Shown here piece by piece: positions 1 through 50,796 of a stretch of DNA of 50,796 nt (positions are counted from its first letter, which is position 1; the number at the start of each line of letters is the position of its first letter). This DNA is from an uncultured Oscillospiraceae bacterium (GTDB lineage: Bacteria; Bacillota; Clostridia; Oscillospirales; Oscillospiraceae), in NCBI GenBank assembly GCA_947627285.1, contig CANQVL010000014.1:1-50796 (forward strand). Reading direction: 5' to 3'. The position numbers and the translations under genes were made by a program. A model generated the notes under the pieces. The model ran no database searches, was not told the origin of the DNA, and was given only the letters and a program-made list of their open reading frames with translations.

Positions 1-13
1 CACAATGCGCAAG

Positions 14-40
14 TGCCGGATAGGAACGGCAAAATTTTTT
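14..40 (+). terminator. weak terminator-like hairpin of an upstream gene
   Basis: TGCCG at 14-18 can pair with CGGCA at 27-31, and the arm is followed by a T run up to 40. The stem is only five base pairs, so this is a weak candidate for the end of a gene lying left of the window. Confidence 0.3.
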
Positions 41-91
41 ACACTTCTATTACTTCTTTATCGCACATAAGCAAAAGGCGCCGGTTTATCG

Positions 92-97
92 TATAAT
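92..97 (+). promoter_or_regulatory. TATAAT -10 box, candidate promoter for the radical SAM gene
   Basis: A perfect TATAAT lies 37 bases before the chosen ATG at 135. No convincing -35 hexamer is seen 16-18 bases upstream, so this is a partial promoter match only. Confidence 0.35.
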
Positions 98-134
98 CAA
101 TATATTGTCTATTCGATTTGCGAGGGGCGCCGTC

Positions 135-1970
135 ATGGAGCAAAAGCTGGAACGCATACTCAGCCGGGTACAAAAGCCCGCCCGCTACACAGGCGGGGAA
201 TACAACGAAATTGTCAAGGACAAAAGCGCCGTTGACCTGCGGGTGGCGTTCTGCTTTCCCGACACCTACGAGATAGGAATGTCCAACCTGGGACTCCAGA
301 TACTTTACGGCGCCATCAACCGGGAGCCGGATATGTGGTGTGAGCGGTGCTTTGCCCCCTGGGGAGACATGGATGAGGAGCTTCGCGGGGAGAAGATACC
401 CCTCTACGCCCTTGAAAGCGGCGACCCAATAGGGGATTTTGACGTGATAGCCTTCTCCCTGGGCTACGAGATGGCGTACACCGCCGTGCTAAATATGCTG
501 GAGCTTGCCGGCGTGCCATACCGCGCCTCGGAGAGAAAAGAGCTCACGCCGGTGGTATTTGCCGGCGGCACCTCCTGCGTAAACCCGGAGCCCATGGCGG
601 ATTTCCTCGACTTCTGCGTCCTGGGTGAGGGTGAGGAGGCGGACATCGAGGCGCTGCGCCTCGTTGAGCGCGCCAAAAAAGAGTGCTGGGACAAGCCGCG
701 CTTTCTGAGGGAGGTATCTAAGGTTCCCGGCGTCTACGTCCCGAACCTATATACGCCGGAGTACGGCGAGGACGGGACGCTCCGCGCGCTGACCCCCAGC
801 GACGGGGCGCCGGAGAGGGTGACGAAGCGGATAATTGAGGACCTGGACAGCGCCTTTTACCCCGACCGCGCCATCGTTCCCTCCACCGAGATCGTCCACG
901 ACCGGGTGGTGCTGGAGCTTTTCCGTGGGTGTGTGCGCGGGTGCCGTTTCTGTCAGGCGGGCTTTGCCTATCGCCCTGTCCGGCGGCACGGAACGGAATT
1001 TCTGCTGGAGAAGGCAAAAAGCCTGCTGGAGAGCTCAGGCTATGAGGAGATCACGCTTTCAAGCCTCTCCACCAGCGATTTCAAGGGCCTTGGGGAGCTC
1101 ACGGACGGGCTTCTGGACTGGTGCGAGCCCAGGAGGATAAGCCTTTCACTGCCCTCGCTGAGGGCGGACAACTTCTCCATGGACCTTATGGAACGGGTGC
1201 AGAAGGTCCGCAAGTCCGGGCTCACCTTTGCCCCTGAGGCGGGGAGCCAGAGGCTCCGGGACGTGATAAACAAAAACGTCACCGAGGAGGAGCTTTTAAA
1301 CTCCTGCCGCGTAGCCTTTGAGGGCGGCTGGAACACGCTAAAGCTCTACTTCATGCTGGGACTTCCCACGGAGACTGACGAGGACGTCATAGCCATAGCG
1401 AAGCTCGCCAACAAGGTGCTTTACACCTGGAGGCAGTACGCCTCCAACAAGGCGAGGGGAGTGAAGATAACCGTCAGCACCTCCATGTTCGTCCCCAAGC
1501 CCCACACGCCCTTCCAGTGGGAGGCGCAGGTGGGGACGGAGGAGTACCTGCGGCGGGTGAGACTGCTCAGGGACAACATAACCTCAAAATCCATAACCTA
1601 CAACTGGCACTCGCCTGAGGTGAGCCTCATCGAGGCGGCGCTTTCACGCGGCGACAGGCGGGTGGGGAAGGTCATCGAGTACGTACACGCCGCCGGGGGG
1701 AGGCTTGACTCCTGGAGCGACTATTTTGACTTTGAAAGGTGGCTTCGCGCCTTCTCCGACGCGGGGCTTGAGCCCGGCTTTTACGCGTCGCGCGAGAGGG
1801 GAGAGGACGAGGTCTTCCCCTGGGACATTATCGACTTGGGGGTGCGCAAATCGTACCTTTTGAGGGAACGGCACGAGGCCTACGCCGGACGGGTGACGCC
1901 GGACTGCCGGGTAAAGTGCATGGGCTGCGGTGCCAACTGCCTTTTGGAGAGGAGGAAGTGCGATGAGTAG
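135..1970 (+). CDS. B12-binding-like/radical SAM protein, TIGR03960 family
   Basis: A protein of about 611 residues. The N-terminal third resembles the B12-binding-like domain of this family. The radical SAM core carries the iron-sulfur motif CVRGCRFC near residues 266-273, and a second cysteine cluster (CRVKCMGCGANC) sits near residue 590 close to the C-terminus. The start at 135 is preferred because GAGGGG lies just upstream; an in-frame TTG at 105 has no ribosome site. The stop overlaps the start of the DUF2344 gene by eight bases. In many Firmicutes these two units form one polypeptide; here they are separate and coupled. The family is thought to act on RNA or a cofactor, but its reaction is not known to me. 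Confidence 0.9.
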   Translation: MEQKLERILSRVQKPARYTGGEYNEIVKDKSAVDLRVAFCFPDTYEIGMSNLGLQILYGAINREPDMWCERCFAPWGDMDEELRGEKIPLYALESGDPIGDFDVIAFSLGYEMAYTAVLNMLELAGVPYRASERKELTPVVFAGGTSCVNPEPMADFLDFCVLGEGEEADIEALRLVERAKKECWDKPRFLREVSKVPGVYVPNLYTPEYGEDGTLRALTPSDGAPERVTKRIIEDLDSAFYPDRAIVPSTEIVHDRVVLELFRGCVRGCRFCQAGFAYRPVRRHGTEFLLEKAKSLLESSGYEEITLSSLSTSDFKGLGELTDGLLDWCEPRRISLSLPSLRADNFSMDLMERVQKVRKSGLTFAPEAGSQRLRDVINKNVTEEELLNSCRVAFEGGWNTLKLYFMLGLPTETDEDVIAIAKLANKVLYTWRQYASNKARGVKITVSTSMFVPKPHTPFQWEAQVGTEEYLRRVRLLRDNITSKSITYNWHSPEVSLIEAALSRGDRRVGKVIEYVHAAGGRLDSWSDYFDFERWLRAFSDAGLEPGFYASRERGEDEVFPWDIIDLGVRKSYLLRERHEAYAGRVTPDCRVKCMGCGANCLLERRKCDE

Positions 1971-2613
1971 GCTCCTTTTCAAAAAGGAGGGGCGGGCAAA
2001 ATTCATCTCCCACTTGGACCTCATGCGCACCATGCAGAGGGTATTTATACGGGCGGGGGTGAAGATAAAGCACACCGAGGGCTTCAACCCGCATCCCTAT
2101 ATGAATTTCGCCATGCCGCTCCCTGTGGGCACAGAGAGCGTATGCGAGCTCATGGACTTTGAGACCGACGCGCCCATTGACCTTGCCGCCCTCCCCGCCG
2201 CCCTCAACGCCGTTTGCCCCGAGGGAATCGAGGCGCTGGAGGCTTTTGATTCGGATAATAAATTTAAATATATCAAATGGCTTGACATAGAGGCACGTTT
2301 GTTTTACTATAATAAAGTTCACCGCCCGGAGGAGCTTATGAGCTTTTACGGCGCGGAGAGCATAGTTATGGAAAAGCGCACCAAACGCTCGGTGTCCCAG
2401 GTGGATATAAAGCCGCTTTTTACCGGACTTACGGTGGAGGCGGCGGGGGAGGGCGAGCTACTTTTGAAGGCGCGCCTTGCCGTGGGCGAGCCGGCGCTTT
2501 CACCGGCGCAGCTAATTTCGGCGCTCAGTCAGATCTCCCCGGAGCTCGCGCCGGACTACGCGGCGTTTAAGCGGCGTGAGGTTATTGACAAGGACATGAA
2601 CCCATTCAGGTAA
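1963..2613 (+). CDS. radical SAM-linked DUF2344 protein (TIGR03936 type)
   Basis: A protein of 216 residues starting MSRLLFKKEGRAKFISHLD, the characteristic opening of the DUF2344 family, which accompanies or is fused to TIGR03960 radical SAM proteins. The ATG lies inside the last codons of the previous gene, with GGAGAGGAGG directly upstream, so translational coupling is likely. It has no radical SAM cysteine motif of its own. The role is probably as a partner or substrate-binding subunit of the upstream enzyme; this is inference from the family pairing. Confidence 0.88.
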   Translation: MSRLLFKKEGRAKFISHLDLMRTMQRVFIRAGVKIKHTEGFNPHPYMNFAMPLPVGTESVCELMDFETDAPIDLAALPAALNAVCPEGIEALEAFDSDNKFKYIKWLDIEARLFYYNKVHRPEELMSFYGAESIVMEKRTKRSVSQVDIKPLFTGLTVEAAGEGELLLKARLAVGEPALSPAQLISALSQISPELAPDYAAFKRREVIDKDMNPFR

Positions 2614-2648
2614 AGTCCCTTTCACATAGAGAAAATGGAGGAAGTATT

Positions 2649-3638
2649 ATGGCAGAATATGAACCAAAGGTCCACAGGATAGGCGTCCTCACCTCCGGCG
2701 GCGACGCGCCGGGCATGAACTCCGCCATACGCGCCGTGGCGCGCACCGCCCACAGCATGGGCATTGAGTGCATAGGCGTCCGCCGCGGCTATCACGGGCT
2801 TATAACGGGCGACATGGAGCCGCTTACGCCCCAGGATGTCTCCGGCATAACCTCGCTGGGCGGTACAATGCTCTACACCGCCCGCAGCGCCGAGTTCCGC
2901 ACCCCTGAGGGGGTACAGAGGGCGGCGGACATCTGCCGCTTCCGCGGCATTGACGGGCTTGTGTGCGTGGGCGGAGACGGCACCTTCCGCGGCGCCCTGG
3001 AGCTTTCGAAGTACGGGATAAGCGTCTGCGGCATTCCCGCCACCATAGACAACGACATCGCCTGCACCAGCTACACCATCGGCTTTGACACCGCCTGCAA
3101 CACCGCCATAGAGTGCATAGATAAGCTCAACGACACCATGAAGTCCCACGAACGCTGCTCCGTGGTGGAGGTCATGGGCAACAGGGCGGGTTACCTGGCT
3201 CTTTACGTGGGCCTGGCGGTGGGCGCCTCCGCGGTGCTCGTCCCGGAAAAGCCCATCGACTACAAGCGGGACGTGATACTGCCCATAAGGGAGGGGCAGC
3301 TCCACGGGCGCACGAATTACGCCGTTATCGTCGCCGAGGGCGCCGCCCACGCCTTTGACGTGGCGAAGATAATAAACGAGGAGACGGGCATGGACACCCG
3401 CGCCACCATCATAGGGCACGTTCAGCGCGGTGGGCGCCCCACCGTCCGCGACCGGGTGCTGGCGGCGGATTTCGGCTACACGGCCGTGAAGGTGCTCGCC
3501 GAGGGCATGACAAACAAGGTCATATGCTACGACGGGCAGAAGATGTACCCCATGGACATAGTTGAGGCGCTTCAGATGAAGAAGGACCTGGGGGAGCACA
3601 ATTATAACATGATGGAGACGCTCAGGTCCGGCATGTGA
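2649..3638 (+). CDS. pfkA: ATP-dependent 6-phosphofructokinase
   Basis: A protein of 329 residues that phosphorylates fructose 6-phosphate to fructose 1,6-bisphosphate, the committed step of glycolysis. Visible motifs are GGDAPGMN near the N-terminus (nucleotide site), GGDGTFRGA with the glycine typical of ATP-dependent rather than pyrophosphate-dependent enzymes, the catalytic TIDND around residues 132-136, MGNRAGYLA, and GHVQRGG in the allosteric/substrate region. The length matches bacterial PfkA. GGAGGAAG precedes the ATG. It follows DUF2344 after 35 bases and could be cotranscribed with the radical SAM pair. The expected neighbour pyk is not in the window. Confidence 0.96.
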   Translation: MAEYEPKVHRIGVLTSGGDAPGMNSAIRAVARTAHSMGIECIGVRRGYHGLITGDMEPLTPQDVSGITSLGGTMLYTARSAEFRTPEGVQRAADICRFRGIDGLVCVGGDGTFRGALELSKYGISVCGIPATIDNDIACTSYTIGFDTACNTAIECIDKLNDTMKSHERCSVVEVMGNRAGYLALYVGLAVGASAVLVPEKPIDYKRDVILPIREGQLHGRTNYAVIVAEGAAHAFDVAKIINEETGMDTRATIIGHVQRGGRPTVRDRVLAADFGYTAVKVLAEGMTNKVICYDGQKMYPMDIVEALQMKKDLGEHNYNMMETLRSGM

Positions 3639-3650
3639 GCCACTCCCGTC

Positions 3651-3686
3651 TTATTTTCACAAAAAATCGAAATTTTGTGAAAATAA
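3651..3686. repeat. 14-bp perfect AT-rich palindrome between pfkA and rplS
   Basis: TTATTTTCACAAAA at 3651-3664 is exactly complementary to TTTTGTGAAAATAA at 3673-3686, with an 8-base loop. It ends three bases before the rplS -35 box. It may be a pfkA terminator (no T run follows on the plus strand) or a repressor operator next to the rplS promoter. Confidence 0.7.
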
Positions 3687-3689
3687 TCC

Positions 3690-3718
3690 TTGCTTTTCTC
3701 AAAATGTTGTGTTATTAT
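3690..3718 (+). promoter_or_regulatory. sigma-A promoter for rplS
   Basis: TTGCTT at 3690-3695 and TATTAT at 3713-3718 are separated by 17 bases, an optimal vegetative spacing. Transcription would begin near 3725, giving a leader of about 95 bases before rplS. Confidence 0.75.
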
Positions 3719-3724
3719 ATCAAA

Positions 3725-3820
3725 GCCTTTGCGGGTCAAAGTGGATTTGCCCGCGTATCGGGGCGGTCCTATGCCGTGTAAAAGCGGTACGAACGCCTAT
3801 CAAGAGGGGAGGAAAACACA
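3725..3820 (+). promoter_or_regulatory. rplS 5' leader with hairpin, candidate autoregulatory region
   Basis: The untranslated leader contains GCGGG at 3731-3735 pairing with CCCGC at 3750-3754, then unassigned sequence up to a strong GAGGGGAGG ribosome site. Ribosomal protein L19 leaders are known in Firmicutes. I see a hairpin here but cannot show that it matches the known leader family. Confidence 0.4.
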
Positions 3821-4162
3821 ATGAATTTAGTTGAAACCTTGAATGAACGCTACATGAAGCCCGAACTTCCCGAAATGAACGTGGGCGACACCGTCCGTGT
3901 CACCGTCAGGGTCAAGGAGGGCAACCGTGAGCGCACCCAGGCCTTTGAGGGCACCATCATCGCCAAGAAGCACGGCGGCATCAACGAGACCATCACCGTC
4001 CGCCGTATCTCCTACAACGTGGGCTGTGAGAAGGTCTTCCCGGTCCATTCTCCCAGCATCGTTTCAGTCGAGACTGTCCGCCGCGGCAAGGTCCGCAGGG
4101 CAAAGCTCTACTATCTGAGAGACCGCGTCGGCAAGAACGCCAAGGTCAAGGAGAGAATCTAA
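3821..4162 (+). CDS. rplS: 50S ribosomal protein L19
   Basis: A protein of 113 residues with the L19 pattern: [23 protein letters not shown], then [12 protein letters not shown], then [20 protein letters not shown]19 sits at the 30S-50S interface and stabilises an intersubunit bridge. The length matches bacterial L19. It has its own promoter and leader upstream and a strong terminator directly after the stop, so it can be transcribed alone. The neighbours lepB and rbgA follow rplS in many Firmicutes, which supports the assignment. Confidence 0.98.
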
Positions 4163-4170
4163 CAGAGAGA

Positions 4171-4197
4171 AAAGGGGGAGGCTCATCCCCCTTTTTT
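4171..4197 (+). terminator. rho-independent terminator after rplS
   Basis: GGGGG at 4174-4178 pairs with CCCCC at 4187-4191 around a short loop, extended by flanking A/T pairs and followed by TTTTTT. It starts nine bases after the rplS stop. Confidence 0.9.
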
Positions 4198-4255
4198 CCT
4201 TGTCGCGCTAAAACGCGGAAAAACGGATCATAAGGCAGAAAGGCGGCGGAAGAAA

Positions 4256-4900
4256 ATGGACGACAGCACCCCCGGCGGGAACGCGCCGGAGCCCGTCTCC
4301 GGAATAGAGAAGCGCAAGGCGGAGAGGGCGAAGAAGAACGAGGGGAAGATGGAGCTCTACGATTGGATACAGTGCATCGTGAGCGCCCTCGTCGCCGGTA
4401 TCATAATATTCATGTTCGGCATACGGGTGGTAAACGTCAAGGGCACGTCCATGTACCCCACGCTCCACGACGCCGATATGATCCTGACAACGAATCTGTT
4501 CTACACCCCGAAAAACGGCGACGTGGTCGTCGTCCAGACGGACACCTACGGACCCGAACCGTTGGTTAAGCGTGTCATCGCCACCGGCGGGCAGACGGTG
4601 GATATAGATTTTGAAAGCGGCATCGTCTATGTGGACGGGGTTGCCCTTGACGAGCCCTACACGGCGGCTCCCACCAACACACGCGAGGACTTTGAAGGTC
4701 CCGTGACCGTGCCGGAGGGGTGCATGTTCCTCATGGGAGACAACCGCAACGGCTCCACAGACAGCCGAAGGGCGTCCATAGGAATGGTGGACAGGCGGTG
4801 CGTCATAGGCAAGGTGCTGATGATAGTTTTCCCATCTCCGGCGGGACTGAACGGCGCCGTGGGGGAGAGGGACCTTTCCAGGATAGGGAGCATCTACTGA
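4256..4900 (+). CDS. lepB: signal peptidase I
   Basis: A protein of 214 residues that cleaves signal peptides from exported proteins at the outer face of the membrane. A charged cytoplasmic N-terminus is followed by one membrane segment at about residues 44-60. The catalytic serine is S65 in GTSMYPT and the general base lysine is K105 in VKRVIA; the conserved GDNRNGSTDSR box lies near residue 160. A single membrane segment and this length are typical of Gram-positive SipS-type enzymes. GGCGGAAG lies before the ATG. The stop overlaps the rbgA start by one base. An rplS-lepB-rbgA order is common in this group. Confidence 0.95.
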   Translation: MDDSTPGGNAPEPVSGIEKRKAERAKKNEGKMELYDWIQCIVSALVAGIIIFMFGIRVVNVKGTSMYPTLHDADMILTTNLFYTPKNGDVVVVQTDTYGPEPLVKRVIATGGQTVDIDFESGIVYVDGVALDEPYTAAPTNTREDFEGPVTVPEGCMFLMGDNRNGSTDSRRASIGMVDRRCVIGKVLMIVFPSPAGLNGAVGERDLSRIGSIY

Positions 4901-5766
4901 TGGGCGGGGAGATGAATGTCCAGTGGTTCCCCGGTCACATGGCAAAGGCCCGGAGGATGGTGTCGGAAAATCTGAAGCTTGTGGACGCGGTATGCGAGGT
5001 CATTGACGCCCGCGTTCCCCGCTCCAGCCGCAACCCGGAGATCGACGCCCTCGCCGCCGGAAAGCCAAGGCTCATAATACTAAACCGGGTAGACGGGGCG
5101 GACCCCGCCATAACGGGGCTCTGGAGCGCCTATTTCAAAAAAAGCGGCGCGCAGGTATTGGAGACGGACTGCAAGACCGGAAAGGGGACAGCCGCCTTTA
5201 CGGGCGCCGTCAGGGAGCTTTTGAAGGACAGGCTTGCCGCATACGCCGCCAAGGGGCTTACAGGCAGGACGCTCAGGGTGATGGTCCTGGGGATACCGAA
5301 TGTTGGCAAGTCCTCGTTTATAAACCGCGTCGCCAGAAGAAGGGCGGCGGAGGCGTCAGACAGGCCCGGCGTCACGAGGGGGAAGCAGTGGATAAACGTG
5401 GGCGGCGGCGTGGAGCTACTTGACACTCCGGGGCTTTTGTGGCCCAAATTCGACGACAAGGCAGTGGGGGAGAACCTGGCGTTTACCGGCGCTGTGCGCG
5501 ACGAGATACTTGACGCGGAGACGCTGGGCGCGCGCCTTTGCGAAAGGCTCAGGGACCTGTACCCCAAAAGCCTCGTTGACAGGTTCGGAATAGAGGACCC
5601 CCAGGGTATGGAGGGGTTTGAGATACTTGAAAAATGCGCCCGCCGAAGGGGGTTTCTCATCTCCGGCGGGGAGACGGACACGGAGCGTATGGCAAAGGTG
5701 CTGCTGGACGAATTTCGCGGCGGCAGGCTGGGCAGAATGACGCTTGACGGTCCGCCGGAGGTGTGA
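4900..5766 (+). CDS. rbgA: ribosome biogenesis GTPase RbgA (YlqF)
   Basis: A circularly permuted GTPase of 288 residues needed for late 50S subunit maturation. The G4 element comes first, then G1 (GIPNVGKSSF) and G3 (DTPGLLWP); the C-terminal part is the RNA-binding domain. The N-terminal MNVQWFPGHMAKA is a family signature. The G4 motif reads NRVD where NKxD is usual. ATG at 4900 is preferred, with AGGATAGGGAG nine bases upstream; a second ATG at 4912 abuts a G-rich run and is less well placed. Its start overlaps the lepB stop in a TGATG arrangement. Confidence 0.94.
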   Translation: MGGEMNVQWFPGHMAKARRMVSENLKLVDAVCEVIDARVPRSSRNPEIDALAAGKPRLIILNRVDGADPAITGLWSAYFKKSGAQVLETDCKTGKGTAAFTGAVRELLKDRLAAYAAKGLTGRTLRVMVLGIPNVGKSSFINRVARRRAAEASDRPGVTRGKQWINVGGGVELLDTPGLLWPKFDDKAVGENLAFTGAVRDEILDAETLGARLCERLRDLYPKSLVDRFGIEDPQGMEGFEILEKCARRRGFLISGGETDTERMAKVLLDEFRGGRLGRMTLDGPPEV

Positions 5767-5767
5767 G

Positions 5768-6364
5768 ATGGACCTTTGGACGTATGAGCGACAGCTTTTT
5801 GAAAAGGGATACACCGTTATCGCCGGCGTGGACGAGGCGGGCAGGGGACCCTTGGCGGGGCCCGTATGCGCCGCCGCCGTCATACTGCCGCCGGAGCTCG
5901 TCATCGACGGGCTCAACGACTCGAAAAAGCTCTCCGAAAAAAAGAGGGAGGAGCTTTACGGGGAGATAACCCAAAAGGCCCTTGACTGGTCCGTCGCCTT
6001 CGCCTCCCATGAGGAGGTGGACGCGCTCAATATACTGAACGCCACATATCTTGCCATGAACCGCGCCATCGAGGGGCTCAAAGCGGCGCCGGAGATCGCC
6101 ATAATCGACGGCAACCGCTCCGCCGGGATCAAATACCCCAACATGACACTTGTGGGCGGGGACGGAAAGAGCGCAAGCGTCGCGGCGGCTTCAATACTTG
6201 CCAAGGTGAGCCGTGACAGGCTCATGCTGGAGCTTGCGGAAAAGTACCCGGGCTACGGCTTTGAGCGGCACAAGGGCTACGGTACGAAGGCGCACTACGA
6301 GGCGCTGGCGAGGCTGGGTCCGTGCGAGATACACCGCCTCACGTTTTTGAGGAAGACGCATTGA
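5768..6364 (+). CDS. rnhB: ribonuclease HII
   Basis: A protein of 198 residues that removes ribonucleotides and RNA from RNA-DNA hybrids. GVDEAGRGPLAGPV carries the first acidic catalytic residues, LNDSKKLSEKKRE follows, and IIDGN and the HKGYGTKAHYEAL box complete the active site and substrate-binding region. The start is one base after the rbgA stop, with GGAGGTG upstream. The stop overlaps the yraN start as TTGA. The rbgA-rnhB-yraN order is typical of Firmicutes. Confidence 0.96.
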   Translation: MDLWTYERQLFEKGYTVIAGVDEAGRGPLAGPVCAAAVILPPELVIDGLNDSKKLSEKKREELYGEITQKALDWSVAFASHEEVDALNILNATYLAMNRAIEGLKAAPEIAIIDGNRSAGIKYPNMTLVGGDGKSASVAAASILAKVSRDRLMLELAEKYPGYGFERHKGYGTKAHYEALARLGPCEIHRLTFLRKTH

Positions 6365-6732
6365 ACACAAAGCTTCTTGGACGCTGGGGCGAGGCCGCGG
6401 CGGCGGAATACCTGCGAAAAAAGGGATACAGGCTCATCGCCTCCGGCTACCGGACAAAGATCGGGGAGATCGACCTCATCGCGGAGGACAGGAAAAGCAT
6501 AATATTCGTGGAGGTCAAGACGAGGAGCGGCGACGGCTACGCCCAGGCGCGTGACGCGGTGACGTACCGCAAGCAGGGGAAGATAATAAGCACCGCCAAG
6601 CTCTATCTCCAGACCCACAAAACGGATAAGGAGCCGCGCCTGGACGTGATAGAGGTATACGCGCCTGAGGGGACCGACACGAAAAAGCCGAAGATAATCC
6701 ACATTGAAAACGCCTTTACCGAGGACCGGTAA
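6361..6732 (+). CDS. yraN: YraN/UPF0102 family nuclease-like protein
   Basis: A protein of 123 residues with the endonuclease-fold signature GEIDLIAEDRKSIIFVEVKTR, where D, E and K form the PD-(D/E)XK-type site. The product starts MNTKLLGRWGEAAAAEYL, as expected for the family, if translation begins at the TTG at 6361. That TTG overlaps the rnhB stop by four bases and has GAGGAAG six bases upstream. Longer in-frame extensions into rnhB give no family-like residues. The function is unproven; the family is suspected to act in DNA repair or recombination. Confidence 0.9.
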   Translation: MNTKLLGRWGEAAAAEYLRKKGYRLIASGYRTKIGEIDLIAEDRKSIIFVEVKTRSGDGYAQARDAVTYRKQGKIISTAKLYLQTHKTDKEPRLDVIEVYAPEGTDTKKPKIIHIENAFTEDR

Positions 6733-6750
6733 AGCTGGAGGGATACACCT

Positions 6751-8238
6751 ATGCGCTATATAAGCACACGCGACAGCAAAAATGCCGTGAGCTCCGCCGG
6801 GGCCATCGCCCAGGGGCTCAGCGTTGACGGGGGGCTATTTGTCCCCGAGACGCTCCCGGCGCTCCCAAAGGGGGCGATAGAGGAGCTTTGCGAAATGAGC
6901 TACCGCCAGAGGGCGGTGTATGTGATGAAGCTGTTCCTTGAGGACTACTCCGTGGCGGAGCTCACGGACTTTGTGACCCGCGCCTACGGGCCGAAGGGGT
7001 TTGACACCCCCGCCGTGGCGCCGGTGAGAAGGCTCGCGCCCGGGACTCACTTTTTGGAGCTCTGGCACGGCCCCACCTGCGCCTTTAAGGATATGGCGCT
7101 TCAGCTTTTGCCGTATCTGCTCACAGCCGCCATGAGAAAGAACGGCGAGGAGCGGAGGGGCTGCATACTCGTCGCCACCTCCGGGGACACGGGAAAGGCG
7201 GCGCTGGAGGGCTTTGCCGACGTGGAGGGGACGAGGATATGCGTATTTTACCCCGTGGACGGGGTGTCGGACATCCAGAAGCTCCAAATGACAAGCCAGT
7301 CCGGGAGCAACGTCATGGTCGCGGCGGTGAAGGGGAACTTTGACGACGCGCAGGCGGCGGTGAAGGAGATTTTCTCCGACGCCGGGATGCGAAAGGAGCT
7401 TTCGGCGCGGGGCTGGATGCTCTCCTCCGCCAACTCCATAAACTGGGGGCGGCTCCTGCCCCAGGTGGTATACTACATCTCCGCCTACTGCGACCTTATA
7501 AATTCCGGGGACATAAGGGCGGGGGAGAAGGTAAACTTCTGCGTCCCCACCGGAAACTTCGGGGACATACTGGCGGGCTACTACGCGAAGCGCATGGGAC
7601 TTCCCGTGGGGCGGCTCATCTGCGCCTCCAACAGCAACGACGTGCTCACGGATTTCATAAAGACCGGCACCTACGACAGGAACCGCCGCTTTTACACCAC
7701 CGTATCGCCGTCCATGGACATTCTGGTGTCCAGCAACCTGGAGCGCCTGCTTTACGACCTGTCCGGCGGGAACGACGCGGAGACGGCGGGGTATATGGAA
7801 AAGCTCAGGACAGACGGGAGATACACCGTCTCGGCGGGGATAAAGGCCGCCCTGGACAGGGAATTTTCCGCCGGCTCCTGTGACGACGGGGAGACGAAGG
7901 CGGTGATAGCACGGGTCTTTTCGGAGCACGGGTATCTTATTGACACGCACACCGCCGTGGCTTACGGCGTTTTGGAGAAATACCGCGCCGAGACTGGCGA
8001 CGACTCGCCCACGGTGGTGGTATCCACCGCCAGCCCGTTTAAATTCTGCGCCGCTGTCATGGAGGCGATAGGGACCGCGCCTGAGGGCAGGGGACCGGAG
8101 CTCATCACGCGCCTTGAGGACGCCAGCGGCGTAAGCGCGCCGATGCCCTTAAAGGCGCTGGCGGGGAGGACCGCCAGGTTCACGGAGAGCTTTGAAAGGC
8201 CGGAGCTTGCGGGCGTGGTTCGGGATTTCCTGAGATGA
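6751..8238 (+). CDS. thrC: threonine synthase
   Basis: A pyridoxal phosphate enzyme of 495 residues that converts O-phosphohomoserine to threonine. The N-terminus MRYISTRDS...GLSVDGGLFVPE is typical of the longer (class II) threonine synthases. The cofactor lysine is K113 in HGPTCAFKDMALQLL, and ATSGDTGKAALEG binds the phosphate. The length fits the class. GGAGGGAT precedes the ATG. No attenuator or T-box leader is seen in the 18-base gap after yraN, so it appears to be read with the upstream operon. Confidence 0.96.
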   Translation: MRYISTRDSKNAVSSAGAIAQGLSVDGGLFVPETLPALPKGAIEELCEMSYRQRAVYVMKLFLEDYSVAELTDFVTRAYGPKGFDTPAVAPVRRLAPGTHFLELWHGPTCAFKDMALQLLPYLLTAAMRKNGEERRGCILVATSGDTGKAALEGFADVEGTRICVFYPVDGVSDIQKLQMTSQSGSNVMVAAVKGNFDDAQAAVKEIFSDAGMRKELSARGWMLSSANSINWGRLLPQVVYYISAYCDLINSGDIRAGEKVNFCVPTGNFGDILAGYYAKRMGLPVGRLICASNSNDVLTDFIKTGTYDRNRRFYTTVSPSMDILVSSNLERLLYDLSGGNDAETAGYMEKLRTDGRYTVSAGIKAALDREFSAGSCDDGETKAVIARVFSEHGYLIDTHTAVAYGVLEKYRAETGDDSPTVVVSTASPFKFCAAVMEAIGTAPEGRGPELITRLEDASGVSAPMPLKALAGRTARFTESFERPELAGVVRDFLR

Positions 8239-8243
8239 TATGT

Positions 8244-8297
8244 ACCGGGCTTTCGCCCGGCGTAAGCTGACGGGAGCCGAGGAAAGCGTCAGCTTAC
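8244..8297. terminator. two hairpins between convergent thrC and the DUF1540 gene
   Basis: CCGGGC at 8245-8250 pairs with GCCCGG at 8255-8260 around TTTC. Then GTAAGCTGACG at 8262-8272 pairs with CGTCAGCTTAC at 8287-8297, overlapping the DUF1540 stop codon. Neither is followed by a clear T run, so a bidirectional terminator role is inferred from position. Confidence 0.5.
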
Positions 8298-8482
8298 ATT
8301 GACGACCTTGCCTCGAAGGTCCCGCAGAAGGTCTCCGCCTTCCTGATGGCGGAGTGGGACTCCACGTTGATGGAATCGGCGTGGCAGTGACCGTCCTTGC
8401 CGTGGTAGACGCAGTTGACCACGTCGCAGCCGACGCCGGAGAGCCTGGCGGAATCCCATTCCTTATTTACGCTGTCGCTCAC
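8294..8482 (-). CDS. DUF1540 domain protein
   Basis: A small cysteine-containing protein of 62 residues. GCDVVNCVYHGKDGHCHADSINVES followed by ETFCGTF is the DUF1540 pattern, with four cysteines that could bind a metal. The GTG at 8482 is chosen because AAAGGAG lies eight bases upstream; ATG at 8500 would overlap that ribosome site. It is convergent to thrC and divergent from the phosphoesterase gene. DUF1540 proteins are common in spore-forming Clostridia, but their function is unknown to me. Confidence 0.85.
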   Translation of the reverse strand: MSDSVNKEWDSARLSGVGCDVVNCVYHGKDGHCHADSINVESHSAIRKAETFCGTFEARSSM

Positions 8483-8560
8483 GGATGTGTCTCCTTTCAT
8501 CAAGGTATCTCGGTAATATTATTGTCGGCGCCGGCTGTTTTATTCGGAAGGGGGCGCGAA

Positions 8561-9244
8561 ATGCTCTGGACGATCGGCGATCTGCACCTCTCCTTTGAGG
8601 CGGACAAGCCCATGGACGTGTTCGGGCCCGAGTGGGCGGGACACGCCGAAAAGCTAAAAAAGGGGTTCGGGCTCGTTTCCCCCGGCGACACCACCGTTAT
8701 ATGCGGCGACCTCACCTGGGGAATGGATATGAAAAGCTGTCTTACGGATTTCCGCTTCATCGACGCGCTTCCGGGGGATAAGCTGATACTCAAGGGCAAC
8801 CACGACTTCTGGTGGTCCACCGCGGGGAAGGCAAGGGCGTTTTTCGCGGAAAACGGCATTGAGACGATAGATATCATCAACAACAACTGCTTTATCCGCG
8901 AGGGCGCGGCAATATGCGGCACCAGGGGGTGGATGTACCAGGGAAACCCCTCGGAGCACGACAAAAAGCTCATGTCGCGGGAGGCGGGGCGGCTGGAAAC
9001 GAGCCTCAGGGCGGCGGGGGACGCGGAGAGGAAGCTTGTGTTTTTACACTATCCGCCCATATTCGGCAGGTTTTACGCCTCGGAGATCGTCGAGGTCATG
9101 CTCAGGTACGGCGTGAGGGAGTGCTTTTACGGGCACATCCACGGTCCGGGGAGGCCCTTTGCCTTTGAGGGGGAGGACCGGGGGATACGCTATAAGCTCA
9201 TTTCGGCGGACCGGCTGGGGTTCGTGCCGCTGAAAATATCATAA
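8561..9244 (+). CDS. metallophosphoesterase
   Basis: A protein of 227 residues of the calcineurin-like phosphoesterase superfamily. Metal-binding motifs are visible in order: IGDLHL near the N-terminus, CGDLTWG, KGNHDFWW, FLHYPP and FYGHIHG. The C-terminal residues YKLISADRLGFVPL match a clostridial subgroup of this family. The start at 8561 gives a protein opening directly with the first motif and has GGAAGGGGG upstream. The substrate cannot be told from sequence. The gene is divergent from DUF1540 and is followed by the tig promoter. Confidence 0.88.
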   Translation: MLWTIGDLHLSFEADKPMDVFGPEWAGHAEKLKKGFGLVSPGDTTVICGDLTWGMDMKSCLTDFRFIDALPGDKLILKGNHDFWWSTAGKARAFFAENGIETIDIINNNCFIREGAAICGTRGWMYQGNPSEHDKKLMSREAGRLETSLRAAGDAERKLVFLHYPPIFGRFYASEIVEVMLRYGVRECFYGHIHGPGRPFAFEGEDRGIRYKLISADRLGFVPLKIS

Positions 9245-9270
9245 AAAACCGAAGAAAACCATAAAAGTAT

Positions 9271-9298
9271 TTGCAATTGAAAAACAATCTGATATAAT
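9271..9298 (+). promoter_or_regulatory. sigma-A promoter for tig
   Basis: TTGCAA at 9271-9276 and TATAAT at 9293-9298 are separated by 16 bases. The predicted start near 9305 gives a leader of about 58 bases. Confidence 0.8.
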
Positions 9299-9310
9299 GA
9301 CTAAGATGCC

Positions 9311-9332
9311 TTATGGCAGAATAATGCCATAA
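9311..9332 (+). promoter_or_regulatory. hairpin in the tig 5' leader
   Basis: TTATGGCA at 9311-9318 is a perfect inverted repeat of TGCCATAA at 9325-9332 with a 6-base loop. TGCC/GGCA half-sites also recur on either side. It may be an operator or an mRNA-stabilising hairpin. Confidence 0.45.
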
Positions 9333-9362
9333 TGGCAGGAACAAACATAGGAGGAAACAACC

Positions 9363-10670
9363 GTGAACGTCAAGGAATTTGAGAAGAAAGAGAAAAACAC
9401 AGCCGAGCTTACCGTGCTTGTAAGCCCCGAGGAGTTCGAGGACGCCGTTCAGAAGGCGTATCTCAAGGGACGCTCCCGCATACAGATCCCCGGCTTCCGC
9501 AAGGGCAAGGCGCCCAGGAGGATGATCGAGGCCATATACGGCGCCGGCGCCTTTTATGAGGACGCGGTGGAGGCGCTCGCCCCGGACGCCCTTGAGGCGG
9601 GAATAAAGGAGCAGTCCGTGGATACCGTGGGCCGCCCCTCCATACTGGACTTCAACATAGGCGAGGACAGATCACTCTCCATCAAATTCCGCGTATCACT
9701 GTACCCCGAGGTGAAGCTTGAGGGCTACAGGGGCATAGCCGCCCCCAAGCCCGCCGTCCGCGTCACAAAGAAGGACGTGGAGCACGAGCTTGAGCACGTC
9801 CGGGAGCAGAACGCCCGCATCGAGACGGTTGACAGGGCGGCGGAGAAGGGCGACATCGCCGACATCGACTTTGAGGGCTTTGTTGACGGCGTTCCCTTTG
9901 AGGGCGGCAAGGGCGAGCATTACGACCTGGAGCTGGGCTCCGGTCAGTTCATACCCGGCTTTGAGGATCAGGTCATCGGCGCTGTCTCCGGCTCCGACGT
10001 GGAGGTGAAGGTCACCTTCCCCAAGGAGTACACCCCGGAGCTTGCCGGCAAGGACGCCACCTTTAAGGTACACGTAAACGAGGTCAAGGTCAAGGAGCTT
10101 CCCGACCTTGACGACGAGTTTGCCAAGGACGTGTCGGAGTTCGACACCCTGGAGGAGTATTCCGCCAGCATCAAGGAGCAGCTATCCGAGCGGCGGCGCG
10201 GCGAGGCACAGTCCGCCTTTGAGGAGGCCGTCATGTCACGCCTCACCGACATGGTGGAGTGCGAGATCCCCGACGCCATGATCGACGAGCAGGCCGACCA
10301 GATGATGAGCAACTTCCGCTACAACCTGATGAACCAGGGCATGGACCCGGACCAATACTTCAAGATGATGGGCATGAACGCCGAGGACTTCCGCGGCAGC
10401 GTGCGCCCCACCGCCGAGAAGCAGATAAGGCTCGACCTGGCGTTTGAGCACATAGCGAAGGTCGAGGACTTTGAGATCTCCGACGGGGACATCGAGGCGG
10501 AGTATTCAAGGCTTGCCGACCAGTACGGCATGAAGGTGGAGGACGTGAAGAGGGCCATCACCGCCGACTCCGTCAAAACCGGTCTCAGGCTTGAGAAGGC
10601 GAAGCAGCTGGTGCTCGACACCGCCGTCGTGGAGAAGAAGGAGAAGAAGACCGAGGCGGAGGCTGAATAA
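9363..10670 (+). CDS. tig: trigger factor
   Basis: A ribosome-associated chaperone and peptidyl-prolyl isomerase of 435 residues. The N-terminal ribosome-binding domain holds the signature GFRKGKAPRRMIE near residue 44. The FKBP-type isomerase domain spans about residues 150-240 (KGDIADIDFEGFVDGVPFEGG...). The C-terminal helical chaperone domain ends in a lysine/glutamate-rich tail. It begins at GTG 9363 with GGAGGAAA upstream and has its own strong promoter. clpP and clpX follow, the usual tig-clpP-clpX order. Confidence 0.97.
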   Translation: MNVKEFEKKEKNTAELTVLVSPEEFEDAVQKAYLKGRSRIQIPGFRKGKAPRRMIEAIYGAGAFYEDAVEALAPDALEAGIKEQSVDTVGRPSILDFNIGEDRSLSIKFRVSLYPEVKLEGYRGIAAPKPAVRVTKKDVEHELEHVREQNARIETVDRAAEKGDIADIDFEGFVDGVPFEGGKGEHYDLELGSGQFIPGFEDQVIGAVSGSDVEVKVTFPKEYTPELAGKDATFKVHVNEVKVKELPDLDDEFAKDVSEFDTLEEYSASIKEQLSERRRGEAQSAFEEAVMSRLTDMVECEIPDAMIDEQADQMMSNFRYNLMNQGMDPDQYFKMMGMNAEDFRGSVRPTAEKQIRLDLAFEHIAKVEDFEISDGDIEAEYSRLADQYGMKVEDVKRAITADSVKTGLRLEKAKQLVLDTAVVEKKEKKTEAEAE

Positions 10671-10731
10671 TTCCCCGTGTTTCCGGCTATGATTTTACGG
10701 TGAAGGACAGTTTTTTCAGGAGGTTTTGAAA

Positions 10732-11313
10732 ATGAGCTTGGTTCCTTATGTAGTTGAACAGACGTCACGCGGCGAGCGCAGCTATGACATATTCTCGCGC
10801 CTTCTAAACGACCGCATAGTCTTTTTGGGCGAGGAGGTCAACGACACCACCGCGAGCCTTGTTGTGGCACAGTTCCTTTTCCTTGAGGCGCAGGACCCGG
10901 ATAAGGACATTCAGTTTTACATCAATTCCCCCGGCGGCTCCATAACCTCCGGCATGGCGATCTACGACACCATGAAGTACATCAAGTGCGACGTCTCCAC
11001 CATCTGCATCGGCATGGCGGCGAGCATGGCGGCGTTCCTTTTGAGCTCCGGCACCAAGGGCAAGCGCCTGGCGCTCCCCAACAGCGAGATCATGATACAC
11101 CAGCCCTCCGCCGGCACCCAGGGGCAGGTCACGGACATGGCAATACACCTGGCGCGCATACAGAGGATAAAGGACAAGATAAACTCCATCATGGCGGAGA
11201 ACACCGGAAAGAGCGTGGACGTGATACGCGATGCCTGCGAGCGCGACAACTTCATGAGCCCGCAGGAGGCCCTGGATTTCGGACTCATCGACAAGGTCAT
11301 CACAAAAAGATAA
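10732..11313 (+). CDS. clpP: ATP-dependent Clp protease proteolytic subunit
   Basis: A serine protease subunit of 193 residues that forms the tetradecameric ClpP chamber. The catalytic residues are S98 in GMAASMAAF and H123 in MIHQPSAG; the catalytic Asp is expected in the ERDNFMS segment. The start ATG at 10732 has a perfect AGGAGG eight bases upstream; a TTG two codons earlier is less likely. The 61-base gap after tig has no clear terminator, so readthrough is possible. ClpX, its unfoldase partner, follows. Confidence 0.98.
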
Positions 11314-11332
11314 GCTGACGGACCCCAATTCT

Positions 11333-11354
11333 CCCTCCCCGCAAACGGGGAGGG
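11333..11354 (+). other. intercistronic hairpin between clpP and clpX
   Basis: CCCTCCCCG at 11333-11341 pairs with CGGGGAGGG at 11346-11354 around CAAA. No T run follows. It may tune clpX readthrough or protect the clpP message. Confidence 0.5.
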
Positions 11355-11378
11355 GATATGTGAAAGGAAACCCGGTAA

Positions 11379-12674
11379 ATGCCGAAAATTGACGAATATA
11401 CGCCCCGCTGTGATTTCTGCGGCAGGACCCAGTCCCAGGTGCACCGGCTGTTCACAGGACAGTACGCCAACATCTGCGACGAGTGCGTGGAGCTTTGCCA
11501 CGATATAATCCGCGAGGGCTGGGAGGACGAGGAAGAGCTGGACGCCGCCGGGCGGGAGGAGGCATCCCCCTACGAGATGGCGAAAAAGCTCCCCAAGCCC
11601 GCGAAGATAAAGGAATACCTGGACCAATACATCATTGGGCAGGACAGGGCAAAGGTGGCCCTGTCCGTGGCTGTTTACAACCACTATAAGCGTATCTTCT
11701 GCCAGACAGGAAACGACACGGAGATACAAAAGAGCAACATACTCATCGTCGGACCCACCGGCTCCGGCAAGACCATGTTCGCCCAGACCCTCGCGAAGAT
11801 GCTGGAGGTCCCCTTCGCCATCGCCGATGCCACCACCCTCACCGAGGCCGGCTACGTGGGCGACGACGTGGAGAATATCCTCCTGCGGCTTTTGCAGGCG
11901 GCGGATTTCAACGTGCCCCTTGCCGAGCGCGGGATAATCTACATCGACGAGATAGACAAGATAGCCCGCAAGAGCGAAAACACCTCCATTACCCGGGACG
12001 TGTCCGGCGAGGGCGTCCAGCAGGCGCTTTTGAAGCTTCTTGAGGGCACTGTTGCCAACGTTCCGCCCCAGGGCGGGCGCAAGCACCCGCACCAGGAGTT
12101 CATCGCCGTGGACACCACGAACATCCTTTTCATCTGCGGCGGCGCCTTTGACGGCATCGACAAGATAATCGAGCACCGCCTGGACAAAAAGTCCATGGGC
12201 TTCGGCGCGGAGATAAAGACAAAGAGCGAGAAGGATATCAGCGAGATACTGGAAAATATCCAGTCCCACGACCTTTTGAAATACGGCATAATCCCGGAGC
12301 TCATCGGGCGTATGCCGGTCATAGTGCCCATGCGCCAGCTCACCCGCGAGGACCTGGTGCGCATACTCAAGGAGCCCAAGAACGCCCTGACGCGCCAGTA
12401 CAAGGCGCTTATGAGCTATGACCGGGTGAACCTTGAATTTGACGACGCCGCCCTTGAGGCCATCGCCGACAAGGCCATAGCCATGGACATCGGCGCCAGG
12501 GGGCTCAGGTCCGTGGTGGAGGGGATACTTACTGACATCATGTTTGAGATACCCTCCGAGGAGCGGGTGGACCGGGTCACGGTGACAAAGGAATGTGTCA
12601 CCGAGGGCGCGCGCCCGCGGCTCCACCTTCGACCCAGACCGCAGATAGACCCGGACGCGGCTCCTGCCATCTGA
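11379..12674 (+). CDS. clpX: ATP-dependent Clp protease ATP-binding subunit ClpX
   Basis: An AAA+ unfoldase of 431 residues that feeds substrates to ClpP. The N-terminal zinc-binding domain has C11, C14, C33 and C36. The Walker A motif GPTGSGKT is near residues 125-132, the pore loop is GYVGDDVE (usually GYVGEDVE), Walker B is [11 protein letters not shown], and the RKH loop is [10 protein letters not shown]. The length is typical. GAAAGGAAA precedes the ATG. It lies after clpP and before lon, a conserved proteolysis cluster. Confidence 0.98.
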
Positions 12675-12684
12675 ACTGAAGACA

Positions 12685-12713
12685 CAAGAGCTGCATGGAC
12701 AATGCGGCTCTTG
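12685..12713 (+). other. 12-bp hairpin between clpX and lon
   Basis: CAAGAGCTGCAT at 12685-12696 pairs with ATGCGGCTCTTG at 12702-12713 (one G-T wobble) around GGACA. It begins eleven bases after the clpX stop and its right arm overlaps the lon -35 box. It has no T run and could be a terminator remnant or an operator. Confidence 0.5.
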
Positions 12714-12739
12714 CGCGTGCTTATACCGGGAAGTATTAT
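12711..12739 (+). promoter_or_regulatory. candidate sigma-A promoter for lon
   Basis: TTGCGC at 12711-12716 and TATTAT at 12734-12739 are separated by 17 bases. Transcription would begin about 20 bases before the lon ATG. Confidence 0.6.
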
Positions 12740-12763
12740 GTATACCCACAACGAGGTTTTATT

Positions 12764-15304
12764 ATGAACGAAGCTTATTCCGATCTGCCCGTGGAGGAGC
12801 TGCCCCTTGTGTCGCTGAGCGGCACGGCAGTCTTTCCCGGAATGACAATAAAAATAGTTGAGGAGCGGGCGCAGAACCTGACGGCGCTGTCAAAGTGCTT
12901 CAGCGGCGAGAGCCGCGCCTTTGTCATCACCTCCGAGGACCTTTTCGAGCACGGCGACGGCGAGGACGGGGACGGGGAGATGGAGCAGCTCACGAGCGAC
13001 GACCTTTCGGAGCTGTTCGCCAAAATGGAGGAGCTGACAAAGGACGAGAACGAGGAGGACGACAGCCTCTTTGTTGACGACCGGCCGGTCTCCCGCGCAG
13101 GCTCCGGCATCGCCGCGCTCGGAGGCGTATGCACCGCCGACCACTATTTCCAGATACCCGGCGGGGGGATGGTGGTGATGGTCTCCTGCGTCAACCGGGC
13201 CGCAATAATCGAACGCCACAACCGGGGCACCCACTACACCGCCACGGTCCTACTCCTGGGCGACGAGAATGTGCGTATGACCCCGCGGCTCCGCGTGCTC
13301 TTGAACAGTGCCCTGGAGCTTTACAGGCGCTTCTGCGAGCTTTCGGGAAGCGCGCCCGTGTCTGCCGACACGGTGGAAAAGGCGGGCTTCTCAGGCGACC
13401 TGGGCTTCGCGGCGGACATCCTTGCCCAGGCGCTTTCGCTCCGCGCCGACCAGAAGCAGGAGCTCATGGAGACGCTTGACCCCATAAAGCGCTTCCGCAC
13501 CGTCACCGATATGCTCCGCGAGGCCGTGGAGGTCATGGACGTGGAGCGCGACATCGGGCGCAAGGTGGATGAGCAGATGGCGCGAAACCACCGGGAGCAG
13601 ATACTGCGCGAGCATATCCGCGTCCTCCAGTCAGAGCTGGGGGAGGACGACTACTCGGAGATAGAGGATTACAGGCGGAGGATATTTGCCCTCAACCTGG
13701 ACGATGAGACCACCGCTAAGCTTTTGAAGGAGAATGACCGCCTTTCAAAGCAGCCCTTCGTCTCCGCCGAGGCGTCGGTCATCAGGACATACCTTGACGC
13801 CGTTTTGGAGCTTCCCTGGCGCAGCTCCACCAAGGAGCGCCTTGATTTGAAGAGCGCCAGGCGCATACTTGACCGGGACCACTTCGGGCTTGAGAAGGTA
13901 AAGGAGCGGATCGTGGAGTTCCTCGCCGTCAGGTGCATGGCTCCCAACGTCAAGGGCGGGATCATATGCCTTGTGGGGCCTCCGGGCGTGGGGAAGACGT
14001 CCATAGCCATATCCATAGCCGACGCCATGAACAGGAAGCTTGCCCGCATAAGCCTGGGCGGCGTCCATGACGAGGCGGACATACGCGGTCACAGGAAGAC
14101 GTACATCGGCGCGATGCCGGGACGTATCATCACAGCCATCACGCAGGCGGGGTCGAATAACCCCCTCATAGTTCTGGACGAGATAGACAAGCTGGGGCAC
14201 GACTACAAGGGCGACCCGGCAAGCGCGCTTCTGGAGGCGCTGGACCCGGAGCAAAATTCCTGCTTCCGCGACCACTTCTTAGAGGTGCCCTTCGACCTCT
14301 CCGGCGCCATGTTCATAGCCACCGCCAACACCGTTGACACCATACCCAGACCGCTTCTTGACCGCATGGAGGTCATAGAGATAACCAGCTACACCGACGA
14401 GGAAAAGCTCCAGATAGCCAAAAAGCACCTCATTCCCAAGCAGAGGAAAAAGCACGGGCTCACCGCGAAGACCCTGCGTGTGGCGGACAACGCCGTGAGG
14501 GAGCTCATATCCGGCTACACGCGGGAGTCCGGCGTGCGCCAGCTTGAGCGGGAGATCGCGCGTCTTTGCCGCAAGGCGGATATGCTCATAGCCTCCGGCG
14601 AGGGCGAGTATCTGTCCGTGACGGCCTCCTCCCTGGAGGAGCTTTTGGGACCGCGCAGATATAAGCCGGAGCGCCTTACGGGGCGTGACCGGGTGGGGAT
14701 CGTCAACGGGCTTGCCTGGACACAGGTGGGCGGCGAAATGCTCGAGGTGGAGTGCGCGGCGCTGGAGGGCTCGGGGAAGATAGAGCTCACGGGCAACCTG
14801 GGGGACGTGATGAAGGAATCAGCCCACGCCGCCTTGAGCTATATCCGCTCTAAGTGCGATAAGCTGGGCATTGACAGCGACTTTTACAGGAAAACCGATG
14901 TCCACCTCCATTTCCCCGAGGGCGCGGTGCCAAAGGACGGTCCCTCCGCCGGTATCGCGATATCCTGCGCCATAGTCTCGGCTCTCACGGGTATCCCCGT
15001 GAGGAGCGACGTGGCAATGACGGGGGAGATAACGCTTACCGGGCGCGTCCTGCCCATAGGCGGGCTGAGGGAGAAGACGATGGCGGCGCTGAGGTTCGGG
15101 GTGAAGACGGTGATAATTCCCGAGGAGAACCTGCCGGACCTTGAGGAGATAGACCAGACCGTCCGCAGGTCCCTGGGCTTTGTCGCCGCGTCAAAGCTTG
15201 ACGACGTGCTTGACGCCGCCCTGGTCCACCCGGAGGGGCGTCCGACACGCGGGCACGCCGGCAGAAGGGGAGCGAAGGACGGCTCCGCCGCCGCGAGGCA
15301 GTAA
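12764..15304 (+). CDS. lon: ATP-dependent protease Lon
   Basis: A AAA+ protease of 846 residues that degrades damaged and regulatory proteins. The N-terminal substrate domain begins ELPLVSLSGTAVFPGM. It is interrupted at about residues 62-110 by a highly acidic stretch of Asp/Glu-rich sequence, after which the Lon pattern resumes. Walker A (GPPGVGKTS) is near residue 404. The protease dyad is S728 in KDGPSAGIA and K771 in GGLREKT, 43 residues apart as in E. coli Lon. ATG at 12764 has ACGAGG upstream; in-frame extension to 12695 would run through the promoter and hairpin. Confidence 0.96.
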   Translation: MNEAYSDLPVEELPLVSLSGTAVFPGMTIKIVEERAQNLTALSKCFSGESRAFVITSEDLFEHGDGEDGDGEMEQLTSDDLSELFAKMEELTKDENEEDDSLFVDDRPVSRAGSGIAALGGVCTADHYFQIPGGGMVVMVSCVNRAAIIERHNRGTHYTATVLLLGDENVRMTPRLRVLLNSALELYRRFCELSGSAPVSADTVEKAGFSGDLGFAADILAQALSLRADQKQELMETLDPIKRFRTVTDMLREAVEVMDVERDIGRKVDEQMARNHREQILREHIRVLQSELGEDDYSEIEDYRRRIFALNLDDETTAKLLKENDRLSKQPFVSAEASVIRTYLDAVLELPWRSSTKERLDLKSARRILDRDHFGLEKVKERIVEFLAVRCMAPNVKGGIICLVGPPGVGKTSIAISIADAMNRKLARISLGGVHDEADIRGHRKTYIGAMPGRIITAITQAGSNNPLIVLDEIDKLGHDYKGDPASALLEALDPEQNSCFRDHFLEVPFDLSGAMFIATANTVDTIPRPLLDRMEVIEITSYTDEEKLQIAKKHLIPKQRKKHGLTAKTLRVADNAVRELISGYTRESGVRQLEREIARLCRKADMLIASGEGEYLSVTASSLEELLGPRRYKPERLTGRDRVGIVNGLAWTQVGGEMLEVECAALEGSGKIELTGNLGDVMKESAHAALSYIRSKCDKLGIDSDFYRKTDVHLHFPEGAVPKDGPSAGIAISCAIVSALTGIPVRSDVAMTGEITLTGRVLPIGGLREKTMAALRFGVKTVIIPEENLPDLEEIDQTVRRSLGFVAASKLDDVLDAALVHPEGRPTRGHAGRRGAKDGSAAARQ

Positions 15305-15314
15305 GGGCTTAAAG

Positions 15315-15896
15315 ATGGATTTCAGAAAAGCGGAATTTATAAAATCGGCGGTGGGACCGGCGGATTTCATACGCGACGGGCTCCCCCAGGCTGCCTTTGC
15401 CGGGCGCAGCAACGTGGGCAAGTCCTCGGTGATAAACTCACTGGTGGAGCGGAAAAACTTTGCCCGCGTGGGTTCACGCCCCGGGAAGACGGGTCAGATA
15501 AACTATTTCCTTGTGGACAAACGCTTTTACATCGTGGACCTCCCCGGCTACGGCTACGCGGAGGTCTCCAAGGCGGAGCGCGACAGGTGGGGCAGGCTCA
15601 TGGAGGACTACTTCGCCTCGGGGCTCATAACCCTGGGCGTACAGATAGTTGACGCCCGCCACAAGCCCTCCGCCGACGACATAACCATGATGGACTGGTT
15701 CAAGCACAATCTTTGCCCATTCATGGTCGTCGCGAACAAGGTGGACAAGTGCAAAAGTTCCGAGATCCCCGGCAGCATCGCCCGGATCCGCGAGACGCTG
15801 GACATCTCCCAGGACACGGACCTTGTCTATTACTCCGCCCAGACGGGGGAGGGCAGGGAGACGCTGAGGATCATTTTAGAGGGTGCGCTGGAATGA
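15315..15896 (+). CDS. engB: ribosome biogenesis GTP-binding protein EngB (YsxC/YihA)
   Basis: A small GTPase of 193 residues required for 50S subunit assembly. G1 is GRSNVGKSS, G3 is DLPGYGYA and G4 is ANKVDK. It begins MDFRKAEFIKSA and matches family length. The ribosome site (TAAGGG) is weak. It follows lon by ten bases; the lon-engB pairing is common in Firmicutes. Its stop overlaps the next start as ATGA. Confidence 0.96.
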   Translation: MDFRKAEFIKSAVGPADFIRDGLPQAAFAGRSNVGKSSVINSLVERKNFARVGSRPGKTGQINYFLVDKRFYIVDLPGYGYAEVSKAERDRWGRLMEDYFASGLITLGVQIVDARHKPSADDITMMDWFKHNLCPFMVVANKVDKCKSSEIPGSIARIRETLDISQDTDLVYYSAQTGEGRETLRIILEGALE

Positions 15897-16567
15897 GGAA
15901 CATATGGGAAAACCTGGACTGGTCCATACTGACAAACGCACTCATCTCCGCCATACCGGTGCTCATATGCATCACCCTCCACGAGTGTGCCCACGGGCTC
16001 ACAGCGCTGAAGCTGGGGGACACCACGGCGCGGGACATGGGAAGGCTCAGCCTCAACCCGTTCAGGCATTTTGACATAATGGGCTTTATAATGATGGCCT
16101 TTGTCGGCTTCGGCTGGGCAAAGCCCGTGCCTGTGGACATGCGCCGCTTCCGCCACCCAAAGCGGGATATGGCGATAACCGCCGCGGCGGGGCCCGTTTC
16201 AAATATCCTCATTAGCGCGGTTTTCCTCTTCCTTTACGGGCTCTTGTGGCGGCCGCTCTCGGGCGAGGGCGTGCCGTATTTCATAAGCGCCATGCTGTAC
16301 CGGACGGCGTACCTGAGCCTCGCCTTTGCCGTATTTAATATTATCCCCATTCCGCCCCTGGACGGCTCTAAGGTGCTCTACTCGGTGATTAGCGAGGAGA
16401 GCTATTATAAGCTCATGCGCTATGAGCGCTACGGCATGATAATACTTGTGGTCCTGGTGGTGACCGGCATCGTTTCCGGTCCACTCAACGCGGCTACACA
16501 GTGGCTTTTTGATAAGCTTTTTGTTGTCGCCGAGCTGGGCTTCAGGCTTTGGAGCCTCATATTTTGA
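15893..16567 (+). CDS. site-2 protease family (peptidase M50) membrane protein
   Basis: An integral membrane metalloprotease of 224 residues. The zinc motif HECAH lies in the first membrane segment at about residues 29-33. The second conserved segment NIIPIPPLDGSKVL, near residue 149, supplies the third ligand aspartate. At least four hydrophobic segments are visible. This is the short M50 form found next to scpA in many Clostridia. The substrate is unknown. It overlaps engB by four bases and is followed by scpA after ten bases. Confidence 0.92.
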   Translation: MRNIWENLDWSILTNALISAIPVLICITLHECAHGLTALKLGDTTARDMGRLSLNPFRHFDIMGFIMMAFVGFGWAKPVPVDMRRFRHPKRDMAITAAAGPVSNILISAVFLFLYGLLWRPLSGEGVPYFISAMLYRTAYLSLAFAVFNIIPIPPLDGSKVLYSVISEESYYKLMRYERYGMIILVVLVVTGIVSGPLNAATQWLFDKLFVVAELGFRLWSLIF

Positions 16568-16577
16568 AAGGTATCAG

Positions 16578-17336
16578 ATGGAGAATCCCACCTTCCGGCT
16601 GGAGGGCGTTGTCAGGACCCGAGAGGAGCTTGAGGACTTCGAGGGACCGCTTACGCTTATCCTTCAGCTTCTTGCCAAAAACAAAATAGAGATACAGGAC
16701 ATAAGGATCGCCGAGCTTCTTGACCAGTACCTCGCCTACCTTGACGAGATGAAGTCCATGGACCTGGACATAGCCTCGGAATTTGTCCAGATGGCGTCGC
16801 ACCTTGTCTACATCAAGGCGCGTATGCTCATATCCGCCGGTGAGGAGACGGGGGAGCTGGAGGAGCTCATCGAGTCCCTTGAGCGTTTGCGCAATAAGGA
16901 CTCCTTTGAGCGGCTGAAGCTTGTCCTTCCGGACATCGCCTCCATGTATACCAGAGGCGCCGGGACCGTGGTAAAGCCGCCGGAGTATCTTCCCGTGGAC
17001 AAGGAGTACCGCTACGTCCACGAGCGGTCCGACCTCACCGACGCCATGGTTCGCGTGCTCACCAGGGAGGACGCGCTGAACGCCGCGAAAAGCCCCGCGG
17101 GATTCCGGTTCCCGGAGAGGATAGTTTTCTCAGTCACCGAGAAGACAAAGCAGATCGTAAACCTCCTCACGGCCCGGGGACCCATCACTCTGCCGGAGCT
17201 TTTCAAAAAAAGCGGCAGCCGCACGGAGCTTGTCGCCACCTTTGTGGCGGTTTTGGAGCTTGCCCACGACGGGAGCGTCGTTTTGGAGGGCGAGGGGGAG
17301 GAAATGAGCATTTCCCTGAATGAAAAAGATACCTGA
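16578..17336 (+). CDS. scpA: segregation and condensation protein A
   Basis: A kleisin of 252 residues that bridges the Smc heads in the chromosome condensin complex. The N-terminus has FEGPLTLILQLLAKNKIEIQDI, a ScpA signature, followed by LDIASEFVQMASHLVYIKARML. The C-terminal winged-helix portion ends near GSVVLEG. GAAAGG lies seven bases before the ATG; an earlier in-frame start would overlap the M50 gene. scpB follows, as usual. Confidence 0.96.
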   Translation: MENPTFRLEGVVRTREELEDFEGPLTLILQLLAKNKIEIQDIRIAELLDQYLAYLDEMKSMDLDIASEFVQMASHLVYIKARMLISAGEETGELEELIESLERLRNKDSFERLKLVLPDIASMYTRGAGTVVKPPEYLPVDKEYRYVHERSDLTDAMVRVLTREDALNAAKSPAGFRFPERIVFSVTEKTKQIVNLLTARGPITLPELFKKSGSRTELVATFVAVLELAHDGSVVLEGEGEEMSISLNEKDT

Positions 17337-17347
17337 AAGGCCATAAT

Positions 17348-17935
17348 ATGGACGAACACGAACTTGAATCCGCCATAGAGGGGATACTTTTCGCCTCCGG
17401 CGAGCCGGTCTCCGCGAAGCGCATCGCCGCCGTGCTTGTGACGGGGGAGCGGGAGGTATTTGAAGCCGCCGAGCGCATACGCCTGCGCCTCATAAACGAG
17501 GGGCGGGGGATACGCCTGGTGCGGCTGGAGGACTCCCTTCAGCTCTGCTCCGCGCCTGAGCTTTCTGACGTCATACGTCTGGCGCTGGAGACGCGCAAGC
17601 CGCCAAAGCTCACCCAGACGGCTCTTGAGGTCCTGGCAATCACGGCGTATTTCCAGCCCGTCACCAGGGCGTACATTGACGATATGCGCGGCGCCGACTC
17701 CAGCTACACCGTCGGCGTACTCACCGAGCGCGGGCTCATCGAGCCCTGCGGCACCCTGGACGCGCCGGGCAGACCGACGCTTTTCAGGACAACCGCCGCC
17801 TTTCTGCGGGTGTTTGGGCTCCAAAGCCTTGACGACCTCCCGGAGCTTCCGCAAAAGGAGGGCGCGGAGGGCGAGCAGCTGAAAATACCCGACCTCGACC
17901 CTGACGGAGCGGCGCAGCCGTCCGCTGAAGGTTGA
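17348..17935 (+). CDS. scpB: segregation and condensation protein B
   Basis: A winged-helix protein of 195 residues that binds the ScpA middle region in the Smc complex. It begins ESAIEGILFASGEPVSAKRIA and contains LTQTALEVLAITAYFQPVTRAYID, the family core, then GLIEPCGTLDAPGRPTLF. The last 30 or so residues are polar and acidic. It follows scpA by 11 bases with GAAAGG upstream. The stop overlaps the region of the next promoter. Confidence 0.96.
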   Translation: MDEHELESAIEGILFASGEPVSAKRIAAVLVTGEREVFEAAERIRLRLINEGRGIRLVRLEDSLQLCSAPELSDVIRLALETRKPPKLTQTALEVLAITAYFQPVTRAYIDDMRGADSSYTVGVLTERGLIEPCGTLDAPGRPTLFRTTAAFLRVFGLQSLDDLPELPQKEGAEGEQLKIPDLDPDGAAQPSAEG

Positions 17936-17937
17936 CT

Positions 17938-17966
17938 TTGACAAATTCGGCGCTATATGGTAATAT
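17938..17966 (+). promoter_or_regulatory. strong sigma-A promoter before the DUF2953 gene
   Basis: A perfect TTGACA at 17938-17943 and TAATAT at 17961-17966 are separated by 17 bases. It starts three bases after the scpB stop and separates the Smc genes from the sporulation/cell-wall group. Confidence 0.8.
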
Positions 17967-17999
17967 TATTACAATCATAATTGACCGGGAGGTGACGCC

Positions 18000-18701
18000 T
18001 TGCTGACGCTTCTTTATCTCATAGCCTTTTTGATCCTCCTGTGCTTTGGAAAATTCAAGGTCGCGCTCATCATTATGGGCGTCACGCTTTTCCTGGACCT
18101 CGTTTTGCTCCTACTTCGCGTGGGCGCCAGGGCGACGCTGGATGAAAACGGCTTTTCCCTGTGGGCGGTGGCGGGACCCGTGAAGCTCAAAATACTGCCG
18201 CCCGGTAAGGAAAAGGCGAAAAAGCCCAAAAAGCCCAAGGAGAATAAAAAGGAGACAGAAAAGCCCTCCGAGGAGAAGAAGGAGAAGCCAAAGCCGAAAA
18301 TCAGCATAACTCTCGACCTTGTAACCACCGTTTTAAAGGCGGTGGGGGAGATGTTGGGAAGGCTGCGGCGGAAGATATGTATTGACAGGCTGGTTATCCA
18401 CTATACGGTAGGCTCCGCCGACCCCGCCGACGCCGCCATGACCTTCGGGTACATGAACGCCGGTATCGGGGCGCTCATGCCGGTGATAGAGAACATCTTC
18501 AAGGTCAAGGAGCGCGACGTGGGCGCGGCGCTGGATTTTGACGCGGACAGACCGGAGATATTCATTGACGCGCGGCTCACTCTGGCAATTTGGGAAATAA
18601 TATACATCGTTCTGGCGGTGTGGCCCGTGGTAAAGGCAGTCATCGCCCAAACTATCAGTAAAGGAAAGGTGGACAAAAATGGACAAGCATCCGATCAATG
18701 A
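18000..18701 (+). CDS. DUF2953 membrane protein (YtfI-like)
   Basis: A protein of 233 residues. Two hydrophobic segments occupy about residues 1-42. A low-complexity Lys/Pro/Glu stretch lies at about residues 72-100, and the remainder is the DUF2953 domain, ending with a hydrophobic segment. Translation is placed at TTG 18000, with GGGAGGTG upstream; the downstream gene is YtfJ/GerW-like, and ytfI-ytfJ are neighbours in Bacillus subtilis. A sporulation role is inferred from that pairing. The stop overlaps the next gene by 23 bases. Confidence 0.82.
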   Translation: MLTLLYLIAFLILLCFGKFKVALIIMGVTLFLDLVLLLLRVGARATLDENGFSLWAVAGPVKLKILPPGKEKAKKPKKPKENKKETEKPSEEKKEKPKPKISITLDLVTTVLKAVGEMLGRLRRKICIDRLVIHYTVGSADPADAAMTFGYMNAGIGALMPVIENIFKVKERDVGAALDFDADRPEIFIDARLTLAIWEIIYIVLAVWPVVKAVIAQTISKGKVDKNGQASDQ

Positions 18702-19101
18702 CCTTATGGGGACAGTCATGGAGAAGCTCCGTGACATCGCAGACGTCAGCACCGTGATTGGCGAGAGCATCTCCACGCCCGACGGGATCACCATCATTCC
18801 CGTGTCCCGCGTCAGCATGGGCTTCGCCTCCGGCGGCTCCGACTTCACCGGAAAGCACCAGAAGGAGGGGCAGGCGAGCCCCTTTGGAGGCGGCTCCGGC
18901 GCGAGCGTGAAGATCGACCCCATCGCCTTTGTCGTCATCAAGGAGGGCGTGGTGCGGGTCATGACCATCGAGCCCCCCGCTGCCAACACTATTGACCGCA
19001 TAATCGACTCAGCGCCTGAGCTGGTGGACAAGGTCATGGCCATCATTGACAAGAAAAAGGCGGAGAAGGCGGCAAAGGAAGCTGAGGCGGCTTCGGAATA
19101 A
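18679..19101 (+). CDS. ytfJ: GerW family sporulation protein (YtfJ)
   Basis: A protein of 140 residues with the family pattern INDLMGTVMEKLRDIADVSTVIGE, then ITIIPVSRVSMGFASGGSDF, a glycine/serine-rich loop, and VVRVMTIEPP. The C-terminus is a charged Lys/Ala/Glu tail. YtfJ (GerW) is made in the forespore in Bacillus and is needed for normal germination. AAAGGTGG precedes the ATG, which lies inside the DUF2953 gene. It is one of the main signs that the organism sporulates. Confidence 0.94.
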   Translation: MDKHPINDLMGTVMEKLRDIADVSTVIGESISTPDGITIIPVSRVSMGFASGGSDFTGKHQKEGQASPFGGGSGASVKIDPIAFVVIKEGVVRVMTIEPPAANTIDRIIDSAPELVDKVMAIIDKKKAEKAAKEAEAASE

Positions 19102-19117
19102 TCCTCCCTCTGCCGGG

Positions 19118-19153
19118 GCATAATGACACTCCGTAAGGGTGGTGCCATTATGC
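19118..19153 (+). promoter_or_regulatory. stem enclosing the ribosome site and start codon of the carboxypeptidase gene
   Basis: GCATAATG at 19118-19125 is complementary to CATTATGC at 19146-19153, which contains the start codon at 19150. An inner CAC/GTG stem lies between them. In mRNA this could hide the GGGTGGTG ribosome site and the ATG. Confidence 0.4.
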
Positions 19154-20247
19154 TGAAAAAAACAATATCGGCAATCGCCGCCATCTCCCTATTGGCGGCG
19201 TTTTCCGTTTTCCGCGCCGGGGCGGTCACCGTCTCGGCAAGCTCCGCTATATTGATGGAGGCGTCCACCGGAAGGGTCCTCTTTGAAAAGGACCCTGACT
19301 CACGCCGCCTTATAGCAAGCACGACGAAGCTCATGACGGCGCTGGTGGCGCTGGAAAACTCGTCTCCCGACGAGCTCGTGACTGTGCCGGCGGAATGTGA
19401 GAATGTGGAGGGCTCCTCCATGTACCTGAAGGCGGGGCAGGAGCTCACCATGCGCCGGCTCCTCTATGGGCTCATGCTGGAATCCGGCAACGACGCCGCC
19501 GTCGCCGTGGCGTACCACATCTCCGGCTCCATCGAGGGCTTCGCGGGGCTCATGAATGAACGGGCGGCGCAGCTGGGGCTGGAGAACACACATTTCGTGA
19601 ACCCCCACGGGCTCAACGCCGAGGGCCACTATTCCTCCGCCAGGGACCTGGCGCTTATAATGCGCGAGTGCATGGAAAACCCCATCTTCGCCCAGATCGC
19701 CTCCACAAGGAGCATATCCTTCGGCGCCCGGACGTTTACGAACCACAACAAGCTCCTTTGGAGCTATGAGGGCATGGAGGCGGGCAAGACCGGCTATACC
19801 AAGAAGGCGGGGAGGACGCTGGTCACCTGCGCCTGCCGGGACGGGCTGAGGCTCATCTGCGTCACCCTCAACGACGGCGACGACTGGGACGACCACACCG
19901 CGCTCCTCGATATGGGCTTTGCCGCCCTGGAGATGCGCCGCCCCGTCAGGGCGGGTGATATAGTTGGCGAGGTGCAGGTCGTCTCCGGCGCAGCCGAAAG
20001 CGTTCCGGTGGCGGCAAAGAGCGGCGCCGCCGTGGTGATTGACAGGGGAGAGGAGCTTGAGATAGGCGTCTCCCTGCCGCCGTTCGTCTATGCCGCCGTG
20101 GAGAAGGGCGGCAGTGCCGGCGTGCTCACCGTCACAAAAAACGGGGAGGTCATGGCGGAGGTGGAGCTTGTCTACGCCGAAGCCGTGGAGCGCGACGCCG
20201 GACAGAAGGTAACTCCGTTGGAAAGATTCAAACGCCTTTTTGGTTGA
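19150..20247 (+). CDS. D-alanyl-D-alanine carboxypeptidase (DacF/DacB type)
   Basis: A penicillin-binding protein 5-type enzyme of 365 residues that trims the terminal D-Ala from peptidoglycan stem peptides. Residues 1-25 form a signal peptide. The three active-site motifs are S57-T-T-K60, S112-G-N114 and K213-T-G215. A C-terminal beta-rich domain follows, but no clear membrane anchor helix is seen at the extreme C-terminus. GGGTGGTG lies before the ATG at 19150. The position between GerW and rluB resembles sporulation-linked dac genes, so a role in spore cortex is possible but not shown. Confidence 0.93.
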   Translation: MLKKTISAIAAISLLAAFSVFRAGAVTVSASSAILMEASTGRVLFEKDPDSRRLIASTTKLMTALVALENSSPDELVTVPAECENVEGSSMYLKAGQELTMRRLLYGLMLESGNDAAVAVAYHISGSIEGFAGLMNERAAQLGLENTHFVNPHGLNAEGHYSSARDLALIMRECMENPIFAQIASTRSISFGARTFTNHNKLLWSYEGMEAGKTGYTKKAGRTLVTCACRDGLRLICVTLNDGDDWDDHTALLDMGFAALEMRRPVRAGDIVGEVQVVSGAAESVPVAAKSGAAVVIDRGEELEIGVSLPPFVYAAVEKGGSAGVLTVTKNGEVMAEVELVYAEAVERDAGQKVTPLERFKRLFG

Positions 20248-20254
20248 GGTAACC

Positions 20255-20959
20255 ATGGAAGAGAGATTGCAGAAGATACTTGCCGCCCGCGCCGGGGTCT
20301 CCCGCAGGGCGGCGGAAAAGCTTATAGAGGACGGGCTCGTGACCGTCAACGGCTCTGCCGCCTCATTGGGCGACAGGGCGGACCCGGAAAGGGACGAGAT
20401 ACTTCTCCGAGGCGCGCCCATCGGGGCGGCGGAGGAGAAGTATTACATAATGCTCAACAAGCCCGTTGGGTACGTCACCACCATGAGCGACGAGAAGGGC
20501 AGAAGGACCGTCGCGGAGCTTGTGAGCGGTGTGCCCGCCCGCGTCTACCCAGTGGGACGGCTTGATATAAACTCCGAGGGGCTCCTGCTCATGACCAACG
20601 ACGGTGACTTCGCCAACAGGGTCATGCACCCGTCATATGAGAAGGAAAAGACCTACCGCGTCCTCGTCACAGGCGACGCGGAGAGCGGCATAAAGCGCCT
20701 TTCGGAGCCCATGGAGCTTGACGGCGTGAGGCTGAGAACGCCCCGCGTGCGCCTTATCGGTCATGATGGCGCGGCGTCGGCGGTGGAGATAACCATACAC
20801 GAGGGCAGGAACCGCCAGGTCCGGCGCATGTGCGAGCTCGCGGGCCTCAACGTCCGCCGCCTCACACGCGTTTCCATTGGGAAGGTGCGCCTCGGGAACC
20901 TGAAAAAGGGCGCCTGGCGCTTTCTGACACGGGAGGAGATCGATTCGCTCCTCGGTTAA
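20255..20959 (+). CDS. rluB: 23S rRNA pseudouridine synthase, RluB/RsuA family
   Basis: A protein of 234 residues. The N-terminal S4 RNA-binding domain reads ERLQKILAARAGVSRRAAEKLIEDG. The synthase core has GRLDINSEGLLLMTNDG, where the Asp is the catalytic residue, and EGRNRQVRRMCE. It probably modifies 23S rRNA (RluB), but the exact site cannot be read from sequence. TTGAGGT lies just before the ATG, seven bases after the previous stop. Confidence 0.93.
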   Translation: MEERLQKILAARAGVSRRAAEKLIEDGLVTVNGSAASLGDRADPERDEILLRGAPIGAAEEKYYIMLNKPVGYVTTMSDEKGRRTVAELVSGVPARVYPVGRLDINSEGLLLMTNDGDFANRVMHPSYEKEKTYRVLVTGDAESGIKRLSEPMELDGVRLRTPRVRLIGHDGAASAVEITIHEGRNRQVRRMCELAGLNVRRLTRVSIGKVRLGNLKKGAWRFLTREEIDSLLG

Positions 20960-21034
20960 AAATGCAATTTTGTAAATCAAATATTTCATTTAAGTCGAAA
21001 AAACTATTGCATTTTGCAGGAAATCATCTATAAT
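20959..21034 (+). promoter_or_regulatory. promoter of the RpiR regulator with overlapping inverted repeat
   Basis: TTGCAT at 21007-21012 and TATAAT at 21029-21034 are 16 bases apart. AAAATGCAAT at 20959-20968 is a perfect inverted repeat of ATTGCATTTT at 21006-21015, whose right half covers the -35 box. This is an operator candidate for autoregulation. Confidence 0.65.
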
Positions 21035-21092
21035 GGGTTTGCATTATTTCGCCGCTTACAATAACGGCTAAGCCGGGACGGAGGGGTTTGAA

Positions 21093-21956
21093 ATGGGAAA
21101 AGATGTCTTGACCGCGATACGCGAGCTTGCGCCGACCTTCTCCAAGGGTCAGCGCAGGATCTCCGAGTACATCACCGAAAACTACGAGAAGGCGGCGTTC
21201 ATGACCGCCGGCAGGCTCGGCTCAGCCGCGGGCGTGAGCGAGTCCACCGTCGTCCGCTTTGCCGCGGACCTGGGCTATGACGGCTACCCTGAGATGCGCC
21301 GCGCCATGCAGGAGCTGGTGAAGAACCGCCTCACCACCGTTCAGCGCATTGAGGTTGCGCGGGACCTTATAACCGGCTCCGACGTGCCGGAGACGGTCCT
21401 CAACTCCGATATGTCCAAGATACGCCACACCCTGGAGGAGCTTGACCGGGAGCAGTTTGCCGCCGCCGCCGAAGCCATAAGCAAGGCGAAGACAGTTTAC
21501 ATCGTGGGCGTTCGCTCCTCGGCGGTGCTCTCCAGCTTCATGGGCTTTTACTTAAACCAGCTTTTCCCCGACGTGCGTGTGATCTCCCAAAGCGCCTTTT
21601 CCGAGATATACGAGCAGATACTCCACATCGGCGAGGGCGACGTGCTTGTGGCAATCTCCTTCCCGCGCTATTCCCGCCGCACCATAATGGCGATGCGCTA
21701 CGCCCGTGACAAGGGCGCGCGGGTCATCGGCATAACCGACTCCGAATCCAGCCTTGTGGCGCAGCTTGCCGACATAAAGCTTTACGCCCGCAGTGATATG
21801 CTCTCCTTCCTCGACTCCCTTGTGGCTCCGCTGAGCCTCATAAACGCCCTCATCGTGGCGGTCGCCGAGCAGTCGGAGAAGGATTTGGAGTCCACCTTTG
21901 AAAGGCTGGAGAACATCTGGTCGGAATTTGATGTGTATGAGAAATACGACCAGTGA
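21093..21956 (+). CDS. MurR/RpiR family transcriptional regulator
   Basis: A regulator of 287 residues. The N-terminal helix-turn-helix domain covers about residues 1-80 (TFSKGQRRISEYITENYEKAAFMTAGRLGSAAGVSESTVVRFA is split between its helices). A SIS sugar-phosphate-binding domain follows, with YIVGVRSSAVLSSFMGFYLNQL and VAISFPRYSRRT. These regulators respond to phosphosugars, but no sugar operon is adjacent, so the ligand is unknown. It has its own promoter and a GGAGGGG ribosome site. Its 3' end overlaps the flavoprotein gene by 20 bases. Confidence 0.92.
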   Translation: MGKDVLTAIRELAPTFSKGQRRISEYITENYEKAAFMTAGRLGSAAGVSESTVVRFAADLGYDGYPEMRRAMQELVKNRLTTVQRIEVARDLITGSDVPETVLNSDMSKIRHTLEELDREQFAAAAEAISKAKTVYIVGVRSSAVLSSFMGFYLNQLFPDVRVISQSAFSEIYEQILHIGEGDVLVAISFPRYSRRTIMAMRYARDKGARVIGITDSESSLVAQLADIKLYARSDMLSFLDSLVAPLSLINALIVAVAEQSEKDLESTFERLENIWSEFDVYEKYDQ

Positions 21957-23202
21957 CCTTTTGGTCATAGGCGGCGGAGCTTCGGGAATGATGGCGGCGG
22001 GCCTCGCCGCCGAAAGAGGGCTCTCGGTTACAGTGCTGGAGAGGACCCAATACACCTGCCGGAAGCTGGGCATAACCGGCAAGGGAAGGTGCAACGTCAC
22101 CAACAACGCCACACCCCGCGAGGTGGTTGCGAATATTCCAAGGAACGGAAAATTCCTCTACAGCGCCGTCACCCGCTTCCCGCCCCAAAGGGTAATGGAG
22201 CTTTTTGAGTCCCTGGGCGTGCCGCTGAAAACCGAGCGCGGGAACAGGGTCTTCCCCCAATCCGACAGGGCGGGGGACATATGCGACGCCCTCCGCCGCT
22301 TTTGCAGGCGTGGCGGCGTGGGGATAGTCCGGGGGACGGCGGAGCGCATTTTGACCCGCGACGGCGCGGTCACGGGCGTTGAATACACATCGCCCGAGGG
22401 AGCTCGCGGTGAAATACCGGCGAAAAATGTCCTTCTCGCCACCGGCGGCATGAGCTACCCCTCCACGGGCTCCGACGGCAGCGGCTACGCCCTCGCAAGG
22501 GAGCTCGGTCACACCGTCGTGCCGGTCCGCCCGTCCCTTGTGCCTTTGGAGGCAGAGGGAGGAGACTGCGCCGCGATGCAGGGCTTTGCCCTGAAAAACG
22601 TGGCGATAAAGGTGGTTGACGCCGCCGGCAAGCGGGTGTACGAGGACTTCGGCGAGATGCTTTTCACCCACTTCGGCGTCTCGGGACCCATGGTCCTCTC
22701 GGCCTCCGCCCACATGAGGGACTTTGAGAAAAACAGGTATACGATATATATCGACCTAAAGCCCGCCCTTGACGAGGAGACGCTTGACCGGCGGATACTG
22801 CGGGACTTTGAGAAGTATTCAAACCGTGACTTCCAAAACGCCCTCACTGACCTTGCCGGCAGGAGCATGATCCCCGTGCTTGTGGAGCGCTCCGGCATAC
22901 CGCCGGAGACTAAGGTCAACTCCGTCACCCGCGAACAGCGCCGCGGGCTCCTGGAGCTTTTCAAGGCTTTTCCGGTGAGGATAACCGGCGCGCGCCCCAT
23001 CGAGGAGGCGATAATCACCTCCGGCGGCGTTAGCACGGGCGAGATCAACCCCAGGACAATGGGCTCAAAGCTTGTAAGTGGGCTATTTTTTGCCGGGGAG
23101 GTCATCGACCTTGACGCCTACACCGGCGGCTTCAACCTCCAGATAGCCTGGTCCACCGCTTACGCGGCGGCGGAAAGTATCGGAAAGGAGAATGACAAAT
23201 GA
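21937..23202 (+). CDS. HI0933/YhiN family NAD(P)/FAD-dependent oxidoreductase
   Basis: A flavoprotein of 421 residues. The FAD-binding Rossmann motif VIGGGASGMMAAGLAAERG is at the N-terminus, followed by the family signature KLGITGKGRCNVTN. The middle and C-terminal parts have LLATGGMSYPSTGSDGSGY, ITSGGVSTGEINP and LFFAGEVIDLDAYTGGFNLQ. Starts at 21931 or 21937 are possible, and the ribosome site is weak; coupling to the overlapping regulator gene is likely. The physiological substrate is not established. It precedes cmk, as in many Clostridia. Confidence 0.92.
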   Translation: MRNTTSDLLVIGGGASGMMAAGLAAERGLSVTVLERTQYTCRKLGITGKGRCNVTNNATPREVVANIPRNGKFLYSAVTRFPPQRVMELFESLGVPLKTERGNRVFPQSDRAGDICDALRRFCRRGGVGIVRGTAERILTRDGAVTGVEYTSPEGARGEIPAKNVLLATGGMSYPSTGSDGSGYALARELGHTVVPVRPSLVPLEAEGGDCAAMQGFALKNVAIKVVDAAGKRVYEDFGEMLFTHFGVSGPMVLSASAHMRDFEKNRYTIYIDLKPALDEETLDRRILRDFEKYSNRDFQNALTDLAGRSMIPVLVERSGIPPETKVNSVTREQRRGLLELFKAFPVRITGARPIEEAIITSGGVSTGEINPRTMGSKLVSGLFFAGEVIDLDAYTGGFNLQIAWSTAYAAAESIGKENDK

Positions 23203-23879
23203 GCACAGCCATCGCCATAGACGGTCCCTCCGGCGCGGGGAAATCCACCCTCGCCCGCATGACCGCCAAAAAATTCGGCTTCATTTACGTTGATACCGGC
23301 GCGCTCTACCGCACCGTGGGGCTTTTCACCCTGCGCCGGGGCGTGGGCACCAGGGACGCGGAGGGCGTCGCGGCGCTGCTGCCGGAGATACACATTGAGA
23401 TGCGCTATGACGGCGCGGGGGTCCAGCGCATGGTGCTGAACGGCGAAGATGTAACCGAGCTTATACGCACCCCGGAAGTCTCCATGGCGGCGTCCGACGT
23501 CTCCGCAATACCCGCCGTCCGCGCCTTTTTGCTGGACACCCAGCGGGACATGGCGAAAAAATACGACGTGATAATGGACGGCAGGGACATCGGCACCGTT
23601 GTCCTGCCCGAGGCGCGGATCAAAATATTCCTCACCGCTTCCGCCGCCGAGCGCGCCCGCAGGAGGTACAGGGAGCTGCGGGAGAAGGGCATGGACGTGG
23701 AGTATGAGCAGGTTTTGAGGGACATCGAGCTTCGGGACAAGAACGACTCAGGCCGCGACATCGCCCCCCTGCGTCCGGCTGAGGACGCCGTCATGCTGGA
23801 TACCACCGAGCACGATCTGGAGGCGAGCTTTGAGCTCATATGCGATCTCATAGGGGAGCGGTTAAAAAATGGACTTTAA
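23199..23879 (+). CDS. cmk: cytidylate kinase
   Basis: A nucleoside monophosphate kinase of 226 residues that converts CMP or dCMP to the diphosphate. The P-loop is DGPSGAGKSTLAR at residues 8-20. VDTGALYRTVG binds substrate, and DGRDIGTVVLPEA and RYRELREKG complete the family pattern. It overlaps the flavoprotein stop as ATGA, with GGAAAGGAG upstream. plsC overlaps its end by 11 bases. Confidence 0.97.
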   Translation: MSTAIAIDGPSGAGKSTLARMTAKKFGFIYVDTGALYRTVGLFTLRRGVGTRDAEGVAALLPEIHIEMRYDGAGVQRMVLNGEDVTELIRTPEVSMAASDVSAIPAVRAFLLDTQRDMAKKYDVIMDGRDIGTVVLPEARIKIFLTASAAERARRRYRELREKGMDVEYEQVLRDIELRDKNDSGRDIAPLRPAEDAVMLDTTEHDLEASFELICDLIGERLKNGL

Positions 23880-24480
23880 AAAGCTTCTCTACCGCGTCCT
23901 CCGGCGGCTTTTCATGCTCACCTACGGTCTTCTGTGGCCCTATAAGGTCTACGGGCGGGAGAAGATACCCGCTGGCGCGGCGGTGGTGTGCGCCAACCAC
24001 ACCCACTTCTCTGACCCCTTTTACATGGCCTTCGCGGTCCCCGCAAAATATCACCTGTGCCTTATGGCAAAGCAGGAGCTATTCAAATTCAAGCCCCTGG
24101 GCTGGCTTTTGAGGGCGATAGGCACCTTTCCGGTGAACAGGGGTACAGCCGACATGAACGCCATGAAGACGGCGCTGGGGGTTTTGAAGTCCGGCAAAAA
24201 GCTGGGCATTTTCCCGGAGGGCACGCGCACCCACTCAGACGGCGAGGTCAGCCCTAAGGCGGGCGCCGTGCGCCTGGCGCAGAAGGCGGGCGCGCCGCTG
24301 GTGCCCATGTTCATTCCGCGTGAGAAAAAGCTTTTCCGCCGCATAAGGGTGATAGTCGGCGACCCCATAAGCCTCGAGGGGCTTGGAAGGCTCACAAAGG
24401 AGGAGCTTGAAAAAATCTCCGACGAGCTCATGGATAAGATCGCCGCTTTGGGGCATACTGGAGAACGGAGGGCGGCGTGA
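23869..24480 (+). CDS. plsC: 1-acyl-sn-glycerol-3-phosphate acyltransferase
   Basis: A membrane-associated acyltransferase of 203 residues that makes phosphatidic acid. The catalytic HX4D motif is NHTHFSD, the glycerol phosphate site is FPVNRG, and FPEGTRTHSDG is the third family block. One N-terminal hydrophobic segment is present. It overlaps cmk and sits before ispH-rpsA, the usual clostridial order cmk-plsC-ispH. Confidence 0.95.
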   Translation: MDFKKLLYRVLRRLFMLTYGLLWPYKVYGREKIPAGAAVVCANHTHFSDPFYMAFAVPAKYHLCLMAKQELFKFKPLGWLLRAIGTFPVNRGTADMNAMKTALGVLKSGKKLGIFPEGTRTHSDGEVSPKAGAVRLAQKAGAPLVPMFIPREKKLFRRIRVIVGDPISLEGLGRLTKEELEKISDELMDKIAALGHTGERRAA

Positions 24481-26618
24481 TGGAGCTTGTGCCCGCCAAA
24501 ACCGCCGGCTTCTGCTTCGGCGTAAAAAGGGCTGTGAGGCTCGCTGAGGAGGCGGCGTCGTCAGGCCCCTGCGCCTGCCTGGGTCCGCTCATACACAACG
24601 ACGACGTTGTACGCCGCCTTGAGTCCATGGGAGTGCGCACCGTGAGCTCCGTAAGCGAGCTGCGCCCGGGTGAAACTGTGATAATCAGGAGCCACGGCAT
24701 AGGGCAAAGCGAGTACGAGGAGCTCCGGCGGCTCGGCTTAAATATCATCGACGCCACCTGTCCCGACGTTGCGCGTATCCACCGCCTGGTGGAGGAGCAG
24801 TCGGCGGAGGGCAGGAAAATCGTCGTCATCGGCGAGCGCCGCCACCCGGAGGTCGCGGCGGTACAGGGCTGGTGCGGCGACTCGGTGGTGCTGGAAAACC
24901 CCGAAGAAGTGGAAACCTGGCTCTCGGAGAACCCGGAAATGACCGATTTTCCCCTCTGCGTGGTGTCACAAACCACCGGAGAGAGAAAAAATTTTGAAAT
25001 AAGTGTTAAAATTCTAAAAAAACAGTGTACAAACGCGAAAATCTTTGATACAATATGCAATACGACATCGAATCGACAGAGGGAGGCACGCGAGATAGCC
25101 TCCAAAGCCGACGCGATGATCGTAATAGGCGGACGGCACAGCGCCAACACGGCGAAGCTTGCCCAGGTCTGCCGGGAGTGCTGCGGCAGGGTGCTTCTCA
25201 TTGAGAACGCCTCACAGCTCGACCGGCGCGAGCTTGAGGGGGCGAAGGTCGTTGGCGTAACTGCCGGCGCCTCCACACCAGAGTGGATAATTAAGGAGGT
25301 CAACAGGATGATGAGTGACGAAGTCAAGGCTGTGGAGACAGCCGAAGAAGAAACCAAGGCGGTGGAGACCGTCGAGCCCGTGGCGGAGGAGACCGCCGAA
25401 CCCGCGGTGGAGGAGACTCCCGCGGAAACCGCGCAGCAGGATGCACCCGAGGCGGAGGCCTCTTTTGAAGAGCTGCTTGAGCGTTCCATCAAAACCTTAC
25501 ATACGGGGGAGAAGGTCCGCGGAGTGGTAGCGTCTATCACCCAGACTGAGATCTCAGTGGATCTTGGAGCGAAGCAGTCCGGATATATCCCCATCTCCGA
25601 GTTCACCGACGAGCCCGGCGTCAACGTGTCGGACGTGGTCAAGGTGGGCAATGAGATCGAAGCGTATGTTATGCGCGTCAACGATGTTGACGGCGTGGTG
25701 ATGCTCTCCAAGAAGCGCCTTGACAGCGTGAAGAACTGGGACAGCATCGTTGAGGCCCGTACCTCCCGCGCTGTCGTTGAGGGCACCGTCATTGAGGAGA
25801 ACAAGGGCGGCGTCGTCGTCAACGTGAAGGGCATCCACGTTTTCGTGCCCGCCTCCCAGTCCGGTCTTCCCAAGGAGGCTCCCATGTCCGAGCTCCTTCG
25901 CAAGAAGGTCAAGCTCCGCATTACCGAGGTCAACCAGCCCCGCAAGCGCGTCGTCGGCTCCATCCGCGCCGTGGCTTACGAGGAGCGCAAGGCCCGCGCA
26001 GAGGCCACCTGGAGCGAGATCGAGGTCGGCAAGCACTATCACGGCGTCGTTAAGAGCCTCACATCCTACGGCGCGTTTGTGGACATCGGCGGCGTGGACG
26101 GCATGGTCCACGTGTCCGAGCTGAGCTGGAAGCGCATCCACCAGCCCTCCGAGGTTCTGAAGGTCGGCGACGAGATAGACGTCTACGTCATTTCCTTCGA
26201 CAGGGACAACCGCAAGATCTCCCTGGGCTACAAGGACCCCAACGAGAACCCCTGGGTCAAATTCACCACCGCGTATCCCGAGGGCTCCGTGGCGGAGGTT
26301 CGCATAGTGAAGCTCATGACCTTTGGCGCCTTTGCCGAGATCATCCCCGGCGTTGACGGTCTTATCCACATCTCCCAGATCGCCGACCGCCGTATCGGCA
26401 AGCCCGAGGACGTGCTCTCCGAGGGCGAGGTCGTCAAGGCGAAGATCATAAAGATCGACAACGAGAACAAGAAGGTCTCCCTGTCCATCCGCGCCCTTTC
26501 CGAGCCCGCCGCCCCCGTATCCAAGCCCGAGCCCAAGGAGGCCGAGCCCGACGACGGACCCGCGGTAGTTTACGACACCGAGAATCCTCCCGCTCCCGAG
26601 GATCTGCCCCAGGAGTGA
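24480..26618 (+). CDS. ispH: IspH (HMBPP reductase) fused to ribosomal protein S1
   Basis: A bifunctional protein of 712 residues. Residues 1-276 are IspH, the last enzyme of the MEP isoprenoid pathway, with iron-sulfur ligands C12, C94 and C193. A Glu/Ala/Thr/Val-rich linker spans about residues 277-335. Four S1 RNA-binding domains follow, starting near residues 342, 428, 516 and 601. Fusions of this kind are known in Clostridia. GTG 24477 or ATG 24480 may start translation; ACGGAGG favours ATG. An in-frame AAGGAGG and ATG ATG at 25293-25313 lie exactly at the junction, so a free S1 product of 436 residues may also be made. Codon use is visibly more biased in the S1 half. The gene overlaps plsC by one base. 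Confidence 0.96.
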   Translation: MELVPAKTAGFCFGVKRAVRLAEEAASSGPCACLGPLIHNDDVVRRLESMGVRTVSSVSELRPGETVIIRSHGIGQSEYEELRRLGLNIIDATCPDVARIHRLVEEQSAEGRKIVVIGERRHPEVAAVQGWCGDSVVLENPEEVETWLSENPEMTDFPLCVVSQTTGERKNFEISVKILKKQCTNAKIFDTICNTTSNRQREAREIASKADAMIVIGGRHSANTAKLAQVCRECCGRVLLIENASQLDRRELEGAKVVGVTAGASTPEWIIKEVNRMMSDEVKAVETAEEETKAVETVEPVAEETAEPAVEETPAETAQQDAPEAEASFEELLERSIKTLHTGEKVRGVVASITQTEISVDLGAKQSGYIPISEFTDEPGVNVSDVVKVGNEIEAYVMRVNDVDGVVMLSKKRLDSVKNWDSIVEARTSRAVVEGTVIEENKGGVVVNVKGIHVFVPASQSGLPKEAPMSELLRKKVKLRITEVNQPRKRVVGSIRAVAYEERKARAEATWSEIEVGKHYHGVVKSLTSYGAFVDIGGVDGMVHVSELSWKRIHQPSEVLKVGDEIDVYVISFDRDNRKISLGYKDPNENPWVKFTTAYPEGSVAEVRIVKLMTFGAFAEIIPGVDGLIHISQIADRRIGKPEDVLSEGEVVKAKIIKIDNENKKVSLSIRALSEPAAPVSKPEPKEAEPDDGPAVVYDTENPPAPEDLPQE
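25026..25054 (+). promoter_or_regulatory. internal promoter-like element in ispH
   Basis: TGTACA at 25026-25031 and TACAAT at 25049-25054 are 17 bases apart and lie in a locally AT-rich patch of ispH. It could drive a transcript for the S1 half. The -35 match is only moderate. Confidence 0.4.
25293..25313 (+). promoter_or_regulatory. internal Shine-Dalgarno and start codons at the IspH/S1 junction
   Basis: AAGGAGG at 25293-25299 is followed after eight bases by ATG at 25308 and a second ATG at 25311, both in frame. The spacing is ideal for initiation. Confidence 0.6.
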
Positions 26619-26631
26619 TCAAAACCCCCAT

Positions 26632-26664
26632 ATAAGCGGCAACAATCAGTTGCCGCTTATTTTC
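26632..26664 (+). terminator. rho-independent terminator after ispH-rpsA
   Basis: ATAAGCGGCAA at 26632-26642 pairs perfectly with TTGCCGCTTAT at 26650-26660 around a 7-base loop, followed by a short T run. It lies 13 bases after the stop. Confidence 0.85.
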
Positions 26665-26714
26665 AACGGCTTGTCTGCATATACTTGACTGATACCGTAC
26701 CGAGGTGAACACAT

Positions 26715-27461
26715 ATGGGAGTTAAGAGGATATTGGCAAGGGCTTTGGGCAGGGCGGTGACCTGGAACAAGCTTCCCTTCGGCACAGCCGTCGTCGCCGC
26801 CGCCGGCGCCTCACAGCGCATGGACGGGGAGGACAAGATTCTCGCGGACCTCAACGGCCTGCCCGTTTTGGGCTGGTCGCTCCTTGAGCTTCAAAGGTGC
26901 CCCAACGTCCATGAGATAATCGTCGTGACGCGGGAGGACGCCATCGTCCCCACAGCTGACCTTTGCGCCGAGCTGGAGATAAGCAAGGCGACAAAGATAC
27001 TCTGCGGCGGCGAGGACAGGCTCGATTCCGTCCTCGTCGGCGTAAACGAGGCCAGCCGCGACGCTGAATACATCGCCGTGCACGACGGCGCAAGGCCCCT
27101 GGTGACACAGGAGATAATCGTTGACGCCTTTCGCAAGGCGTACAAATACACCGCCGCCGCCCCCGCCGTATCAGTAAACGACACCGTTAAGACCGGTGCC
27201 GGCGGTTTCGTCACCGGCACACCCGACCGCTCGACGCTCTTTGCTGTCCAGACCCCGCAGGTCTTCCGCGCGGATATTCTCAAGGCGGCGCTTTTCAACG
27301 CGAAGCAGAAGGGCATTTCAATTACCGACGACTGCGGCGCGGTGGAGGCCATCGGCGTAAGACCCGCCCTGAGCCTGGGCTCCTTCGAGAACATAAAGCT
27401 CACAAGACCCGTTGACCTGGCTTTGGCCCGCGCCATACTGGAAGCGAGGGACGCAAAATGA
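26715..27461 (+). CDS. ispD: 2-C-methyl-D-erythritol 4-phosphate cytidylyltransferase
   Basis: A MEP-pathway enzyme of 248 residues that adds CMP to methylerythritol phosphate. The nucleotide-binding motif is AAAGASQRMDGEDK, with VHDGARPLV, TPDRSTLFAVQTPQVF and TDDCGAVEA downstream. About 22 residues precede the usual start of the fold; GAGGTGAAC before ATG 26715 supports the longer form. ispF follows with a four-base overlap. IspH, a later enzyme of the same pathway, is encoded just upstream. Confidence 0.95.
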   Translation: MGVKRILARALGRAVTWNKLPFGTAVVAAAGASQRMDGEDKILADLNGLPVLGWSLLELQRCPNVHEIIVVTREDAIVPTADLCAELEISKATKILCGGEDRLDSVLVGVNEASRDAEYIAVHDGARPLVTQEIIVDAFRKAYKYTAAAPAVSVNDTVKTGAGGFVTGTPDRSTLFAVQTPQVFRADILKAALFNAKQKGISITDDCGAVEAIGVRPALSLGSFENIKLTRPVDLALARAILEARDAK

Positions 27462-27949
27462 GGATAGGTCACGGCTATGACGTCCACCGCCTCGTCCCTG
27501 ACAGAAAACTGGTGCTGTGCGGCGTGGATATACCCTGTGAAAAGGGGCTCCTGGGCCATTCCGACGCCGACGCCGCCGTCCACGCCCTCATGGACGCCCT
27601 ACTGGGAGCGGCGGCGCTGGGCGACATCGGCAGGCTTTTCCCGGACACCGACCCCAAATATTCCGGCATAAGCAGTCTCACCCTCCTTGACAGCGTGATG
27701 GAGCTCCTCAATTCCAAAGGCTTTTCCGTTGGCAACGCCGATATTACCGTAATCGCCCAGTCGCCCAAGCTCTCCGGTCGCATAGACGAGATGCGCTCCG
27801 TTCTTGCCCGCCATCTGCGCGTCACCTCCGATCGGGTGAACGTCAAGGCCACCACCGAGGAGGGGCTGGGGCAGGTGAGCACCCAGGGCATCGCCGCCCA
27901 CGCCGTGGTGCTTCTTGAAGAGAAAAGGAACAGAGCTGTAAACCTTTAA
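27458..27949 (+). CDS. ispF: 2-C-methyl-D-erythritol 2,4-cyclodiphosphate synthase
   Basis: A zinc enzyme of 163 residues that forms the cyclic diphosphate after IspD and IspE. The N-terminal RIGHGYDVHRL holds the metal ligands Asp and His. LLGHSDADAAVHALMDALLGAAALGDIG and FPDTDPKY complete the active site, and KATTEEGLG is the C-terminal signature. Its start overlaps ispD as ATGA, so the two are coupled. ispE is not in the window. Confidence 0.97.
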   Translation: MRIGHGYDVHRLVPDRKLVLCGVDIPCEKGLLGHSDADAAVHALMDALLGAAALGDIGRLFPDTDPKYSGISSLTLLDSVMELLNSKGFSVGNADITVIAQSPKLSGRIDEMRSVLARHLRVTSDRVNVKATTEEGLGQVSTQGIAAHAVVLLEEKRNRAVNL

Positions 27950-28023
27950 ACTTTTATCTCCTTCCGGCATAGTATGTGTTGACCGGTCGCCGGTCACCAT
28001 ACTTCCGGGAGGAATCTCATTAT

Positions 28024-28278
28024 ATGGACAGCTATTACCTCACCTGCCGCTCCCTGACCTACGCCCAGAGGGTATCACGGGTCCTGACAGCGGCAAGGAT
28101 ACGAAATATCATAGTCCGCACGCCTCAGAAAATGTCCGCGGAGGGGTGCGGCTACGCCATAAGAGTTTCGCCGTCGTCCTACGCCGACGCCATGAACGCC
28201 CTTCAAAGCGCCGCCCTGCCGCCCAAGCGGGTCTACCGGATGTCCGCCGGCGGCCTTTTTGAGGAGGTGCGGCGTTGA
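28024..28278 (+). CDS. DUF3343 protein
   Basis: A small protein of 84 residues with the DUF3343 pattern: YYLTCRSLTYAQRVSRVLTAARI near the start and CGYAIRVSPSSYADAMNAL in the middle. GGGAGG lies twelve bases before the ATG. It overlaps the following cysteine desulfurase gene as TTGA. DUF3343 proteins often sit beside class V aminotransferases or sulfur/selenium carrier genes, so a role as a sulfur-transfer partner is inferred. Two cysteines (in LTCRS and GCGY) are candidate thiol sites. Confidence 0.85.
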   Translation: MDSYYLTCRSLTYAQRVSRVLTAARIRNIIVRTPQKMSAEGCGYAIRVSPSSYADAMNALQSAALPPKRVYRMSAGGLFEEVRR

Positions 28279-29402
28279 TATATCTTGACGCGGCGGCGAC
28301 CTCCTTCCAAAAGCCCGCCTCGGTGGAAAAGGCTGTGCTCCAGGCGCTCCGCTCATATTCAAGCCCCGGCAGGGGAGGGCATAAATACGCCATGGCAGCC
28401 GCCGAAAAGCTCTATGAGCTTCGCGAGAGGGCGGCGCGGCTTTTCAACGTCGCCGATGTGGAGCGCGTCGCCGTCACCTTCAACGCCACCCACGGGCTGA
28501 ACATAGCCATCAGAAGCCTTGTGCCACCCGGCGGCAGGGCGGTGATCTCTGGCTACGAGCACAACTCCGTGCTCCGCCCGCTCCACGCCCTGGGCGCGGA
28601 TATAACCGTCGCCGACTGCCCCGTTTTCGACTACGCCGCCGCGATACGCGCCTTCGACCGCGCCACGGCGCCCCGCCCGGACGCGGTGATAATAAACCAC
28701 GTCTCCAACGTCTTCGGCTTTGAGCTTCCCGTCTGTGAGGTCGCGGAGCTTTGCCGCGTCCGGGGCATTCCCCTTATCGTGGACGCCTCCCAGTCCGCGG
28801 GAGTGCTGGAGGTGGACGCCGAAGGGCTGGGCGCGGACTTCATCGCCATGCCGGGACATAAGGGCCTGTACGGTCCCCAAGGGACGGGGCTCCTCATCGC
28901 CTCGGACAAAGCCCGCCCGCTCCTCTACGGCGGCAGCGGAAGCGATTCCAAAAGCCCCGATATGCCCCCGTACCTCCCGGATATGCTGGAGGCAGGCACC
29001 CACAACATGCCGGGCATCGCCGGCCTTTGCGCGGGGCTCGCCTTCGTGGAAAAAACCGGAACGGACAAGATCGCCGCCCACGAAAGGGCCCTTGCCGCCG
29101 GCTTGATCCGGGGACTTCGCTCCATTCGCGGCGTGCGTGTCTTCGCCGCGCCGGATATGGAGCACCAGACCGGCGTCGTCTCCTTTGAGCTTGACGCCAT
29201 GGGCTCCGAGGAGGCGGCAGGCAAGCTTGCGGACCTGGGCTTTGCCCTTAGAGCCGGCCTCCACTGCGCGCCCCTGGCGCACAGGACCGTGGGGACGGCG
29301 GAAAGGGGAACGGTCCGCGCCAGCGTATCCGCCTTCAACACAGAGCGTGAGATCGGCTCGTTCCTCGACGCCGTAGAACTTACAGCGCGCGGCGCCCAAT
29401 AA
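28275..29402 (+). CDS. cysteine desulfurase family protein (class V aminotransferase, TIGR01977 type)
   Basis: A pyridoxal phosphate protein of 375 residues. It starts at TTG 28275 with GAGGAGGTG upstream and reads MIYLDAAATSFQKPASV. The cofactor lysine is in MPGHKGLYGPQGTG; VDASQSAGVLEVD binds the ring, and the C-terminal loop LRAGLHCAPLAHRTVG contains the likely catalytic cysteine. The family removes sulfur (or selenium) from cysteine for cofactor or tRNA use. IscU or SufU partners are absent nearby; DUF3343 is the only coupled gene. Confidence 0.9.
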   Translation: MIYLDAAATSFQKPASVEKAVLQALRSYSSPGRGGHKYAMAAAEKLYELRERAARLFNVADVERVAVTFNATHGLNIAIRSLVPPGGRAVISGYEHNSVLRPLHALGADITVADCPVFDYAAAIRAFDRATAPRPDAVIINHVSNVFGFELPVCEVAELCRVRGIPLIVDASQSAGVLEVDAEGLGADFIAMPGHKGLYGPQGTGLLIASDKARPLLYGGSGSDSKSPDMPPYLPDMLEAGTHNMPGIAGLCAGLAFVEKTGTDKIAAHERALAAGLIRGLRSIRGVRVFAAPDMEHQTGVVSFELDAMGSEEAAGKLADLGFALRAGLHCAPLAHRTVGTAERGTVRASVSAFNTEREIGSFLDAVELTARGAQ

Positions 29403-29451
29403 GCCCGCGCCGCTTTTTCTTTTTCTTTTTGCGAGTTCATAAAATATTTAT

Positions 29452-29480
29452 TGCCAAAGAACGCCTTTAGTAGTATAATG
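29452..29480 (+). promoter_or_regulatory. sigma-A promoter for cdaA
   Basis: TTGCCA at 29452-29457 and a perfect TATAAT at 29475-29480 are separated by 17 bases. The predicted start near 29487 gives a leader of about 50 bases. Confidence 0.85.
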
Positions 29481-29535
29481 GTAATTTAGAAAAATGTGTT
29501 CCCCGGTGGGGACCGGCTTGGAAGGCGGTGCTGCT

Positions 29536-30414
29536 ATGGAAGGATTCAACGGGCTTTTGAGCGACCTTCTCAATGTGCTCCAGAATTTCATACAGACGGT
29601 GAGGATATGGGACGTGCTGGACATGGCGATAGTTTCGTTCCTCATCTACAAGCTCATCACGTTCTTCTCCAAGAGCAACTCCATGAACGTCGTCAAGGGC
29701 ATACTCCTCCTTGTGGCGGTCATGGTCCTCGCCACCTTCGCCGACCTCCCCGTGGTCAAGTACCTTCTTGGCAACACCTTTGAAATGGGCCTTATCATCG
29801 TCATAGTCCTCTTTCAGCCGGAGATACGCCGTATTCTGGAGCAGGTTGGCGGCAGTATCAAGGACATATTCGGTCACCCGGTAAAGCTCAAGAACATAGA
29901 AAACGCCATAGACCAGACTGTCCTCGCCTGCACGGATATGTCCCGCTCCCGCACCGGGGCGCTTCTGGTTTTTGAACGCAGTATGAACCTTGAATCGTAC
30001 ATCAAGACCGGGACGATAGTTGACGCGTCCCCGGCGGCGGAGCTTTTAAAGAACCTCTTTTTCGACAAGGCGCCCCTTCACGACGGCGCGGTGATCATAA
30101 GGAACGGTCGCATAGCCGGCGCCGCCTGTATGCTCCCTCTCTCCGGCAACTCCAATATAAGCCGGGACCTGGGTATGCGCCACAGGGCCGGCATCGGCAT
30201 GAGCGAGCGTTCCGACGCCGTGGTTTGCATCGTCTCCGAGGAGACGGGCGACATATCCGTCGCCATCGAGGGTATCCTCAAAAGGGGCCTCTCGCCCGCG
30301 ACGTTTGAAAAGATGCTTCGCATGGAGCTCATGCCCCAGGAGCAGGAAAACAGGGGCTTCTTCGCCCGCCTGCGGGACAAATTCACCGCAAAGCGCGGAA
30401 AGGCAGGTGAGTGA
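29536..30414 (+). CDS. cdaA: diadenylate cyclase CdaA
   Basis: A membrane-bound enzyme of 292 residues that makes cyclic di-AMP from two ATP. Three hydrophobic segments lie at about residues 25-95. The catalytic domain has D183-G-A185 in PLHDGAVII and R215-H-R217 in GMRHRAGIG, the hallmark DAC motifs. ATG at 29536 is used, with GGAAGG upstream; 29494 has no ribosome site. cdaR follows with coupling. Cyclic di-AMP controls potassium, osmotic balance and cell wall in Firmicutes. GlmM, often the third gene, is not here. Confidence 0.96.
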   Translation: MEGFNGLLSDLLNVLQNFIQTVRIWDVLDMAIVSFLIYKLITFFSKSNSMNVVKGILLLVAVMVLATFADLPVVKYLLGNTFEMGLIIVIVLFQPEIRRILEQVGGSIKDIFGHPVKLKNIENAIDQTVLACTDMSRSRTGALLVFERSMNLESYIKTGTIVDASPAAELLKNLFFDKAPLHDGAVIIRNGRIAGAACMLPLSGNSNISRDLGMRHRAGIGMSERSDAVVCIVSEETGDISVAIEGILKRGLSPATFEKMLRMELMPQEQENRGFFARLRDKFTAKRGKAGE

Positions 30415-30416
30415 GC

Positions 30417-31694
30417 ATGTCCGAAAAAAAGCAGGGGGGAGTACGCAAGGTCCTCTACATGGTATTTTCCGTCATCGTCGCTGTGATCCTCTGGACATAC
30501 GTGGTGTATGTTGACAACCCCACCGTGGGCAGCCCGATAACCGTCTCCGGGATCCAGGTGGAATTTACCGGCGAGGAGACCCTGCGCGACAACGGCTATA
30601 TCGTCTCCGACATCGACGTGCGCCGCCTCAACATAGCCTTCGGCGGACGTATCCGCGAGGTGACACAGCTTTCAAGGGAAAATGTCCGCGCCGTCGTGGA
30701 CCTGACCGACATCTTCAATTACACCTCTCCCACCGGCACCCACTCCCTGAATTATGAGCTGGTTTACGACACAAGGGCGTCCTCCATAACCGTGGAAAGC
30801 GCGTCCCGAACCGTAATCGAGGTCACCGTGGAGCGCATGGTCACCCAGACTATCCTTTTACAGCCCGTTTACAACGGCTCCATCGCCGAAAACTATATGG
30901 CGGGCACACTCTCGCTCAACCGCGACACCGTGGAAATATCCGGCACCGAGAGCGCCATCGCCAATATCGACAGGGCGACGGTCACCTTGAAGCGCGACAA
31001 TTTGAGCGAGACGGTGACCCAGGAGGAGAACATCGAGCTCTACGACGCCGAGGGCAATCTTATCAACATGGAGGAGGCCGGGCTCACCTTCGTCAATTCC
31101 AACGGCAAGGCGATGATAACCCAGACGGTCCTCATGATAAAGGACGTGCCCGTGAGGATCGACATCGTGGAGGGCGTCACCGCCACCGACGCCAACACGC
31201 GCATAAGCTACTCCGTCCCCTATATCACCCTCTCGGGCGACCCGGAGATACTTGAGGACTACAACGAGATAAACCTGGGTACGGTGGACCTGAAGAGCTT
31301 TGCCACCACCTGGGAGGAGGAGTGCCAGGTCCGTATCCCCAACAACACCACCAACGAGAGCAACGTGTCATTTGTCACCGTGACCATCACCGTGGCAAAC
31401 GTGGCGACAAGGCGCCTTTCCGCCGGGAACATCACCTACCGCAACGCCTCCGACAACGACGTGGTGTCCATCATCACCCAGAGCCTTGATATAACCCTTC
31501 GCGGTCTGAATGAGGAGGAGCTTCAGGCGGTCACGTCGGACTATATCCGCATCGTGGCGGACCTCTCGGACTACGCCGGCACCAGGGGCACCTGCCAGGT
31601 CCCGGCAAGGGTATACGTTGACGGCTTCTCCGATGTGGAGGCGGTAGGCGACTACAAGGTCACCGTCATTATCGCCGACGCCTCAGCCCAGTAA
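30417..31694 (+). CDS. cdaR: YbbR-domain protein CdaR
   Basis: A protein of 425 residues that regulates CdaA at the membrane. One N-terminal membrane helix (about residues 10-32) is followed by an extracytoplasmic part made of repeated YbbR domains; repeats are recognisable near VSGIQVEFTGEETL, VTVERMVTQTILLQPVYNGSIAENY and VPVRIDIVEGVTA. ATG at 30417 has AGGTGAG upstream, and the gene follows cdaA by two bases. The length and domain order match CdaR. Confidence 0.92.
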   Translation: MSEKKQGGVRKVLYMVFSVIVAVILWTYVVYVDNPTVGSPITVSGIQVEFTGEETLRDNGYIVSDIDVRRLNIAFGGRIREVTQLSRENVRAVVDLTDIFNYTSPTGTHSLNYELVYDTRASSITVESASRTVIEVTVERMVTQTILLQPVYNGSIAENYMAGTLSLNRDTVEISGTESAIANIDRATVTLKRDNLSETVTQEENIELYDAEGNLINMEEAGLTFVNSNGKAMITQTVLMIKDVPVRIDIVEGVTATDANTRISYSVPYITLSGDPEILEDYNEINLGTVDLKSFATTWEEECQVRIPNNTTNESNVSFVTVTITVANVATRRLSAGNITYRNASDNDVVSIITQSLDITLRGLNEEELQAVTSDYIRIVADLSDYAGTRGTCQVPARVYVDGFSDVEAVGDYKVTVIIADASAQ

Positions 31695-31697
31695 GCC

Positions 31698-32609
31698 ATG
31701 TTCGGATACGTCCGGCCATGCGCCGAGGAGCTGAAGGTAAAGGAGTTTGAGCGCTTCCGCGCCTGCTATTGCGGCCTTTGCCACGAGCTGGGCAGGGAGT
31801 ACGGCATCCCCGGCAGGAGCATACTCAACTATGATTTCGTGTTTCTCACAATGCTCCTTTGGGGCGGCAGGGAGACGTGCGATTACACCTTCCGCCGCTG
31901 TCTCCCGGGCCTTTTCCGAAGGCGCTGCGTCTGCCAAAGGGCACAGCCCCTCACCGTCAGCGCCGGATACAGCGTCATTTTGGCGTATTGGAAGGCACGG
32001 GACAACGAGGACGACAGCAGGGGAGCGAAGCGCCTCGCCGCCCGTGCCGTGAGGCTGTTCCTCACGCGGGGCTATAAAAAGGCGGCGGGGAAATACCCGG
32101 ATTTTGACAAAAGCGTCAGCTCGCGCCTTGCTGAGCTTCGCGAGCTTGAGCGGGACGGGGAGAGGAGCCTTGACCGCTCGGCGGACAAGTTCGCCGCGCT
32201 TCTCGCCTCGGCGTCCGACGCGGCGGAGGAGAGCTGCCGGCAGCCGCTCAAAAGCCTTCTCTACCACGTGGGCAGGATAATCTATATCGCCGACGCCTGG
32301 GCGGACCTTGAAAGCGACCTGAAGGATCGGCGATACAACCCCGTCGCCGCCAGGTTTTCCCTCACCTCCCCACAGGCGCCGGAGGAGATACGCGAGAGCG
32401 TGCGCGAGACATTGATGGGCTCTGTAAGCCTTGCCGTCGCCGCTTTCAACCTTCTCCCCGTGAGCTATTGGACACCGGTGACCGAGAACATCGTCGCCGT
32501 TGGAATCCCCAAAATGATAAACGACGTGCTGGCGGGCACCTTCAAAGCCGCCGGCAGAGGAATCCCCAAACGCCCGTCAAATACGGGCAGAACGGAGACA
32601 TTGAAATGA
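31698..32609 (+). CDS. DUF5685 family protein
   Basis: A protein of 303 residues. The N-terminus MFGYVRPCAEELKVKEFERFRACYCGLCHELG is typical of this family when read across its first 32 positions; the clustered cysteines near residues 23-28 and another group (C-D-Y, R-R-C, R-C-V-C) at about 57-77 suggest metal binding. The rest is helical without membrane segments. It starts three bases after cdaR and overlaps the dnaJ-like gene as ATGA. Its function is unknown; the context with CdaR and a J-domain protein hints at a membrane-proximal or protein-handling role, but this is only inference. Confidence 0.82.
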   Translation: MFGYVRPCAEELKVKEFERFRACYCGLCHELGREYGIPGRSILNYDFVFLTMLLWGGRETCDYTFRRCLPGLFRRRCVCQRAQPLTVSAGYSVILAYWKARDNEDDSRGAKRLAARAVRLFLTRGYKKAAGKYPDFDKSVSSRLAELRELERDGERSLDRSADKFAALLASASDAAEESCRQPLKSLLYHVGRIIYIADAWADLESDLKDRRYNPVAARFSLTSPQAPEEIRESVRETLMGSVSLAVAAFNLLPVSYWTPVTENIVAVGIPKMINDVLAGTFKAAGRGIPKRPSNTGRTETLK

Positions 32610-33226
32610 CAGATCCCTACAAGGTGCTGGGCGTGAGCCCCAGCGCCACAGACGATGAAGTAAAAAAGGCGTACCGGGAGCTTGCCAAGAAGTACCACCC
32701 GGACAACTACGCGGACAACCCCCTGGCTGACCTTGCCCAGGAGAAGATGAAGGAGATAAACGAGGCGTATGACACCATCACCCGCGCCCGCAAATCCGGC
32801 GGCTCCGCGGGCGGGTACTCCGGCGGCTACTCCCAGGGCTACGGCGGCTCCGCGTACCAGAGCTCCGGCTACCAAAGCTCAGGGACAAGCTATGCCCAGA
32901 TACGCCAGGCGATAAACTCCGGCAACCTCCAGTACGCCGAACAGCTTCTTGACGCCTGCCCCGCAAGGGACGCCGAGTGGAACTTCCTCATGGGCAGTCT
33001 ATATTACCGCAAGGGCTGGCTTGACGACGCCAGGAGCTTTTTCCAGCGCGCCGTGGGAATGGACCCGACCAACGGCGAGTACCGCCAGGCGCTGAGCATG
33101 GTCAGCGGGGCCAACTCCCCCTACCGTCAGACGGGCTACGGCCCCCCGGCCCAGGGCAGCTGCGATATGTGCGATATGTGCACCACAATGATGTGCATGA
33201 ATATGCTCTGCGGCGGCTGCCGCTAA
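32606..33226 (+). CDS. small J-domain protein with TPR-like part and Cys/Met-rich tail
   Basis: A protein of 206 residues. The J domain covers residues 1-65, with YKVLGVSPSATDDEVKKAYRELAKKYHPD (HPD at about 31-33) read as its helices I-III. A Gly/Ser/Tyr-rich linker follows at about residues 68-95. A TPR-like helical repeat reads WNFLMGSLYYRKGWLDDARSF. The last 21 residues contain six cysteines and six methionines, suggesting metal binding. It probably recruits DnaK to particular clients. It overlaps DUF5685 by four bases. It lacks the zinc-finger domain of true DnaJ. Confidence 0.9.
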   Translation: MTDPYKVLGVSPSATDDEVKKAYRELAKKYHPDNYADNPLADLAQEKMKEINEAYDTITRARKSGGSAGGYSGGYSQGYGGSAYQSSGYQSSGTSYAQIRQAINSGNLQYAEQLLDACPARDAEWNFLMGSLYYRKGWLDDARSFFQRAVGMDPTNGEYRQALSMVSGANSPYRQTGYGPPAQGSCDMCDMCTTMMCMNMLCGGCR

Positions 33227-33230
33227 GACC

Positions 33231-33746
33231 ATGAGGGAGAAAAAAACCGCCCGCCGCGTGGCGTTCACGGCTGTATTTACGGCGCTTTCAACAGCATTTC
33301 TATACCTCGCCGCCGTCCTCCCCACGGGTCAGCTGGGCTTTTTGGGCGTCAGCGCCCTGTGCGGCATCGCCGCCGTGGTGGAGTACGGCATACCTGGCGG
33401 CGTCTTCATCTGGGCGGGAACATCAGTCCTCGGCTTTATCCTCTCGCCCTCAAAGGTCCTCGCCGGCGTCTACGCCGTCTTCTTCGGACCCTACCCTGTG
33501 GTCAAGGCCTTCGCGGAGCGGCGCGGCAGGATATCGGAGTGGGTCATAAAGCTTGTCTTCTTAAACGCCGCCCTCTCCGTGTGCGTCTTCGCCTTTAAGA
33601 CCGCCATGTTCACCTTCTCCGGCAAGGCGCTGTCCGTCCCCGTGCTGTATATCGCCGGCAACGCGGTATTTGCCGTATTCGACGTCGCCGTAAGCCGCGC
33701 CACGGGCTTTTATATGTCAAAAATACACCCGAAAATCCACAAGTGA
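33231..33746 (+). CDS. multi-pass membrane protein, ECF transporter S-component-like
   Basis: A hydrophobic protein of 171 residues with five or six membrane segments. A basic N-terminus MREKKTARRVAFTAVFTAL resembles substrate-binding (S) components of energy-coupling-factor vitamin transporters, but no ligand-specific motif is recognised. It begins five bases after the J-domain gene, with a weak ribosome site. No ECF ATPase genes are nearby. The call is uncertain; an uncharacterised membrane protein is the safe description. Confidence 0.75.
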   Translation: MREKKTARRVAFTAVFTALSTAFLYLAAVLPTGQLGFLGVSALCGIAAVVEYGIPGGVFIWAGTSVLGFILSPSKVLAGVYAVFFGPYPVVKAFAERRGRISEWVIKLVFLNAALSVCVFAFKTAMFTFSGKALSVPVLYIAGNAVFAVFDVAVSRATGFYMSKIHPKIHK

Positions 33747-33755
33747 GGTCAGAGT

Positions 33756-34634
33756 ATGATAAAGAGCATGACCGGCTACGGTTCCGCCAAGGGCGCCTCC
33801 GAAAAGCTGGAAATAACCGTGGAGCTCAGGTCGGTGAACAACCGCTTTCTCGACTGCTCCGTAAAGCTCCCCAGGGTCTACACCTGCCTGGAGGACGGGA
33901 TAAAGTCCCGCGTGGGAAAGGCGATCTCCCGGGGAAAGGTGGACGTTTTCATCACCGTTGACGCGTCCAAGGCGGAGGACACCGTCATCCGGGTCAACGT
34001 CCCCGTGGCGCAAAGCTATATGGCGGCGCTCACGGAGCTTTCGGAGCGCTTCGGCGTCCCCAACGACGCCACCGCTATGGGGCTTGCCCGTATGCAGGAC
34101 GTGCTCACCGTCACCCGCGCCGAGACCGATGTGGAGCAGCTGGGGCGCGACATTGACGAAATTCTCTCCCGCGCCCTGGAGGACTTCGGCTCCATGCGCG
34201 AGCGCGAGGGCAAAAGGCTCTATGACGACATATCCTCCCGCGCCGACGAGGTGGAGCGCCTTGTGGGGCTTGCGGAGGAGCGCTCTCCCCAGACGGTCGA
34301 TGAGTACCGCCGGCGCCTTGAGGCGAGGCTCAGGGAGCTTTTGGAGGGTGCCGCCCCGGACGAGGCGCGTGTGGTGACGGAGGCCGCCATATTCGCGGAC
34401 AAGACAGCCGTTGCGGAGGAGACAGTCAGGCTCAGGAGCCACCTTTCACAGCTGAGGGAGCTCATCAAAAGCTCCGAGCCCGTGGGCAGGAAGCTGGACT
34501 TCCTCGTCCAGGAGTTCAACCGCGAGGCGAACACCATCGGCTCCAAGGGAAGCGACGTTCAGATGGCGCGTATCGTGGTGGACCTTAAGTCCGAGATTGA
34601 AAAGATACGCGAGCAGATACAAAACGTGGAGTGA
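33756..34634 (+). CDS. yicC: YicC family endoribonuclease
   Basis: A protein of 292 residues beginning MIKSMTGYGSAKG, the family signature, with VELRSVNNRFLDCSVKLP next. The C-terminal DUF1732 portion reads GRKLDFLVQEFNREANTIGSKG. The family has been shown to cut RNA in Firmicutes and E. coli. It starts the conserved run yicC-remA-gmk-rpoZ-priA. GAGGTCAG lies before the ATG. No promoter is obvious in the nine-base gap, so it may be read from upstream. Confidence 0.95.
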   Translation: MIKSMTGYGSAKGASEKLEITVELRSVNNRFLDCSVKLPRVYTCLEDGIKSRVGKAISRGKVDVFITVDASKAEDTVIRVNVPVAQSYMAALTELSERFGVPNDATAMGLARMQDVLTVTRAETDVEQLGRDIDEILSRALEDFGSMREREGKRLYDDISSRADEVERLVGLAEERSPQTVDEYRRRLEARLRELLEGAAPDEARVVTEAAIFADKTAVAEETVRLRSHLSQLRELIKSSEPVGRKLDFLVQEFNREANTIGSKGSDVQMARIVVDLKSEIEKIREQIQNVE

Positions 34635-34640
34635 TAATTT

Positions 34641-34928
34641 ATGCGTCTTATAAATATCGGCTTTGGCAACATGGTCTCGGCGTCGCGGATAATCGCCGTG
34701 GTGAGCCCCGACTCAGCGCCAATAAAGAGAATAATCACCGACGCCCGGGACCGGGGCAGTCTCATCGACGCCACCTACGGACGCCGCACACGTGCCGTGG
34801 TGATATGCGACAGCGGTCACGTTGTGCTCTCCGCCATCCAGCCCGAGACAGTCTCAGGGCGGCTGTCCGGCAAGCCGGACAGGGAGGACGAGCTTTTGGA
34901 GGAGGACGGCGATGGCAAGCAGGGGTAA
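34641..34928 (+). CDS. remA: RemA/DUF370 family regulator
   Basis: A protein of 95 residues with the RemA pattern [20 protein letters not shown], then [29 protein letters not shown]. In Bacillus RemA is a DNA-binding activator of biofilm matrix and osmoprotection genes. The C-terminal ten or so residues are acidic and exceed the usual length slightly. It lies between yicC and gmk and overlaps gmk by 17 bases, a standard Firmicutes arrangement. Confidence 0.95.
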
Positions 34929-35481
34929 GGCGTTCATAATCTCCGGTCCCTCCGGCTCCGGCAAAAGCACGGTCCTGCGGGAGGTATTCAAAACATACAA
35001 AAACTACTATTTCTCCGTATCCGCCACCACCAGAGCCCCGCGCCCCGGCGAGACGGACGGCGTGGAATATTGGTTCATCACCGGTGAAAAATTCGACGAG
35101 ATGGTGGAGAACGACGCGTTTCTCGAGCACGCCCGCTTCGCCAAATGCTCCTACGGCACCCCCAGGGGACCGGTGGAGGAGAAGCTTTCCCGTGGCGTTG
35201 ACGTCTTTCTGGACATCGAGGTCCAGGGCGCGGCGCAGGTGAAGGCGAAAATGCCGGAGGCCGTGTCCGTCTTCATCAAGCCCCCCAGCTTTGAGGAGCT
35301 GGAGCGCCGTCTGCGGGGGAGGTCCACCGAGAGCGAGGAGAAGATCGCCCTGCGGCTTGAAACTGCCAAAAAGGAGCTCCTTGAGGCGGAGCACTACGAC
35401 TACGTGGTGATAAACGACAACTACGTTGACGCCGCCCGGAGGCTTTTGGATATAATAAACACCGAAAAAGGGAAAAACTGA
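34912..35481 (+). CDS. gmk: guanylate kinase
   Basis: An enzyme of 189 residues that converts GMP to GDP. The P-loop is [14 protein letters not shown] near residue 10. [20 protein letters not shown] binds GMP, and [12 protein letters not shown] follows. ATG at 34912 lies within remA, with GGAGGACGG upstream. The next gene is rpoZ, as expected. Confidence 0.97.
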
Positions 35482-35497
35482 AAGGAAGTCATAAACC

Positions 35498-35692
35498 ATG
35501 ATGCTCTATCCCACAATGCCCGAGCTTTTGTGCCGGGTGGACAACAGCCGCTACCTTCTTGTGAACCTCATCGCCCAGCGCGCCCGCACCATATCGGGCG
35601 AGGCGGAGGCGCACGGCATAAGCCTTGACGAAAAGCCCGTCTCCATCGCAATAAAGGAGATAGCCGAGGGCAAAATAACCGCCTCCATGTGA
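35498..35692 (+). CDS. rpoZ: RNA polymerase omega subunit
   Basis: A short protein of 64 residues; family features are VDNSRYLLVNLIAQRARTISG and KPVSIAIKEIAEGKI. Omega helps assemble and stabilise the polymerase beta-prime subunit. The length is normal for Gram-positive forms. AAAGGAAG lies upstream; ATG 35498 or 35501 may be used. It sits between gmk and priA. coaBC, which often lies between rpoZ and priA, is absent. Confidence 0.94.
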   Translation: MMLYPTMPELLCRVDNSRYLLVNLIAQRARTISGEAEAHGISLDEKPVSIAIKEIAEGKITASM

Positions 35693-35708
35693 AGCTGAAA
35701 CGCGGAAT

Positions 35709-37955
35709 ATGGCTTTGAATATCGCGAAAATCGCTGTTTCGGCGGCCATATACTCCATTGACAGGCTCTACTCCTACCTCATCCCAGAGCCTCTCGCCGG
35801 CAAGGTCCTCCCAGGTGTGCGCGTCACCGTCCCATTCGGGAAGGGAAACCGCCGGAGCGAGGGGGTCGTCCTGAAGCTCACGGACTCGTCGGAGAGGGAA
35901 AAGCTCAAGGCGGTGGAGTCCGTCCTTGATCCGGAGCCTGTGTTCTCACAGGAGCAGATAAAGCTTGCCCTGTGGATGCGGGAGCGGTATTTTTGCACCT
36001 TCTACGAGGCGGCGCGGGCAATGCTCCCCGCGGGGATGTGGTTCAACGCCGAGAGCCGGCGCAAGGTGGGGGATAAGACCCAAAAATTCGCCTCCCTCGC
36101 CGTTTCCGCCGAGGACGCCGCCCAAATAGCCCACCAAAAGCACCTCACCGCCCCCAAGCAGGAGGGGATACTTGACCTCCTCTCCGCCGTGGGCGAGGCG
36201 GCGGTTGCCGACATATTGGCTCTCACCGGCGCCTCCGCCTCATCCCTCACCGCCCTTGAAAAGCAGGGGCTTGTGGAGACCGCCGTCCGGGAGGTCTACC
36301 GCCGCCCCGTCCGCGTAGGCGGCGACACGGCGGAGGAAATACGCCTGACGCCCGACCAGCAGGCGGCGTTTGACGGCCTTTTGGACCTCATGAGCTCCGG
36401 AAAGCCCTCCGCGGCGCTCCTTTTCGGCGTCACGGGCTCAGGAAAGACCAGCGTCTATATCCGCCTTGTGCAGGAGGCGCTAAAGGCGGGCAAAACCGCC
36501 CTCATAATGGTGCCTGAGATAGCCCTGACGCCCCAGCTTGTGGATATCTTTTCCTCCCACTTCGGAGATGATATTGCCGTCCTCCACTCATCCCTCACCA
36601 TGGGCGAGCGGTACGACGAGTGGAAGCGCATACGCTCAGGAATGGTGAGGGTGGTCATAGGCACCCGCTCCGCCGTCTTCGCGCCGCTGGAGAACATCGG
36701 CATAATCGTCATAGACGAGGAGCAGGAGCACACCTACAAGTCCGAAAACTCCCCCCGCTACCACGCCAGGGAGGTGGCAAAGTTCAGGTGCGTCCAGTCC
36801 GGCGCCCTCCTTCTTCTGGGCTCCGCAACACCATCAGTTGAGTCCATGTACGCCGCCAAAACCGGCAGATACGGGCTTTTCACCCTGGAGAACCGCTACA
36901 ACGCCCGGCCCCTTCCCGACGTGCTCATAGCCGATATGCGCCGGGAGCTTAAAAGCGGCAACGGCGGCGCGGTGAGCTCCCTTTTGCGCGAGGAGCTCAA
37001 AAAGAACATCGACAACGGCGAGCAGAGCATTCTCTTTCTAAACCGACGCGGGGCGTCAAGCCTTGTGATGTGCGGCGAGTGCGGCTACACCTTTGAGTGC
37101 AAAAACTGCTCCGTCTCCATGACATACCACTCCGTTGGCAGCAATTTGCGCTGTCACTACTGCGGCTGGTCCGAGCCCGTCTATGAGGAGTGCCCCCAGT
37201 GCGGCGGCAAGCTCAAATTCGTGGGCGTCGGCACCCAGAGGCTTGAGGAGGAGCTGCGGGAGCTCTTTCCCGACGTTGATATGATCCGCATGGACACCGA
37301 CACCGTGGCGAGGGCGGGCTCCCATCAAAAGCTCCTGAGCCAATTCAGGGACCGGCGCGTCCCCATTCTGCTGGGTACGCAGATGGTCACCAAGGGGCTT
37401 GACTTTGCCAACGTCACCCTGGCTGCGGTCATATCCGCCGACCAGTCCCTTTATGCCGGAGATTTCCGCGCCCACGAGCGCGCCTTTTCCCTCATCACCC
37501 AGGTGGTGGGCAGATCCGGCAGGGGGGAGAAGTCCGGCAGGGCGATTTTGCAGACCCTGACGCCGGAAAACCCGGTTCTGAAGCTCGCCGCCGCCCAGGA
37601 CTACATGGGCTTTTACGAGCGCGAGATCGGCGTCCGCCGGCTTTTGGGTGCGCCCCCGGTGAACGACCACATAACCGTCACCGTCACAGGCGCCGACGAG
37701 GGCATGGTCCTTCGTGGGTGCGTGAGACTTGCGGATATCATAAGGTCCGCGGGCGCCGGCCTGGGCGTGACGGTCCTGGGACCCGCGCCGGCGGGCGTCA
37801 CAAAGGTAAACAACAGATACAGATACCGCCTCACCCTCCGCCTCACCAACAGCCGGGAGACGAGGGATATGATAAGCTCCGTCCTCAGGGCCTTTTCAGG
37901 CGAGAGCGAGAACAGAAGGCTCGCGGTATTTGCCGACGCCGACCCGCTGGAGTGA
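35709..37955 (+). CDS. priA: primosomal protein N' (replication restart helicase PriA)
   Basis: A helicase of 748 residues that reloads the replisome at stalled forks. The N-terminal DNA-binding domain begins IAKIAVSAAIYSIDRLYSYLIP. Walker A is FGVTGSGKTSVY, and the DEAH-like box reads DEEQEHTYK. A zinc-binding region contains paired cysteines (CGECGYTFECKNC, CHYCG, CPQCGG) between the helicase lobes. The C-terminal lobe has GTQMVTKGLDF and QVVGRSGRG. The ribosome site is weak. def follows after 31 bases. Confidence 0.97.
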   Translation: MALNIAKIAVSAAIYSIDRLYSYLIPEPLAGKVLPGVRVTVPFGKGNRRSEGVVLKLTDSSEREKLKAVESVLDPEPVFSQEQIKLALWMRERYFCTFYEAARAMLPAGMWFNAESRRKVGDKTQKFASLAVSAEDAAQIAHQKHLTAPKQEGILDLLSAVGEAAVADILALTGASASSLTALEKQGLVETAVREVYRRPVRVGGDTAEEIRLTPDQQAAFDGLLDLMSSGKPSAALLFGVTGSGKTSVYIRLVQEALKAGKTALIMVPEIALTPQLVDIFSSHFGDDIAVLHSSLTMGERYDEWKRIRSGMVRVVIGTRSAVFAPLENIGIIVIDEEQEHTYKSENSPRYHAREVAKFRCVQSGALLLLGSATPSVESMYAAKTGRYGLFTLENRYNARPLPDVLIADMRRELKSGNGGAVSSLLREELKKNIDNGEQSILFLNRRGASSLVMCGECGYTFECKNCSVSMTYHSVGSNLRCHYCGWSEPVYEECPQCGGKLKFVGVGTQRLEEELRELFPDVDMIRMDTDTVARAGSHQKLLSQFRDRRVPILLGTQMVTKGLDFANVTLAAVISADQSLYAGDFRAHERAFSLITQVVGRSGRGEKSGRAILQTLTPENPVLKLAAAQDYMGFYEREIGVRRLLGAPPVNDHITVTVTGADEGMVLRGCVRLADIIRSAGAGLGVTVLGPAPAGVTKVNNRYRYRLTLRLTNSRETRDMISSVLRAFSGESENRRLAVFADADPLE

Positions 37956-37986
37956 GGCGGACAAATCTACAAAGGGAGAAATCCGA

Positions 37987-38496
37987 ATGGCACTTAGGAA
38001 CATACGTGAGGAGGGCGACTCCATACTTCTGAAGACCTGTCGCCCTGTAACAGATTTCAACAGGAGGCTCCACACCCTCCTTGACGACATGCGCGACACG
38101 CTCCTTGAAGCCGACGGGGTGGGTCTTGCCGCCCCGCAGGTGGGGATACTCCGCCGCGTTGTCATCGTCATGGACACCAACAAGGAGGAGCTCACCCCTG
38201 AGGAGCAGATAATAGAGCTCATAAACCCCCAGATCATATCCTGCGACGGCGAGCAGACGGGGCAGGAGGGGTGCCTGTCCGTCCCCGGCGTATACGGCAT
38301 CGTCACCCGCCCGGAGCACGTGGTCGTGCGGGCGCTGGACAGGTACGGGAAGGAATTTACCGCGGAGGGCACCGGCCTCACCGCCAGGTGCTTCTGCCAC
38401 GAGATAGACCATCTTGACGGTCACCTCTTTACCGAGCGCGCCCAGCGCATTTTGACGCCGGAGGAGCTTGAGGAGATGAACAGGGAAGACAAATGA
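37987..38496 (+). CDS. def: peptide deformylase
   Basis: A metalloenzyme of 169 residues that removes the formyl group from new proteins. The three family motifs are GVGLAAPQVG, EGCLSVPG (metal-binding Cys) and HEIDHLDG (two metal-binding His and the catalytic Glu). AAAGGGAG precedes ATG 37987. The stop overlaps the fmt start as ATGA. This is a def-fmt pair acting at opposite ends of N-formylation. Confidence 0.97.
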   Translation: MALRNIREEGDSILLKTCRPVTDFNRRLHTLLDDMRDTLLEADGVGLAAPQVGILRRVVIVMDTNKEELTPEEQIIELINPQIISCDGEQTGQEGCLSVPGVYGIVTRPEHVVVRALDRYGKEFTAEGTGLTARCFCHEIDHLDGHLFTERAQRILTPEELEEMNREDK

Positions 38497-39407
38497 GAGT
38501 TTTTTTCATGGGCACGCCGGACTTTGCCGCCGCGTCCTTATCCGCCGTACTTGACGCCGGCTTTGATGTTGTTGGCGTCTTCACCCAGCCCGACAAGCCG
38601 GTGGGAAGAAAGCAGATCCTTGAAGCTCCCCCCGTAAAAAAGCTGGCAGTCTCGCGGGGCGTTCCCGTGTGGCAGCCGAAAAAGCTGCGCGACGGTACGG
38701 CGGCGGAGCTTATCCGCTCCCTAAAGCCGGACGTCATAGCCGTCGTCGCCTACGGGCGCATACTCCCGAAGGAGATCCTTGACATACCCCCAAAGGGGTC
38801 AATTAATATCCACGGCTCGCTCCTCCCCAAATACCGGGGCTCCGCCCCCATACAGTGGGCGGTCATCAACAACGAGCCCGTCACCGGCGTCACCGCCATG
38901 TATATGGCTGAGGAGCTGGACGCCGGGGACATGATCGAAAAGCGTGAGGTCCCCATATTGCCTGAGGAGACGGCGGGGGAGCTCATTGAAAGGCTCGCCC
39001 CCATAGGCGCCCGGCTCCTTTGCGACACTCTGCAAGGTATAGATGCCGGGACCGTGACCTCCGTACCCCAAAACGAAGCCGAGGCGACCTTCGCCCCGCC
39101 CCTCACAAGGGAGCTGGCGGAGCTGGACTTCTCCCTGCCCGGGGCGCTTGTGGCGTCAAGGGTGAGGGGGCTGGACCCCTGGCCCGTGGCGACAGCGGAG
39201 CTTGCCGGGGTCAAATTCAAAATATACAAGGCTTACAACACCGTAAAATCCGTCTCCGCCCCGCCGGGCACAGTTATCTCCGCCGGAAAGCAGGGGATCG
39301 AGGTCGCCGTATCCGACGGCTCGGTCACTATAACCCGGCTCCAGGCTCCCGGAGGAAAGCAGATGGCGGCGGCGGACTATCTGAGGGGGCATCCCATATG
39401 TGTCTGA
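38493..39407 (+). CDS. fmt: methionyl-tRNA formyltransferase
   Basis: A protein of 304 residues that formylates initiator Met-tRNA with 10-formyltetrahydrofolate. VFFMGTPDFAA is at the N-terminus; HGSLLPKYRGSAPIQWAVINNE carries the catalytic Asn-His region, and LDAGDMI follows. The C-terminal part is the tRNA-binding domain. It overlaps def by four bases and rsmB by ten, so the three are probably coupled. Confidence 0.97.
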   Translation: MRVFFMGTPDFAAASLSAVLDAGFDVVGVFTQPDKPVGRKQILEAPPVKKLAVSRGVPVWQPKKLRDGTAAELIRSLKPDVIAVVAYGRILPKEILDIPPKGSINIHGSLLPKYRGSAPIQWAVINNEPVTGVTAMYMAEELDAGDMIEKREVPILPEETAGELIERLAPIGARLLCDTLQGIDAGTVTSVPQNEAEATFAPPLTRELAELDFSLPGALVASRVRGLDPWPVATAELAGVKFKIYKAYNTVKSVSAPPGTVISAGKQGIEVAVSDGSVTITRLQAPGGKQMAAADYLRGHPICV

Positions 39408-40702
39408 ACGCCCGTAAAGCCGCGCTGGAGGCGCTGACAGGCTGCCGCAGGCGCGGGGCAAGACCCGAATATATCCTGTCCCACAGCGGACTTGGCGACC
39501 CCAGGGAGATGTCCCTGGCGGTGAACATCGTAAACGGCGTCCTTCAAAACCGCACCTACCTTGACTACGTCATCGCCGCCAGCGCTCAGAGCTTCAAAAA
39601 GCTCCAGCCCATAGTCCTTGACATACTCAGGCTCTCCGCCTACCAGATACTCTTTCTTGACCGGGTGCCCAACAGGGCGGCGGTGAGCGAGGGCGTGGAC
39701 CTCTGCAAGGCTTACGCCCCCCACGCCTCGGGACTTGTCAACGCCGTGCTCAGGCGCGTAAGCGAAAAGGGGAATTTGAACATAGAGGACAGGCCCGCCG
39801 AGGAGTACCTTTCCATACGCTACAGTCACCCCGTATGGCTCGTGAGACAGCTCTCGGAGCTCTACGGCGACAAGGTCTGCGAGGAGATACTTATCGCCGA
39901 CAACTCCGCCCCGCCCGTAGCCGTCCAGGTGAACACCCTGAGGACCACGGCGGAGGAGCTCTCCGGGGCCCTGACCGCCTCCGGCGTCAACGTGAAGCCC
40001 TGCCCGATCCTTCCGGACGCTTTGTATCTTTGCGACACCGGCCCCGTTGAGGAGCTTGAGGAGTTTAAAAAGGGCCTATTTTACGTCCAGGACCCGGCGG
40101 CGAGGCTGGTGACTGTCGCGGCGGGGATCGTTCCGGGAGAAAAAGTGCTGGACCTGTGCGCCGCGCCTGGGGGCAAATCCTTCGCCTCGGCGATAGCCAT
40201 GGGCGATAGGGGCGAGGTCCGCGCCTATGACATACACGAAAAGAAGCTGGGGCTCATTGTCCGGGGCGCCCAAAGGCTGGGGCTCTCCTCAGTAAGGGTC
40301 GCCGCCGGCGACGCCAGCCGGTTCGACCCCCGACTTGAAGCGTGCGCCGACGCGGTTTTGTGCGACGTGCCCTGCTCCGGCACCGGGGTAATACGGAAAA
40401 AGCCGGAGATACGCTACAAGGCGCCGGAGGACCTGGAGGGGCTTTACGAAATACAGCTCGCCATACTGAAAAACGCCTCAAGGTACGTAAAGCCCGGCGG
40501 GAGGCTCGTCTACTCCACCTGCTCCATACTCAAGCGTGAGAATGAGGACGTGACAAACGCCTTTCTCAGGGAAAACGGCTCCTTTGAGCCCGTACCCTTT
40601 GAGCTTCCCGAGCCCTTCGGAAAATCGGACGGGCAAAAGACCATACTGCCCTCACAGGGCGGCACTGATGGGTTTTTTATATGTGTTTTGCGGAAAAAAT
40701 GA
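39398..40702 (+). CDS. rsmB: 16S rRNA (cytosine-967) methyltransferase RsmB
   Basis: A protein of 434 residues. The N-terminal NusB-like RNA-binding domain covers about residues 1-140 (ARKAALEALTGC at its start). The methyltransferase domain has LDLCAAPGGKSFASA for S-adenosylmethionine, CDVPCSGTGVIRKKPEI with a catalytic cysteine, and VYSTCSILKRENE with the second cysteine. ATG at 39398 is used, with GAGGGGG eight bases upstream, inside the end of fmt. rlmN overlaps its stop. Confidence 0.95.
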   Translation: MCLNARKAALEALTGCRRRGARPEYILSHSGLGDPREMSLAVNIVNGVLQNRTYLDYVIAASAQSFKKLQPIVLDILRLSAYQILFLDRVPNRAAVSEGVDLCKAYAPHASGLVNAVLRRVSEKGNLNIEDRPAEEYLSIRYSHPVWLVRQLSELYGDKVCEEILIADNSAPPVAVQVNTLRTTAEELSGALTASGVNVKPCPILPDALYLCDTGPVEELEEFKKGLFYVQDPAARLVTVAAGIVPGEKVLDLCAAPGGKSFASAIAMGDRGEVRAYDIHEKKLGLIVRGAQRLGLSSVRVAAGDASRFDPRLEACADAVLCDVPCSGTGVIRKKPEIRYKAPEDLEGLYEIQLAILKNASRYVKPGGRLVYSTCSILKRENEDVTNAFLRENGSFEPVPFELPEPFGKSDGQKTILPSQGGTDGFFICVLRKK

Positions 40703-41742
40703 CAGAAAATAACGGCAGGGCGGATATAAAATCAATGCTGCCGGCGGAGCTTTCCAAGACCCTTTCGGACATGGGCGAGCCCGCGTTTCGGGCAAAGCAG
40801 GTATTCAAATGGCTCTCATCGGGCGTATCCTCCTTTGACGAAATGAGCAACCTCCCCAAAGCCCTGTGGGAGAGGCTGGCTGAGCGCTTTTATCTCACGT
40901 ACCCTTACGTTGAGAGAAAGCAGGTCTCCGCCGTTGACGGGACCGTAAAATACCTTTGGCGGCTTTTGGACGGGAACCACGTGGAGAGCGTCGTCATGCG
41001 CTACGAGCACGGTAATACCGTGTGCGTGTCCTCCGAGGTGGGATGTCCCATGGGATGCGCCTTCTGCGCCTCGACGATAGGCGGGAAGGTGCGGAACCTC
41101 TCAGCGTCCGAGATACTTGACCAGGTGATCTTCGCCCAGCTTGACTCGGGTATGCGCATATCAAACATCGTCCTCATGGGGATAGGGGAGCCGCTGGACA
41201 ATTTTGACAACGTTGTTCGGTTCCTGCGGCTTGTAAACGACCCGGAGGGTATGAACATCGGTATGCGCCACATCTCCCTCTCCACCTGCGGTCTGGCGGA
41301 AGGGATTGACAAACTGGCGGAGCTTGATTTACAATTGACACTGTCGGTATCCCTCCACGCGCCCGACAACGAGACGCGCGGCAGGATAATGCCGGTGAAC
41401 CGCGCCTACGATGTGGACACGCTGTTGGCGGCGTGCGGCAGATATTTCAGGCGCACCGGGAGAAGGATATCATATGAGTACGCCATGATACGGGACGTGA
41501 ACGACACTCCCTACCACGCCTCGCTCCTGGCGGACAGGCTCGCGGGAAGCGGGTCACATGTGAACCTCATCCCGCTCAACGAGGTGCCGGAGAGCCGTCT
41601 GCGCCCCTCCACGCCGGAGGCCATGCGGAGCTTCATCGGCATACTTGAAAAGAGAGGCATAAACGTCACCGTCCGGCGGAAGCTGGGACCTGACATAGAG
41701 GCCAGCTGCGGTCAGCTGCGCCGGGAAAGAGAGAAGAATTGA
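40699..41742 (+). CDS. rlmN: 23S rRNA/tRNA adenine-C2 methyltransferase RlmN
   Basis: A radical SAM methyltransferase of about 347 residues that methylates A2503 of 23S rRNA and some tRNAs. The iron-sulfur cysteines are in CPMGCAFCAS, and GIGEPLDNFDNV and ISLSTCGL are further family blocks. The catalytic C-terminal cysteine lies in EASCGQLR. The start overlaps the rsmB stop as ATGA; an in-frame ATG at 40681 is a possible alternative. Neither has a strong ribosome site. Confidence 0.95.
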   Translation: MTENNGRADIKSMLPAELSKTLSDMGEPAFRAKQVFKWLSSGVSSFDEMSNLPKALWERLAERFYLTYPYVERKQVSAVDGTVKYLWRLLDGNHVESVVMRYEHGNTVCVSSEVGCPMGCAFCASTIGGKVRNLSASEILDQVIFAQLDSGMRISNIVLMGIGEPLDNFDNVVRFLRLVNDPEGMNIGMRHISLSTCGLAEGIDKLAELDLQLTLSVSLHAPDNETRGRIMPVNRAYDVDTLLAACGRYFRRTGRRISYEYAMIRDVNDTPYHASLLADRLAGSGSHVNLIPLNEVPESRLRPSTPEAMRSFIGILEKRGINVTVRRKLGPDIEASCGQLRREREKN

Positions 41743-41751
41743 GGTGAGGCT

Positions 41752-42486
41752 ATGGACTCCTTCGCCATTACGGATAAGGGGAGCGTCAGGAAGGCAAATC
41801 AGGACGCCTGCCTTATCCACCGGGAGGAAGAAAAGGGCACGGCGTTACTCTTGGTGTGCGACGGCATGGGCGGTCACAACGCGGGGAACGTGGCAAGCTC
41901 CCTTGCCGCCTCGGTATTTGCCGGGGAGGTAAAGGAGGGGCTGGCAAAGGCGCGGGTGACCGGAGGCGTGTGCAGTCTGATGAAAAGCGCCCTCAGAACG
42001 TCGAACTCGGCTGTTTTTCAGCTGAGCGAGGCGGAGGAGAGCTGCCGGGGCATGGGGACCACAATGGTCTCCGCCGTCATAATCGGCGGCGAGGCGACGG
42101 TGATGAACGTGGGGGACAGCAGGTGCTACCACATGTCACGCGGGCTCCTGCGCCAGGTGACGCGCGACCACTCCGTTGTGGAGGAGATGGTCGAGCGGGG
42201 CGAGATAACCCGCGAGGAGTCGCGCCACCACCCCAGGAAGAACCTGATAACCCGTGCCGTTGGCACCTCAAGCGACCTGGAGGCGGACTTTTTCTCCGTC
42301 TCGCTGAGCGCCGGGGACACGCTCCTCCTCTGCTCCGACGGCCTTTCCAACGTCCTCACCGACGGAGAGCTCTCGGCGTTCCTGGCGGGCTCCGAAAGCG
42401 CGGAGTCGGTATGCCGGGGGCTTATAGACGAGGCTCTGCGCCGGGGCGCGCCGGACAACGTCACAGCGGTGGTTTTCAGGCTGTGA
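41752..42486 (+). CDS. prpC: PP2C-type serine/threonine phosphatase PrpC
   Basis: A protein of 244 residues that reverses PrkC-type phosphorylation. Metal-binding motifs in order are KANQDACL, CDGMGGHNAGN, GMGTTMV, GDSRCYH, LLLCSDGLSN and GAPDNVTAVV. No membrane segment is seen. GAGGTGAGG lies before the ATG, ten bases after rlmN. prkC follows, a conserved phosphatase-kinase pair. Confidence 0.97.
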   Translation: MDSFAITDKGSVRKANQDACLIHREEEKGTALLLVCDGMGGHNAGNVASSLAASVFAGEVKEGLAKARVTGGVCSLMKSALRTSNSAVFQLSEAEESCRGMGTTMVSAVIIGGEATVMNVGDSRCYHMSRGLLRQVTRDHSVVEEMVERGEITREESRHHPRKNLITRAVGTSSDLEADFFSVSLSAGDTLLLCSDGLSNVLTDGELSAFLAGSESAESVCRGLIDEALRRGAPDNVTAVVFRL

Positions 42487-42525
42487 TTTCCTTTGATCCC
42501 CAAGTACGCACGGGAGGTTGATTTT

Positions 42526-44418
42526 ATGGATGATATGTATATCGGAAGGTATCTGGACGAAAGGTACGAGATACTTGAGAGGATAGGCTCCGGCGGCATG
42601 GCGGTGGTGTACAAGGCTCTTGACCACCGTCTAAACCGGTATGTGGCTATAAAGATACTCAAGTCCGACCTCGCCCAGGACCCGGAGCTCAGGCGCCGGT
42701 TCCACGCGGAGAGTCAGGCTGTAGCCATGCTTTCCCACCCGAATATCGTGTCCGTATACGACGTGAACCACTCCGAGAACGTGGATTATATCGTCATGGA
42801 GCTCATCGAGGGCATAACCCTGAAGCAGTACATAAACCGCAAGGGGCTGCTCAACTGGAAGGAGACCGTTCACTTCACCACCCAGATAGCCAAGGCGCTG
42901 GAGCACGCCCATTCCAGGGGGATAATCCACAGGGACATAAAGCCCCACAACATCATGATACTCAAGGACGGCAACGTGAAGGTGGCTGATTTCGGCATAG
43001 CCAGGCTCCTGACCACCCAAAACACCCTCACCCAGCAGACGCTGGGCTCCGTCCACTATATATCCCCGGAGCAGGCCAAGGGCGACGCGGCGGACGCGCG
43101 CTCGGACATCTACTCCGTGGGCGTGGTGATGTACGAGATGCTCACGAGCCGCCTCCCCTTTGAGGGGGATTCGGCTGTGTCCATCGCAATCCAGCACATA
43201 TCCTCCGTGCCTCTCCAGCCCAGGGAGATAAACCCGGACATACCCGTGGGGCTCGAGGAGATAACAATGCGGGCGATGGACCCAAATATAAACACCCGCT
43301 ACCAGTCCGCCACGGAGCTCATAGCCGACCTTGAGGACTTCCGCAAAAACCCCTCCGTGCGCTTCAATTACTCCAAGATACCCTCCATGGCGGACGACCT
43401 GGACGCCACCCGCGCCATACCCTCGGGGCACAACATCTCCGAGGCGGAGCGTCTGCGCCGGCGCGTCAGCGGGAACGGCGCCACAAGGAACAGGGTGACA
43501 CCGAAGGAATACAGGGAGAACCGCCGAAAGGCCGGTAAAAACACCATGCTGGTGGGGATATTCTGCATTATACTGTTGCTGGTCGGCCTTGTCGCGGCAA
43601 TGTGGGAGTTCTTTCTGAAGGACGTTTTTCTTCCCGAGGAGGAGGAGCACATACGTGTGCCCAACTTTGTGGGGAGAATGTATGAAAGCGTCATAAGCAA
43701 CGAGGAATATCTGCGGTACTTCCGGTTCGAGCCGCCCAAGTACGACTACCAGTCAACGAATCCCGAAGGGTATATACTCGATCAGGACCCGGACGCGGGA
43801 ATGACCTATAACCAGACCGGCGAACCGGTCCCCGTGACCCTCACCATCGCGGCGGGGCAGGAGCAGCTCTTTATGCCCTACCTCATAAACCGGGATTACC
43901 GGGAGGCGCGGAGGATAATCGAGGGAATGGGGCTCATTCCGGACATTCAGGCGCAGGCAAACGACACCTACACGCCGGACTATGTTTTCTACCAGTCGCC
44001 GGACAAGGATACCCCCCTGACTCCGGGCATGACGGTCACGATAATCTATTCCACGGGGCCCGAGATACCCATGGTGCCGGTGCCGGACCTCAAGGGCCTC
44101 ACCGAGGCGACGGCGCTTCAGAAGCTTGAAAAGGCCCAGCTCACCGGCAAGAAGGTGGAGGAATTCAACGCCGACGCCACAAAGGGCAGGGTGTTCCAGC
44201 AGAGCGTGGACCCGGAGGTTGAGGTGGAGCTGGGAACGGAGATCGTGTTCTATATCTCCTTAGGTCCCGAGCCCACGGATACCCCCGAGGTGCCCATACC
44301 CGGATACGGGGAAAACGAAGGCGGCGGAGAAGGTCCCGGAGATAACCCCGACGAGGGAGAGAACTCCAACGGCGAGGAATACGGCGGGGACGAAGAGGGG
44401 ATAACGCCAATTGGGTGA
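42526..44418 (+). CDS. prkC: serine/threonine protein kinase with PASTA domains (PrkC)
   Basis: A membrane kinase of 630 residues that senses cell-wall fragments. The kinase domain has GSGGMAVVYKA, K43 in VAIKIL, HRDIKPHN with D137, and DFGIAR. One membrane helix lies at about residues 338-362. Three PASTA-like repeats occupy most of the outside part, followed by a Gly/Glu/Asn/Asp-rich tail of about 50 residues. ATG at 42526 has GGGAGG upstream. The stop overlaps rsgA by eight bases. In Bacillus PrkC triggers spore germination by muropeptides. Confidence 0.96.
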   Translation: MDDMYIGRYLDERYEILERIGSGGMAVVYKALDHRLNRYVAIKILKSDLAQDPELRRRFHAESQAVAMLSHPNIVSVYDVNHSENVDYIVMELIEGITLKQYINRKGLLNWKETVHFTTQIAKALEHAHSRGIIHRDIKPHNIMILKDGNVKVADFGIARLLTTQNTLTQQTLGSVHYISPEQAKGDAADARSDIYSVGVVMYEMLTSRLPFEGDSAVSIAIQHISSVPLQPREINPDIPVGLEEITMRAMDPNINTRYQSATELIADLEDFRKNPSVRFNYSKIPSMADDLDATRAIPSGHNISEAERLRRRVSGNGATRNRVTPKEYRENRRKAGKNTMLVGIFCIILLLVGLVAAMWEFFLKDVFLPEEEEHIRVPNFVGRMYESVISNEEYLRYFRFEPPKYDYQSTNPEGYILDQDPDAGMTYNQTGEPVPVTLTIAAGQEQLFMPYLINRDYREARRIIEGMGLIPDIQAQANDTYTPDYVFYQSPDKDTPLTPGMTVTIIYSTGPEIPMVPVPDLKGLTEATALQKLEKAQLTGKKVEEFNADATKGRVFQQSVDPEVEVELGTEIVFYISLGPEPTDTPEVPIPGYGENEGGGEGPGDNPDEGENSNGEEYGGDEEGITPIG

Positions 44419-45313
44419 GGGCAGGATAATCAAGGCCCTCAGCGGCTTTTACTACGTTGAGGACGGCGGCAGGACAGTGCGCTGCCGCGCCCGTGGCAAA
44501 TTCAGGCACACCGGCGAAAGCCCCCTGGTGGGGGACCTGGCGGAGTATACGGCTCTATCCTCGGACGAGGGCGTGATTGACGCCGTTTTACCCAGGAAAA
44601 ACGCCTTTTCCCGCCCGCCGGTGGCAAATATCGACCTTATGGTGATAGTGGCGTCCCGCGCCATACCCGTGACGGACCCGTTCCTCATCGACCGCATGAC
44701 GGCCATAGCCGTGAACGCCGGCGCGGAGCCGGTGGTGTGCGTGAACAAATCGGATATGGACCGGGCGGACGGGCTTACGGAGATATACAGGCTGGCGGGG
44801 ATAAAGACTGTCCTCACCAGCGCCGTGACAGGCGAGGGGATAGGGGAGCTGAAGGAGCTGCTTTCCGGCAAATTCAGCGTCTTCACCGGCAACTCCGGCG
44901 TGGGAAAGTCCAGCATTTTGAACCGCCTTGACCCGTCCCTCAACATACCCACCGGCGAGGTGAGCGAAAAGCTGGGCAGGGGGCGGCACACCACGCGGCA
45001 CGTGGAGATCTTCGCCTCCTTCGGCGGCGCTTACATAGCCGACACGCCGGGCTTTGCCGCCTTTGACCTGGAGACGTCGGAGCTCACAGACCCGGAGGCG
45101 CTCCAGTACGCCTTCCCGGAGTTCGGGCCCTATTTGGGCGCCTGCCGGTTCACAGGCTGTTCCCACACCGGGGAGAAGGGCTGCGCCGTTCTGGAGGCGT
45201 TGAGACAGGGCTCCATCGCCCCCACGAGGCACAAAAGCTACGTGCGGCTCTACGAGCAGCTCTCATCTGTCAAGGATTGGGAGCGTAAGGATAAAAAAGC
45301 AACGGCAAAATAA
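44411..45313 (+). CDS. rsgA: ribosome small-subunit-dependent GTPase RsgA
   Basis: A circularly permuted GTPase of 300 residues that acts in 30S maturation. An N-terminal OB-fold (IIKALSGFYYVEDGGRTVRCRARG) precedes G4 (CVNKSD), G1 (GNSGVGKSS) and G3 (DTPGF). The C-terminal zinc region reads CRFTGCSHTGEKGCAV. TTG at 44411 is the likely start, overlapping prkC, with GAGGGG upstream. rpe, which usually follows, is absent; a strong terminator comes next. Confidence 0.95.
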   Translation: MGEGRIIKALSGFYYVEDGGRTVRCRARGKFRHTGESPLVGDLAEYTALSSDEGVIDAVLPRKNAFSRPPVANIDLMVIVASRAIPVTDPFLIDRMTAIAVNAGAEPVVCVNKSDMDRADGLTEIYRLAGIKTVLTSAVTGEGIGELKELLSGKFSVFTGNSGVGKSSILNRLDPSLNIPTGEVSEKLGRGRHTTRHVEIFASFGGAYIADTPGFAAFDLETSELTDPEALQYAFPEFGPYLGACRFTGCSHTGEKGCAVLEALRQGSIAPTRHKSYVRLYEQLSSVKDWERKDKKATAK

Positions 45314-45343
45314 CTTTCCCGCAACAATAGAGAAATCATTCGA

Positions 45344-45369
45344 CCGTCCCTTCGGGGGCGGTTTTTTTT
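45344..45369 (+). terminator. rho-independent terminator after rsgA
   Basis: CCGTCCC at 45344-45350 pairs with GGGGCGG at 45355-45361 around a TTCG tetraloop and is followed by eight T. It ends the yicC-rsgA transcript. Confidence 0.92.
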
Positions 45370-45446
45370 GCCTCCTTTGCTTTGGAATAATCGCATTATA
45401 CTACAAAAGCTTTTTAAAGTCAAGTAAAATTACTTTGAGAAGCTTA

Positions 45447-45488
45447 ATTTTGTAGACATGCACAAAATCAAAGCACCCGGCATATAAT
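45447..45488 (+). promoter_or_regulatory. palindrome and CATATAAT box before the small membrane peptide gene
   Basis: ATTTTGT at 45447-45453 is an inverted repeat of ACAAAAT at 45462-45468. CATATAAT at 45481-45488 follows; it fits a sigma-A -10 and is also close to the sigma-E -10 pattern. No good -35 of either type is seen. Confidence 0.4.
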
Positions 45489-45517
45489 GAAATGACGAAA
45501 ATTCAGGGGGCGGGATC

Positions 45518-45667
45518 ATGAGGAAGCGGAACAGGACGATAGGCGGGATAATCGCCTGCTGCGGGGTTATGGTGGTGCTGTCGCTGGTGCTCCCCACGTC
45601 CTTTTGGTGGTTCGTACTGGGCGTATTCCTCATATGTATAGGCATATCCGTCATGCGCCGGTGCTAA
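45518..45667 (+). CDS. 49-residue membrane peptide
   Basis: A small gene with AGGGGGCGGG close before the ATG. The product has a basic start (MRKRNR), two hydrophobic segments at about residues 8-25 and 29-46 separated by a short turn with Pro and Trp, and a basic end (RRC). It contains four cysteines. I do not recognise the family. Its position between the rsgA terminator and a sporulation-type gene, and the shared CATATAAT box upstream of both, make a sporulation role possible. The ribosome site and clean topology support it being real. Confidence 0.7.
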   Translation: MRKRNRTIGGIIACCGVMVVLSLVLPTSFWWFVLGVFLICIGISVMRRC

Positions 45668-45682
45668 ATCTGGGGACAGGCG

Positions 45683-45690
45683 CATATAAT
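45683..45690 (+). promoter_or_regulatory. second CATATAAT box, before the SipL-like gene
   Basis: CATATAAT occurs again 202 bases after the first copy and 55 bases before the GTG of the SipL-like gene. It resembles a sigma-E -10 box, but no convincing -35 is seen. Confidence 0.35.
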
Positions 45691-45744
45691 CCTCCGTAGG
45701 CCTGAGAGTGTACAAGGGCAAATTCTGGTTAGGGGAGATTTGAC

Positions 45745-47256
45745 GTGAATATAGACCTTAAAAGCGACAGACAGGGCATTGTGCGGCGCGTTTTCGCGAA
45801 GCGCTTTGCCAGGGAGGAGACCGCGGAGGTGATAGTGCCCGACGCCCTGCCGGACATACTGCGCATACTTGACACCCAGGGGTATGTGTGCCTGCGCGGG
45901 AAGGACTCGGAGGCGGGCAGGGTCACGGTGGCGGCGACGGCGGAGCTGACGGTGCTTTACGTGCCGGAATCGGGAAGGGGAATAAGGAGGCTCACCGCCT
46001 CGGTGCCCATGGAGCTTTCCGCCGAGGGGGAGGAGATAACAGCCGACGGGCTTTTGACGGCGTGCCTCACCCTTACGGGGGCGGACGCCAGGACGGTGAA
46101 CCCCAGGAAGATTGTTGTACGGGCGGAGGTCGCCTGCGAGGCGGAGGTCTACGTGCCCGAGACGGTGTGGTCAACCTCGCCCAGGGAGCAGGAGGGCGTG
46201 GCGTACAGCACCGAGAGCAGCACGCTGAGGCTGCCGGTTTCCGTGAGCGAGAAGGCGTTTGTCTTTACCGACGAGGCGGGGCTTCCGGACTCCGCGCCGG
46301 CGATCGGGGAGCTTTTGCGCGCCTCGGGCGTTTTGAGGATCGAGAGCGTCAAGGCGGTGGGGAGCCGCGCCGTCGTAAAGGGCAGCGCGGAGACGGAGGT
46401 GCTTTACGAGACAAAGGACGGGGACCTGCGCAGGGAGACGGTATCCTCGCCCTTCTCACAGATCGTGGAGACGGAGGCGGTGGGAGAAGCGGCGGAATTT
46501 ATTGTGATGCCGGAGCTTACTAATATGTACGTCTCCCGGGGTATGTCCGGCGACACGGGGGCGGAGACGCTGGCGCTGGAGATACACGCCGTGGTGCAGT
46601 GCGTATCCTACGCCGACATAACGGTGGAACGCGTCACCGACGCGTACAGCGTGAAAAATCCGATGAAGGCAAATACGGTCAGCACACGTACCGAGAGGCT
46701 TTTGGGGAGAGATTCGGTTTCCGATGTGTGCTCCGTCACGGTTCCCACCGGCGGCGCGGCGGGGGAGGTGCTGTCCGTATCCCTGCGCTTAAGTCCAGCA
46801 AGTGTGAGGAGGGGAAACGAGGGGCCGGAGTGCTTTGTGCCGATGAACGTCTCGGCGGTGTACTCTGACGGCTCCGGTGAGCTTCTTTCCGCGTCAAAAA
46901 GAGGGGAGTACCGCAGACCCATGACGGAGGACCCTTCGCGGATAGAGGTGAGGTTCGGCGAGCCGGAGGCGAGGGCGTCCGAGGGCGGGATAGACCTGCG
47001 GATCCCCGTGGAGCTTGGCTTTGTCAGATGCGAGGACGTGGAGCTCAAGCGGGTGGAGAGCCTGGAGCTGGACGAGGATACGGCGATTGACAAGTCGGAT
47101 ATGCCGTCGGTGACGCTGGTGAGGAGCGGCAAAACGAGCCTTTGGGAGCTTGCCAAGGCGCACCTGTCCACAATGGAGCTCATATTGGACGCCAGCGCCC
47201 TGGAGCCCGGAACGGAGATCCCGGAGGGGACGGTACTGCTGATACCGAGGGCGTAA
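45745..47256 (+). CDS. DUF3794 (SPOCS) and LysM-like protein, SipL-type
   Basis: A protein of 503 residues. The N-terminal third (AEVIVPDALPDILRILDTQGYVCLRGKD as its opening segment) and the middle repeat match SPOCS/DUF3794 domains found in spore coat and morphogenetic proteins. The last 40 or so residues (SLWELAKAHLSTMELILDAS) look like a degenerate LysM domain. That order is the one seen in SipL, the SpoIVA partner that builds the coat in Clostridium difficile. GGGGAG precedes GTG 45745. No signal peptide or membrane segment is visible, as expected for a mother-cell protein. Confidence 0.88.
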   Translation: MNIDLKSDRQGIVRRVFAKRFAREETAEVIVPDALPDILRILDTQGYVCLRGKDSEAGRVTVAATAELTVLYVPESGRGIRRLTASVPMELSAEGEEITADGLLTACLTLTGADARTVNPRKIVVRAEVACEAEVYVPETVWSTSPREQEGVAYSTESSTLRLPVSVSEKAFVFTDEAGLPDSAPAIGELLRASGVLRIESVKAVGSRAVVKGSAETEVLYETKDGDLRRETVSSPFSQIVETEAVGEAAEFIVMPELTNMYVSRGMSGDTGAETLALEIHAVVQCVSYADITVERVTDAYSVKNPMKANTVSTRTERLLGRDSVSDVCSVTVPTGGAAGEVLSVSLRLSPASVRRGNEGPECFVPMNVSAVYSDGSGELLSASKRGEYRRPMTEDPSRIEVRFGEPEARASEGGIDLRIPVELGFVRCEDVELKRVESLELDEDTAIDKSDMPSVTLVRSGKTSLWELAKAHLSTMELILDASALEPGTEIPEGTVLLIPRA

Positions 47257-47263
47257 AAACATG

Positions 47264-47300
47264 AAAAAATCCGTGAATTTTGGAAATTCACGGATTTTTT
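47264..47300. terminator. bidirectional terminator, 17-bp perfect palindrome
   Basis: AAAAAATCCGTGAATTT at 47264-47280 pairs perfectly with AAATTCACGGATTTTTT at 47284-47300 around TGG. It has an A run on one side and a T run on the other. Its core CCGTGAATT recurs in the palindrome at 48658-48693. Confidence 0.9.
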
Positions 47301-47304
47301 AGCC

Positions 47305-47335
47305 TGTCAAAAAAGGGCTACGCCCTTTTTTGACA
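47305..47335. repeat. 14-bp perfect palindrome
   Basis: TGTCAAAAAAGGGC at 47305-47318 pairs with GCCCTTTTTTGACA at 47322-47335 around TAC. It follows the terminator by four bases. It could be a second terminator or a dispersed palindromic element. Confidence 0.75.
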
Positions 47336-47367
47336 AAGGGAAACGTGCGGAAGACCTTTTCCGGGGG

Positions 47368-47398
47368 TTGTCAATTGCCTGTTTGTCAAAAATATAAT
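47368..47398 (+). promoter_or_regulatory. candidate promoter for the glycosyltransferase gene
   Basis: TTGTCA at 47368-47373 and a perfect TATAAT at 47393-47398 are 19 bases apart, longer than ideal. Transcription would start near 47405 and include the next palindrome in the leader. Confidence 0.4.
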
Positions 47399-47431
47399 TA
47401 CGCAAGAAAGTGCTGTACAAATCATCTTTCA

Positions 47432-47468
47432 TATGGTAAAATATCCGCTGTGCGGATATTTTACCATA
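47432..47468. repeat. 17-bp perfect palindrome in the glycosyltransferase leader
   Basis: TATGGTAAAATATCCGC at 47432-47448 pairs perfectly with GCGGATATTTTACCATA at 47452-47468 around TGT. It lies 17 bases before the glycosyltransferase ATG. There is no T run beyond the arm itself, so an attenuator, operator or dispersed repeat is possible. Confidence 0.8.
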
Positions 47469-47485
47469 CGAAAGGTTGTGGCGAT

Positions 47486-48587
47486 ATGAACATGGAGCAG
47501 GTTTCGGTTATTATACCGGTTTATAATGCCGAAAAATTTTTGAGGCGATGCCTGGATTCACTACGTAATCAAACCTATCGGAATATAGAGGTTTTAATGG
47601 TCGATGACGGTTCGACAGATCGAAGCCTGAAAATTTGCAAAGGCTTTGCGGCGAAGGACGGTCGTTTTAAGGTACTCCAAAAGCAAAACGGCGGCGCGAG
47701 CAGCGCGCGGAACCTGGGACTTACAAATTCTGGGGGGGGGGTACGTATTATTTGTAGACGCGGACGATTGGCTGCCTCTCGGTGCGGTCGAGACGCTTTG
47801 GAAAAAGAGGCAGGAAACGGACGCCGATTACGTGGGCGGGAATATTATGCAGATTTTCCTTCTCAAATCTGCCGAGCTTCATTTGTTTGATGAAGCCTCG
47901 TTTGTAAAAACAGATGTTCGGGCTTTTGATAAATTCTTTACATCAAATTTCCTCGCGTATGCGCCATGGGCTCATTTGTACAAAAATCAGATCATTCAAG
48001 CTGCCGGGCTGAAATTTAAAACAGATATCGTATTTGGTGAGGATACATTATTTAACTATCAATATTTGCAGCATTGCAGCCGTATTGCGACGACAGGTGA
48101 AGTGGTCTATTATTATAATCGTGTTAATTGGGGGTCCATCACAAAAAACTATTATCCGAGCAGAAACAAGGATACATTATTTTCGCTTAATGAACGAAGA
48201 AAGCTGTATTCAGGCGAACTGACAGAAGCTCAGTCATATAAAGAAGATGATCAGCTCCTGTTTACTTTTTCTGTCCTATGTCAGGATTATGCTTTTTTCC
48301 TCTCAAAGGATTCAGCGGTGGAAAAGCTTCGGGAAACTCACTTGATGTACCGCCCGCTTTTGGATGGCGTAGGGACCTATAACGGAGATATTGTCCAATC
48401 CCAGCCCATTAAGTCCTGGCTGGATTATCGGCGCTTTTTAGATGAATCCGACTACGAAGGGCTGTATGAATATTTTCGCGGTCAGCCTAATTTTCGCACG
48501 TTTGAGAGACGCTATCCCCTGGCAAAGAGCATTTTGACGCGCTTGCGAATATTCCAGCTGTTTCAATTGAGAATCGGATACAGATGA
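47486..48587 (+). pseudogene. family 2 glycosyltransferase, frame broken at a G10 tract
   Basis: The two halves together encode a GT-A fold enzyme of about 366 residues. The first half, from ATG 47486, has QVSVIIPVYNAEKFLRRCLDSL, VLMVDDGSTDRS and GGASSARNLGL. At 47732-47741 there is a run of ten G; removing one base continues into YVLFVDADDWLPL, with the metal-binding DxD-type motif in the expected place. As written, the first frame stops at 47890 and the rest is read from another frame to 48587. Base composition is clearly more AT-rich than the neighbours, suggesting transfer. It may be an off state of a phase-variable gene, a true pseudogene, or a homopolymer sequencing error. The donor sugar and acceptor are unknown. 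Confidence 0.85.
47732..47741. repeat. run of ten G inside the glycosyltransferase
   Basis: A homopolymer of ten G directly before the codons for YVLFVDADD. Nine G would keep the glycosyltransferase in frame. Such tracts mediate slipped-strand phase variation in other bacteria. Confidence 0.9.
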
Positions 48588-48657
48588 TTTTTCGGCTTGT
48601 CAAGATATTGCTGCGGGCGGCAGATACGCGCGACAAACGGAGAATACACGATTATGT

Positions 48658-48693
48658 AAAATCCCGTGAATTCCGGTGAATTCACGGGATTTT
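48658..48693. terminator. bidirectional terminator after the Asn/Gln-rich peptide gene and the glycosyltransferase
   Basis: AAAATCCCGTGAATTC at 48658-48673 pairs perfectly with GAATTCACGGGATTTT at 48678-48693 around CGGT. It lies between two convergent genes and can serve both. It shares its core with the palindrome at 47264-47300. Confidence 0.88.
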
Positions 48694-48729
48694 TCGGAAC
48701 TTTTCCTTTAAAAAAGAGTTTGCCTTTTT

Positions 48730-48837
48730 TTACTTTTGCTGGTTGTTCTGCTGATTGTTGTTCTGCTGCTGGTTCTGGTTGCTGCGGTTCTGCTGGTTGT
48801 TCTGCTGCTGGTTCTTCTGGTTGTTCTGGTTGCTCAT
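48730..48837 (-). CDS. 35-residue Asn/Gln-rich peptide, candidate forespore gene
   Basis: A very short gene on the minus strand. AGGAGGTG (48845-48852) lies seven bases before the ATG at 48837. Of 35 residues, 14 are Asn and 15 Gln; the others are Met, two Ser, two Lys and one Arg. There are no hydrophobic or acidic residues apart from the initiator Met. A terminator stem begins about 37 bases after the stop, and a sigma-G-like promoter lies upstream. Asn/Gln-rich small proteins include gamma-type acid-soluble spore proteins of Bacillus, but there is no alignable similarity that I can claim. A longer reading of this DNA in another frame begins at a poorly placed start and runs through the terminator. 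Confidence 0.78.
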   Translation of the reverse strand: MSNQNNQKNQQQNNQQNRSNQNQQQNNNQQNNQQK

Positions 48838-48862
48838 TGATTTTCACCTCCTGAGGTGACTA

Positions 48863-48892
48863 TATTATGGCACAAAAATATTCGGATTATAC
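48863..48892 (-). promoter_or_regulatory. sigma-G-like promoter for the Asn/Gln-rich peptide
   Basis: Read on the minus strand, GTATA (48888-48892) is followed after 18 bases by CATAATA (48863-48869). Both parts match the Bacillus sigma-G pattern GHATR-N18-CATNHTA exactly. The predicted start is about 20 bases before the ATG. Confidence 0.6.
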
Positions 48893-48893
48893 G

Positions 48894-48922
48894 TTGCAAA
48901 ATGAAAAACGGTATGATATACT
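48894..48922 (+). promoter_or_regulatory. sigma-A promoter for yebC
   Basis: TTGCAA at 48894-48899 and TATACT at 48917-48922 are separated by 17 bases. It lies back to back with the minus-strand promoter, with one base between the two -35 elements. Confidence 0.75.
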
Positions 48923-48956
48923 TATCATATCTGCGTATACGGAAGGAAGGTAGAAT

Positions 48957-49694
48957 ATGTCAGGACATTCCAAATGGCATAACATACAGAAGACCAAGGG
49001 CGCGGCAGACGCCAAGAGGGCTCAAGCCTTCACCAAGATCGCCCGCGAGATGATAGTCGCGGTGAAGGAGGGCGGCGGCAGCGCCGACCCCGCCAACAAC
49101 TCGCGTCTTGCCACGGTGGTCGCCAAGGCAAAGGCGGCGAATATGCCCAACGACAACATCAAGAGGACCCTGGAGAAGGCCGCCGGCAGCGCCGGAGGGG
49201 ACAACTTCGAGTCCGTCACCTATGAGGGCTACGGTCCCGAGGGCGTGGCGGTCATAGTTGATGCCATGACCGACAACCGCAACCGCACGGCATCCGAGGT
49301 CCGCCACCTCTTTGACAAGTACGGCGGGAACATGGGCGCCGCCGGGTGCGTGAGCTGGTCCTTTGAGAAAAAGGGCGTCATCGTCATTGACAACGAGGAC
49401 GAGGACTACGACGAGGACACCGTTATGATGGACGCGCTGGAGGCGGGCGCCGAGGATATGAGCGCCGAGGAGGAGACCTTTGAAGTCTACACCGACCCCG
49501 ACAGCTTCCCGGCGGTGCTGGAGGCGCTGGAGGGGAAGAAGTACAAATTCGTCTCCGCCCAGGTGGAGATGGTGCCCCAGAATTACGTCAAGCTCACCGA
49601 CGAGGAGAACATCAAAAAGTTTGAGAAGATGCTGGAGCTCATGGACGACAACGACGACATCCAAAACGTCTGGCACAACTGGGAGGACGCGTAA
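48957..49694 (+). CDS. yebC: YebC/PmpR family protein
   Basis: A protein of 245 residues with the family opening MSGHSKWHNIQKTKGAADAKRAQAF when read to residue 25, then NNSRLATVVAKAKAANMPNDNIKR and YEGYGPEGVAVIVDAMTDNRNRT. These proteins were described as transcription regulators and more recently as factors that help ribosomes through difficult sequences. The product is acidic in its middle part (EDEDYDEDT). GGAAGGAAGG lies before the ATG, and the gene has its own promoter and terminator. It marks the end of the core region before the mobile-element scar. Confidence 0.96.
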   Translation: MSGHSKWHNIQKTKGAADAKRAQAFTKIAREMIVAVKEGGGSADPANNSRLATVVAKAKAANMPNDNIKRTLEKAAGSAGGDNFESVTYEGYGPEGVAVIVDAMTDNRNRTASEVRHLFDKYGGNMGAAGCVSWSFEKKGVIVIDNEDEDYDEDTVMMDALEAGAEDMSAEEETFEVYTDPDSFPAVLEALEGKKYKFVSAQVEMVPQNYVKLTDEENIKKFEKMLELMDDNDDIQNVWHNWEDA

Positions 49695-49709
49695 ATAGGG
49701 GACAACACG

Positions 49710-49755
49710 GAACCTCCCGGCAAGGCTAAGGGTCTTGCCGGGAGGTTCATTTTTT
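49710..49755 (+). terminator. strong rho-independent terminator after yebC
   Basis: A 15-bp perfect stem, GAACCTCCCGGCAAG at 49710-49724 with CTTGCCGGGAGGTTC at 49734-49748, is followed by A and six T. It starts 15 bases after the yebC stop. Confidence 0.93.
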
Positions 49756-49799
49756 GCTCAGTTAGGTAATCGCCAGGCTGGGGCAGGTTTGCGGGAGCT

Positions 49800-50072
49800 T
49801 TATTTGCCAAAAAGATCCGAGTGCTTCCCTGTCCTGGCAAGCTGTAACTCGCTCCCGGAGACCCGGTACACCAAAAGCCAATCCGGGATTATGTGACATT
49901 CCTGATACCCCGACCAATCGCCTGTGAGGGCGTGATTCCGGTTTTTTGCCGGGAGTGCGGCCGGCACGCGCAACGTGTCAATGACGGATTGCAGGAGCTT
50001 CATGTCACAGCCGCGTTTGACGCACAGCTTGAAGTCCTTTTTGAACAGGGCTGAATATCTTACGTCCAGCAT
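49800..50072 (-). CDS. yafQ: YafQ/RelE-type toxin of a type II toxin-antitoxin system
   Basis: An mRNA endonuclease toxin of 90 residues. YafQ-type active-site positions are present: His in NHALTGDW, His-Asp-Trp in ECHIIPDW, and His and Phe in LARTGKHSDLF. The ATG at 50072 follows the antitoxin stop by two bases, with a GGGGGAT ribosome site inside the antitoxin end. All catalytic residues are kept, so the toxin looks functional. It cleaves mRNA at the ribosome in characterised relatives. Confidence 0.92.
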   Translation of the reverse strand: MLDVRYSALFKKDFKLCVKRGCDMKLLQSVIDTLRVPAALPAKNRNHALTGDWSGYQECHIIPDWLLVYRVSGSELQLARTGKHSDLFGK

Positions 50073-50074
50073 CG

Positions 50075-50284
50075 TCAATCCCCCATAAGCTCATCAAAGA
50101 GCCGGCTGGTGGAGCCGGTGAACAGCTGCCCGCCTCCGTTGTCAAGCTCCTCCATAGCGGCGACCGTATCAGCGTTGGGCGTTTCATCCGGGATCGCCGC
50201 GCCCTGAAGATAGGCGAGCACATAGAACATCTTGCTATCCGGGATCTGGTCGATAAGGCTTTTAGCCAATTCTTTATCGCTCAT
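50075..50284 (-). CDS. antitoxin of the YafQ-type pair (RelB/DinJ-like)
   Basis: A protein of 69 residues beginning MSDKELAKSLIDQIPDSKMFYVLAYLQGA. This opening resembles antitoxins that pair with YafQ/RelE toxins in Clostridia; the acidic middle and the C-terminal RLFDELMGD are the probable toxin-binding part. GAAGGAGG lies before the ATG at 50284, which overlaps the stop of the truncated ribbon-helix-helix gene. A classical ribbon-helix-helix at the N-terminus is not obvious, so DNA binding is uncertain. It should neutralise the toxin encoded immediately after it. Confidence 0.82.
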   Translation of the reverse strand: MSDKELAKSLIDQIPDSKMFYVLAYLQGAAIPDETPNADTVAAMEELDNGGGQLFTGSTSRLFDELMGD

Positions 50285-50412
50285 TCCTGTATACCTCCTT
50301 CGTCCCGCTCCATCGTTTCCACAATGGCACGGTTGATAAAGCCGTTGAGACTTTCCGCATGACACTCCTCGTGGGTCTTTAAAATGTAATTCTTGCCCTT
50401 TCTGTTGTACGG
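50281..50412 (-). pseudogene. 5'-truncated ribbon-helix-helix protein
   Basis: An open frame of 43 codons ends with HAESLNGFINRAIVETMERDEGG, which matches the second half of Arc-type ribbon-helix-helix proteins common in clostridial mobile elements. The frame has an in-frame stop upstream and no usable start codon before the conserved part. Its stop overlaps the antitoxin ATG as ATGA. The N-terminal strand and the start are missing, as if the promoter region had replaced them. Confidence 0.65.
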
Positions 50413-50416
50413 TTAT

Positions 50417-50445
50417 ATTATATCCCATGGGACTACTGCTGTCAA
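50417..50445 (-). promoter_or_regulatory. consensus sigma-A promoter for the toxin-antitoxin operon
   Basis: Read on the minus strand, TTGACA (50440-50445) and TATAAT (50417-50422) are both perfect and 17 bases apart. Transcription would start near 50410, inside the ribbon-helix-helix remnant. Confidence 0.85.
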
Positions 50446-50574
50446 TTTACAATTTATTTTATGTTTTCCATCGCGTTTCCGTTTTGCAAAAGAAGGGCAC
50501 GGTTATTTTATAACGACAAAAGAAGGATTGCCGAGGGGGCATCCAATAAAACAAGTTCAGATTGTTTTCGGAGT
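50446..50574. other. AT-rich spacer with no recognised gene
   Basis: Short open frames on the plus strand here and just downstream have no ribosome site and no family resemblance. I see no feature in this stretch beyond the promoter on its left and the hairpin on its right. Confidence 0.5.
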
Positions 50575-50598
50575 GCGGCATGATTTCGGTCATGCCGC
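50575..50598. other. hairpin over the recombinase stop codon
   Basis: GCGGCATGA at 50575-50583 pairs with TCATGCCGC at 50590-50598 around TTTCGG. It has no T run. It may be a weak terminator for the recombinase. Confidence 0.45.
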
Positions 50599-50796
50599 TG
50601 TTCCGTTTATGAGGTCGTTCAAAAGTGAGGCTGGGAGTATCCCGATGTAATTGTAGCTGATGTCCACGTCCTGCACCCGATGTCCGCTGGACTTGTCCGG
50701 CGCGTGGACGTAGACCGCCTTGACCAGATCGTTCAGGATCGCGGGCGTCAGCTCCGTCAGGCAGAGATATTTCTTCACCGTGCAGATGAAATGATC
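50590..50796 (-). CDS. C-terminal end of a serine recombinase (DUF4368 region), cut by the window edge
   Basis: The frame is open to the end of the window and encodes at least 68 residues. ELTPAILNDLVKAVYVHAPD and the following VDISYNYIGILPASLLNDL match the C-terminal DUF4368 segment of large serine recombinases from Tn916/Tn4451-like elements. The catalytic domain would lie beyond the window, so whether the gene is intact is unknown. A GTG at 50778 is not a believable start because the match continues upstream of it. With the toxin-antitoxin pair it marks the edge of an integrated element. Confidence 0.8.
   Translation of the reverse strand, partial: DHFICTVKKYLCLTELTPAILNDLVKAVYVHAPDKSSGHRVQDVDISYNYIGILPASLLNDLINGTAA

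What the first reader, a model, noticed from the sequence alone, without database searches (positions are those of the whole stretch)
48730..48892. A 35-codon gene whose product is 29/35 Asn or Gln, with a sigma-G-type promoter
The sequence shows a full gene unit on the minus strand: GTATA-N18-CATAATA, then AGGAGGTG seven bases before ATG, 35 codons, then a perfect terminator stem. The product has 14 Asn, 15 Gln, two Lys, one Arg and no acidic residue. Sigma-G drives forespore genes such as small acid-soluble spore proteins. Inference: an unannotated, polar, basic spore-core or spore-surface peptide, possibly a new class of small spore protein. Gene finders would usually miss it or prefer an out-of-frame reading.
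Basis: partly seen in the sequence, partly recalled or inferred. Interest (0 to 1): 0.78.

Follow-up and report, generated by a model that had tools for sequence, protein, structure and literature searches.

The report
Asparagine/glutamine-rich small spore-protein gene
A gut bacterium carries a tiny gene for a protein made almost only of asparagine and glutamine, with a promoter of the developing-spore type, and genes of the same kind turn up in many other Clostridia, a group thought to lack this sort of storage-type spore protein; whether it is made in spores is untested.

Summary
A 35-codon gene (48730-48837, minus strand; 14 Asn, 15 Gln, no acidic residue) has a forespore-type promoter, a strong ribosome site and a terminator. 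It looks like a real gene: 19 of the 27 same-genus yebC loci that cover the place (window included) carry it, with promoter, ribosome site and frame kept and the peptide varying in length (33-48 aa). Single-base codon differences are 937 synonymous to 260 not. A promoter matrix built from the genus's alpha/beta-SASP genes recognises its promoter. Profile searches found the same kind of gene, in differing neighbourhoods, across the order and class: 26 of 43 such ORFs, found with a promoter-blind model, have at most one mismatch to the sigma-G/sigma-F consensus, against 5% of controls. No Pfam or NCBIfam model matched it or nine diverse relatives. Best reading: a forespore-made, disordered, nitrogen-rich spore protein that works like the gamma-type SASP (SspE) of Bacillus, a type reported absent from Clostridia, but unrelated to it in sequence. 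Expression, place in the spore and function are untested; sigma-G cannot be told from sigma-F here.

The parts
48888..48892 (-). -35 element GTATA of the forespore-type promoter
   Evidence: (G and ATA invariant in the 19 aligned sequences)
48863..48869 (-). -10 element CATAATA, 18 bases after the -35
   Evidence: same layout as alpha/beta-SASP promoters of the genus
48844..48859 (-). dyad TCACCT-CAGG-AGGTGA that would pair with the ribosome site near the mRNA 5' end; of 19 genus sequences 12 keep all six pairs' arm, 5 keep ACCT only, 2 (L006, L020) lack it
48845..48852 (-). ribosome binding site AGGAGGTG, 7 bases before ATG
   Evidence: invariant in the 19 aligned sequences
48730..48837 (-). 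35-codon ORF for the Asn/Gln-rich peptide, stop included
48658..48693 (-). terminator: perfect 16-bp stem, 4-base loop; A and T runs at both ends, so it could serve both converging genes
   Evidence: read
48957..49694 (+). yebC/TACO1 gene, divergent neighbour, the synteny anchor used here

Best explanation
The gene makes a small spore protein in the forespore. Steps: (1) RNA polymerase with sigma-G and/or sigma-F transcribes a short single-gene mRNA in the forespore (inferred from promoter match and conservation). (2) The mRNA is translated from a strong ribosome site near its 5' end (sequence shown; translation inferred from codon conservation). (3) The peptide, 83-90% Asn+Gln in 18 of 19 genus members and with almost no hydrophobic and no acidic residue, stays unfolded and is packed into the spore core (inferred). 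(4) After germination it is broken down and its amide-rich residues feed early outgrowth with nitrogen and amino acids, as hypothesised for gamma-type SASP in Bacillus (inferred by analogy). It works like a gamma-type SASP but does not belong to that family by sequence. My rough odds: real translated gene 0.97; forespore expression 0.85; spore-core reservoir as the main role 0.4. Genes of the same kind occur across the class Clostridia.
For: Conserved unit: 19 of 27 covering loci, window included. Selection on the peptide: 937 synonymous to 260 non-synonymous single-base codon differences (pairwise sums, not independent events); 648 of 740 residues N/Q, none acidic. Promoter: a matrix from 16 alpha/beta-SASP promoters of the genus scores the 19 at 6.8-19.4 against a background mean of -2.0 and 99th percentile of 9.45, at nearly one position. 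Class-wide: an N/Q-rich short ORF in 24 of 29 best class-search loci other than the window (two borderline) and in 25 of 27 best order-search loci outside the genus. Of 43 ORFs found by the promoter-blind model, 26 have at least 0.917 of the sigma-G or sigma-F consensus positions, against 5% of 140 control ORFs and 3% of shuffles; 23 of 40 without the model's training members, 19 of 30 with one per genus. 23 of 25 class genomes with a confirmed ORF (window's included) have SpoIVA against 208 of 291 overall, one-sided Fisher P 0.01. SspE is hypothesised to be an amino-acid reservoir, and Clostridia were not known to have gamma-type SASPs (PMC8452069, passages; PMC3533761, passages).
Against: No transcript or protein data at all. 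The window's own promoter scores 8.9, under the background's 99th percentile (so do L004, L007, L021). 8 of 27 covering genus loci lack the gene, one with foreign DNA right after the -35 and seven with more distant YebC (83-89%), so it is dispensable. In 6 of 13 named family genomes, Flavonifractor plautii among them, no member was confirmed among the loci read. With no acidic residue the peptide lacks the usual site of the SASP protease GPR (site recalled). A 35-aa peptide is a small store unless very abundant. The consensus letters used are recalled; a search for them found nothing. 17 of 43 R2-found ORFs miss that threshold, and the SASP-only matrix separates the wider set less well: 13 of 43 reach 9.12, as do 7.1% of controls.
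Confidence: 0.5

Rival explanations
1. Forespore protein with a physical role: an unfolded, uncharged polar filler that shapes water and glass formation in the dehydrating core and shields other macromolecules, rather than a food store.
For: Same promoter and composition data. Composition is kept while sequence and length vary, as expected for a bulk solvent-like role.
Against: A store predicts the same pattern; nothing here separates the two. Absence in 8 of 27 covering genus loci speaks against an essential protectant.
Confidence: 0.27
2. Aggregating or gel-forming peptide, prion-like, acting at a spore layer, in the manner of the Asn-rich C. difficile protein GerG.
For: Asn-rich low-complexity proteins are described as aggregation-prone; GerG, about 30% Asn, gels in vitro (PMC5241399, passages).
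Against: GerG is made in the mother cell under sigma-E and is larger, whereas these promoters are forespore-type. Lys, Arg or His interrupt or end the N/Q runs in the genus. The structure prediction is uninformative: one model a lone helix at mean pLDDT 88, the four others 60-67.
Confidence: 0.1
3. Nucleic-acid-binding minor SASP: spaced Lys/Arg on a polar chain bind spore DNA or RNA.
For: In the genus 2-4 Lys/Arg and no acidic residue per peptide; net basic on average outside it (224 K+R against 83 D+E); same promoter layout as alpha/beta-SASP.
Against: Few charges for a binder, and some members outside the genus end in acidic stretches (for example L250). No match to a known family.
Confidence: 0.08
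4. The transcript works as RNA, or the repeat is a neutral codon expansion, and the peptide has no function.
For: Low-complexity, length-variable sequence; a small dyad near the 5' end.
Against: Single-base codon differences are mostly synonymous (937 to 260), AAC and AAT are mixed, ribosome site is invariant, and the overlapping GTG frame is closed in 17 of 19.
Confidence: 0.04

Closest known systems
Gamma-type SASP (SspE, Pfam PF04259) of Bacillus
   Same: Small, hydrophilic, rich in Asn and Gln (recalled), made in the forespore; hypothesised amino-acid reservoir (PMC8452069, passages).
   Different: No model match: 0 of 34 genus genomes (B. subtilis control rings) and none for 10 diverse peptides at E up to 10. 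Under half the model's 84 positions in the window, no acidic residue in the genus, no GPR site (site recalled). SspE is reported absent from the clostridial genomes then sequenced (PMC3533761, passages).
Alpha/beta-type SASP (PF00269)
   Same: Promoter layout in the same genus: G[ACT]ATA, 17-18 bases, then a -10 such as AATNATA or CATAATA.
   Different: No sequence match; the genus's alpha/beta genes mostly encode 65-aa PF00269 proteins.
Minor SASPs and putative clostridial SASPs (SspH, Tlp, CD1290, CD3220.1)
   Same: Small forespore proteins; the C. difficile pair is reported under sigma-G (PMC3789822, passages).
   Different: No Pfam or NCBIfam match of ours to any family. Their sequences were not compared here; that they are not N/Q-only is recalled.
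GerG of C. difficile
   Same: Asn-rich low-complexity spore-linked protein.
   Different: Sigma-E, mother cell, larger, reported from C. difficile only (PMC5241399, passages).

Membership tests
Gamma-type SASP (SspE) | Sequence match to the family model PF04259 | tested here: not met
   no match; 0 of 34 genomes
Gamma-type SASP (SspE) | Rich in Asn/Gln, poor in hydrophobic residues (feature recalled) | tested here: met
   648 of 740 residues N/Q in the genus
Gamma-type SASP (SspE) | GPR cleavage site with acidic residues (feature recalled) | tested here: not met
   no D or E in any of 19 genus peptides
Gamma-type SASP (SspE) | Abundant in the spore core and degraded on germination | not testable with these tools
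   needs spore proteomics
Alpha/beta-type SASP | PF00269 domain | tested here: not met
Forespore (sigma-G/sigma-F) regulon | Promoter of the forespore type, conserved | tested here: met
   4 of 19 genus promoters, the window's included, lie below the background's 99th percentile
Forespore (sigma-G/sigma-F) regulon | Sigma-G rather than sigma-F | tested here: inconclusive
   forms near either consensus occur among relatives; the two are close to each other in C. difficile
Forespore (sigma-G/sigma-F) regulon | Expression lost in sigG or sigF mutant | not testable with these tools
   no expression data
GerG | Sigma-E controlled, Asn/Met/Pro-rich repeats, large protein | tested here: not met
   promoter type and composition differ

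The most novel reading that the evidence does not exclude
Clostridia have a class-wide, unannotated kind of forespore protein defined by composition (Asn and Gln) and promoter, not by sequence: short disordered chains that fill the place of the gamma-type SASP of bacilli as the spore's nitrogen store or core matrix, arisen independently and found in many different gene neighbourhoods.
Probability: 0.4. Interest if true: 0.8.

Novelty: new variant of a known kind. Interest (0 to 1): 0.63.

Why it matters
The papers consulted hold that Clostridia lack gamma-type SASPs, leaving open what feeds outgrowth in the spores of gut commensals and what else fills their core. A widespread gene kind with fitting promoter and composition, hard to see for family models and similarity searches because it is short and low-complexity, makes that question testable in cultured species (Sporobacter termitidis DSM 10068, Pseudoflavonifractor sp. 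MSJ-30). It also shows a way to find genes conserved in composition and control but not in sequence.

Tried and rejected
Direct peptide search (2 of 60 genomes, one of them the window's own) and protein-profile search (1 of 394, missing even the window's own genome) failed, presumably through compositional bias; their negatives were not used. Covariance models without base pairs (R1 with promoter; R2 without) worked. Their raw hit counts (70 of 300, 171 of 295, 159 of 291, 31 of 252 genomes) contain false matches and are not used as prevalence. Of 70 R1 loci outside the genus that were read (25 automatic, and 45 fetched of 46 others; one in G542 was left out), 21 held an N/Q-rich short ORF. 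Non-members among the best R2 loci: L225, L235, L263 (an alpha/beta-SASP), L267, L268, L270, L271. The count 24 of 29 includes two borderline cases (L260 with an S/R/D-rich tail, L266 open at the contig end) that a stricter scan did not confirm; the count 25 of 27 includes four ORFs of only 33-36% N+Q (L226, L231, L233, L236). The scans use one start per ribosome site and miss some cases (L058, L138); one search repeats R1, yebC and named-genome loci without that limit and adds only L138.

Considered and rejected: the 94-aa GTG frame (closed in 17 of 19); a leader peptide (nothing follows on the same strand before the terminator); sigma-70 transcription (one search lists five matches, four on the other strand, none at the conserved elements); a 5' hairpin as general control (absent in L006 and L020; in the window 17 of 200 shuffles fold as well). 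The structure prediction was set aside as uninformative. Literature: search listings 41, 42, 43, 46, 52, 69, 72, 73 showed no paper on Asn/Gln-rich forespore peptides of Clostridia; only the held open-access library was searched, and of the papers only passages were seen (PMC3533761, PMC3789822, PMC7438776, PMC8452069, PMC5241399).

Full report
What is there. The minus strand of 48658-48892 holds a complete small transcription unit: GTATA, 18 bases, CATAATA, AGGAGGTG, seven bases, ATG, 35 codons, TAA, and a perfect 16-bp terminator stem. The product has 15 Gln, 14 Asn, 2 Lys, 1 Arg, 2 Ser and no acidic residue. It sits head to head with yebC/TACO1 (48957-49694) and converges on a family-2 glycosyltransferase gene; beyond that lies a SipL/SPOCS-domain gene, of a spore-linked family. 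The window lies in a 2.8-Mb, 95-contig genome with SpoIVA; its nearest named relatives by YebC are uncultured Oscillospiraceae from 'Lapin' (presumably rabbit) metagenomes, YebC 95-98% identical.

It is a gene. YebC was used as anchor in 34 genomes of the genus, the window's own included: 28 hits, of which 27 loci cover the region. Nineteen, the window among them, carry the ORF in the same place (18 with ATG, L016 with GTG), 33-48 codons long, 70-90% N+Q. Eight lack it: L018, where other DNA begins right after the -35 element, and L022-L028, with YebC 83-89% identical. Promoter, ribosome site and start are among the most conserved columns; the peptide varies by gain or loss of N/Q codons. Over the 19 there are 366 N, 282 Q, 50 K+R and no D or E in 740 residues; single-base codon differences are 937 synonymous and 260 not (pairwise sums, so not independent); the overlapping GTG frame is closed in 17 of 19.

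Forespore promoter. Alpha/beta-SASP genes (PF00269), classical forespore genes, were found in 24 of 34 genus genomes and their upstream regions read: mostly G[ACT]ATA, 15 bases, GGCAATNATAA. A matrix from 16 of the 22 sites found (those of one spacing, a duplicate dropped) scored the 19 N/Q promoters 6.8-19.4, at nearly one distance from the start; random 70-mers of the same loci have mean -2.0 and 99th percentile 9.45. Four of the 19 fall below that percentile: L003 (the window, 8.9), L004, L007 and L021. C. [quoted passage not shown]

Beyond the genus. A sequence-only model of promoter plus start (R1) hit 70 of 300 family genomes; of 70 loci outside the genus that I read, 21 hold an N/Q-rich short ORF behind a ribosome site. 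Of the 80 named yebC loci, nine have such an ORF: six of the window's genus (L133-L138), Sporobacter termitidis DSM 10068, a second Sporobacter bin and isolate SIG495, all in front of yebC; the other 71 held loci show none. Elsewhere the neighbours differ: rubrerythrin in four loci, infC in two, efp in one. A second model without the promoter (R2, from 30 members) was run over 295 genomes of the order, 291 of the class and 252 of the phylum. Reading the best loci: 25 of 27 in the order outside the genus (four of them only 33-36% N+Q) and 24 of 29 in the class (two borderline) hold such an ORF, but 2 of 29 in the phylum set, mostly from outside the class and at weaker E-values (L305 and L306, with 0.92 and 1.0 of the consensus; a third, L302, is doubtful). 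So the kind is common in Clostridia and rare outside it in this sample. In 13 named family genomes, 7 gave a confirmed member (S. termitidis, the Sporobacter bin, SIG495, Pseudoflavonifractor sp. MSJ-30, two Candidatus Faecousia, Candidatus Pelethomonas) and 6 did not among the 30 loci read.

Promoter test on the wider set. For 60 distinct N/Q ORFs (at least 38% N+Q) outside the genus, 83% reach a matrix score of 8 against 4.8% of 566 long ORFs of the same loci and 9.4% of shuffles; some of these were found with R1, which includes the promoter. For the 43 in loci brought in by R2, which does not, 26 reach at least 0.917 of the sigma-G or sigma-F consensus positions (letters recalled), that is at most one mismatch, against 5% of 140 controls and 3% of shuffles, P about 3e-17. 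Thirteen of the 43 match fully. Without the R2 training members it is 23 of 40, and 19 of 30 with one ORF per genus. With the SASP-only matrix 13 of 43 reach 9.12, as do 7.1% of controls and 5.7% of shuffles. Relatedness makes the P values optimistic. Of 25 class genomes with a confirmed ORF (window's and the two borderline ones included), 23 have SpoIVA against 208 of 291 overall (one-sided P 0.01); the two without, G782 and G856, have genus mates that have it.

What it does. No Pfam or NCBIfam model matches it or nine diverse relatives at E up to 10; the gamma-SASP model finds nothing in 34 genus genomes. The best reading is a forespore-made, unfolded, amide-rich peptide stored in the spore core and used on outgrowth. 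Shown: sequence, conservation, promoter type. Inferred: translation, timing, place, use. It works like gamma-type SASP, which is hypothesised to be an amino-acid reservoir and was not known from Clostridia (PMC8452069 and PMC3533761, passages), but fails that family's sequence and cleavage-site features, so it is not filed there. Main rival: a physical filler or protectant of the core.

Novelty. A new variant of a known kind (small forespore spore proteins), unusual for being conserved in composition and control rather than in sequence. The literature searches covered open-access papers only.

Noticed in passing
window 47732-47741: A run of 10 G inside the family-2 glycosyltransferase gene splits it into two overlapping frames (47330-47890 and 47646-48587). 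It may be a phase-variable tract or an assembly error.
   Followed up: no
window 47300-48600: The glycosyltransferase gene lies between the SPOCS gene and the N/Q gene; in the closest relative L004 (YebC 99%) the stretch after the N/Q gene reads like the end of the SPOCS gene, so the glycosyltransferase looks inserted.
   Followed up: partly
G000 whole genome: No alpha/beta-SASP (PF00269) match in the window's own genome, nor in 9 others of 34 in the genus, although its nearest relative G005 has one. Could be an assembly gap.
   Followed up: no
L018 upstream of yebC: Other DNA replaces the N/Q gene directly after the -35 element, leaving half a promoter.
   Followed up: no
L065, L079, L081, L091, L122, between -10 and ribosome site: A shared motif GTACTCA lies between the -10 and the ribosome site in several genera (a looser form in L089, L067, L276), possibly a regulator site.
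   Followed up: no
L247, L253, L257: Three genomes of one genus encode 48-50 aa chains that are mostly Asn and end NNFCDQK, an even more extreme form.
   Followed up: no
window 48844-48859: The ribosome site sits in a small hairpin near the predicted mRNA 5' end in most of the genus (-5.4 kcal/mol here, 17 of 200 shuffles as good), weak or absent in L006 and L020.
   Followed up: partly
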